A stretch of 30,720 nucleotides of DNA from a virus. This document shows, one piece after another, positions 1 to 30,720 of the stretch (within the stretch, counting starts at the first letter, position 1; every line of letters starts with the position of its first letter). A model generated the notes under the pieces. The model was given only the letters and a program-made list of their open reading frames with translations. It made no database searches and was not told where the DNA came from. Made by a program: the position numbers and the translations under genes. The stretch lies in IMG/VR virus record IMGVR_UViG_3300047168_000071, positions 1 to 30,720 of that record, one strand, 5' to 3'.

Positions 1-1221
1 GTCGCCCGTGCGCTCCTGCCTGGGCGGCGTGACAGTCACGAGGCCGCCGACAGCGTCCTGAGAACGCTCGGGGGTCTCGCGCTGGTCTTCGGTCCGCGCC
101 TCCGGCGCGGCAGGGGCGGCGGCGACCGGCAGGCCGGCGAGCACGCCCTTGACCGCATCGGCGGTCATCTCGGTGGTCATCGCCATGTGAAGCGCCGAGG
201 CCTCGCGGCCCTTCGCCTCTGCGAGCGCGAGGATCGCCTGAATGCGGGCGCGCTCGGCGGCGGCGCCGGCCGTCATGCCCTCAGCCTTCCCTTCCGCCTT
301 GCCCTCGGTGCGAGCCGTGGCGACCGCAGCGTCGTGTTCGGCGCGCGGGATCGTATTCTCGTTCATCGTGAATTTCCTCGTTGGTTGGGGCGTGAGGGAT
401 CGTCCCCCCGCCAGTTCGGCGACGACCGCCTCGAAGGAGCCGATCCGATCCGCCATGCCAGCGGCGACCGCCGCCACGCCGACGAGAACGTCGCCGCCGC
501 CGAAGCGAGCGACCACGTCTTCCGGCTTCACGCCCCGGCCGCTTGCGACCGTTGCGATGAACACGTCCGCGAGCGCGTCGACTTGGCGCTGAATGCGCCC
601 GCGACCCTCATCGGTCGCGAGGTCAGTGCGCTTGCCGGGCGACTGCGAAGAGATGAACTCGATCCGGCCGGCCGCCGCGTCCTTCGCGCTCGTATCCGAT
701 ACGACCGCGCGAACGCCGATGGAGCCGAGCATCGCGGTTGCGTCGATCACGATCTCGGTGGCTTGCGATGCCAGCCAGTAGCCCGCCGAGGCCGCAGCGC
801 CGCCCACGTAGGCGACAATCGGCTTCTTCTCCGCGCCGGCCCGGATCGCCTCGGCAAGCTCGTTCACGCCCGTCACGACGCCGCCAGGCGTATCGAAGCT
901 CATCACCACGGCGCGCGTGTTGGGATCATCAAGCGCCACCTGAAGATCGCGGCGCATCATGTCGTAGCTCGTCGCGCCAGAAAGCGCGGTGAACAGATTG
1001 GCGTGCCGGAACATCGGCCCGCGCGCTTCGATGATCGCCACCGGCCCGCGCTGCTGAAGTCGCTCGGCGGTCGGAACATGCTTCGCGCGGTAGGCTTCAA
1101 GCGCCTCGACCGAGACTTCGTTCTCGCGGCCGGCAACCGTCAGGACAAGCTCAAGGCCCTCCGCCGTGATCGCCCACGGCTCCGCAACCGCCGCCCGAAG
1201 GGCGCGCGTCATATCCGGCAT
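1..1221 (-). CDS. S49 (SppA-like) phage head maturation protease, C-terminus cut by window edge
   Basis: A serine peptidase of the S49 family, the type that processes prohead scaffold in lambda-like phages. The start is the ATG at 1221, preceded by GAGGAG; the frame is open to base 1, so the C-terminal end is missing. The nucleophile is Ser145 in GGAAASAGYW and the likely general base is Lys197 in SSQSPGKR. The 52-residue Ser-Lys spacing matches the SppA pair Ser147/Lys199. After about residue 270 the sequence becomes Ala/Glu-rich and helical, typical of the scaffold-like tail fused to these proteases. It lies directly downstream of the gpW-like and portal genes, as expected for a head operon. 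Function is inferred from motif and position. Confidence 0.9.
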   Translation of the reverse strand, partial: MPDMTRALRAAVAEPWAITAEGLELVLTVAGRENEVSVEALEAYRAKHVPTAERLQQRGPVAIIEARGPMFRHANLFTALSGATSYDMMRRDLQVALDDPNTRAVVMSFDTPGGVVTGVNELAEAIRAGAEKKPIVAYVGGAAASAGYWLASQATEIVIDATAMLGSIGVRAVVSDTSAKDAAAGRIEFISSQSPGKRTDLATDEGRGRIQRQVDALADVFIATVASGRGVKPEDVVARFGGGDVLVGVAAVAAGMADRIGSFEAVVAELAGGRSLTPQPTRKFTMNENTIPRAEHDAAVATARTEGKAEGKAEGMTAGAAAERARIQAILALAEAKGREASALHMAMTTEMTADAVKGVLAGLPVAAAPAAPEARTEDQRETPERSQDAVGGLVTVTPPRQERTGD

Positions 1222-1236
1222 CGATTTCTCCTCGGA

Positions 1237-1491
1237 TCAGGCGGGGCGAATGGCGAAGCGCCGACGCAGCGGCGGAAGGCCCTGCGACTTTCGGCATTCG
1301 TCCTCGGCGTCGCGCATCGCGTTGCGCAATTCGGCGAGCGAGCCGCCCGGAAAGGTCGACTGAACTTCCTGCTCGCTATCGCCGCTGCGGAAGCGAACGC
1401 GGGTCGAGGTGCCGCCCGTCAGGCGCTCGTGGTACGCCGTGCGCAGCGCCTCGGCGCGCTGGCACGGATTATTCCAATCGACATCAGCCAT
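1237..1491 (-). CDS. gpW-like head-tail joining protein
   Basis: A small 84-residue protein resembling lambda gpW (HTJ family), which plugs the portal and connects head to tail. The similarity is a helix with spaced leucines, a V-x-F-x-S-G-D strand, a second helix with S-L-A-E-L, and a basic C-terminus RRRFAIRPA like gpW's basic end. The ATG at 1491 overlaps the portal stop as TGATG, with GAGG upstream, so translation is probably coupled to the portal. In lambda the W gene precedes the portal gene; here it follows it. Assigned from pattern and neighbours; another small head-tail adaptor is the main alternative. Confidence 0.7.
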   Translation of the reverse strand: MADVDWNNPCQRAEALRTAYHERLTGGTSTRVRFRSGDSEQEVQSTFPGGSLAELRNAMRDAEDECRKSQGLPPLRRRFAIRPA

Positions 1492-3074
1492 CAGGCCGCC
1501 TCGCTGACCATCTTCTCGGCGACGGGATCGGGCGCGAGCGTGTCGCCATCGGGAAGCTTGAGAGCCTCCCGCCTCTTGGCCTCCCGCGCGCGCTGCTCGT
1601 AGACATCCTCCCAATCGACGCCGAGATCGCCGCAGATCATCTCGTCGGTGACGACGCCGAGCCGCTTGTAGGTCTCATGGGCCTTCGCCGACTTCAGATC
1701 GTCGGCCTGCGGCTTCGCCGGGCCACGCCAGTTCGCCGCGCACGCCGCTTGGCGGCTGGCGAAGAAGGCGCTGGGGCCGCCGGGGAACGCGATCCGCCCG
1801 CTCTCGATCTCCTCTTCGAGCCACGCCTCATAGACGTGCTGAAGGAAGCGACCGCAGATGTTGTTCCGGCGCGAGACGATGATCGGCCAATTCTCGGCCG
1901 TCGCCATGCGGACGCTCGAATAGGTGGCGCCCGTATAGTCGCCCGTCAGCGTCTCGAAGGTGAGCCCCAGGCACCGAGCGATCTCGCGCAGCAGGAACTT
2001 CGCGAACGCCTCATAGGTCTCGTTCGGATACTCCGAACGCTTCAAAGTCAGCTTTTCGCCGGGGAAGAGGTGGGCGATGCGCCCGCCGACCCCGAGGTCG
2101 ATCTTCGTCTGCTTGTACCAAGCGGCCTTGGCCTTGAAGAGATCGTCGATGTCGCCGCTCGTCCCCTGCTCCTCGGGCGACTGAAGCGCCTGAAGAACCT
2201 GCTCGGTCGGCGCGTCACTCTCAATCGTCGCCGCGAAGATGGCCTGAATGAGCGCGGTGACAAGGGTCGCGTCGGAAAGCTGGTCGAACTGCCGCGTAGT
2301 GCGAAGGACCGGCGCCAGCGGCGTGATCCCGCGAACCTGCCCCGGCGCGCCCTCGAAGATGTGGACGACCTGAGGCCGGCCGACGCCATCGCGGGCGCGA
2401 ACATCGACCGTATCGTTCCAACTCAGGCGGTCGTCCCGCGTAAGGCGGTAGGCGAGCGGGAAGCCGAAGCCGTCGACCGAGATGCCCTGAAACATGCGCG
2501 TGAGATCGTCGGTGTCCTGCACGAGCTTCGTCGGCGGCAACATCGAGACCTTCGTCTTCGTCTCGGAGAAGGTCCGCTTCACCGCCGGCAGCAGCGCCAA
2601 GACCTCGCCATAGGCGAACCACGTCCGCAGAGCCGAGGCGGTCAACTGACCGATGGTCGACTTCCCGGCCGCATCGCACTCGACCGGGTTCTCGCTCCAA
2701 AGCGACCAGCGGCGCTCGACGGTCGCCGCGAATTCCTCGGCAACGTCGTCGGTCCACTTCAGCGCCTTGCGATCCGGGCAAGCCGCAAGGCGAAGCCCGA
2801 CCCCGATGGTGCTGGCGACCGCCTGATCGACGGCGCCCGCGATCCACCCGGAATTGTGCAGCGTATCGATGGCGCGCGCTGCGGCGTCGAGGTAGCTCGC
2901 GCGCACGTCGTCGCGCGCATCGCGCAAGGCCGGGCGCCAGGCGAGCATGGACGCGAGGCTCCCGCCCGAGGGCGCGCGGAAATACTGCGCGGTATGCTCG
3001 GGCGAGCTTCCCGGCTTGGCGGCAGGCAGAAGCATCGAACGCGCGCCTTCCAGCGCGCGGGAAAGAATACCCAT
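1491..3074 (-). CDS. Phage portal protein (lambda gpB family)
   Basis: A 527-residue protein that should form the dodecameric portal ring through which DNA enters and leaves the head. The length fits the lambda-family portals (about 500-530 residues). The N-terminus is short and basic, followed by a stretch with repeated Arg/Asp helices (RDARDDVRASYLDAA) and an aromatic-rich core. The C-terminus is charged and probably disordered. It starts at the ATG at 3074, 12 bases after the large terminase stop, and ends overlapping the gpW-like gene. Terminase, portal, joiner, protease is the standard packaging and head order, which supports the call. Confidence 0.9.
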   Translation of the reverse strand: MGILSRALEGARSMLLPAAKPGSSPEHTAQYFRAPSGGSLASMLAWRPALRDARDDVRASYLDAAARAIDTLHNSGWIAGAVDQAVASTIGVGLRLAACPDRKALKWTDDVAEEFAATVERRWSLWSENPVECDAAGKSTIGQLTASALRTWFAYGEVLALLPAVKRTFSETKTKVSMLPPTKLVQDTDDLTRMFQGISVDGFGFPLAYRLTRDDRLSWNDTVDVRARDGVGRPQVVHIFEGAPGQVRGITPLAPVLRTTRQFDQLSDATLVTALIQAIFAATIESDAPTEQVLQALQSPEEQGTSGDIDDLFKAKAAWYKQTKIDLGVGGRIAHLFPGEKLTLKRSEYPNETYEAFAKFLLREIARCLGLTFETLTGDYTGATYSSVRMATAENWPIIVSRRNNICGRFLQHVYEAWLEEEIESGRIAFPGGPSAFFASRQAACAANWRGPAKPQADDLKSAKAHETYKRLGVVTDEMICGDLGVDWEDVYEQRAREAKRREALKLPDGDTLAPDPVAEKMVSEAA

Positions 3075-3086
3075 TCCGTTGTTGCC

Positions 3087-5114
3087 TCAGCGGTTGTTGA
3101 AGCTCGCCGCGAAGTCCGCGAAGCGGTCGAACTTGTCCTTCGTTGCCTCCGGCACGGGAGCGTTGCCGCCCCCGTTCGCATCAGGCACGGGGAACGATCG
3201 CTCCCCGTCGTCATCCCCGCGCCGCCGAGCGTTTGGCCCGAGGCGATGCGCGTTAAGCTGAAAGCCGGCCGCCGCCGCCAGCGCCTCGCAATCGAGGAAG
3301 TGGTTCTCTCGCGACCGCTGGACCCAGACGGGCTGCCCGGTGGGCGACGTGACGCGCGCCTCGCTCACGATCTGCTGGCAAAACTCGTCGGGCGTCTCCT
3401 CGTGGAGATGCCAAGCGCCGAGCTTGTCCGCCGGATACCTCAGCCGCTCGTGGACCCACGACTTCCAATGATCGGTGTCGAGGCGAAACAGCGTGAGCCC
3501 ATACTTCGAGGTCTTGCCGTCCGGCTTGACCTCGATCTGCGAGCGAATGATCGGCCGCGCCTGGCGGGCGTAGCCCTTCGTCGGGTAGACGAAGCGCGCG
3601 AAGCGCCGCGCGAAGGAATAGACCCGGTGCTCCGGCACGGCGAACTTCTTGCCCGGCCGGAAGCCGCTGTCGATGAACGCCAGCTTGATCGGCAAGCCGT
3701 CGAAGTCCTGCGTCAACAGCCCAGCAAGGTCTTCCCAAACTTCCGGCTGCGCCGTCTCGCCCCAAACCTCGCCGGCATCGATCAGCCAAGACGTTGCACG
3801 CGGCCCCCAAGCGCGGATCACGAACGGGAGCCGGTTCTTCTGCACGTCGATCCCCGCCGTCAGAAAAACGGCCTGATCGAGCAACGGCGATGCCAGCGAG
3901 CGCGGCGGATAGGGCGCCTTGAGCCGCGCGATCTCTTGCCACTCGGGCACGTCGCCGCCGCCGGGCGCATAGACCTCGCCGAAGCCGGCGTTGATCGCCG
4001 TCTGAACCTTGTCCGTCTCGCCGCTGGCGAGCGCCTTGAGATACGCCTCGGCGCGCTCGCCGAAAGTCACGAAGGGCGAGGCGAGACCCGACGCCCATTG
4101 CGAGAGCGTCGAGGTGTCCGGAGGATCTCCGATGACGTTGCCATCGGCATCGATAGTCTGGCCCGGCGCGACGAAGACGCCGGTGGCGTTCATCGCCGCC
4201 TTGCTGCTCTCCTCGATCACGCAGCCGTTGCGCGGGCATTCGAGATGCGCCTCACGCCGCGCCTGCGCGGGGGTGGCCGTCTTCGGCCACCGCAGGCATT
4301 TGAAGCGCGGGATGAACCACTCTTCGCAGTGCGGGCAGCGCCACGCCCAATGATAGCGGGTGCCTTCCTGCCAGAGACGCCAGATCGCCGAAGCGACATC
4401 GTCAGCCGGGACGACCTTCCAGAATTCAAGGCCGCTTGCCGGGTCGGTTTCCACGTCCACCATGCCCTGCGAGGGCGTCGAGGTGATGCCCGTCACAAAA
4501 TCCGCGAAGGTTATGCCGCGCGCCTCGACAAGACCGAGCGGATCGCCCTGGCCTTTCACGTTGGCGAGCATTTCGTCGTACTCATCGACGAACGCGAGGC
4601 CGGCCGGATCGGACTTCAGCGCGGTCGATGACCCCGCGTGCGCGAGGCGCACCGTCACGCCAGCGACGCGCTTCAAGGTCTTCTTCATGCGCTTGCCGCG
4701 CGAGACCTTCGACTTCAGCTTCGGCGCCTCATCGAACAGCCCCATAAGGCGCGGCTCGAATTGGTCAGTCAGAAACTCGCGGCTCGGCCCGACGTACAAG
4801 ATCGGCACGGGCCGCGTGTCGCATCGCATCCCGATCAGATCGAGGATGGCGTCGGTCTTGCCGCTCTGCGCTGCCGTGACCAGCACGATCCGGCGATAGC
4901 GCGGATCGTCGAAGCCGCGCTCGAAAGGGATCACATACGGCGTAAGGCGAGGATCGCGCGGCCCCGGCTTGCCCGTCGTCGCGGGATAGACCCGGTTCTC
5001 GGCGCCCCAGCCGTCAGCCGTCGTCCTCCGACGCGGTTCCGAGAGGATCGCGGCCCGCTCGTAGAGCCTCGCCAGCTTCGCGGAAGCGAGCCTCGCATCG
5101 AGTAAACGCGCCAT
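3087..5114 (-). CDS. Terminase large subunit (lambda GpA / TerL family)
   Basis: A 675-residue packaging motor and DNA-cutting enzyme. The ATPase part has a Walker A loop at about residues 80-87 (TAAQSGKT) and a Walker B at 173-180 (LAFVDEYD). A Cys pair CPHC at 260-263 with Cys293 and Cys298 probably binds zinc, as in GpA-type terminases. The nuclease part follows, with acidic motifs AGIDVQ and AFIDSGF. The start at 5114 has AAGGA just upstream and keeps the usual N-terminal ERAAILSEPRR segment. This start places its first 101 bases inside the small terminase gene. No frameshift is visible and all expected motifs are present. Confidence 0.95.
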   Translation of the reverse strand: MARLLDARLASAKLARLYERAAILSEPRRRTTADGWGAENRVYPATTGKPGPRDPRLTPYVIPFERGFDDPRYRRIVLVTAAQSGKTDAILDLIGMRCDTRPVPILYVGPSREFLTDQFEPRLMGLFDEAPKLKSKVSRGKRMKKTLKRVAGVTVRLAHAGSSTALKSDPAGLAFVDEYDEMLANVKGQGDPLGLVEARGITFADFVTGITSTPSQGMVDVETDPASGLEFWKVVPADDVASAIWRLWQEGTRYHWAWRCPHCEEWFIPRFKCLRWPKTATPAQARREAHLECPRNGCVIEESSKAAMNATGVFVAPGQTIDADGNVIGDPPDTSTLSQWASGLASPFVTFGERAEAYLKALASGETDKVQTAINAGFGEVYAPGGGDVPEWQEIARLKAPYPPRSLASPLLDQAVFLTAGIDVQKNRLPFVIRAWGPRATSWLIDAGEVWGETAQPEVWEDLAGLLTQDFDGLPIKLAFIDSGFRPGKKFAVPEHRVYSFARRFARFVYPTKGYARQARPIIRSQIEVKPDGKTSKYGLTLFRLDTDHWKSWVHERLRYPADKLGAWHLHEETPDEFCQQIVSEARVTSPTGQPVWVQRSRENHFLDCEALAAAAGFQLNAHRLGPNARRRGDDDGERSFPVPDANGGGNAPVPEATKDKFDRFADFAASFNNR

Positions 5115-5538
5115 TCAATCCTTGCTCTATTTCCGCGCGAATTCCCCGGTCGCGGGTCACTGCGGCCGGAAGGCCATCAAGCTCGCTGCGAAACATGCTG
5201 ATGATGTTCACGAAGGCCGCCTCGACCTCGTCCATCTCGACGATGCGGCCCTCGCGTTCGGCGATCCGAAGCTCGACCTCACGTTGGCGAGCGGCCTTCA
5301 GGCCGCTCTCAGCCTGCACCTTCGAAGTCCGCCGCTCCTCCTCCTTGAGGAAGCGAATGTAGCCCTGCACTACGGCGACAAGCGGATACTTGCCCTTCAC
5401 CGCCTTCGGGAAATAGCCCTGCCCCGCAAGCTGACGGAGACGCGCCTCGGTGAGCATAAGCAGGCGCACCGCTTGGCCGGTGGAGATCATGCCCGCCTGC
5501 GAAGCGGGCGCGGTCTCTAGGGTTTTCGCTGGCGGCAA
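5014..5538 (-). CDS. Terminase small subunit (Nu1-like)
   Basis: A 174-residue protein with an N-terminal winged-helix segment (STGQAVRLLMLTEARLRQLA, then GYFPKAVKGKYPL) like the Nu1 DNA-recognition domain. A long charged helical region rich in Glu/Arg follows, suited to oligomerisation and contact with the large subunit. It would bind the packaging site and recruit the large terminase. The reading frame begins with TTG at 5538, preceded by GGAG with a 6-base spacer. A later ATG at 5490 is a possible alternative start. It overlaps the large terminase gene by 101 bases, which is unusually long. Confidence 0.85.
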   Translation of the reverse strand: MPPAKTLETAPASQAGMISTGQAVRLLMLTEARLRQLAGQGYFPKAVKGKYPLVAVVQGYIRFLKEEERRTSKVQAESGLKAARQREVELRIAEREGRIVEMDEVEAAFVNIISMFRSELDGLPAAVTRDRGIRAEIEQGLNGAFTRCEARFREAGEALRAGRDPLGTASEDDG

Positions 5539-5621
5539 AAATCACTCCAAATCATCGACTTAGGAGTTGCTCCTTCGTCGTCTCTCGATAGGTGTGTCCA
5601 CACACAACCGGAGGACGCGCC
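5539..5621. promoter_or_regulatory. Divergent promoter region between small terminase and + cassette
   Basis: An 83-base spacer between two divergently transcribed units. It holds a perfect inverted repeat GTGTGT-CC-ACACAC at 5592-5605, about 16 bases before the ATG of the + gene, and a small hairpin AGGAG-TTG-CTCCT at 5562-5574. The first repeat is a plausible repressor operator for the + cassette. Clear -35/-10 pairs cannot be fixed by eye. Confidence 0.45.
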
Positions 5622-6443
5622 ATGAAGCCCGAGCCCATCGAAGCCAAAATCATCGAACGCGCTCGACGCTTCGACGCCTCCGTCTTCCTCGGCGTCGGCC
5701 GCTACCGGACCGAGACATTCGACAGCCTTCCCGCCGCCCGCGATGCCGGCGAGCGGATCGCCCGCGAGGTCAATAACGGCCGGAAGGCCATGATCTACGC
5801 GATCACCGACGAAGGCCGCGCGGTCTTCGTGCCTGCCGCCTACCAACCCCAACCGAAGGAGCCTGCAATGACGACCAGCAAGACCGAACTGAACGGCGCC
5901 CAAATCTCGAAGCTCACCGCGATCATGACTGGCGGCGGCTTCAAGCGCGCGAATTCCCGCGACGCGGCGGTGGCGCGCTTCCTCAAGATCGCCGCTGAAA
6001 AGGGCATCGCCGAAGAGAAGGCCCGCGACTATCTCGCCGGCCCCTACGACATGGCCGAGCACGTCATCCGCGAGCACATCGAGGGCAAGCCGATGACGAT
6101 CCCGCAGGTCAAGGCCGCGCGGAAGTCGAAGCCAGCCGCGAAAGCCGAGCCGGCGCCCAAGGCAGTGCCAGCCGCGAAGGCCACCGAGCAGAAGCCCGCT
6201 GGCAAGCGCGCCGAAATCCTCGCCGCCGCCCAGGCGGGCAAGCTGCCCGAGCCGCCGGACTTCAGCGCCGCCACCCACACGCGCTTCCGCAAGAAGCTCG
6301 AAGAGGTGATCGCGCTGGCGAAGGCCGGCGACCTGAAGGGCCTGAAGGCTTACGCGATCAATCCGATCAGCAGCAGCCCGAAGGCCATCGACCGCTACCG
6401 CAACCTCGCGGTGATCGCGCTCGAAGCGCGAGCCGGCGCCTGA
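5622..6443 (+). CDS. Unknown three-part protein with Ala/Lys/Pro linker, first gene of + cassette
   Basis: A 273-residue protein of unknown function. Start ATG at 5622 has GGAGG upstream. It shows an N-terminal mixed alpha/beta domain (about 1-75), a helical domain (about 85-155), an Ala/Lys/Pro-rich linker resembling histone-H1 tails (about 160-195), and a C-terminal helical domain (about 200-273). The basic linker suggests nucleic-acid binding, but that is inference. An in-frame ATG at 5868 has its own ideal ribosome site (AAGGAG at 5856-5861, 6-base spacer), so a shorter product lacking the first domain may also be made. It is transcribed against all neighbours, which suggests later acquisition or separate control. 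Confidence 0.8.
   Translation: MKPEPIEAKIIERARRFDASVFLGVGRYRTETFDSLPAARDAGERIAREVNNGRKAMIYAITDEGRAVFVPAAYQPQPKEPAMTTSKTELNGAQISKLTAIMTGGGFKRANSRDAAVARFLKIAAEKGIAEEKARDYLAGPYDMAEHVIREHIEGKPMTIPQVKAARKSKPAAKAEPAPKAVPAAKATEQKPAGKRAEILAAAQAGKLPEPPDFSAATHTRFRKKLEEVIALAKAGDLKGLKAYAINPISSSPKAIDRYRNLAVIALEARAGA
5868..6443 (+). other. Possible internal translation start producing a shorter form
   Basis: The ATG at 5868 is in frame with the gene beginning at 5622. It lies six bases after AAGGAG, a better-placed Shine-Dalgarno than many annotated starts here. The short form would be 191 residues and keep the helical domain, basic linker and C-terminal domain. The same sequence could instead mark a recent fusion of two once-separate genes. 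Confidence 0.4.
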
Positions 6444-6646
6444 TGCGCCGGACGGTCATGATGGAGGTCGACATCTTCGATGCCGGCCTCTTGCTCGCCA
6501 CGGCTCGCCGGCACGCGCCGGAAGCGGACATCAGCGACGAAGCCGGTGCGCTGATCGCCCTGCTCGACCCCGGCGGCGGAGGCGACGCCTACGCCGGCAA
6601 CCTCAACGAGGCCGGCATTCAGATCGAGCAAACGACGGTCAGCTAA
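6443..6646 (+). CDS. Small acidic protein, second gene of + cassette
   Basis: A 67-residue acidic protein, start overlapping the previous stop as TGATG at 6441-6445, so the two are probably translated together. It contains helices and a Gly-rich turn (LDPGGGGDAYAG). The stop codon at 6644-6646 overlaps the stop of the convergent PLP-fold gene. No family recognised. Pairing of a basic, possibly DNA-binding partner with a small acidic protein is notable, but no toxin or antitoxin motif is evident. Confidence 0.65.
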   Translation: MRRTVMMEVDIFDAGLLLATARRHAPEADISDEAGALIALLDPGGGGDAYAGNLNEAGIQIEQTTVS

Positions 6647-7362
6647 TCAGCCGGCCCGGTCACATTCCAGAGAAGCACGCGGCCCGCCCCACGGCGGGCC
6701 GTCGCAATTTCCCAAGCCTTCGCGTCGTAGTGCGGATCGCTCGGGAACGGCGGGCGGCTCGCGGCCACCTGCCCGAAGCTGCGCGGGTGGACGTGAATGG
6801 TCGCCCCCGCAACATCCCCGGCCGATAGCTTCCGCCCGACCTGAACAACATGCCGGCGAGCGCCGGGCCAAGCCTTCGCCAGCGCCCGCGCCAGAACGCC
6901 GGAGCCGCTCGCGCACCAAACCTCGTCCGGCTCGACACCGGTTGCCCTGGCCGCGTCGGCGATCACGTCAATCGCCTCTGGCAGATCGAGCCCAAAGGGC
7001 GCCAGCGTCGCGCCCGTCGCCTCGCAATAGTCGCGCGCTCGCTTCTGAACCACCGTCAGGTAGCCGGGCGTCACCTGATAGACCTTCGCGCCGAGCCGCT
7101 TCGCCATCCATGCACGCGGATGCGCTTGCGCTCGCTTCGCGACGAACAGCGTCGCGCGCTTTCCCGTCTCCCGCGCCGCCCAAGCGAGCGCGCTTTGCGC
7201 GCCGCCTTCAGCCGGCGTGGCGTAGACCAACTCGTCGGCCGTCTCGAAGAGCCGGATCAGGAAGCGGGCCTTCGTGCCGCCCCCAATCAGATCGTCCCGG
7301 ACAACCAAAATCCCGTCATGCTCGACGACGGTCGGCGCCGGGATCAAAGCTCCTCGCCCCAC
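6643..7362 (-). CDS. PLP-dependent fold-type II enzyme-like protein (ACC deaminase / cysteine desulfhydrase-like)
   Basis: A 239-residue protein with hallmarks of the tryptophan-synthase-beta fold. The likely Schiff-base Lys31 lies in GGGTKAR, matching the GGNKxR motif of ACC deaminases. GGAQSA at 53-58 matches the following GGxQSN loop but with Asn replaced by Ala. A glycine phosphate-binding loop ASGSG lies at 151-155. It is shorter than cellular homologues (about 320-340 residues). The frame opens with GTG at 7362, overlapping the methylase gene by 19 bases; a TTG at 7347 would give a TTGA overlap and is a credible alternative start. Its position after ParB and methylase genes suggests a role with DNA modification or the ParB module. 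The substrate is unknown. Confidence 0.65.
   Translation of the reverse strand: MGRGALIPAPTVVEHDGILVVRDDLIGGGTKARFLIRLFETADELVYATPAEGGAQSALAWAARETGKRATLFVAKRAQAHPRAWMAKRLGAKVYQVTPGYLTVVQKRARDYCEATGATLAPFGLDLPEAIDVIADAARATGVEPDEVWCASGSGVLARALAKAWPGARRHVVQVGRKLSAGDVAGATIHVHPRSFGQVAASRPPFPSDPHYDAKAWEIATARRGAGRVLLWNVTGPAD
6681..6700 (+). terminator. Hairpin just beyond the + cassette, possible terminator
   Basis: A perfect 8-bp GC stem (GGCCCGCC and its complement) with a CCAC loop, 34 bases after the + cassette stop. It lies inside the 3' coding end of the convergent PLP-fold gene. Only a weak AATTT follows, so intrinsic termination is uncertain. Confidence 0.3.
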
Positions 7363-8258
7363 TGCCCCTCGGCCGCCGGGCCAGCGTCATCCGCCGGCAC
7401 GTCGCCGAATTCCACTTCGCCGATGGCCTCAGTCGCCCGCTTCGGATCGCCCTTCACGAAGACGAGGACGTTCTGATGCGTCTTGCCGAGCTTCCGCGTC
7501 GTGGCGAACTGCTTGCCCGCGCGGATCGGCAGCGAGCCGGCGGCGGTGACGAGCACCGCTTCGTTGTACAGCCGCAGCCCCGCCGCCTCGAAGGCGGCGA
7601 TGGTGTGCCACGGAAAGCCGAGATACATGCCCTTCGCATCGCGAACGTCGCCGACGACGAAGCACGCGAAGCGGTCCGCCTTCAGCTTGGCCGACGCCGC
7701 CGCAATGATGTCGGCGTAGGCGGCCCGGAAGTCCGCGTAATCCATCGTCGACAGATCGCGCGGATCGTCGCTGTAGACTTCGAGGTCCGCATAGGGCGGG
7801 CACGAGAAGACGAAATCGGCCTCGACATCGAGCGCCGGCAGCACCTCGCGGCTATCGCCGACGTGCCATTCCGGCACGATGTCGTCGCAAATGCGCGCCG
7901 CCTGATCTTGGTTGGCCTCGACCTGCTCGGGCCGAAGATCGACGCCCACATACTGGCGGCCGAGCTTCGCGGCGACGATGCCGCGCACCGATCCGCCAGC
8001 GAAGGGATCGAGCACAAGGCCGGCCGGCGGACAGAACCACCGGTAGGCAAGCTCGCAAAGCACCGGATCAAAAATCGAGGTGCCCGAGGCTGACGGCGCG
8101 CCGCCGTCCTGCCCATCGTAGGGATGCACGGTCGTCCCGTGCGTGAGGCCGCCCTTCAGGCTCGCCGTTTGCTTCCGCCGACCGACGACCTGATCGTTGA
8201 AGTTTCCGCCGCCGTGAACGGCGCCGGTCATGAAGGTCTTCGAACTCGGCTTCTTCAC
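7344..8258 (-). CDS. DNA methyltransferase (SAM-dependent, N4/N6 amino type)
   Basis: A 304-residue DNA methylase. The SAM-binding motif I is DPFAGGS at residues 84-90, followed by GVDLRPEQ (acidic ribose-binding motif), and the catalytic motif IV is SCPPY at 152-156. This order (SAM site before catalytic site) is the alpha/gamma-like arrangement. The protein starts with GTG at 8258 in a GTGA overlap with the ParB-domain gene. Residues 36-47 (GGLTHGTTVHPY) almost repeat the end of the ParB protein, so the two behave like one split polypeptide. It probably protects phage DNA from host restriction or alters gene control. The target sequence cannot be read from the protein. Confidence 0.88.
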   Translation of the reverse strand: MKKPSSKTFMTGAVHGGGNFNDQVVGRRKQTASLKGGLTHGTTVHPYDGQDGGAPSASGTSIFDPVLCELAYRWFCPPAGLVLDPFAGGSVRGIVAAKLGRQYVGVDLRPEQVEANQDQAARICDDIVPEWHVGDSREVLPALDVEADFVFSCPPYADLEVYSDDPRDLSTMDYADFRAAYADIIAAASAKLKADRFACFVVGDVRDAKGMYLGFPWHTIAAFEAAGLRLYNEAVLVTAAGSLPIRAGKQFATTRKLGKTHQNVLVFVKGDPKRATEAIGEVEFGDVPADDAGPAAEGQWGEEL

Positions 8259-8980
8259 GCCTTCGCCCTCGCGCGATACGGATCGGTCGTGGTGCGGTGC
8301 GTGAGCCCGCCACGGAGATCTTCCGTCTGGCTGCCCTTACGAGCGGCCCGCTTCTTCGGGTCGGGCTCGTTGATCGTGTCCGAGAACTTCAGCAGGTTCT
8401 CGCCGCGCCCAACTTCGCTCTGAATTCCGAGGGCCAGCCAGGCGCGCTTGCGCTCCTGCCACCATCCCTCGGCCGCGCGCAACACCGAGAACGGCGCCAC
8501 GCCGAACCGATCCGCAAGGTTGCCGACCTTCTGGCGGCCGGCGCCCTCGGCATCGCCGAGCAGCTTCTCGATCTCGTCGGCGTCGAAGCCGATCAGGTCG
8601 ACAGCGAAGCCCTCGTCGCGAAGCTCACCGAGCTCAATCTTGAGAAGCTCGTCGTCCCATTCGCCGCTCTCGGCGAGCTTGTTGTCAGCGAGCGTGTAGG
8701 CGCGCCGCTGCTCGTCCGTCCAGCCGCGCGCGATGATGACGGGCACTTCGGCGAGGCCGAGTTCCTTTGCCGCCAGCACACGACCGTGCCCCGCAACGAT
8801 CGTTCCGTCTTCCGCGACGAGGATCGGGATCGTGAAGCCGAACTCGCGCATGGAAGCCGCAAGCTGCGCGACCTGTTCGGGCGGATGCTTCTTCGCATTC
8901 CGCGCATAGGGGATCAGGTCGTCGACGGGCCATTTCTCGACCGCTTCAGCGAGCACGCGCACCGAATTCCGGACCGCCAT
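8255..8980 (-). CDS. ParB-domain protein linked to DNA methylase
   Basis: A 241-residue protein. Residues about 18-140 are a ParB N-terminal (sulfiredoxin-like) domain with the AGHGRVLAA motif at 63-71, the site used for nucleotide or phosphate chemistry in this superfamily. Residues 150-200 form a Trp/Arg-rich segment (EGWWQERKRAW), and the tail ends with GGLTHRTTTDPY. Start ATG at 8980 is preceded by GAGGAG. ParB domains are often fused to DNA methylases in phages; here the methylase is the next gene with a GTGA overlap. No partitioning partner (ParA) is present, so plasmid segregation is less likely than DNA modification. Confidence 0.85.
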   Translation of the reverse strand: MAVRNSVRVLAEAVEKWPVDDLIPYARNAKKHPPEQVAQLAASMREFGFTIPILVAEDGTIVAGHGRVLAAKELGLAEVPVIIARGWTDEQRRAYTLADNKLAESGEWDDELLKIELGELRDEGFAVDLIGFDADEIEKLLGDAEGAGRQKVGNLADRFGVAPFSVLRAAEGWWQERKRAWLALGIQSEVGRGENLLKFSDTINEPDPKKRAARKGSQTEDLRGGLTHRTTTDPYRARAKA

Positions 8981-9265
8981 CAAGGCTCCTCGACATGGGC
9001 GCAGCCGATCCGGAGAACCCCGAACCGAACTGGCAATTTGCAAACCAGAAAAACGCGCATATTTGGGGGCCGCGCGCGCCCGCATGGCATGCCCTAAGCC
9101 GAAAGGTACCTAAAGGCCGGCCGCCCCCTTGGCCTTGCTTGCCCCTTTGCCGGGCCACAGGCGCGCGGAGAATGCGCCCGCCGCGATGGGGCGCTAGGGG
9201 GGGCGCCCTTCGGACGAGCGCGCGACGTGCGCGGCCTGTGATCGATGCTCCGCCTTCGCCTTCGA
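8981..9265. promoter_or_regulatory. Spacer upstream of the parB-methylase unit with ATTTGCAAA site
   Basis: A 285-base gap with no convincing gene. It holds ATTTGCAAA at 9036-9044, 56 bases upstream of the parB-domain start, matching the motif found at three other operon heads. Palindromes GGCATGCC (9086-9093) and GGCCGGCC near 9116 are also present. The local AT-rich patch around 9030-9065 is consistent with a leftward promoter. Confidence 0.5.
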
Positions 9266-9793
9266 TCAGGCGAAAAGCCGCATCAACTCATGGTCGATGC
9301 GGCGCATGACGAAGGGGCCGACCTTCTCCCAAACGAGGACGGTCGGCTCGCGGACGATCTCGCGCCCGATGTTCGGACCGAACAGGCCCTTGATCGGCCC
9401 GCGCTCTTTGGCTCGCCGCTTGAAGACCTTCGCCCCGAAGCGGGGGACGATGAACGTGCTCTTGAAGACGCGCCTGATATTCCAGGGCGCGGCCGATACG
9501 CCTCGCGCGCCTTGGCGCGCGCCGAAGAGGTTGAGATTGGTCTCGCGCCCCTTGGCGATCAGCGAATAGGACAGATCGAGCGAGGTCGCTCGCTTGTTCG
9601 AGACGGCCTGATTGATGAGGCCGTATTTGATACCGGTCTGTGCGACCAGCGAGCGGCGCACCTGAGTGCGGCCTTGATCGCCGCCTCGATTGAGGGCGCG
9701 CTGATAGACCCGCCGCATGTCGCGGCTGCTGACGTAGCGAAGGACGCGACCATATTCGGCCGCGACCTGATCTCGCGTGATGACGACTTCCAT
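9266..9793 (-). CDS. Minor tail protein Z-like (tail completion) protein
   Basis: A 175-residue basic protein resembling lambda gpZ, which completes the tail tip proximal to the head. The pattern is an N-terminal helix, a run RRSLVAQTGIK, a central LFGARQGARGVSAAPW segment and a later RGPIKGLFGP motif, as in gpZ-family proteins where a GARxxxxGVSA strand precedes the basic IKxLxGP motif. Start ATG at 9793 with GGAGAG upstream. It is displaced from the head genes by the ParB/methylase/PLP group and the + cassette, which is odd for a structural gene. No other tail gene is in the window. Confidence 0.7.
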   Translation of the reverse strand: MEVVITRDQVAAEYGRVLRYVSSRDMRRVYQRALNRGGDQGRTQVRRSLVAQTGIKYGLINQAVSNKRATSLDLSYSLIAKGRETNLNLFGARQGARGVSAAPWNIRRVFKSTFIVPRFGAKVFKRRAKERGPIKGLFGPNIGREIVREPTVLVWEKVGPFVMRRIDHELMRLFA

Positions 9794-10367
9794 CGTCTCT
9801 CCGTCTTAGACGTTGCCGCTGTTCGCGCTGACGGTTTCTCATCGTCAGGCGGGCTTCGGGTCATCAAAGGTCGAGCCGCGCATCTGCGCGAGCGCGCCTT
9901 CTCGTCCTCGCGGCTCTCCGCTTACAAGCTCTGATTAGAATTCTGAAGCTCTTCCATCTGCCGGCCTCGGCGCTTGAGCGCCGGTCCGGCTTGCGAGCGG
10001 CTCTTGTTGGAAGAGATAGGGGTGGCTTCGCGTGAAGAAATCGCGATTTTCGGAGCGCCCGTCAAGCACGAAATTTGGCTCAGCCGGGAGAAGGCGCGCG
10101 CGAGCGCAGACGAAATCCACCGAGCGCGCGGGCTTCCGCTTCACTTGGCTCACTATCAGAAAAAAGCGACGCCAAAGCGAAAAGACTTGACAGCTTCGTG
10201 AGCCAAATCGCGCGCGCGAATGAGCATCCGCGACCGGAAATCGGAAGGGCGGACGACGCGCGGAGGATGTCACGCCGAGCCTGATCGATGTCACGCCCGC
10301 GCGCTTTGGCGTCACGCGGCCGAGCGCCCGCTGTCACGATGCGGGCGGATCGCGTCACAGCGCGCGA
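9794..10367. other. Structured non-coding block, candidate replication or packaging site
   Basis: A 574-base block without a convincing gene. It contains, in order: stem CTGACG/CGTCAG (9828-9848); an outer 8-bp stem CTCTTCCA/TGGAAGAG (9949-9956 with 10008-10015) enclosing a hairpin CGGCGC-TTGA-GCGCCG (9968-9983); a perfect palindrome AAATCGCGATTT (10038-10049); a 9-bp inverted repeat TTGGCTCAC/GTGAGCCAA (10145-10153 with 10198-10206) plus an extra direct copy TTGGCTCA at 10075-10082; and five phased GTCAC iterons. The stretch 10145-10206 is A-rich compared with its surroundings. This density of repeats suggests protein binding: replication origin, packaging site or control region. Confidence 0.6.
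10269..10359. repeat. Five GTCAC iterons with 21-22 bp period
   Basis: The core GTCAC begins at 10269, 10290, 10311, 10333 and 10354, spacing 21, 21, 22 and 21 bases, or two helical turns. The first three copies read GTCACGC, the fourth GTCACGA, the fifth GTCACAG; each is preceded by T or C then G. Copies one and two share GATGTCACGCC. The 22-base step breaks codon phase, so this is not a protein repeat. All copies would lie on one face of the helix, as in iteron arrays bound by initiator or partition proteins. Confidence 0.75.
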
Positions 10368-10817
10368 TCAGCGCGGCATGTAGAAGGCCGCGTGCCCGGC
10401 GTCGAGCATCTGCTGATTGATGTTCGCTCCATCGAGCCAGATGATCCCGAGGTAGCGCCCGAACTTCTCCTGCCGATCCTCGCCGTGCGTCCCCTTGATC
10501 GTCTCAAGAATGACCGGCTTGCCCTCGATCTTCCCGGCGAGGAAGGCCGTCGCCTCGGCACCGCCTGGCGCATTCTTCTCGGGCGCATTGATCCCATAGA
10601 GCCGGATGCGCTCGTCGCGAACCCACGTGTGGAAGCCGAGGTCGATGTCGACGAGAACCGTGTCGCCATCGATCACGCGCGTCACGAGAGCCTTGTAGTG
10701 GTACAGATCGCCTTCGAGCGGCGAGCCGCTGCCGACCGCTGGCGCGGTGATCTGCTCCGCCGCTGCCGCACTGACGAAAAAGGCGGCCATCGCCGCCAGG
10801 ATCAATCGCCCGATCAT
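10368..10817 (-). CDS. Exported micrococcal-nuclease-like (SNase/TNase) protein
   Basis: A 149-residue nuclease homologous in pattern to staphylococcal thermonuclease. An N-terminal signal peptide (hydrophobic residues 3-20, ending SAAAA before EQ) predicts export to periplasm or medium. The OB-fold core shows VIDGDT (48-53), IRLYGINAPE (71-80) and FGRYLG (119-124), containing the metal-binding Asp, catalytic Arg/Glu and second Arg expected for the family. It is the last gene of the leftward block before the iteron region. It would cleave DNA or RNA outside the cytoplasm. The signal peptide separates it from phage recombination nucleases and suggests defence against incoming DNA or nutrient scavenging. 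Confidence 0.88.
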   Translation of the reverse strand: MIGRLILAAMAAFFVSAAAAEQITAPAVGSGSPLEGDLYHYKALVTRVIDGDTVLVDIDLGFHTWVRDERIRLYGINAPEKNAPGGAEATAFLAGKIEGKPVILETIKGTHGEDRQEKFGRYLGIIWLDGANINQQMLDAGHAAFYMPR

Positions 10818-10883
10818 CGCCCTCTCCCTGCCAAGCCCGCCGCCAGTATAGGCGGCGAGCGCGGAAGCGCGATGGCTGCGTCC

Positions 10884-11114
10884 TCAGGCCTCGGCCGGGG
10901 CTGGCGACCGCTTCGCCCGAGCTTCCTCGCGCCGCTGGATGATGTGGGCGAGGGTCGCGCGGAACATGATCTTCCCCTTGGCATCGACGGTGACGCCGTA
11001 GCCGTGGCGGTCGTCGTCGGCGCTGTAAATCCAAGAGCCGAAATGGATGCGCGGCGCGAAGCCGTTGCGCTTCAGCGCGGCGTCGAATTGCGCGCGGGTC
11101 ATGTCGCGGGCCAT
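10884..11114 (-). CDS. Small hypothetical protein (76 aa)
   Basis: A small soluble protein with an N-terminal helix (TRAQFDAALKRNGF), a short aromatic beta segment (GSWIYSADDDRHGYG) and a basic C-terminal helix ending in an Ala/Pro-rich tail. ATG at 11114 is used; an internal ATG at 11102 is possible. It is 4 bases downstream of the 72-residue gene and in the same transcript as brnTA. No family recognised. Confidence 0.7.
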   Translation of the reverse strand: MARDMTRAQFDAALKRNGFAPRIHFGSWIYSADDDRHGYGVTVDAKGKIMFRATLAHIIQRREEARAKRSPAPAEA

Positions 11115-11118
11115 CGGG

Positions 11119-11337
11119 TCAGAACCTCTCCCCGGCGGCCCACAGCGCCTTGTACTCGGCGCTCGGAAGCTCGTCGTTCAGCTTGCGAGCGACGGCGCTC
11201 GCGCCCTCGTAGAACTTGAACGAGCGCCGCGCGCCGGCCGCCGTGAGCGCGACCAGCGCCTCGCCGTCCTTGTTGCGCTCGACAAGCCAACGCGGATCGC
11301 CGGGCGTCTTGGTCGGCTTCCAGAACGTGTCCCTCAC
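11119..11337 (-). CDS. Small hypothetical protein (72 aa)
   Basis: A 72-residue protein that starts with GTG at 11337 in a GTGA overlap with the brnA stop, so it is translationally coupled to the antitoxin gene. It carries an FWKPTKTPGDPRWLVER N-terminus and an RRSFKFYEGASAVARKLND segment that predicts a beta strand plus helix. No known domain recognised. Coupling to a toxin-antitoxin pair is unusual and may mean it is a third component, or simply that the operon is compact. Confidence 0.7.
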   Translation of the reverse strand: MRDTFWKPTKTPGDPRWLVERNKDGEALVALTAAGARRSFKFYEGASAVARKLNDELPSAEYKALWAAGERF

Positions 11338-11645
11338 GGCTTCGCCCGCTCCAAGACCTTCGCCATCCGCGCGCGCCAGTCGTCGCCCTTCGCCTTGAAG
11401 CGAGCAACGGCCTTATGGCTCAGGCGAAGCGAGACGGCCTCCTTTGGATTGTCGACGCGCGGCCGACCGCGCGACCGCTTGATGCTCTCCATCAGCGCCG
11501 GCAGCGCCTCGCCGAACGGCTTCGCCTGCGCAAGCTGCTCGTCGGTCACGTCCTCGTCGTCGGGATCGGCCGCAATCTGTGCCTGGATCACGGCCTCCGA
11601 AATCCGCCCCCGGCGAGGCCGGGGGATCGCGCGCGTCCTCTTCAT
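11334..11645 (-). CDS. brnA: BrnA-type antitoxin
   Basis: A 103-residue protein with an acidic central region and a C-terminal ribbon-helix-helix segment (VSLRLSHKAVARFKAKG, then DWRARMAKVLERA), the standard BrnA layout. It would bind and neutralise the upstream toxin and repress their promoter. The ATG at 11645 overlaps the brnT stop as ATGA. A hairpin with an 8-bp GC stem lies at 11607-11625, 20-38 bases into the coding sequence. In brnTA operons the toxin gene comes first, as here. Confidence 0.88.
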   Translation of the reverse strand: MKRTRAIPRPRRGRISEAVIQAQIAADPDDEDVTDEQLAQAKPFGEALPALMESIKRSRGRPRVDNPKEAVSLRLSHKAVARFKAKGDDWRARMAKVLERAKP

Positions 11646-11887
11646 AGTGCCCTTCTTTCCTTTCGGCTGGCCGCCCGCATCGAGACAATCGAGATCGCCT
11701 CGCGGCCGAGCGGCTTGAAGATCACCGTGAGCGGGATGCCGCCGAATTCGCCAATCGCCTTGAGGCGGCCGAGCTTGGCGGGGACAACCACCGAGGCGGC
11801 GAAGAACTCGACGGTGAGATCGGCGAAATCCAGACCCCGGCTTTCGAGGTTGGCAAGGCGCTTCGGCTCATCCCACACGATCTTCAT
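11642..11887 (-). CDS. brnT: BrnT-type ribonuclease toxin
   Basis: An 81-residue RelE-like fold toxin that cleaves RNA and halts growth until neutralised by BrnA. The family signature is clear: N-terminal KIVWDEPKRLANLESRGLDF, then the late motif REAISIVSMRAASRKERR, where the conserved Arg/Ser/Arg residues are expected at the active site. Start ATG at 11887 with almost no Shine-Dalgarno, suggesting weak initiation. The 10-bp inverted repeat at 11900-11933 sits just upstream. On a prophage it may stabilise the element or guard against other phages. Confidence 0.92.
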   Translation of the reverse strand: MKIVWDEPKRLANLESRGLDFADLTVEFFAASVVVPAKLGRLKAIGEFGGIPLTVIFKPLGREAISIVSMRAASRKERRAL

Positions 11888-11899
11888 GGATTTAACGTA

Positions 11900-11933
11900 T
11901 GCGGAAATTCGGGCAAGAGCAACAATTTCCGCA
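11900..11933. promoter_or_regulatory. Inverted-repeat operator of brnTA
   Basis: Perfect 10-bp arms TGCGGAAATT (11900-11909) and AATTTCCGCA (11924-11933), 14 bases apart, 13 bases upstream of the brnT ATG. The arms continue for two more paired bases after one mismatch. Autoregulation by the BrnA ribbon-helix-helix protein is known for the family, so this is the expected operator. Confidence 0.75.
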
Positions 11934-11952
11934 CACGAAAAATCTCGCGGGC

Positions 11953-12147
11953 CTACCGCTTCAGCGGCAGAAGCGCGGCATTCTCGGGCGCGTCGAGGAA
12001 GGCCCGGACCTCGGGATCGGCGAGCAGGCTGTCGATGGTCGTCCAGTCGAAGTGATGCCCCTTGGCGCTCCGCGCCTCTTCAAGATGGACGGCAATCGAG
12101 GCGAGCTTCACCAGCAGCGAGACGCTTCCAATTTCCGGCCTAGGCAT
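11953..12147 (-). CDS. Small hypothetical protein (64 aa)
   Basis: A 64-residue protein starting at ATG 12147 after an excellent ribosome site (GGAGGAGAAGG). It overlaps the upstream stop by 8 bases. Predicted mostly helical, with a HLEEARSAKGHHFDW segment and an acidic C-terminal half. No family recognised. The brnT operator lies beyond its stop, so brnTA probably has its own promoter. Confidence 0.75.
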   Translation of the reverse strand: MPRPEIGSVSLLVKLASIAVHLEEARSAKGHHFDWTTIDSLLADPEVRAFLDAPENAALLPLKR

Positions 12148-12658
12148 CGGCCTTCTCCTCCTTCGAGCGCGGCGCTTCCGCGACCACGCGACGGCATTCG
12201 TTTTCGATTTCCTCAGTGAGCGTATCGACGATGCTGAGGTCATCGTCCTTGCCCGCGCGGTCGCACGCCTCGACGACCGCCTTGACGGCCGCCAGCGTGC
12301 CCACCGGCAGCATCTCGAAGCCGGCGCGCGCCACCTTCTCGGTCAGGTCCGCCAGATACTTCGCCCGCTCCTCGGCATGACGCCGTGCCGCATCGGCTGC
12401 CGCCTCGTCGGCCGCCGCCTCGAATGCGGCGGGCTCGATGAGCGCGAGCGCCGCGCTGACCTCTGGATGCGCAGCGAGGCTGAGCGACAACCAGCGTTGC
12501 GGCTCCGGGCGCTCCTTCGAGACTTGGTCCGAATAACTGCCATCCCGCCACCGCCAGATCGCGTAGCGGGCGCCGTTGTGCTCCCACCGCAGGATGAAGT
12601 TTTCGCCGAGCTTCTGGACGCTCGGGACGACGCCCTTTCCGATGATGCGTTTCGCCAT
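12140..12658 (-). CDS. Hypothetical protein with helical Ala/Glu-rich centre (172 aa)
   Basis: A 172-residue protein. The N-terminus is basic and aromatic, predicting a small beta domain (ENFILRWEHNGARYAIWRWRDG). The centre is an Ala/Glu-rich helix (about 75-105), and the C-terminal third is acidic. Start ATG at 12658. The long helix may mediate oligomerisation. No family recognised. It heads a short group of small genes ending at brnA and may share their transcript. Confidence 0.75.
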   Translation of the reverse strand: MAKRIIGKGVVPSVQKLGENFILRWEHNGARYAIWRWRDGSYSDQVSKERPEPQRWLSLSLAAHPEVSAALALIEPAAFEAAADEAAADAARRHAEERAKYLADLTEKVARAGFEMLPVGTLAAVKAVVEACDRAGKDDDLSIVDTLTEEIENECRRVVAEAPRSKEEKADA

Positions 12659-12673
12659 CAGTCGCTCCTCTTG

Positions 12674-12928
12674 CTAAATCCCAGCCGCCGCTTCGATTGC
12701 CTTCCGCTTCAGCCAGGCCCAAAGCCTGTCGGCCGCCGCGCGATCCGTCGCGAGGTGATGGCGAAACAACCGCCGCAAGCGCCGGCCATAGGCGCGGCGC
12801 GCCGAGCGCGGGATCGCCTTCCAGTGGCCATTGCAAATCCACTCGGTGGGGACGAGGCGCCCTTCAGCGTTTGGCGCCTGCGTCGTCCGCCGGCAGAACG
12901 GGACGCAGCATGAGAGGCGACCGGTCAT
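12674..12928 (-). CDS. Small basic Cys-containing protein (84 aa)
   Basis: An 84-residue very basic protein with CCVPFC near the N-terminus and a later ICNGHW, a spacing compatible with a zinc site (CC/C plus C/H). The second half is an Arg-rich helix. ATG at 12928 overlaps the previous gene by ATGA. The basic helix and zinc-like residues suggest nucleic-acid binding, but that is inference. Similar small Cys/His phage proteins often relate to HNH endonucleases; no HNH histidine-asparagine pair can be confirmed here. Confidence 0.7.
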   Translation of the reverse strand: MTGRLSCCVPFCRRTTQAPNAEGRLVPTEWICNGHWKAIPRSARRAYGRRLRRLFRHHLATDRAAADRLWAWLKRKAIEAAAGI

Positions 12929-13281
12929 CGTCGGCTGATCCTCGTCATCTTTTCGCAGTGCTCGCACTTGGTGCGCTGGCGCTCACTGAGGCGGCGCATC
13001 TCCTCGATGTACGCTTCCCGCGTCCGCGCCCATTGCGTCTCCTCGTTTGCCAGCCGGAGAAGGACAAACATCGGGTCGAGCTTGGTGTTGCAATTGCCGC
13101 ACTCGACCTCGGTCTCGCCCTCGCGGATCAGATAGGTGACGGTCTTCATCTGCCCGCCAGCAAAGAACCAACGGTGGTCGCACTCCCCGCTGCGCGATCT
13201 GACGACCTTCAGCATCGTCTCGCCGGTCGGCGGAGCCTTGAAGCGAACGGGCAGCGGCTTGATCTTGTCGTCGTCGCTCAT
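12925..13281 (-). CDS. Zinc-ribbon-like hypothetical protein (118 aa)
   Basis: A 118-residue protein with three Cys motifs: GECDHRW (Cys34, His36), ECGNC (Cys61/Cys64) and KCEHC (Cys106/Cys109). The CxxC pairs form a plausible zinc ribbon interrupted by a helix (about 78-103). Start ATG 13281 in an ATGA overlap. A longer frame upstream exists but reads through the preceding gene, so the MSDDDK start is preferred. Zinc ribbons of this type usually touch nucleic acids or proteins; role unknown. Confidence 0.75.
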   Translation of the reverse strand: MSDDDKIKPLPVRFKAPPTGETMLKVVRSRSGECDHRWFFAGGQMKTVTYLIREGETEVECGNCNTKLDPMFVLLRLANEETQWARTREAYIEEMRRLSERQRTKCEHCEKMTRISRR

Positions 13282-13493
13282 CCGAACAAATCTCCCTGCG
13301 CTGGCGCCAGCCGGATCGCGGCGGCGTCGCGCCGGGCCTTCGCGGCCCAGGCGAGGAGATCCCAATAGAAGGTGTTGCGGCTCGCGAATTGATGCCGGCG
13401 AGCGCCGGCCTCGCGAAGAAGGACGCGGGCATAGTAGACGAGGAAAGCGCGCTCCTCGGCCGGCGTCCGCGCCCGCTCGTGGCGGGCGCTCAT
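13278..13493 (-). CDS. Small protein ending in a sliding-clamp-binding-like motif (71 aa)
   Basis: A 71-residue basic helical protein. Its C-terminus reads QGDLFG, where Q66, L69 and F70 match the QxxLF pattern that bacterial proteins use to bind the DNA polymerase sliding clamp (beta). If real, it would dock a small phage factor on the host replication clamp. Start ATG 13493, overlapped by ATGA with the downstream gene. No family recognised; the motif call is based on pattern and its terminal position. Confidence 0.7.
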   Translation of the reverse strand: MSARHERARTPAEERAFLVYYARVLLREAGARRHQFASRNTFYWDLLAWAAKARRDAAAIRLAPAQGDLFG

Positions 13494-13499
13494 GGCGCC

Positions 13500-13808
13500 T
13501 TAGTCCGTTGTGCGCCGCGCCGTGTAGAGGATGCAGGCCGCCGCCATGTCGCGGACGAGGAAGCGTTCAGCCTTCGGGCCTGAAGCCGCCGCCGACATGC
13601 AAAGGCCGAAGATGCCCGCTTGTTCGGCCGTGAGCCCGAACTTGTCGGCGAAGGCGCCGATGTACCTTCCTCGATCGGAGACCTCGAAGCTCGCCCACTC
13701 AGACATTGGCTTCGCGAGAAGGTCATCCGTCACGACCTCCTCGAAGCTCGCCGCCATCGACGGCAGCGGCATCGCCGCCAAGGCCGCCGCCAGTATCAGT
13801 CCCTTCAC
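13500..13808 (-). CDS. Small exported hypothetical protein (102 aa)
   Basis: A 102-residue protein with a clear signal peptide: LILAAALAAMPLPSMAA, probably cleaved before SFEEV. The mature part has helices and two Cys (GLCMSAAAS and AACILYTARR) that could form a disulfide in the periplasm. Start GTG at 13808 after AAGGAGGG, part of which is paired in a hairpin at 13820-13836. The gene overlaps the 3' end of the metallophosphoesterase gene by 86 bases. Function unknown; it is one of two exported products in this operon. Confidence 0.78.
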   Translation of the reverse strand: MKGLILAAALAAMPLPSMAASFEEVVTDDLLAKPMSEWASFEVSDRGRYIGAFADKFGLTAEQAGIFGLCMSAAASGPKAERFLVRDMAAACILYTARRTTD

Positions 13809-14373
13809 GATCTCGCCCTCCTTCGGCTTCCGAAGGCGGGGACAATAGCGTGCGGGCGGCGCTCCTTTCTAGGAGGGGCAGTTTCGTCCACGCGGCGATG
13901 GCGTCGATATGGACCGGCCTGTATCCGGTCCGCTCGACCGACACGTCAAAGTGGAAGAAATCGAGCCCCCTGTTCTTGCCGTGCACATGGCCGTGCACGT
14001 TCCATGAGGCGTTGCGAAGCTGCTCGAAGCGCATCGGGACGTGCGTCGCGACGATGCCGACCTCGGGGAAAATGTGCCAAAGGGCGAGCTTCTGAAACAG
14101 CCGGGCGCGGGCCAGCGCGTCGATGTTGTCGTGATTGCCGACGATCAGCCGGACCGTCCCCTTCAGCTTCGGCCGCGCGAGCATCGCCGCCTTCGGCGTC
14201 CAAGCGAAATCGCCAAGATGATAGACGAGATCGTCGGTCTTCACGGTCTCGTTCCAGAGCGCGACCATGTGCGCGTTCATCTCTTCGACGTTGGCGAACT
14301 GCGGGCGGCACCACGGGATGATCTTCTCGTGCCCGAAGTGCGTGTCGCTCGTGAACCAAATGTCCCGGCTCAT
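13723..14373 (-). CDS. Calcineurin-like metallophosphoesterase
   Basis: A 216-residue two-metal phosphoesterase. Metal ligands are visible: DTHFGH (Asp10, His12), GDFAW (Asp55), GNHDN (Asn80, His81), THVP (His111) and GHVHG (His129, His131). The compact layout matches phage phosphoesterases acting on small phosphodiesters, nucleotides or DNA ends. The family core ends near residue 170; the last 45 residues are Gly/Glu-rich and lie partly over the next gene, so the frame there may be a read-through after loss of the original stop. Start ATG 14373 in an ATGA overlap. Confidence 0.88.
   Translation of the reverse strand: MSRDIWFTSDTHFGHEKIIPWCRPQFANVEEMNAHMVALWNETVKTDDLVYHLGDFAWTPKAAMLARPKLKGTVRLIVGNHDNIDALARARLFQKLALWHIFPEVGIVATHVPMRFEQLRNASWNVHGHVHGKNRGLDFFHFDVSVERTGYRPVHIDAIAAWTKLPLLERSAARTLLSPPSEAEGGRDREGTDTGGGLGGDAAAVDGGELRGGRDG
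13820..13836 (-). promoter_or_regulatory. Hairpin overlapping the ribosome site of the exported protein gene
   Basis: CCTTCGG-triloop-CCGAAGG, a perfect 7-bp stem. The arm nearest the gene contributes AAGG to the Shine-Dalgarno AAGGAGGG of the GTG start at 13808. Because the metallophosphoesterase frame runs through it, translating ribosomes could open it and couple the two genes. Confidence 0.45.
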
Positions 14374-14798
14374 GCCCGGCCTCGCTTCTTTGCGCCGGGG
14401 CGCCGATAGAGCTTTTCGCCGGTCGCCGGATCGATGGAGGCGACGAGCGCCCCCTTCCGGACTTGCGCGTCCAGATAGGCGGTCACCTCCGCCTCAAGCC
14501 CGACCTGAACGGCTTCCTCGACGAGCGCCGGGTTGCGCTTCATGAATTCGAGCGCCGCCTTCCGCCACACGGCGAAGATGCGCTTGTCGTCCTGGCTCAT
14601 GAGGAAGAGCGCCGCGCCGGCATCGATAGAGCCCTGCCCGAAAAGCTCGGCGAGAATGTCGACGACCTTCCCTTCCCCGTGCCCCTCGCAAAGCTGAACG
14701 ATGCGGCGGGCGAAGGCCGGCCCGTCGAGCTTCGCCAACGCGGCGTGCTTCGAGCGCAGGGCCTTGATGGTCGCGTCGTAATTCGCGTGTCCGGTCAT
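14370..14798 (-). CDS. Hypothetical helical protein (142 aa)
   Basis: A 142-residue mostly helical protein. It includes an RRIVQLCEGHGEGKVVDILAE segment, a central hydrophobic helix (AALFLMSQDDKRIFAVW) and a basic C-terminus KKRGRA. Start ATG 14798 in an ATGA overlap. No domain recognised. It sits between a metallophosphoesterase and a helicase gene, which points to nucleic-acid metabolism without proving it. Confidence 0.75.
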   Translation of the reverse strand: MTGHANYDATIKALRSKHAALAKLDGPAFARRIVQLCEGHGEGKVVDILAELFGQGSIDAGAALFLMSQDDKRIFAVWRKAALEFMKRNPALVEEAVQVGLEAEVTAYLDAQVRKGALVASIDPATGEKLYRRPGAKKRGRA

Positions 14799-15055
14799 GC
14801 CCGCCCCACCGTCTTCGTGAGCCCGGCAACCGCCTCGCCATTTCCAAGCTCAATGTTCCGAAGGACGATTGCCATCGCCCTATCAGCGGTCATGAGCCGC
14901 TGATCCTGAAATGCGATGCACTGCCCGACGAGGTGCCCGGCAAGCGCGAGCATTTGTTCGGCCGGCAGACGGCCGGCGTGCTTCGACAGAAGCGCGAGCA
15001 CGTCCTCGCGGAACGCCAGCATCTCCTCCGTTGGCTTGACCAAGCGCCCCGTCAT
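14795..15055 (-). CDS. Small hypothetical helical protein (86 aa)
   Basis: An 86-residue helical protein (for example EEMLAFREDVLALLSKHAGRLP and EQMLALAGHLVGQCIAF). Start ATG at 15055 overlapping the helicase stop by ATGA. Possible dimeric helical bundle. No known family seen. Confidence 0.72.
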   Translation of the reverse strand: MTGRLVKPTEEMLAFREDVLALLSKHAGRLPAEQMLALAGHLVGQCIAFQDQRLMTADRAMAIVLRNIELGNGEAVAGLTKTVGRA

Positions 15056-16191
15056 GCGACCACCGTGATCCTTTCCGCCGCGCGCGTGATGCCGGTGTAG
15101 AGCCAGCGATTTCGGTCCTCGCTGAAGGCCCGGCTCTCGTCGAAGAGATAGACGTTGCCCCACTGCGAGCCCTGCGCCTTGTGCACGGTGATCGCGTAGC
15201 CAAAATCAAAGCGGTCGTAGCGGCGGATTTCCTTCCAAGGCAGATCAATCTCCTCGCCCCTGAAATCTTCGATCCGGGCGGCCGTCTCGATCCAAAAGTC
15301 CGAACCTTCCTCGGAGAGCTTCAGGCGCACGTCGCCATCCGGGTCGCTGCTGCGGCCGTCCAGATGCGGCGCGAGGGCCGCGCTTTCGGCGGCCCACATC
15401 TGCCCGTTGAAAAGCCCGGACTGCGCGTTGTTGCGAAGGCAAATCAGGCGCTCGCCCCGGCAAGGGATATCGCCCTCGTGACCATTCAGCGCGCGGATGC
15501 GAGCGTTGTAGCTGCGGCGCGAGCGATTGAGACCGACGAGCACCTGATCGGCGTCGAGCACCTCCGAACGATCGACTTCGCGCAGGCTGATGATCTGGCT
15601 GTCGCCGTAGCGCCCGCGACCGAGCGCCTTCCCTTGGCGGACATCCATCGAAAGGGCGATGATCGGGTTGTCGCGCGCCTGGCGATGAACCTCGGTCAGC
15701 ATGAAATCGGGCTCGCCCTCGGTGAAGAAGCCGGCGTCTTTGACGGGCGGAAGCTGCGCGGGGTCTCCGAGCACGAGAACCGGCGTTCCGAAAGACAGCA
15801 GATCGGCGGCAAGCTCCGCGCCGACCATCGAGACCTCATCGATGATCACGAGGGCCGCGTTCGCCACGGCCGAGCCGGGGTTCAGCACGAAAGTCGGCTC
15901 GCCCCCTGCCCCCTTTTTCTTCGGCCGCCCCTCCTTGTCGAGCGTGTAGATCAGGGAGTGGATCGTCGAGGCCCCGACGCAGCCCTTCGAGCGCATGACG
16001 AGCGCCGCCTTGCCGGTGAAGGCGCCGAAGACAACCGCGCCATCGACGCCCTCGGCGAGGTGGCGGGCGAGCGTCGACTTCCCCGTGCCAGCATAGCCGG
16101 CGAGATAGAACCCCGGGCGGCCGGCCGGCGCCCGAAGCCAGTCGCGCGCCGCCTTCAGCGCGGCGTCCTGCTGGGGCGACCACTCAGGCAT
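15052..16191 (-). CDS. RecD-like superfamily 1 DNA helicase
   Basis: A 379-residue ATP-driven 5'-to-3' helicase of the RecD/Dda type. Motifs in order: GYAGTGKST (32-40, Walker A), STIHSL (75-80), VIIDEVSM (115-122, Walker B), GDPAQLPPV (142-150, motif III), HRQA (169-172), then near the C-terminus ITVHKAQGSQW and LYTGITRA (motifs V and VI). The protein is the short, Dda-like form rather than full RecD2. Start chosen at ATG 16191 (8-base overlap with the upstream gene); ATG 16209 would add six residues and neither has a strong ribosome site. Likely works in phage replication or recombination. Confidence 0.92.
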   Translation of the reverse strand: MPEWSPQQDAALKAARDWLRAPAGRPGFYLAGYAGTGKSTLARHLAEGVDGAVVFGAFTGKAALVMRSKGCVGASTIHSLIYTLDKEGRPKKKGAGGEPTFVLNPGSAVANAALVIIDEVSMVGAELAADLLSFGTPVLVLGDPAQLPPVKDAGFFTEGEPDFMLTEVHRQARDNPIIALSMDVRQGKALGRGRYGDSQIISLREVDRSEVLDADQVLVGLNRSRRSYNARIRALNGHEGDIPCRGERLICLRNNAQSGLFNGQMWAAESAALAPHLDGRSSDPDGDVRLKLSEEGSDFWIETAARIEDFRGEEIDLPWKEIRRYDRFDFGYAITVHKAQGSQWGNVYLFDESRAFSEDRNRWLYTGITRAAERITVVA

Positions 16192-16384
16192 TGCGGCGCT
16201 TTCGGGCATTGCGAGCCCATGCTTCGACCGCGAAGAAGGTGTCGTCGGTCTTGCTCTCGGCTCGCTCCGCCAGATCACGGAGGACCGCAAGGGTGCAGGC
16301 GAGCACGAGGAGGACGCCGAGAAGCGGGACGGCGAGGATCGCCTTCCAGAAGACGAGGCGGCGGCGAGGGACGCTGACGGCCAT
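16184..16384 (-). CDS. Small single-span membrane protein (66 aa)
   Basis: A 66-residue protein with basic N-terminus, one transmembrane helix (about residues 12-36, AILAVPLLGVLLVLACTLAVL) and a charged C-terminal tail with RNARKRRNA. Positive residues before the helix suggest the N-terminus stays in the cytoplasm. ATG 16384 overlaps the upstream stop as TGATG; a GTG one codon earlier is also possible. Not a recognisable holin pair, though a membrane role such as exclusion is possible. Confidence 0.72.
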   Translation of the reverse strand: MAVSVPRRRLVFWKAILAVPLLGVLLVLACTLAVLRDLAERAESKTDDTFFAVEAWARNARKRRNA

Positions 16385-17082
16385 CACGCCACCTCCTTCC
16401 GAAGCCGATCAATCCGGCGATCAAGCTCGGCCTGCCGGGCCTCGCAGGCCGCGACCTTGACGACGGCCTCGTCGGTCGCCGCGATCAGCCGATTGACTTC
16501 CTGGCGCGCCGCCGTCAGCGCGGCGGCGGCGGACGACTGCTCCGCCAGAAGTTGCCGGACGAATTCCGGCTCGTGCACCGGGCCGAAAAGCTCGTCGCGG
16601 ACCTCGCTCACCCATGCGCGTGGAACGCCGAGGTCTTTGGCAATGCGGCTGTCCGTCCAGCCCTCGACGTAGCCGACGCGCTCGTCGACATAGACCTCGT
16701 GGAGCTTGAGATTGATGATCCGCTTCTCTTCCCGCGACATCGCGCGGGGCGGTTCGGCACGCGGTGCCGGCGGCTGCGGTTGGGTGTTCAAGGTGGCCTC
16801 CTGCTTCGGGACAAGTTTGAGAACGGGCGCGGGGCGAGCGGCCCTCGGCGCCGGCTTCGACGGCGCCGCAAGGCAGGACGGACAAACGTCGTCCTTCGCC
16901 CGCCGTCCGATCAGCCAGCCGAGACCCCGGAAGCGTTGCTCGGCCGCCTTCGGTGGCGCATGGCGCGCGCCGTGGTATCGGAAGAGCTCGAAGCCGCCGC
17001 AGCGGCTGCATTCGATGCGATAGGCGCTCCGGCGCTCATTGCCGTGCCAGACGCTGACGCGTTCGAACTGGCGCTCTCTCAT
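16384..17082 (-). CDS. Zinc-binding, HTH and coiled-coil protein (232 aa)
   Basis: A 232-residue protein with two CxxC pairs (Cys25/Cys28 and Cys67/Cys70) forming a probable zinc ribbon. A Pro/Ala linker follows, then a helix-turn-helix-like stretch (GWTDSRIAKDLGVPRAWVSEVR, about 141-162) and a coiled coil from about 178 to 230. This arrangement fits a DNA-binding regulator or replication adaptor. Start ATG 17082 with GAGG upstream and ATGA overlap to the small gene before it. No named family assigned. Confidence 0.78.
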   Translation of the reverse strand: MRERQFERVSVWHGNERRSAYRIECSRCGGFELFRYHGARHAPPKAAEQRFRGLGWLIGRRAKDDVCPSCLAAPSKPAPRAARPAPVLKLVPKQEATLNTQPQPPAPRAEPPRAMSREEKRIINLKLHEVYVDERVGYVEGWTDSRIAKDLGVPRAWVSEVRDELFGPVHEPEFVRQLLAEQSSAAAALTAARQEVNRLIAATDEAVVKVAACEARQAELDRRIDRLRKEVA

Positions 17083-17246
17083 TGCGAGACCTCGCGCCGC
17101 TCGGTGAGCGCGAGATATTCGCGCCGCATGGACGCGCGCCGGTCCGGGTTCTCGTCGAACTGAAGGGCGCGCTCGATCTCGGCGAGAAGCTGCCGGCGAG
17201 CGGCGTCGCCGAGGGGCTTCGAGGGGACGGTCGGGGCGGCGATCAC
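17079..17246 (-). CDS. Very small hypothetical protein (55 aa)
   Basis: A 55-residue protein not obvious from long-frame scans. It starts with GTG at 17246 in a GTGA overlap and ends in an ATGA overlap with the next gene, so both neighbours support it. The sequence is basic and acidic in alternation (RRQLLAEIERALQFDENPD), a likely single long helix. Function unknown. Confidence 0.68.
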   Translation of the reverse strand: MIAAPTVPSKPLGDAARRQLLAEIERALQFDENPDRRASMRREYLALTERREVSQ

Positions 17247-17941
17247 TCGTCACCCCCTTCAGTCCGCCCTTCGATCCGAAGCGGCAGGGAGCCGCCCAGG
17301 GCTTCGAGGCCGGCGCGCTGAAGCGCCTGTGTCATGTAGCCGTGGACTTCCGCCTTCGCCTTCTCGACCGTCTCCTCCATGTGCTCGCTGAACTGGCTGG
17401 CGACGAAGGGAAGGTTCGAAGACAGATCGCGGAGGAGGGCTTCGATGCCTCCCTTCAGATACGCCGCCTTGCCCTTCGGCAGGCCGAGCCCGTCGATCTC
17501 AGCAAGCATCGCCTTCAGGCCGTCGATCCCCTTGGCGAGCTTCGCTTCCATTTCCGAGCGGAACTGATCGACGCGGCTTGCCGGATCGGGCAAGCCCGGA
17601 ACCATCGCGCGGTCGATGTGCTGGATCGTGCAAGGCACGCCCGAGCCGATGTTCGGCGCCGAGACGAAGGTCGCCCACTGCGCCTCGGTCAGCGCGACCT
17701 CGATCAACTCGTCGCGGGCGAAGTGCCAATCCCGAGAAAGGTCGCGGCGAAGCTCGCTGCGGGCGATCCTGATCGTCATGAAGGCGTTGTGGCGGAAGTC
17801 GCTCGCATAGAGCGCGCGCGAGCCCGAGACGCGAGACGCCCCGATCTGCCCAAACGCCGGGTGCCGAGAGACTGTCTGCTTCAGGCCGCCGGGGCCTGTT
17901 TCCTCGGTGACCTCCGGCTCCTGAATTGGCCGTGTGCTCAT
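17243..17941 (-). CDS. Conserved phage hypothetical protein (232 aa)
   Basis: A 232-residue protein with an N-terminal segment HPAFGQIGASRVSG followed by strands and the recognisable stretch RDWHFARDELIEVALTEAQWATFVSAPNIGSGVPCTI, seen in phage proteins of unknown function located near replication genes. The C-terminal half is a long helix pair (about 120-215), probably a coiled coil. Start ATG 17941, ATGA overlap with the methylase. Role unknown; its place beside methylase and HTH genes suggests DNA-linked work. Confidence 0.8.
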   Translation of the reverse strand: MSTRPIQEPEVTEETGPGGLKQTVSRHPAFGQIGASRVSGSRALYASDFRHNAFMTIRIARSELRRDLSRDWHFARDELIEVALTEAQWATFVSAPNIGSGVPCTIQHIDRAMVPGLPDPASRVDQFRSEMEAKLAKGIDGLKAMLAEIDGLGLPKGKAAYLKGGIEALLRDLSSNLPFVASQFSEHMEETVEKAKAEVHGYMTQALQRAGLEALGGSLPLRIEGRTEGGDE

Positions 17942-18666
17942 GCGCTGGCTCCTCCCCTCTTGCGCCAGAGCCCTCGCTCGACGCGCTCGAACGCGCCGCG
18001 CTTGAGCGTCTGTCTGATCTTTTCGCGGTAGTGGACATTCGCGGTCGTCTTCGGGTGGCCGACGAACGCGCGGTAGATTTCGGCGAGGCTGATCGGCCCT
18101 TCCGCCTGGGCGAAGACCGCCTCAAGCGCCTCACGCCAAGACGGCACGATGGCCTGAACGATGACCGAGCGAGGAAGGCGGAGCGGCACGAAGGCGCCGT
18201 CAATCGGCGCCGCCGCGAGAATGTCGCGATCCTCGTCGCCGTAGGCGATCAAGACCGAGGGCGCGCCGCCGTTGCGCTTGGCGCGCGAGCCGTCCGCCCG
18301 GTGGAAGTGAAGGCGCCCATGAAGAAAGAGCAGGCCGGTCGCCGCCTGCCAAACGCTGCGGTGGAAGGGCCTCGTCTCCGTCCGTGCGAAGATCAGCGCG
18401 ACGCCGCGATTGTGCTCGACCATGCGGACGAGGAAGCGCGCGATCAGCGCGGTCGAATAAGGCGGGTTGAGCCAGACACGCCCGAACCACGGAAGGGTCA
18501 GGCCGTCGTCTTCCTGCGTGTAGTGGGATTGGGCGGTCGGCCAGGGGCGATCAGCGTGCGTGCACGGATCGAGGTCGAAGCTCTCCGCGCCGCCGAGCGC
18601 GTCGATGATCGCGGGCGGCGTGAACCACGTCACGCTCTCGGCGCGGCTGCTTTGATGGCCGCCCAT
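17938..18666 (-). CDS. Phage DNA N6-adenine methyltransferase with winged-helix tail
   Basis: A 242-residue phage Dam-type adenine methylase. Motif FDLDPC (30-35) and catalytic VWLNPPYS (64-71) are those of the PF05869-type family, followed by FARTETRPFHR. Residues about 175-242 form an extra winged-helix-like domain (SLAEIYRAFVGHPKTTANVHYR, then LKRGAFERVERGLWRK) that probably helps DNA recognition. Start ATG 18666, GAGG upstream. A longer frame upstream reads through the neighbouring gene and is not used. It would methylate adenine in phage and possibly host DNA. Confidence 0.9.
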   Translation of the reverse strand: MGGHQSSRAESVTWFTPPAIIDALGGAESFDLDPCTHADRPWPTAQSHYTQEDDGLTLPWFGRVWLNPPYSTALIARFLVRMVEHNRGVALIFARTETRPFHRSVWQAATGLLFLHGRLHFHRADGSRAKRNGGAPSVLIAYGDEDRDILAAAPIDGAFVPLRLPRSVIVQAIVPSWREALEAVFAQAEGPISLAEIYRAFVGHPKTTANVHYREKIRQTLKRGAFERVERGLWRKRGGASA

Positions 18667-18674
18667 GCCGCGCC

Positions 18675-18983
18675 TCACGCCGGCGCCTTTCCAAGAGCGG
18701 CGCGGCCGGCGGCCCTGATGCGGTAGACCTTCGCACCCCGCCCCGCCCAAATTTTCCTGCCGTTCTCGCCATCGGGCGGGTCTTCCCCGCCGCGCTGTTT
18801 GAACTGGACGAGGCCCTTCTTTGCGAGAGCGTTCAGGCTGCCGGAATGATGGCTGCCGTTGGTCCCGCCGATGTCCATCGGCTGAACCCACTTCCTCGGA
18901 TACAGGCTACGGTGGTTCGCGAAGTCGAGGCCCTCAAGGGCCTCGCGCTGGTTGGGGGTGAGCTTTCCCTTGCGGGCGGTCAC
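18675..18983 (-). CDS. Winged-helix-like small protein (102 aa)
   Basis: A 102-residue basic protein with the shape of a winged helix: GTNGSHHSGSLNALAKKGLVQFKQRGG is a recognition helix followed by a wing, then KVYRIRAAGRAAL as the closing strand and helix. Start ATG 18983 with ATGA overlap. Probably binds DNA and may act as a regulator or as part of the methylase unit. No named family. Confidence 0.75.
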   Translation of the reverse strand: MTARKGKLTPNQREALEGLDFANHRSLYPRKWVQPMDIGGTNGSHHSGSLNALAKKGLVQFKQRGGEDPPDGENGRKIWAGRGAKVYRIRAAGRAALGKAPA

Positions 18984-19576
18984 TTGCCGCCCCCTTCCCG
19001 CTCGAAGGCATCAGCGACCGCGAGGATCGTGTTCAGGGGCGTCAGCTTGCCGCGCAGATAGAAGAAATGGCGGACGAAGACCGCGCCCTTGTGGCCGTGA
19101 ACGATGTGGGCGCTGACCGAAACCGGCAGCCCGCCGAAGAGCCGGGCGACCGCAAGGCCCTCGACGAATTGCGCCCGGCGCCGCTCAAGCTCCTCAACGA
19201 CCGAGCGGCGAACCGCCTCGGCGCGGAGCTCGATCTCGGGCTTTACCGGCGGCTGGGAAATCTCGGCGCCCTTGATCGCGGCGCGGAGGAAGATCAGGTC
19301 GCGGACGACGGCGAAATTCGGGGAATAGCGAGCGGCGACCTCGAAATGCCGGTCGCGGACGTGGTGCAGATCGCTGGGGATGTCCCAATAATCGGCGTGG
19401 TTCTGTTTTTCGGTCTCAGGGGTGCGAGCGGCGAGGATCGCGCTCATTAGCTCGTCGTGGATCGAGGCATAGCCCCGGTTCAGGTTATCGAGAGCCCGCT
19501 TCCGTGCGGCTTCGCTTAGGAAGCCCTTCTCGAAGTCGGCCTGGGCGAAGGCGATGCGGTCCGAAACGGTAGGCAT
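18980..19576 (-). CDS. Hypothetical protein heading the second leftward unit (198 aa)
   Basis: A 198-residue protein with helices in the N-terminal half (including LNRGYASIHDELMSAILAA and DYWDIPSDLHHVRDRHFEVAARYSP) and a C-terminal hydrophobic segment (VSVSAHIVHGHKGAVFVRHFFYL). His-rich stretches could bind metal, but no catalytic pattern is secure. Start ATG 19576. It is the first gene after a 93-base spacer that contains two ATTTGCAAA-type sites, so it likely begins a separately controlled operon. Confidence 0.75.
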   Translation of the reverse strand: MPTVSDRIAFAQADFEKGFLSEAARKRALDNLNRGYASIHDELMSAILAARTPETEKQNHADYWDIPSDLHHVRDRHFEVAARYSPNFAVVRDLIFLRAAIKGAEISQPPVKPEIELRAEAVRRSVVEELERRRAQFVEGLAVARLFGGLPVSVSAHIVHGHKGAVFVRHFFYLRGKLTPLNTILAVADAFEREGGGK

Positions 19577-19602
19577 GGGCGGCGGCCCCTCGGTTGTTCA
19601 GC

Positions 19603-19628
19603 ATTTGCAAATTGCCATTTTTGCAAAT
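19603..19628. promoter_or_regulatory. Tandem ATTTGCAAAT-type operators
   Basis: Perfect palindrome ATTTGCAAAT at 19603-19612 and TTTGCAAAT at 19620-19628, centres 16 bases apart, with a third partial TGCAA at 19633-19637. They lie 27-52 bases upstream of the ATG at 19576 and in the AT-richest part of this spacer. Same motif as the operon heads at 25476, 26590 and 8980. Confidence 0.65.
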
Positions 19629-19669
19629 CTTCTGCAACTGAAAGAGGCGCCAACCCCGAGAAATAACGC

Positions 19670-19972
19670 CTAGCCGGCAGGCCCCTCCCCCGCTTTTCCA
19701 ACCGCTGCGTGAGCCCGGCGGAAGCGGGCCTCAAAGCCGGCGCGGGCCTTACGGCGCATCTCCCGCGCGGGCAGGCGGCCGATAAGCTCCCCCGCCGTAT
19801 CGGCGAGGGCTTCGAGGGCGGCGGTCGTATCGCCGATGGGATCGCCGGCCGCGTCCCGGCGGCCGTAGCGCCGGAACCACTCGACGATGGCAATGCCGAC
19901 GTAGACAGCGAGCTTCGGCACAGCCTTGGCTTCAGGCGGCGGCGCGTCCTTCGGGGCTTCAGGGGCTTGCAT
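19670..19972 (-). CDS. Small hypothetical protein, last gene of the replication unit (100 aa)
   Basis: A 100-residue protein with an Ala/Pro-rich N-terminus, one hydrophobic helix (KLAVYVGIAIVEWFRRYGRR, about 19-38) and a helical basic C-terminus. The helix could be membrane-associated or buried. Start ATG 19972 preceded by GAGGAG. It ends 57 bases before the operator pair. Function unknown. Confidence 0.72.
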   Translation of the reverse strand: MQAPEAPKDAPPPEAKAVPKLAVYVGIAIVEWFRRYGRRDAAGDPIGDTTAALEALADTAGELIGRLPAREMRRKARAGFEARFRRAHAAVGKAGEGPAG

Positions 19973-19986
19973 CGCGGGGGTCTCCT

Positions 19987-20529
19987 CTATCGGTTCGCAT
20001 CTTCGATGGGCTTGCGGTCGCGGACGAGCCCGACCGCGATCAGAAAGTAGGCTCGGGCGAGCCGGCGCTTTGCCGTCTCGCGAGCGAAGCCGCGCCGGAC
20101 CGCCTCGCGCTGCCAAGAGCGAATGCGCAAAGCGCGGCAGCGCAGCCAGATGTTCAGCGCGGCGAGCGCCTGCGCCTCGACGACATAGCGGCGCCACGTC
20201 AGCGCGTCCTCGGCCATCGTGACTTGGCGGGCGCTCGGCTGAAGCACGATCCGATTGTGGTCGCGGTCGCGCTCGCCCTCTTGCTGCTCCTCCTGCGCGA
20301 GCAGATCGGCGAACTCGCGAAGGACCGGCGGCCAGGCGTTGCCGAACTCCTTCGGCGCGGTCCGGCCCGACGTGCGCTCGATCAGGCGCGCCGCCTGGGA
20401 AAGCCGCTCGCGGATGATCTCGATGGCGTTCTCGGGCAGCCCCTCGGTCTCGCGGGCAAGCCGCCGAAGATCGGCGCCGGCCGCATGCTCGCGGACCGCC
20501 CGCCTCGCCTCTTGCCGATTGGCGCGCAT
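19987..20529 (-). CDS. DUF6362-like phage protein with helix-turn-helix (180 aa)
   Basis: A 180-residue helical protein. The pattern WPPVLREFADLL, then SARQVTMAEDALTW and RGFARETAKRRLARAYFLIAVGL resembles the DUF6362 family common in alphaproteobacterial phages, whose last helices form an HTH. ATG 20529 overlaps the helicase stop as TGATG. A longer upstream frame is the read-through of the helicase gene and is rejected. Function is unknown but it sits with primase and helicase genes. Confidence 0.72.
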   Translation of the reverse strand: MRANRQEARRAVREHAAGADLRRLARETEGLPENAIEIIRERLSQAARLIERTSGRTAPKEFGNAWPPVLREFADLLAQEEQQEGERDRDHNRIVLQPSARQVTMAEDALTWRRYVVEAQALAALNIWLRCRALRIRSWQREAVRRGFARETAKRRLARAYFLIAVGLVRDRKPIEDANR

Positions 20530-21848
20530 CAAATGCCCTCCATGTTCTGCTGCCCCTTGCCGAGATCGTCGCTTGCGGCGACTTCGGGCTCCCGCTCCTC
20601 GACGCCACGCAGCTTGACGCCGCGCACGCGCTTCCCGGCGAACCACATCCAGTGCCCCGACGAACCGATGACGCGATTTCTAATGAGGGATTTGGTCGCC
20701 CGGCCCCACCGCTGGCGCAGACGCCCGAGCACCTTTTCCTCGTCGCCTTCCTCGGTATTGGCATAACGCTCGCGGAAGAGAGCCCGGACCTTCTCGGCGT
20801 CGACCACGAGCGTGATGTTGCTCGGCGACTTCAGGTCTTGCGGCGGCATCTCGCCGTGCACGCCGATGGCGTCGCTCAAGACGCGGAGGAATTCGACCTC
20901 GCTCTGATTTGCGGGATAGCCGCGCTCGCGCCGGGCGCCATTCTCGTCGAGCGGCTGCTCGCGATTGACGACGACGCATGAAGTGATCGGGTCCGCATCG
21001 TCGTCGTGATCGACCGTGATCGGCTTCAACACGAACGGATGCGAGGCGCCGGCTGCGCCGGCCTTGAACTTCCTCACGACCCACTTGTTGGTGGGCTCCT
21101 CGTTGGATCGAGGCGTCACCTCCCAAGTGAAGTCGGCGGCGCCGAGAAGCGCCTCGTGGCCGCGCGGTCCCCGCCCGACCTCCTTCCCGCCGTGATGCAC
21201 GCCGACCACCGCGACCTGAAGCTCTTTCTGAATGGCCTCGCAATTGCGGACGAAGCCGCCCATGACCGCGCTGTCGTTCTCGTTGCCGCCGGCAAGCGCG
21301 CGGCTCACCGTGTCGATCACCACCGCCCCGACGCCGACGCCGCATTTCTCGCGCATCAGGAGGTCGATGCCGCGCACTTCCTCAGTCAGCCGCTTCGTGT
21401 CCGCGTCGCTCGATGCGAGGTCGACTGAAGTCGGCAGGAAGACGAACGGCAGCGGCGTCTCGGGATCAAGGCCCTGATTGAGCCGCCAAGCATGAAGGCG
21501 GATCACGAAGTCGTCGGAGCCCTCGGCGACGAGATAGACGACGCCGAAGCCGTTCAGGCGATAGCCGAACCACTCTTTGTCCTCGACGCGGCGCGCTTCG
21601 AGCGCGGCGGCCGAGCCGTTCAGCATCAGGTCGGCGAGCAAAAAGGATTTCCCGCAGCCGGGCGGCCCGAAGAGGATGCCGAACGATCGTGCGAGAATGA
21701 GGTCTTTCACCAGCCAATCGCGGCGGGCCGGCTTGCGGCCGGCCTCGTTGAACCAAGTCGCGCCGAAGTGCGACCGGAAGGGCTTGATGACCGGGAGCGC
21801 CAGGCGCTCGAATTCCTCGAACGAAAGGGTTGCCGGAACCTGCGTCAT
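20529..21848 (-). CDS. RepA-like hexameric replicative helicase / AAA ATPase
   Basis: A 439-residue RecA-fold ATPase of the RepA/AAA_25 type. Walker A is GPPGCGKSF at about residues 61-69, Walker B is GAVVIDTVSR, and the later VHHGGK and RGHEALLGAAD match the sensor loop of RepA-type helicases. The C-terminal third (about 330-439) carries a winged-helix-like region followed by an acidic tail. Start ATG 21848, ATGA overlap with the primase. It should unwind DNA at the phage fork with the primase encoded just upstream. Confidence 0.88.
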   Translation of the reverse strand: MTQVPATLSFEEFERLALPVIKPFRSHFGATWFNEAGRKPARRDWLVKDLILARSFGILFGPPGCGKSFLLADLMLNGSAAALEARRVEDKEWFGYRLNGFGVVYLVAEGSDDFVIRLHAWRLNQGLDPETPLPFVFLPTSVDLASSDADTKRLTEEVRGIDLLMREKCGVGVGAVVIDTVSRALAGGNENDSAVMGGFVRNCEAIQKELQVAVVGVHHGGKEVGRGPRGHEALLGAADFTWEVTPRSNEEPTNKWVVRKFKAGAAGASHPFVLKPITVDHDDDADPITSCVVVNREQPLDENGARRERGYPANQSEVEFLRVLSDAIGVHGEMPPQDLKSPSNITLVVDAEKVRALFRERYANTEEGDEEKVLGRLRQRWGRATKSLIRNRVIGSSGHWMWFAGKRVRGVKLRGVEEREPEVAASDDLGKGQQNMEGI

Positions 21849-23044
21849 TCCCCCGCCCCCTGCTGCGAGCGCAGCACATCGTTCCAATCGAGGCCTTCAG
21901 GCGCCATCGATACAAAGACGCGGAAGCTCTCGCGCCACCGCCGCGCAGCCGTGAGAAGCTGCGCGAGCGTCGCCGGGCGGTCGCTGTCACCGTCGCCGAG
22001 GATGAACACCTCCTCGACGCCATCGGGCAAGATCGCGCCGGGCCGGTCCGGATCGGGCTCGCCGTTGTAGATCGTCCGCTTCTTCTTCTGCGGATGAGGC
22101 AGCGTCCCGGTGGCGCCGCCGGACAGATTGCCGAGCGAGATCGCCGCCGCCACGGCGGGATCGTCGCCACCGATGCCAAGCTCGTAGCCGGAGCGCGAGG
22201 TCTCGATCCCCTCGCCCACGATGAGCGCGGGGCCGGGAGGCGACAAACGGATCAGGCCCCCGCCCGCTTTTCCTAGAATTTTCTTCGCACCATTTCGCCC
22301 AGGGCAAATCGGCACGAGCTTGCGCGGCGCCGCCGCGTCCAGATACGTCCGATGCACGCCGATGATCTCGCCGGCCGCGTTACGGATCGCCGCGAGCATG
22401 GCGGGGAATTCGCCAAGCTCGATCTGCTCCTGCGCTTCCTCGTCGGGATACCCCCAATAGGCAAGACGCTGCATGAAGCGAAGGTCGCCCGTCCAGCTAG
22501 GCGAGACCGAAAGACCGCGCCCCTGAAGGTACGCGGCGGCGTGGGTTCCGATGATGGGCGCGCCGGCCTCGAAGAGGTCGGCAGCGGCACGCGCGGATCT
22601 CCGCGAGCGCCGACCCTCGCTGTCCTCAGAGGGCGGCGGCGTCTCGCGGACGGCCTCTTCAGGAGGCGGCGGTTCCTCGCGCTTCGGCTCTGGCGCCGCC
22701 TTCTTCGGCGTCGCCGCTTTCTTCGGGCGCTTCTCCTTCCCCGGCGCCGGGCGGCCTGTCATCGTCTCGCAGGCTGTGAGAAAGCCGCAGTCGTCGATGT
22801 GCATCACCGCATCGATGTAGCTTCCGCCGCCGAAGCCCCGGCAATTGAATACGCGCTCGCGGGGATTGATCGAGAAGCGGTCCGTTCCGCCGCAGCGGGG
22901 GCAAGGCCCCACCCACTCGCCACCCACGCGCCGGAGCTTGGCGCCGCGCCCTTGGACAAGGGCAACGAGGTCGACAGCCTCGGCCTCGTCGCGCCAAGCG
23001 TTGAAGTCGGCCGTGCTTTGCGGATCAGACGACATCGAGATCAT
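21845..23044 (-). CDS. Phage DNA primase (CHC2 zinc finger plus Toprim)
   Basis: A 399-residue primase. An N-terminal zinc-finger segment has Cys48, Cys51 and Cys68 (CPRCGG and NCRGF); the fourth position expected for a CHC2 finger is Phe71 instead of Cys. A Pro/Lys/Glu linker (about 98-145) leads to the Toprim part, with VGEGIET and LGDGDSD giving the acidic metal site. Start given at ATG 23044 overlapping the upstream gene by 20 bases; ATG 23035 is equally possible and neither has a clear ribosome site. It makes RNA primers for phage replication together with the RepA-like helicase. Confidence 0.88.
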   Translation of the reverse strand: MISMSSDPQSTADFNAWRDEAEAVDLVALVQGRGAKLRRVGGEWVGPCPRCGGTDRFSINPRERVFNCRGFGGGSYIDAVMHIDDCGFLTACETMTGRPAPGKEKRPKKAATPKKAAPEPKREEPPPPEEAVRETPPPSEDSEGRRSRRSARAAADLFEAGAPIIGTHAAAYLQGRGLSVSPSWTGDLRFMQRLAYWGYPDEEAQEQIELGEFPAMLAAIRNAAGEIIGVHRTYLDAAAPRKLVPICPGRNGAKKILGKAGGGLIRLSPPGPALIVGEGIETSRSGYELGIGGDDPAVAAAISLGNLSGGATGTLPHPQKKKRTIYNGEPDPDRPGAILPDGVEEVFILGDGDSDRPATLAQLLTAARRWRESFRVFVSMAPEGLDWNDVLRSQQGAGE

Positions 23045-23390
23045 GCACCAATTCGCGGAGGAGAGACGGATCGGCCGCGAGCACCTTGCGGACGATCAGC
23101 GCGGCGAGATCGCCGGGATCGCGGTCGAGCTTGTCGGCGGTCGCGTTCAGGCGCTCGCGATCAGCGACTTTCCAGCGGACACAGAGGATGTCCTCGCCGC
23201 TGTTCTCACGGAGCAACGGAATAGCGTGGACGCGCAGCATCGCCCGCACGCGCGGCCCCGTCGTCCCGCCAATCGCGCGCGCGATCTCGCCCGCGCTGGC
23301 GCCCTGGCCGGCGAGATACGCGGCGCGCAGCTTGTCCGGGCCGTACCAAGGCCGGCGCGGCAGCGCGTGGCGATGTCGGGGGCGGCTCAA
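23025..23390 (-). CDS. GcrA-like helix-turn-helix protein (121 aa)
   Basis: A 121-residue protein that starts with TTG at 23390 directly after a full Shine-Dalgarno (AGGAGGTGAT); the TTGA overlap with the previous stop supports this. Residues 15-58 read like the GcrA DNA-binding domain: Trp15, then GASAGEIARAIGGTTGPRVRA and an HAIPL end, similar to the SxxxIAxxLGGxxRxxV pattern of GcrA. The C-terminal half is acidic and helical. GcrA is an alphaproteobacterial cell-cycle regulator that responds to methylated DNA, so a phage version may alter host timing. Homology is by pattern only. Confidence 0.68.
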   Translation of the reverse strand: MSRPRHRHALPRRPWYGPDKLRAAYLAGQGASAGEIARAIGGTTGPRVRAMLRVHAIPLLRENSGEDILCVRWKVADRERLNATADKLDRDPGDLAALIVRKVLAADPSLLRELVHDLDVV

Positions 23391-23680
23391 ATCACCTCCT
23401 CCTCGGCGCTGCGGCGCGGACGGCTTTCGCCGCTCAAGACGGAAAGGATCGCCTCGCGGTTCTTCTCGAAGAGATAGCCGAGGCGATAGCAGGCGACGCC
23501 CGCCTTCAGCATTCGAAGATCGGGCACGGTCCGGATATTGCCGAGGACAAGCGCCTTCTGGCTGGCGATGATCCGCTCGCCTTCCTCCATCGCAAGCACT
23601 GGAATTTCGCCGCTCACGAACTTCGGTGCGTTCCAGTCGGCCGGAAAATTCCAAGGGAGATCGAGGCGGCTTCCGGTCAA
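23387..23680 (-). CDS. Small hypothetical protein (97 aa)
   Basis: A 97-residue protein that begins with TTG 23680 in a TTGA overlap, GGAGG located 8-12 bases upstream. An upstream ATG at 23698 is an alternative. It has a Trp/Pro-rich N-terminus (LPWNFPADW) and a helical second half. No family recognised. Confidence 0.68.
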   Translation of the reverse strand: MTGSRLDLPWNFPADWNAPKFVSGEIPVLAMEEGERIIASQKALVLGNIRTVPDLRMLKAGVACYRLGYLFEKNREAILSVLSGESRPRRSAEEEVI

Positions 23681-23880
23681 TGCTCGGCCCTCCGGCATTC
23701 GGGCGTGCGCCCCTTGGTGTCGACGCGGACGCCCTTCACCTCGAATTCCACCCAAGGCAGGACGCCCGGCTCGTGCCGGGTGACCCGAACGATCTCGCAC
23801 TTGAAACAAACGCGGTCGGTCCGCAGCGGCTTGCGATAAGCCGGTGACCAGAGATGGCGCTGGCGACGAGGCGCGCTCAT
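23677..23880 (-). CDS. Small basic hypothetical protein (67 aa)
   Basis: A 67-residue very basic protein with CFKC in the middle (VCFKCEIVRVTRHEPG) and another Cys near the C-terminus (TPECRR). A zinc-binding or redox site is possible. Start ATG 23880 in an ATGA overlap. No named family; predicted beta-rich with WVEFEVKGVRVDT. Confidence 0.7.
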   Translation of the reverse strand: MSAPRRQRHLWSPAYRKPLRTDRVCFKCEIVRVTRHEPGVLPWVEFEVKGVRVDTKGRTPECRRAEH

Positions 23881-24131
23881 GCGCGCCCCCAAGGGCCGGT
23901 CTCCGGCGGCATCTTCGCGGCGAGGAATTCGCGGACAAGCGCGCGCTGCGCCGCGTCGATCTCGGAAAGCCCCGCGTCGGCACGTCCGTTGCGCCAGCCG
24001 TGCCAGTAGGAGCGCGAGCGATTGTCGCCGCACGGAAAGCCCGCCCGGCCGTCGTGGTAGCCCTCAACGACCTCGACGCTGTCGAGCGTCGCGAGATCGG
24101 CGAGCGTGATGATCGGGGTGCGCTGATCCAT
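23877..24131 (-). CDS. Ribosome-modulation-factor-like small protein (84 aa)
   Basis: An 84-residue protein. Its centre GYHDGRAGFPCGDNRSR followed by SYWHGWRNGRAD resembles the RMF pattern GYxAGxxG ... WxxGWR, the factor that dimerises ribosomes in resting cells. The N-terminus (TPIITLADLATLDSVEVVEG) is phage-specific. If functional it might lower host translation. Start ATG 24131. The resemblance covers short motifs only, so an unrelated small phage protein is possible. Confidence 0.65.
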   Translation of the reverse strand: MDQRTPIITLADLATLDSVEVVEGYHDGRAGFPCGDNRSRSYWHGWRNGRADAGLSEIDAAQRALVREFLAAKMPPETGPWGRA

Positions 24132-24139
24132 CGGCGCCC

Positions 24140-24724
24140 CTAGAACGGAATGTCTTCGGGCTCGCCCTCGACGGGCGCGGGCTCGGGCGGAGGGGTGAAC
24201 AGCGGCGTGGTCGCGATCCCGGCGCCGGGCTCCTCGACAGCGCAGGCGAAATCCCAAAGCGCGAGCGCGTCGCCCGCGTTGTGGTCGACGGGGTTCCACC
24301 GCAATTGCCGGCACCGCGCCATGACGGCCGCTTTGGGGTCCGGCGGCCGGCGCACGCCGAGAAAGTGCTGCCGCACGTCCTGAACGGAGACCTCGCGGCG
24401 GCGATAGACGCCGCGCATTTCGCAGATGCCCTCCGCCACAAGGGGAAGCCCGATCAGCACGCGAGCGGTGTTGAAATTGGTCTTCTTGCCCATGAAGCGC
24501 GGATCGAGCGGGACCTCGTAGTAGAGTTTCGAGACCGGGCTGACGGCGAGGAAGTCTATGAGCCACAGGATCAGGCCGCGAGCGACAACGCCGTTGTTCG
24601 ATCCCGGCGGAGCGAAGGCGACGGAGCCGGAGCGGGGCAGCGACCCCGGCTGCCCATATGCCCAACCAGTGCGCGTCGCGATGTCGAGCGCCAGAATTGG
24701 CGCTCGGGCGTTCGCATTTGCCAT
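24140..24724 (-). CDS. RuvC-like Holliday junction nuclease with SSB-like C-terminal tail
   Basis: A 194-residue RNase-H-fold nuclease. Catalytic acids fit Asp14 (LALDIATRTGW), Glu70 (YYEVP) and Asp152 with Asp158 (NAGDALALWD). Phages encode such enzymes to cut branched DNA before packaging or during recombination. The final residues EPEDIPF end the protein and copy the acidic DDDIPF-type tip of bacterial SSB, which recruits replication and repair proteins. Start ATG 24724. Length matches RuvC-like enzymes plus a short linker. The tail is visible at the extreme C-terminus directly before the stop. Confidence 0.85.
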   Translation of the reverse strand: MANANARAPILALDIATRTGWAYGQPGSLPRSGSVAFAPPGSNNGVVARGLILWLIDFLAVSPVSKLYYEVPLDPRFMGKKTNFNTARVLIGLPLVAEGICEMRGVYRRREVSVQDVRQHFLGVRRPPDPKAAVMARCRQLRWNPVDHNAGDALALWDFACAVEEPGAGIATTPLFTPPPEPAPVEGEPEDIPF

Positions 24725-24782
24725 GATGCCCCTCCGAGGCGCGCGCGCAGCGCCGGAGCGCCGCGCGACGCCCGCTGATCGC

Positions 24783-25148
24783 CTAGTGCTTCAGGGCCGC
24801 CTCGCCAAGCGGAAGGGCGGCGAACTCACCGAGGGCTTCGGCGCACGCCTTGAAGGTATCGACCTCGTCGTTGTCCAGCTTCTCGACGACCGCCTCCTTC
24901 TTCGCTTCGAGGAGGCGAAGGTCGACGTGGGCCTTCAAAATCTTCTTGGGGATGCCTTTGGCCTTCGCCTCCTCGAAGACGATTTCAATGCTTTCCCTGA
25001 TCTGGCGGCACCGGTTCATGTGCTGCCCTTTGGAGCTTTCGATCTCGCCGCGATGCCCCTCGATCTTCTCGATGAACTCTTTGAGAATTTCCCCGTCGAA
25101 GCCGTTGGTCGCCGCCTTCGCATCCTTAGCCGTCACGCGCTTTGCCAT
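24783..25148 (-). CDS. GapR-like (DUF2312) DNA-binding protein
   Basis: A 121-residue helical protein with the GapR core: ILKEFIEKIEGHRGEIES, then IRESIEIVFEEAKAKGIPKKILKAHVDLR. GapR clamps overtwisted DNA in alphaproteobacteria and supports replication and transcription of GC-rich chromosomes. This copy has an extra C-terminal helix (about 85-121). Start ATG 25148 after GAGGAG. Its position among the first leftward genes means it would be made early. Confidence 0.8.
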   Translation of the reverse strand: MAKRVTAKDAKAATNGFDGEILKEFIEKIEGHRGEIESSKGQHMNRCRQIRESIEIVFEEAKAKGIPKKILKAHVDLRLLEAKKEAVVEKLDNDEVDTFKACAEALGEFAALPLGEAALKH

Positions 25149-25194
25149 GTGCCGCATCTCCTCGTCGTGGGGGGTAGTCTCAGGTCGGAACGCG

Positions 25195-25476
25195 CTACTC
25201 GACCGCCGCTTCGGCCTCGACCGGCGGACGCGGAACACTCGCCGGCCATTCCAGCCCCGCCGGCCAGGCGCGCGAAAACCGCTTCATCCACTGGTCGTAT
25301 TTGCCGGCCCGCAGGTCGGCATCGGGATCGATGAGGATCAGGCGCGGCGTTGCCGCGCCGAGCACGTTCACGAGCGCCGAGCTTTCCTTCAGCTTGGTGA
25401 AGGCGCAGTAGGCGGCGATCACGCGCCGAAGGTTTTCCTTCAAGCGCGGGAGTTCGGGGGCGTATTCGGGCGTCAT
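25195..25476 (-). CDS. First leftward early gene, hypothetical (93 aa)
   Basis: A 93-residue protein with a helical N-terminal half (LPRLKENLRRVIAAYCAFTKL) and a beta-alpha segment (RLILIDPDADL). Start ATG 25476 lies inside an ATTTGCAA site at 25475-25482, so the start codon itself overlaps a candidate operator; GAGG is about 12 bases upstream. A longer frame from 25638 would cross the regulatory region and is rejected. No family recognised. Confidence 0.72.
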   Translation of the reverse strand: MTPEYAPELPRLKENLRRVIAAYCAFTKLKESSALVNVLGAATPRLILIDPDADLRAGKYDQWMKRFSRAWPAGLEWPASVPRPPVEAEAAVE

Positions 25477-25531
25477 TTGCAAGGCCGTCCTCGTTGGTTG
25501 CATTTGCAAATCATTAATCAGAGATGCAACC
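25475..25531. promoter_or_regulatory. ATTTGCAAAT operators of the early leftward promoter
   Basis: ATTTGCAA at 25475-25482 and the perfect palindrome ATTTGCAAAT at 25502-25511, within an outer inverted repeat GGTTGCA (25496-25502) and TGCAACC (25525-25531). The 15-base string GGTTGCATTTGCAAA recurs with one mismatch at 26518-26532. The arrangement sits across the leftward start region, where a phage regulator would act. Confidence 0.65.
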
Positions 25532-25538
25532 GATGCAA

Positions 25539-25572
25539 TTGGAAAAGTCAACGCGATTGCTAACTTTTCCAA
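25539..25572. promoter_or_regulatory. Second inverted-repeat operator in the switch region
   Basis: Perfect 10-bp arms TTGGAAAAGT (25539-25548) and ACTTTTCCAA (25563-25572) with a 14-base spacer, 65-98 bases upstream of the repressor gene. A weak TTGCTA (25557-25562) could be a rightward -35, but no good -10 is seen. This is a natural candidate for repressor binding and autoregulation. Confidence 0.6.
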
Positions 25573-25636
25573 GAGACAATAGTTTCCGGCCCGCGCGGCG
25601 GCCTCTTGAGGGGGCGAAAGGGAAAGCGCCAAGGCC

Positions 25637-26344
25637 ATGCAGTTCAGGAAAGACCGGATCGAGGCGCGCCTGACGGCGCTCGGGATCGATCAATTCACAG
25701 CCGCAGAGCGGACCGGCAAAGGCTCGCATTTCATCTACGACTTCATGATCGGCCGGAAGAAGTCGTTCAAAGGCGACGGCCCGACCAAGGTCGCTGAAGC
25801 CCTCGAATGCTCGCTCGAATATCTGACCGGCGCGAGCGGCGTGCCCGGCGATCCGCCGGCAGCGGCGCAGCTAGGCAAAAGCCTGCTGATCGTAGGGACT
25901 GTGGAGGCCGGCGTCTTCAAGAGCCCGCGCGAAGCCAAGCCGCCCCACGAGCGGTCCAATATCCCGCCGATCCCTGGCCATCCGGCCGAGGATCAGGTCG
26001 TCTTCAAGGTCGTCGGCGGCGGGCTCGATGCGCGAGGCATTGTGTCCGGGATGGTGCTCGTCGCCAGCCGCAGCAGCGCCCGAGCCGAGACCTTCAAGGA
26101 CGGCGAGATCATCGTCGTCGAGCACACCGCCCGCGACGGTCGCGGGGTCGAAATCAGCGCCCGCGAAGTCCAACATTCGCCAAATCGCGTCGAGCTTCGC
26201 GCGCCTTCCAAATCGGAAGAAATCGCACCCATCGTCCTGAAGCCGGAAAAGTCGTCGGGCAAATCCGCCAGCACGAAGACCGCCTCGGGCGGCTCGGTGC
26301 GCGTGATCGCGGTCGCGATCTTCGTCGCGATGATGCTCGCATAA
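25637..26344 (+). CDS. CI-like phage repressor with degenerate S24 domain
   Basis: A 235-residue regulator. Residues 5-68 form a phage-type HTH domain (ending KVAEALECSLEYLTGASG). Residues about 85-215 resemble the S24/LexA peptidase-dimerisation domain, but the usual Gly-x-Ser-Met nucleophile region reads VVGGGLDARGIVSG, with Gly-Leu where Ser-Met is expected, and the catalytic Lys region reads GVEISAREV without Lys. It therefore should not self-cleave. The end is a hydrophobic run VRVIAVAIFVAMMLA, either the last strand or a membrane-contacting tail. Start ATG 25637. It likely controls the operators on its left and right. Confidence 0.85.
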   Translation: MQFRKDRIEARLTALGIDQFTAAERTGKGSHFIYDFMIGRKKSFKGDGPTKVAEALECSLEYLTGASGVPGDPPAAAQLGKSLLIVGTVEAGVFKSPREAKPPHERSNIPPIPGHPAEDQVVFKVVGGGLDARGIVSGMVLVASRSSARAETFKDGEIIVVEHTARDGRGVEISAREVQHSPNRVELRAPSKSEEIAPIVLKPEKSSGKSASTKTASGGSVRVIAVAIFVAMMLA

Positions 26345-26589
26345 CAAGCTCTGAACAGAGTTAGGCTCTATCCACTAAATTCTATACTTCAGGGGGACGG
26401 CCCTTCGGGGCCGTCCCCTCTCATATACTTTTTCTTACTAAGGTAATTGAGTTGGTTAGCTCTTAACCCGCGCGGGGACGCCGCGAGCCTGACCTCATTT
26501 GCAAAATATTGCAATGGGGTTGCATTTCCAAAAATTTGGCGGCAACAATTCATCGCGCATTAACCGCGACGATGAAGGGAACCCGCCAC
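26345..26589. promoter_or_regulatory. Spacer with terminator and operator sites before the recombination operon
   Basis: A 245-base gap. It contains a small inverted repeat CTCTG-AA-CAGAG (26349-26360), the terminator, an AT-rich stretch 26420-26470, ATTTGCAAA (26497-26505), the palindrome ATTGCAAT (26508-26515) and GGTTGCATTTCCAAA (26518-26532). No gene is convincing. The last three sites lie 58-93 bases before the next start and probably control it. Confidence 0.65.
26393..26418 (+). terminator. Strong intrinsic terminator after the repressor gene
   Basis: Perfect 11-bp stem GGGGACGGCCC / GGGCCGTCCCC closed by a TTCG tetraloop, followed by an AT-rich run with five T residues (26429-26433). 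It isolates the repressor transcript from the recombination operon. Confidence 0.85.
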
Positions 26590-27783
26590 ATGAACGCCAT
26601 CACCCCGCCGACCGCGACCGCTTTCAAGGTCGGCAATCTTGCCGCCGGCAACAGCCGCTCGGACCTTTCCAGCCAGTGGATCAGCCGCCCGCGCGATGAG
26701 CGCTTTCTCTCGCTGAACGAGCTTTTCGCCTCGGTGAAGGCGCGCAGCGACGCCACCTTCGAGGAGCGCGTCGAGACGAAGCGCGTCGAGTTCATTGCCC
26801 CGGAAGCGAAGTCGGTCGAAGACACGCATCGCCTCACCATCGGCCTGCCGGATGGCCGCGAGGTCGCGCCGACGCATTGGAGCTTCGGTCAGCTTGCTGG
26901 GCTCGCCGATGCCCCCGCCGGCTATCTTCGCAAGCTTCCTTCGCAGATCGTCGCCGACGCGCTCGCCTATGGCATGCGCTACAACCGCGAGAGCGAGGCG
27001 ATCAAGCTCTATGGCCGCGCCGGCCTCGATCTTCGCGCCGCCACCGGTCCCGATTACGGCCGCATCTTCGACCACGAAGTTGTTCAGGCGGTCCAGCAGA
27101 TCGCGGGCAACGGCACCGGTGATGCCCGCTGGAAAGTGCCTGGCGTCCTCGACTGGCGCACGATGGTCTACGACCCCGAGCATCCGATCTCGCTCGACAC
27201 GACGACGCTCTACGCAAGCGACCGCGACGTTTTCATTTTCCTCGTCGATGACCGCAATCCGATCAGCATCGGCAAGCTTCCGAGCGGCGAAGATGATCTC
27301 GTCTTCCGGGGCTTCTACGTCACGAATTCCGAAGTCGGGACCGGCTCGCTGAAGATCGCGGCCTTCTACCTTCGGGCGGTCTGCGGCAACCGCATGCTTT
27401 GGGGCGTCGAGGGCTTTCAGGAGGTCTGCATGCGCCACAGCAAGTATGCCCCGGCGCGCTTCGTCGAGGAGGCGCGGCCGGCGCTTCAGTCCTTCGCGGA
27501 CGGCTCGACGACCCGCCTCCTTGAAGGGGTCGAGAAGGCGAAGGCAGCGAAGGTCGCCAGCGAGAAAGACGAGGCGCTGGCCTTCCTCGCCGGCCGGGGC
27601 CTCAGCCGCAAGCGGGCGCTCGAAGTCTACGAGAGCGTCGAGCAGCACGAGGGCCGCCAGATGCGGACCGTTTGGGATGCTGCCCAGGGCATCACGCGCG
27701 TCGCGCAGACCATCCCCTTCACCGACAACCGCATCGAATTCGAGCGGATTGCCGGCGGTCTGCTCGACAAAGCCGCCGCCTGA
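26590..27783 (+). CDS. DUF932-type phage/plasmid protein
   Basis: A 397-residue protein with the DUF932 layout found in many phages and plasmids: an N-terminal mixed region, a central RAATGPDYGRIFDHEVV segment, GFYVTNSEVGTGSLKIAAFYLRAVCGN, and a helical C-terminal third. Its molecular activity is not established; gene neighbours in other elements point to DNA recombination or replication. Start ATG 26590 with AAGGGA upstream; ATG 26572 is an alternative. It heads the rightward recombination operon. Confidence 0.82.
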   Translation: MNAITPPTATAFKVGNLAAGNSRSDLSSQWISRPRDERFLSLNELFASVKARSDATFEERVETKRVEFIAPEAKSVEDTHRLTIGLPDGREVAPTHWSFGQLAGLADAPAGYLRKLPSQIVADALAYGMRYNRESEAIKLYGRAGLDLRAATGPDYGRIFDHEVVQAVQQIAGNGTGDARWKVPGVLDWRTMVYDPEHPISLDTTTLYASDRDVFIFLVDDRNPISIGKLPSGEDDLVFRGFYVTNSEVGTGSLKIAAFYLRAVCGNRMLWGVEGFQEVCMRHSKYAPARFVEEARPALQSFADGSTTRLLEGVEKAKAAKVASEKDEALAFLAGRGLSRKRALEVYESVEQHEGRQMRTVWDAAQGITRVAQTIPFTDNRIEFERIAGGLLDKAAA

Positions 27784-27800
27784 CCGGCGGCTTTGATGGG

Positions 27801-27827
27801 TAGGGCGGCGTGCGGCGCGCCGCCCTA
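27801..27827 (+). other. Intercistronic hairpin between DUF932 and exonuclease genes
   Basis: Perfect 10-bp stem TAGGGCGGCG / CGCCGCCCTA with the loop TGCGGCG. No T-run follows, so it is more likely an RNA-processing or stability element than a full terminator. Confidence 0.5.
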
Positions 27828-27871
27828 TTCCCCCGAACTTCTCGAAGTCCCTTGCATCCGAGGCCACCGGA

Positions 27872-28828
27872 ATGCGCGCTCTCAGAGCCCCGTCTGCTCC
27901 CATTGTCGAAAGCTACGAGATCGACCCCGCCGCCCGGCGCGACGAATGGCTTAGCCTCCGCGCCAGCGACGTGACCGCGAGCGTCTCAGCGGCGCTCCTC
28001 GGCATCCATCCCTACAAGAGCCGCTTCGCCCTCTGGCAGGAAAAGGCCGGCCGCGTTGCCGAAGACGCGGAAGAGACTGCCGCCATGATCCGAGGGCGCG
28101 TCCTCGAAGCGCCCGCGCTCGATCTTCTCGCCATCGACAAGCCGACTTGGCGCATCGAGCGGCCGAACGTCTATCTCCGCGACGCTGCGGCCCGCATGGG
28201 CGCAACCCCCGACGCCTACGCCATCGATCCCAAGCGGCCCGGCTTCGGCGTGGTGCAGGTCAAGTCGGTCGAGAAGTCGGTCTTCCGCAAGAATTGGTTT
28301 GACGAGACCGGCGAGGTCGAAGCGCCGCTTTACATCGCCGTCCAGACCATTCAGGAGGCGCATCTTGCCGGCGCCGCCTGGGCGTGCGTGGCCGCGATGG
28401 TCGTCGGCTTCGGCCTCGAAATGCACGCCATCGAGGTTCCGATCCACGCCGGCTTGATCGCGCGGCTGCGGACCGAGATCGCGAGCTTCTGGAAAAGCAT
28501 CGCGGAGGACAATCCGCCGACGCCCGATTACGGGCGCGACGGCTCGCTGCTCGCCGGCATCTATGCCAGCGACAACGGCCGCGAGATCGACCTCTCAGGC
28601 GACAACCATCTTCCCGTCATCCTCGCCGAGCGCGCCGAGGCGAAAGCCCGCGTCAAGGCCGACGAAGCCCGCATCGCGGAGATCGAGACCGAGATCATCG
28701 CCAAGCTTGGCGATCACGAGCGCGGGTTCATTCCCGGCTGGTCGATCAAGCGGCCCCTCATTCAGCGGCCCGGCTTCTACGTCGATCCGACCGAGTACCG
28801 CCGTCTCAACATCAAGCAACTGGCATAA
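27872..28828 (+). CDS. YqaJ-type phage exonuclease (lambda exo-like)
   Basis: A 318-residue exonuclease that resects one DNA strand to supply single-stranded DNA to RecT. PD-(D/E)xK motifs are visible: Glu79 (RGRVLEAP), Asp114 (GATPDAYAID) and QVK at 129-131 (GVVQVKSV), with Gln in place of the usual Glu before x-Lys. The N-terminal TASVSAALLGIHPYKSRFALW is the characteristic YqaJ opening. Start ATG 27872 after GAGG. Located with recT, it completes a RecET-type module. Confidence 0.9.
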   Translation: MRALRAPSAPIVESYEIDPAARRDEWLSLRASDVTASVSAALLGIHPYKSRFALWQEKAGRVAEDAEETAAMIRGRVLEAPALDLLAIDKPTWRIERPNVYLRDAAARMGATPDAYAIDPKRPGFGVVQVKSVEKSVFRKNWFDETGEVEAPLYIAVQTIQEAHLAGAAWACVAAMVVGFGLEMHAIEVPIHAGLIARLRTEIASFWKSIAEDNPPTPDYGRDGSLLAGIYASDNGREIDLSGDNHLPVILAERAEAKARVKADEARIAEIETEIIAKLGDHERGFIPGWSIKRPLIQRPGFYVDPTEYRRLNIKQLA

Positions 28829-28838
28829 GGAGGCCCCC

Positions 28839-29606
28839 TTGCCGACCGCCCAGGCACCCGCCCCCAAGGGGCACAATCAGCCGCCCCCGCTGAAGGAGAT
28901 CCTCGCCGAGAATTACGCGACGCTCGCTGCCGAGGTCGACGCCATCGCGGCGCGCGCCAATGGCGCGCCGAAGAAGGTCGCGAACGACGACGACCTCGAT
29001 GCGGTTGGCGTCATCGTCAAGGACGTGAAGGCGCTGGCGAAGCGCGCGGATAACTCGCGCACTACCGAGAAGGAGCCGCACCTCACCGCCGGGCGCGAGA
29101 TCGACGCCTTCTTCAAGACGATGACGGAGCGGCTGGACCGGATCGCATCGACGCTCGGCGAGCGCGCGACCGCCTATCAGCGCGCGAAGGCGGAGGAGGC
29201 CCGGCGGGCGGCCGAGGAACTGGCGAGAAAGGAACGCGAGAGGGAGGCCGAAGCGCGGCGGAAGGCGGCGGAAGCTGAAGAGGCCGGGAAGGCTTCCGCC
29301 GCCGGTCGCCACGAGGGGCGCGCCGAGGCAGCGGCGGCCCGCGCTGAAGGGGCCGAGGCGGAGGCCTTGGCGAGCGCGGCTGAATTGACCCGCCGGCGCG
29401 GCGCCTCCGGGACCATTGCCGGCGCGAAGTCCGTTCAGAAGGTTCGGATCGTCGATATCGCGAAGCTCAATCTCGGGCCGCTCGGTCCGTACATCGACCG
29501 CGAGGCGATCCAGAAGGCGGCCAACGCCTGGCTGCGCGTGAGCAAGGGCACCGAGCAGATGCCGGGCCTCGAAGTCTACGACGATGTGACAGCGACTTTT
29601 CGATAG
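28839..29606 (+). CDS. Coiled-coil protein between exonuclease and RecT genes
   Basis: A 255-residue protein starting with TTG at 28839, five bases after AAGGAGG. Residues about 110-195 form a long charged Ala/Glu/Arg coiled coil. The C-terminal part (KVRIVDIAKL, then GPYIDREAIQKAANAW) resembles the tail of phage proteins that accompany RecT or Erf-type recombinases. Probably a structural or scaffold partner in recombination. Function uncertain. Confidence 0.75.
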   Translation: MPTAQAPAPKGHNQPPPLKEILAENYATLAAEVDAIAARANGAPKKVANDDDLDAVGVIVKDVKALAKRADNSRTTEKEPHLTAGREIDAFFKTMTERLDRIASTLGERATAYQRAKAEEARRAAEELARKEREREAEARRKAAEAEEAGKASAAGRHEGRAEAAAARAEGAEAEALASAAELTRRRGASGTIAGAKSVQKVRIVDIAKLNLGPLGPYIDREAIQKAANAWLRVSKGTEQMPGLEVYDDVTATFR

Positions 29607-29610
29607 CCGA

Positions 29611-29633
29611 TCCGCGCCTGCGGTGGGCGCGGA
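29611..29633 (+). other. Intercistronic hairpin upstream of recT
   Basis: Perfect 8-bp stem TCCGCGCC / GGCGCGGA with loop TGCGGTG, between the coiled-coil gene and recT. Loop is one base different from the hairpin at 27801-27827. It leaves the recT ribosome site (GAGGAGG, 29649-29655) exposed. Confidence 0.5.
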
Positions 29634-29663
29634 CGGCCTTCATCCTGCGAGGAGGCATATCAA

Positions 29664-30720
29664 GTGGCGAGCAGCGGAAATAATCGCGCGGTTGCGCTTC
29701 AGAACTTCATGGACACGGTCGACAAGAGGCGCGCGCAGTTTCACGCGGCCCTTCCGGCCCACATCCCGGTCGCTCGCTTCGAGCGCGTCGCCCTGACGGC
29801 AGTCCAGAACAATCTTCGGCTGCTGGATGCCCCGCCTCGCGAGCTTTTCAACGCCTGCGTGAAGGCGGCACAGGACGGCCTCCTTCCCGATGGTCGGGAA
29901 GGGGCGCTCGTCCTTCGCCCGAAGAAGGGCGGCGGCTTCTCCGTGACGTGGCAGCCGATGATCGCCGGCATTCGGAAGAAGGTCCGCAACAGCGGCGAGA
30001 TCGCGACGTGGGACGTGCAGGCGGTCTACGAAAAGGACGAGTTCGACTTCGCGCTCGGCGACGAACCCTTCATCAAGCACAAGCCGGCGCTCGACAATCC
30101 GGGCAAGCTGATCGCGGTCTACAGCATCGCGACGCTGAAGAGCGGCGAGAAGTCCCGCGACGTGATGTCGGTTTCCGCCGTCGAGCGCATTCGCGACCGC
30201 ACGGACGGCTGGAAAGCCTTCAAGGCGAAGAAGATCGCCTCCACGCCCTGGCACAGCGACTTCGACGAGATGGCGAAGAAGACGGTGGCCCGGCGCCACT
30301 CGAAGGTGCTGCCGATGTCCACCGACATCGACGATCTGCTCCGCCGCGATGATGATCTCTACGACATGACGGGCGCCAGCGACGCGGCGGCGCCCGAGGA
30401 GCGCGCTAAACGCGGGATCGGCGCGAGGCTCGATGCGCTGGCCGGCCCGGTCGACGACATCGTTGACGTTGAGACGGGCGAGATCGCCAACGACGAGGCC
30501 GCCGGGAGCGGGGATGCCACCGCGCAGGCCGAGACGCAGCCCCAGGCCGAGGGCCAAGGCGGCAAGAAGGCCGCCGGCAGCAAGAAGGCGCCGGCTGACA
30601 AGAAGGGCGGCGAGAAGGCCGAGAGCGCCAGCGGGGAAGGCGACGACGCGCTGATCGAGCGCGCCGAGGAATTGCTCGCCGATCTCGATCACGCGCCGCA
30701 CGGCATCGACAGGGACAATC
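29664..30720 (+). CDS. recT: RecT family single-strand annealing protein, 3' end cut by window
   Basis: A RecT-type recombinase that anneals complementary single strands made by the exonuclease. The start is GTG 29664 with GAGGAGG eight bases upstream. The core contains RVALTAVQNN, ACVKAAQDGLLPDGREGA, WQPMIAGIRKKVRNSGE and AVYEKDEFDF, all characteristic of RecT. A Lys/Glu/Ala-rich linker begins near residue 270 and leads to an acidic helical end (ALIERAEELLADL) that continues beyond base 30720. Encoded with the YqaJ-type exonuclease, forming a phage RecET-like pair. Confidence 0.92.
   Translation, partial: MASSGNNRAVALQNFMDTVDKRRAQFHAALPAHIPVARFERVALTAVQNNLRLLDAPPRELFNACVKAAQDGLLPDGREGALVLRPKKGGGFSVTWQPMIAGIRKKVRNSGEIATWDVQAVYEKDEFDFALGDEPFIKHKPALDNPGKLIAVYSIATLKSGEKSRDVMSVSAVERIRDRTDGWKAFKAKKIASTPWHSDFDEMAKKTVARRHSKVLPMSTDIDDLLRRDDDLYDMTGASDAAAPEERAKRGIGARLDALAGPVDDIVDVETGEIANDEAAGSGDATAQAETQPQAEGQGGKKAAGSKKAPADKKGGEKAESASGEGDDALIERAEELLADLDHAPHGIDRDN

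Follow-up and report, generated by a model that had tools for sequence, protein, structure and literature searches.

A phased GTCAC array directly upstream of the late operon of a temperate phage: a probable replication origin region for its own RepA-type helicase

The intergenic block upstream of neck1

The window that we analysed is a virus fragment of 30.7 kb (30,720 nucleotides). Its leftward operon runs from the genes for a primase, a RepA-type helicase and a Dda-like helicase to those for neck1, a ParB-methyltransferase, TerS, TerL and the portal. Within this operon, a block of 574 bases (9794–10367) lies between two genes on the minus strand: an SNase-like endonuclease gene as its upstream neighbour (10368–10817) and the neck1 or tail-completion gene (phrog_27, 9266–9793) as the first gene downstream. 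The TerL of the window is of the gpA type, and its relatives include the VP882 and phiHAP-1 terminases. The ParB_N-domain gene at 8255–9085 is part of a ParB-methyltransferase unit (PHROG 498) and not of a partition locus; in the phages L184 and L189 this unit forms one ORF of 459 aa. At 6643–8258, a gene for a PLP-dependent enzyme (threonine-dehydratase PHROG) adjoins a DNA methyltransferase gene. This pair is 71–84% identical in L091 and L101, and such a conserved pair is unusual in phages. A BrnT-type toxin gene of a toxin-antitoxin system is located at 11642–11887.

The block contains a candidate iteron array (10265–10361, minus strand) with five GTCAC/GTGAC cores at 10269–10273, 10290–10294, 10311–10315, 10333–10337 and 10354–10358, that is, at spacings of 21, 21, 22 and 21 bp. 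As listed on the operon strand, the core words are GTGACGC, GTGACAG, GTGACGC, GTGACAT and GTGACAT (consensus GCGTGACA), and they form a single set of five direct copies with no inverted set. Both the cores with their spacings and the lack of a credible gene in these 574 bases had been proposed in a sequence-only reading of the same DNA, and both observations were reproduced. The 3-base GC periodicity of the block is 0.31, compared to 5.6–10.5 in the neighbouring genes, and its ORFs had no match to PHROG. Besides the overlapping TCACG register, GTCAC is the only 5-mer with such a chain in the window, and the array is the only one of its kind in the 30.7 kb. When the whole window was resampled, a chain of at least five copies of any 5-mer at 20–22 bp appeared in none of 300 order-1 and in one of 300 order-2 Markov resamples; with the block resampled, the count was 0 of 5000. 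Furthermore, in about 4.1 Mb of phage and prophage sequence, a fetched and redundant comparison set, chains of at least five copies at 20–22 bp were detected only in the window, in the L083/L195/L198 phage and in G023. We thus exclude chance as an explanation and conclude that the array lies in non-coding DNA. A direct DNA search with the block in phage and plasmid collections returned no match.

Further elements are found between the array and neck1. A relatively AT-rich stretch (10140–10265, unstranded) adjoins the array and is a weak candidate for an unwinding region: its best 60-mer, at 10149, is 55% AT in a genome of 67% GC and ranks about seventh among the AT-rich 60-mers of the window. 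The motif TGAGCCAA occurs three times in the 30.7 kb, always within the block, with two copies on the minus strand (10075–10082 and 10145–10152) and an inverted copy on the plus strand (10199–10206). At the equivalent place, GAGCCAA likewise occurs three times in L083 and nowhere else in it. The 9-bp inverted repeat with an additional direct copy described in the sequence-only reading was confirmed (TTGGCTCAC at 10145, GTGAGCCAA at 10198, direct copy at 10075), and its nested stem was found as a GC-rich nested hairpin in 9956–10000. The perfect 12-bp palindrome that it had pointed out exists (TCGCGCGCGCGA at 10208, recurring at 23273), but is ordinary, as the window holds eight palindromes of this length.

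A promoter-like element, TTGACG-N19-TTTCTT (10035–10065, minus strand), aligns with TTGACG-N18-TTTCT in L083, L161 and L165. The untranslated leader of neck1 (9794–9931, minus strand) is homologous to the leader in L083 (70% over 139 columns, E 6e-10), and the arrays lie at the same distance in the window and in L083 (334 and 363 nt). A strict sigma-70 scan found no promoter; a late promoter with operator-like TGAGCCAA sites between the array and neck1 is thus a suggestion only.

Arrays in related phages and the genes that the core follows

In relatives that share neck1 and the terminase, an array is usually present upstream of neck1, but its core is different. The L083/L195/L198 phage carries GGGGACAC six times at exactly 21 bp. 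In the Brucella-group prophages, where array, neck1, terS and terL are contiguous, CCGGACA is repeated seven to ten times, with four or five of the copies at 21, 21 and 22 bp. GGGGACA arrays are found in G009/L175 and in G013/L190, and further heptamers are GTGAATG in L184 (14 copies), GTGAACG in L199, GAGGAGTT in L189 and TTGGTGACA in L200; the word in the Aurantimonas phage AmM-1 is GGGAGGC. Control sequence downstream of neck1 (365 kb) contained no comparable 5-mer chain. Pseudochrobactrum phages that encode a DnaB-like helicase have no phased array at the equivalent place; compared to the window, their TerL is 78%, their TerS 62% and their neck1 60% identical. Across all arrays, the spacings cluster at 9–13 and 21–22 bp and a period of 10.5 bp is not sharply preferred, thus we claim helical phasing for the 21-bp arrays only. 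As a weak sign, the GC-skew minimum lies less than about 3 kb from the array in G003, G011, G014 and G015, but not in G009, G013 and AmM-1. Two distant neck1 relatives carry iteron arrays inside HTH_36 (lambda-O-like) genes, with TGACAC in L164 (6400–6560) and GTGCCC in L176 (3500–3610).

Whether relatives keep the phased GTCAC array was a check suggested in the sequence-only reading: other cores are the rule upstream of neck1, but the same array recurs in G023. There, GTCAC occurs five times at 21, 21, 20 and 21 bp, about 0.7 kb upstream of the phage's own neck1 and in reversed orientation relative to neck1 when compared to the window. G023 (L322; 8881–9110 and 10108–10277) also has a second dense array, GGCATGG with 10–12 copies, about 1 kb before the GTCAC array, and a tRNA-Met gene that begins five bases past the latter. 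We considered this tRNA as an attachment site and rejected it: the tRNA is not duplicated in the record, whose single integrase lies at the far end, and a phage tRNA gene is likelier.

The comparison with G023, a single pair of phages, separates the repeat core from the packaging genes. The helicase of G023 is 53% identical to that of the window and the closest that we found, whereas TerL and neck1 are 26% and 25% identical and no relative of the window TerS was detected in G023. Conversely, L083 and G003 have close relatives of the window terminase (TerS 64–67%, TerL 78–79% identity), yet they have other cores, and phages at this level of TerS identity carry GGGGACAC or CCGGACA. Since the core is shared with G023 despite distant TerL and neck1 and differs in L083 and G003 despite close TerL and TerS, we assign the array to the replication module.

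The phages L184 and L189 provide a natural swap experiment. Over 8.5 kb, their DNA is 98.2% identical; at the protein level, TerS and TerL agree at 100%, neck1 at 96% and the ParB-methyltransferase at 94%. Nevertheless, the two differ in their arrays, which are unrelated, as are the primase-helicase genes ending there; homology is regained only 113–125 bp beyond the array. This shows that array and primase-helicase are exchanged together as a cassette while the packaging module stays unchanged. Within a helicase/primase type, the heptamer changes little or not at all, as for GTGAATG/GTGAACG at 74% identity, GAGGAGTT at 75% and TTGGTGACA at 88–90% helicase/primase identity. From these sequence comparisons, we conclude that the repeat core follows the replication module with its replicative helicase and not the packaging proteins or the late genes.

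The RepA-type helicase and arrays at the 3' ends of its relatives

The replicative helicase of the window (20529–21887, minus strand) has 452 aa with an AAA_25 core and shares the replication module with the primase (21845–23044, minus strand; CHC2 zinc finger, Toprim). The nearest solved structure to the helicase core is RSF1010 RepA (1g8y; Z 22.6, rmsd 2.3 A, 220 residues). Residues 328–416 (20640–20906, minus strand) form, in a high-confidence prediction, a winged helix of the order helix-strand-helix-helix-strand-strand, which we propose as the origin-binding domain of an iteron-binding initiator. When this C-terminal domain was folded alone, it matched winged-helix domains best, among them the one in human ORC1 (Z 8.4, rmsd 3.0, 86 residues), a likeness of general fold only; structure-library searches with the domain named no family beyond the winged helix. 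The ORF at 19670–20764 was considered as a RepC-like initiator and rejected, as most of it is an artefact overlapping the helicase; its end contains a small gene.

Among relatives of the AAA_25 helicase, an array at the 3' end of the gene, defined as one heptamer present at least six times within 500 bp, was found in 37 of 78 viral loci compared to 11 of 692 control segments (p 1.6e-31). With a criterion of five or more copies, 9 of 12 regions in Hyphomicrobiales genomes have an array at this place. For instance, L357 and L359 carry CGTGACA, identical to the word of the window, and L354 carries TGTGACA, while the other Hyphomicrobiales arrays use CGGGACA, GCGGACA or CGTAACA. The helicases of the prophages with CGTGACA (13 and 8 copies) or TGTGACA (5 copies) are 30–35% identical to that of the window; a search for closer relatives in further genomes and viral contigs found none above 35%. 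The window differs from these loci: no array stands at the 3' end of its helicase gene, and 10 kb separate this gene from the GTCAC array. Arrays displaced from the helicase are also found in G003, G009, G013 and G023.

Over 25 helicases, the similarity of the heptamers correlates with the identity of the winged helix (Mantel rho 0.48, p 0.001) and less with the identity of the ATPase domain (rho 0.18, p 0.02); the motif of each array was chosen by eye from k-mer counts, and the test does not correct for shared ancestry. In these values, which retain any effect of ancestry, the winged helix is a better guide to the heptamer than the ATPase domain.

A candidate origin and its alternatives

Judging by the comparisons above, we consider it likely that a temperate tailed phage of an alphaproteobacterium has this block, directly before its late operon, as its replication origin region and that the array provides the iterons for the phage's own RepA-type helicase. 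By analogy with the SaPI, Cch2, PICI and PLE systems, we read the five GCGTGACA sites with their spacing of two helical turns as helicase iterons. The winged-helix C-terminus of the helicase, or a partner from the same replication module, might bind the iterons side by side, and with sites two turns apart, all the bound domains would sit on the same side of the DNA. Binding could then load or assemble the helicase on the adjoining, less GC-rich DNA at 10140–10265, where unwinding would begin and the phage primase would prime. Transcription of the late operon would probably begin at the promoter-like element and be controlled through this element and the three TGAGCCAA sites.

The alternatives concern the late operon, the packaging genes and the replication module itself. 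The sequence-only reading had left open a replication origin or an array for packaging or ParB; its origin reading is favoured by a core that follows the replicative helicase, whereas the other two fail. A cos or pac site bound by the small terminase would fit the contiguity of array, neck1, terS and terL in the Brucella-group prophages and the gpA-type TerL related to VP882 and phiHAP-1. However, unrelated arrays stand beside identical TerS and TerL in L184 and L189, the Pseudochrobactrum phages lack an array despite 62% TerS and 78% TerL identity, and G023 combines the same core with a barely related TerL (26%). We regard a packaging site as very improbable. A parS-like centromere is still harder to credit: a ParB_N-domain gene is present at 8255–9085, but it belongs to the ParB-methyltransferase unit, which is 94% identical in L184 and L189 despite their unrelated arrays, and a ParA homologue is not among the genes noted in the window. 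Both readings were dismissed on the comparisons of L184 with L189 and of the window with G023.

The least improbable alternative, although in our view unlikely, is a regulatory array in which a phage transcription factor on the phased repeats activates or represses the late operon that begins with neck1. The position of the array 0.3–0.5 kb upstream of neck1, by a conserved promoter-like element and leader in the window, L083 and G003-type phages, would be consistent with such a role. Against it, the core follows the replication module instead of the late genes, the orientation to neck1 is reversed in G023, and the arrays of L184 and L189 differ although their late DNA is 98% identical. Furthermore, in relatives of the helicase the same heptamers lie a long way from late promoters, at the 3' end of the helicase gene. 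It is rather improbable, and less probable than regulation, that the array is a secondary replication element, such as an incompatibility or copy-control array for the same initiator, with the true origin outside the fragment. The array has only five direct copies and no flanking set, the window is a fragment and G023 has two arrays, which would suit a secondary element; however, the array is the sole one in 30.7 kb that include the helicase and primase genes.

Returning to the origin reading, iteron origins that are recognised by a helicase-borne domain are already known, and the window would be a variant in which we propose recognition by the helicase. In SaPIs, it is established that iterons at the 3' end of the self-encoded initiator helicase are read by its C-terminal domain, and there is biochemical support for such reading in Cch2 of SCCmec (PMC7581432). 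PICI origins share this arrangement: their iterons are located directly 3' of the Rep helicase gene (PMC6092414). The phages studied here resemble these systems in their short iterons, in a self-encoded helicase with a proposed C-terminal recognition domain, in the iterons at the 3' end of relatives of the window helicase and in the joint exchange of array and helicase. They differ in that the window helicase has a RepA/AAA_25 fold and not a DUF927 or D5/primase-C type, that its array is 10 kb away and that one set of direct 21-bp repeats replaces two sets flanking an AT-rich core. In satellite PLEs (PMC8263062), RepA and the origin are exchanged jointly, and the initiator DNA-binding domain co-varies with the origin iterons as a module; unlike the phage, these satellites have a RepA_N initiator, and their repeats of about 30 bp are semi-palindromic. 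The IncQ oriV (RSF1010 RepA/RepB/RepC; PMC7557826) shares the RepA-fold helicase and direct iterons of about 20 bp, but no RepC-like gene is among the annotated genes of the window, whose helicase has its own winged helix and whose primase is of the Toprim type. Lambda-O-type origins have phased iterons inside the HTH_36/O initiator gene, whereas the array of the window is intergenic; an initiator of this kind was rejected for the window phage, as the HTH_36 profile (PF13730) had no match in the window.

More generally, we see about even chances that the RepA-fold helicases of many phages are their own origin recognisers. Their C-terminal winged helix would read a lineage-specific heptamer, mostly NNNGACA, and the pair would be exchanged as a cassette between phages that are otherwise near-identical; in one lineage, the origin would have parted from the helicase gene and settled, as an array phased at two turns, where the late operon begins. 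What is of interest in the finding is the cassette swap, together with the relation between heptamer and helicase. The data suggest that related helicase-iteron pairs are common in ordinary phages, where origins could be located from sequence and a code between winged helix and heptamer is directly testable. As the word changes from phage to phage with the phage's helicase, origins might one day be predicted from the helicase.

The alpha protein and ori of satellite P4 (PMC6092414) are similar in that a self-encoded primase-helicase has cognate iterons; the window phage differs in helicase family and array geometry. In AmM-1 and G014-type relatives, primase-helicase genes of this kind lie beside the arrays. 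AmM-1 (L160, 44235–44650) has GGGAGGC 11 times after a D5-type primase gene, a likely origin that is unannotated; a literature search found no origin data for this phage, one of whose proteins has a DnaA C-terminal domain. Lastly, a long tandem array with a ACGGGTACGGGTCC-like unit lies near the helicase of an unrelated phage (L330, G028; 7690–8050).

Follow-up and report, generated by a model that had tools for sequence, protein, structure and literature searches.

The window, here meaning the whole stretch of 30,720 nucleotides of viral DNA that was analysed (IMG/VR record IMGVR_UViG_3300047168_000071, positions 1 to 30,720), carries a repressor gene (25637-26344, forward strand) flanked by a replication operon that runs leftward and a recombination operon that runs rightward. 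The leftward early operon opens with a gene in the position of Cro for a small helical protein (phrog_7669; 25195-25476, reverse strand) and continues with genes for a GapR-like protein, a RuvC-like nuclease, a primase and an AAA_25 helicase, together with small genes (20529-25157, reverse strand). The recombination operon (26590-28828, forward strand) encodes a DUF932 protein and a YqaJ/RecE-like exonuclease. A perfect 11-bp hairpin located 3' of the repressor gene (26393-26418, forward strand) is a probable terminator. The gene map was built from codon usage, with 92.5% of the window being assigned as coding and approximately 7.5% called non-coding.

Judging from sequence profiles and a predicted structure, the 25637 protein is a lambda-type repressor with a 434/P22-type HTH and a LexA-type C-domain. 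Approximately the first 63 positions matched the profiles of 434 repressor (CI), P22 C2 and 434 Cro (best E 3e-6; 434 CI and P22 C2, E about 3e-6 to 5e-6), and the remaining part matched LexA (E about 1e-3). The AlphaFold model (pLDDT 86) resembled the LexA C-domain with Z 14 and the P22/434 HTH with Z 8 to 9; the protein thus joins the lambda/434/P22-type HTH and the LexA-like C-terminal domain that are looked for in a lambda-type repressor. In the alignment, Ser119 and Lys156 of LexA are replaced by Gly and Arg, respectively, hence the window repressor does not carry the catalytic Ser and Lys that mark an SOS-cleavable S24 protein, and none of the aligned relatives has a Lys at the Lys156 position. 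This protein is therefore unlikely to undergo SOS cleavage and, going by these residues, is probably not cleavable by RecA. A membrane-anchored repressor was also considered and dropped, as the hydrophobic C-terminus corresponds to the last strand of the LexA-like domain.

Repeated boxes around the repressor gene

A reading made from the sequence only had placed copies of one AT-rich palindrome at 25475, 25502, 26497 and 26524, marking the heads of four transcription units. All four sites were found when the sequence was read directly, of which only 25502 is a perfect copy of ATTTGCAAAT; 26497 (ATTTGCAAAA) has one mismatch, and 25475 (ATTTGCAAGG) and 26524 (ATTTCCAAAA) have two each. The list was incomplete: the copies at 19603 (perfect) and 19619 (near) and a weak site at 9036 were absent from it. 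The boxes do lie at divergent heads, but the count has to be lowered, with two intergenic regions heading three units (the leftward early operon, the repressor and the recombination operon). A 15-mer said to repeat on the two sides of the repressor does so, GGTTGCATTTGCAAA at 25496 recurring as GGTTGCATTTCCAAA at 26518 with one mismatch (93% identical).

In its most complete form, the site is a longer dyad, TTGC-N4-(G/C)CAA, of which ATTTGCAAAT represents one half plus overlap; the dyad on each side of the repressor reads TTGC-ATTT-(G/C)CAA, i.e. TTGCATTT(G/C)CAA. On the left, the candidate primary operator dyad GGTTGCATTTGCAAAT (25496-25511, forward strand; TTGC-N4-GCAA) is accompanied by a secondary box, ATTTGCAAGG (25475-25484, forward strand), which overlaps the start codon of the leftward gene. 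Further half-sites, ATGCAACCGATGCAA, TTGGAAAAGT ... ACTTTTCCAA, with 10-nt perfect inverted arms, are situated between the leftward gene and the repressor (25523-25572, no strand assigned). On the right, a secondary box region, ATTTGCAAAATATTGCAAT (26491-26514, forward strand), precedes the candidate primary operator dyad GGTTGCATTTCCAAAA (26518-26533, forward strand). The second box is exactly 27 bp from the primary on the left and right alike, so that the boxes form tandem dyads as operators would, with one full dyad per side and a box 27 bp away. Several other boxes have one good half-site only, and for the left-flank boxes more than one framing is possible, either as a TTGC/GCAA dyad or as the 8-bp palindrome itself. 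Two box spellings, TTTGCAA and TTTCCAA, are both present in the window. Repeats of this operator-like kind to the left and right of the repressor, heading the replication and recombination operons, are what a lambda-type region would be expected to have.

The boxes are strongly enriched and are confined to non-coding DNA. ATTTGCAAAT with at most one mismatch was matched five times against 0.18 expected from shuffles of the window, and TTTGCAAA, the top over-represented palindromic 8-mer of the window, was seen five times against 0.16 expected (approximately 31-fold). A motif equally frequent in coding regions would have spoken against a regulatory role; none of the seven TTTGCAA/TTGCAAA places falls within a called gene. 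One of these, at 12831, lies in a 266-bp gap which may be an uncalled gene, and this occurrence is probably incidental. A site-matrix scan of the window returned only non-coding positions among its best 14 places, and the leave-one-out ranks were 3 to 16 of 61,412 for the main sites and 43 for the 9031/9036 site. Intergenic DNA is somewhat AT-richer than coding DNA, hence chance in AT-rich sequence might be proposed as the source of the boxes. However, the non-coding DNA is only 37% AT, and TTTGCAA occurs there 11 times over both strands, whereas its 420 anagrams occur 0.15 times on average and Markov resampling of the non-coding DNA yielded a mean of 0.36 sites (maximum 4). Counts so far below 11 refute this explanation, which is left with virtually no probability; shuffles, anagrams and Markov resampling thus bear out the original view that the motif is unlikely to be fortuitous.

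A strict sigma-70 scan detected no promoter in either operator region. Upstream of DUF932, five phages have an invariant TTGC tetramer at the same place, including phages with differing boxes, and the TTGCAT upstream of DUF932 is therefore probably a -35 element whose 3' side is overlapped by the operator; the TTGCAT of the right primary dyad probably doubles as the -35 of the recombination operon. For the leftward early promoter, a candidate -35, TTGACT (25546-25551, reverse strand), lies in an AGTCAA column conserved in two relatives, L009 and L012, with no convincing -10 found for it. A candidate repressor promoter, TTGCTA-N17-TAGTTT (25557-25585, forward strand), has a TTTCCAA box in its spacer and a counterpart at a similar position in both L009 and L012. 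The invariant TTGC might be taken to mean that the repeats are promoter elements, with TTGCAT as -35, and not regulator sites. We regard this as very unlikely, as it accounts for the GGTTGCAT part on the right only and leaves unexplained the ATTTGCAAAT copies, the 27-bp tandem and the change of box with repressor described below.

Boxes and repressors in related phages

Relatives were collected via DUF932 and repressor searches. The gene order of small leftward gene, repressor and DUF932 is kept in these phages, and in most of them repeated boxes flank the phage's own repressor on either side, with the box sequence differing between phages: TTTCCAAA in L009, TTTCCAA plus TTGCAAC on the left in L012, GTTGGAAA in L013 and L015, AGTTGGAT in L010, AGTTAGAT in L093-L099 and AACCGC in L007. 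The flanks of the repressor had weak boxes only in L092 and none detected in L098. In ten phages, which are not all independent and among which similar boxes of relatives raise the background, 135 7-mers were common to own left and right flanks, compared to a mean of 82 with the flanks swapped, and none of 20,000 permutations reached 135. Own flanks thus match beyond swapped ones, which indicates that the boxes track the repressor. Such a change of box with repressor fits operators, and is not explained by promoter elements, host-factor sites or composition.

The repressors closest to that of the window, those of L009 and L012, also have the dyad spacing TTGS-N4-SCAA in common with it; this dyad occurs in both flanks of the repressor in the window (2 sites) and in L012 (4 sites), and in the right flank in L009. 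The more distant repressors of L090, L093 and L095 are accompanied by 8+3+8 dyads, for example AGTTAGAT-TTT-ATCTAACT. With the flanks sharing boxes and the boxes changing with the repressor in relatives, control of the divergent units by one regulator, as the sequence-only reading had suggested, is the best fit.

The regulator could in principle be other than the repressor. Mycobacterial MtPrpR and MtRamB have been mapped to TTTGCAAA-type sites (PMC6765138), and a ParB-like gene is present at 8255; these would favour sites of a host regulator, or of replication or partition (iterons, ParB-type sites). For a host factor, however, one box would persist across phages, whereas the sites of the relatives surround the repressor and change with it, and we consider this explanation most improbable. 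MtPrpR and MtRamB read the same 8-bp palindrome as that of the window but are of unrelated function and host, and the overlap is probably a coincidence. Reading of the TTGCA-type boxes mainly by the small leftward protein (25195-25476), or jointly with the repressor as by lambda CI and Cro, is unlikely but has more in its favour. This protein is encoded divergently and adjoins the operators, the TTTGCAA and TTTCCAA spellings coexist in the window, and in L012 an HTH relative of the repressor occupies its place: the first leftward gene there (L012:939-1211) encodes a short HTH protein, divergent from the repressor and 59% identical over 71 residues to the HTH of the window repressor, which on this similarity is a Cro-like arrangement. 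The best structural match of the model of the small leftward protein is an XRE regulator, but its Z of 5.3 is too low to count, no HTH was detected in the protein by sequence profile, and the relatives have boxes on both sides of the repressor regardless of the identity of the leftward gene.

No near match to the window was found among deposited phages, and a first scan of genome contigs with the repressor as query returned no relatives. Scans of viral contigs for composite operators detected only unrelated DNA (GC 30-48%) without any window gene, and no second phage with the box specificity of the window. The isolate genome IMG 2545824690 contains two contigs, L089 and L094, with related repressors and the boxes TTTCCAA/GTTGGA and AGTTAGA, respectively; these are possibly heteroimmune prophages co-resident in one isolate.

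A probable lambda-type switch and its distal sites

We conclude with good confidence that the repressor encoded by the phage itself uses the boxes as its operators, in a lambda-type lysis-lysogeny switch. Repressor dimers would bind a dyad of approximately 14 bp, GTTGCA-TT-TSCAAA, with one strong half (ATTTGCAAA), presumably in a cooperative manner. Bound repressor would cover the putative promoter elements between the repressor gene and each operon, and both lytic operons, for replication and recombination, would be switched off in the lysogen; the repressor would also tune its own promoter, as at lambda OR and OL.

Boxes away from the repressor were found at two places. The distal pair ATTTGCAAAT (19603) and TTTTGCAAAT (19619), 16 bp apart (19601-19628, no strand assigned), lies in a 93-bp gap ahead of a leftward gene (phrog_8776; 18980-19576, reverse strand), two small genes beyond the helicase. 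The protein of this gene had no relatives in the viral scan and none in five related records. The pair would probably exert the same control on a second leftward promoter, or act as a roadblock within the long run of leftward genes. The second place, within a 285-bp gap that precedes the leftward ParB-like/methyltransferase genes, has a weak and tentative site, ATTTGCAAAC (9036-9045, no strand assigned). In L007, whose repressor and box are different, a perfect dyad, TGCGGTTA-GAT-TAACCGCA, lies immediately past the helicase gene, and an inverted pair with a spacing of 20 bp was seen in five of six AGTTAGAT-type phages, at about 13 to 17 kb from the repressor. It therefore seems that a third operator locus is common, though with no one fixed place and with differing targets. 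The recurrence of a distal cluster despite unrelated boxes leads us to suggest, tentatively, that in these alphaproteobacterial phages operators at three loci (left, right and distal, past the replication genes) combined with an SOS-uncleavable repressor could allow control of a mid-operon gene and another route of induction.

In mycobacteriophage L5, over twenty asymmetric 13-bp sites are read by a monomer. The window is like L5 in having sites away from the immunity region, but it differs from the stoperator system in its few sites, their dyad character and the LexA-like C-domain of the repressor; instead of many asymmetric sites genome-wide, it has two distal places only, of dyad type. In L5-type phages, short intergenic gaps outside the immunity region also contain repressor sites (PMC9283540). 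Gifsy-type repressors are non-cleavable and induced by antirepressors (PMC3121763), and the window repressor, probably not cleavable SOS-wise, is alike in the lack of cleavage. The C repressor of Rhizobium phage 16-3 likewise belongs to an alphaproteobacterial temperate phage and acts on the PL and PR promoters (cited in PMC3694467). The closest parallel in layout is lambda OL/OR with CI and Cro, and its 434 and P22 variants, where the repressor gene also lies between two operator regions with tandem sites, OR heading the replication side and OL the recombination side as in the window, and where the 434/P22-type HTH with a LexA-like C-domain has its counterpart. Compared to lambda, the window has another site sequence, no recognisable Cro as first leftward gene, no LexA catalytic residues and extra distal sites. 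As far as could be found, the operator set is new in sequence and ordinary in kind, i.e. lambda-type.

These boxes provide predicted operator sequences for a poorly studied temperate phage family of Hyphomicrobiales and relatives, in which the distinct specificities (TTGCAA, TTTCCAA, GTTGGA, AGTTAGAT and AACCGC types) predict which phages share immunity. IMG 2545824690, apparently with two related prophages having different boxes, would be a natural test of heteroimmunity.

Two fixed locations for a distal operator were considered and rejected. A place beside a tail-completion gene was not upheld: the operator is close to this gene in several phages, but the side varies, and the 9036 site of the window is weak. 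A place ahead of the window gene at 5622, as in L105, was discarded as no box is found there in the window. The tail-completion/Neck1-like gene of the window (9266-9793) is 64% identical to the gene near the L093-type distal operators (L100, L101 and L104). In the L091 phage, the boxes TTTTTCCAACC and GTTTCCAACG (L105:860-910; G004:14860-14910) are directly ahead of a rightward gene resembling the product of window 5622-6443. The leftward genes at 6643-8980 encode a ParB-like protein, a DNA methyltransferase and a threonine-dehydratase-like PLP enzyme; a similar group is found in L018, and the group is possibly a DNA-modification cluster.
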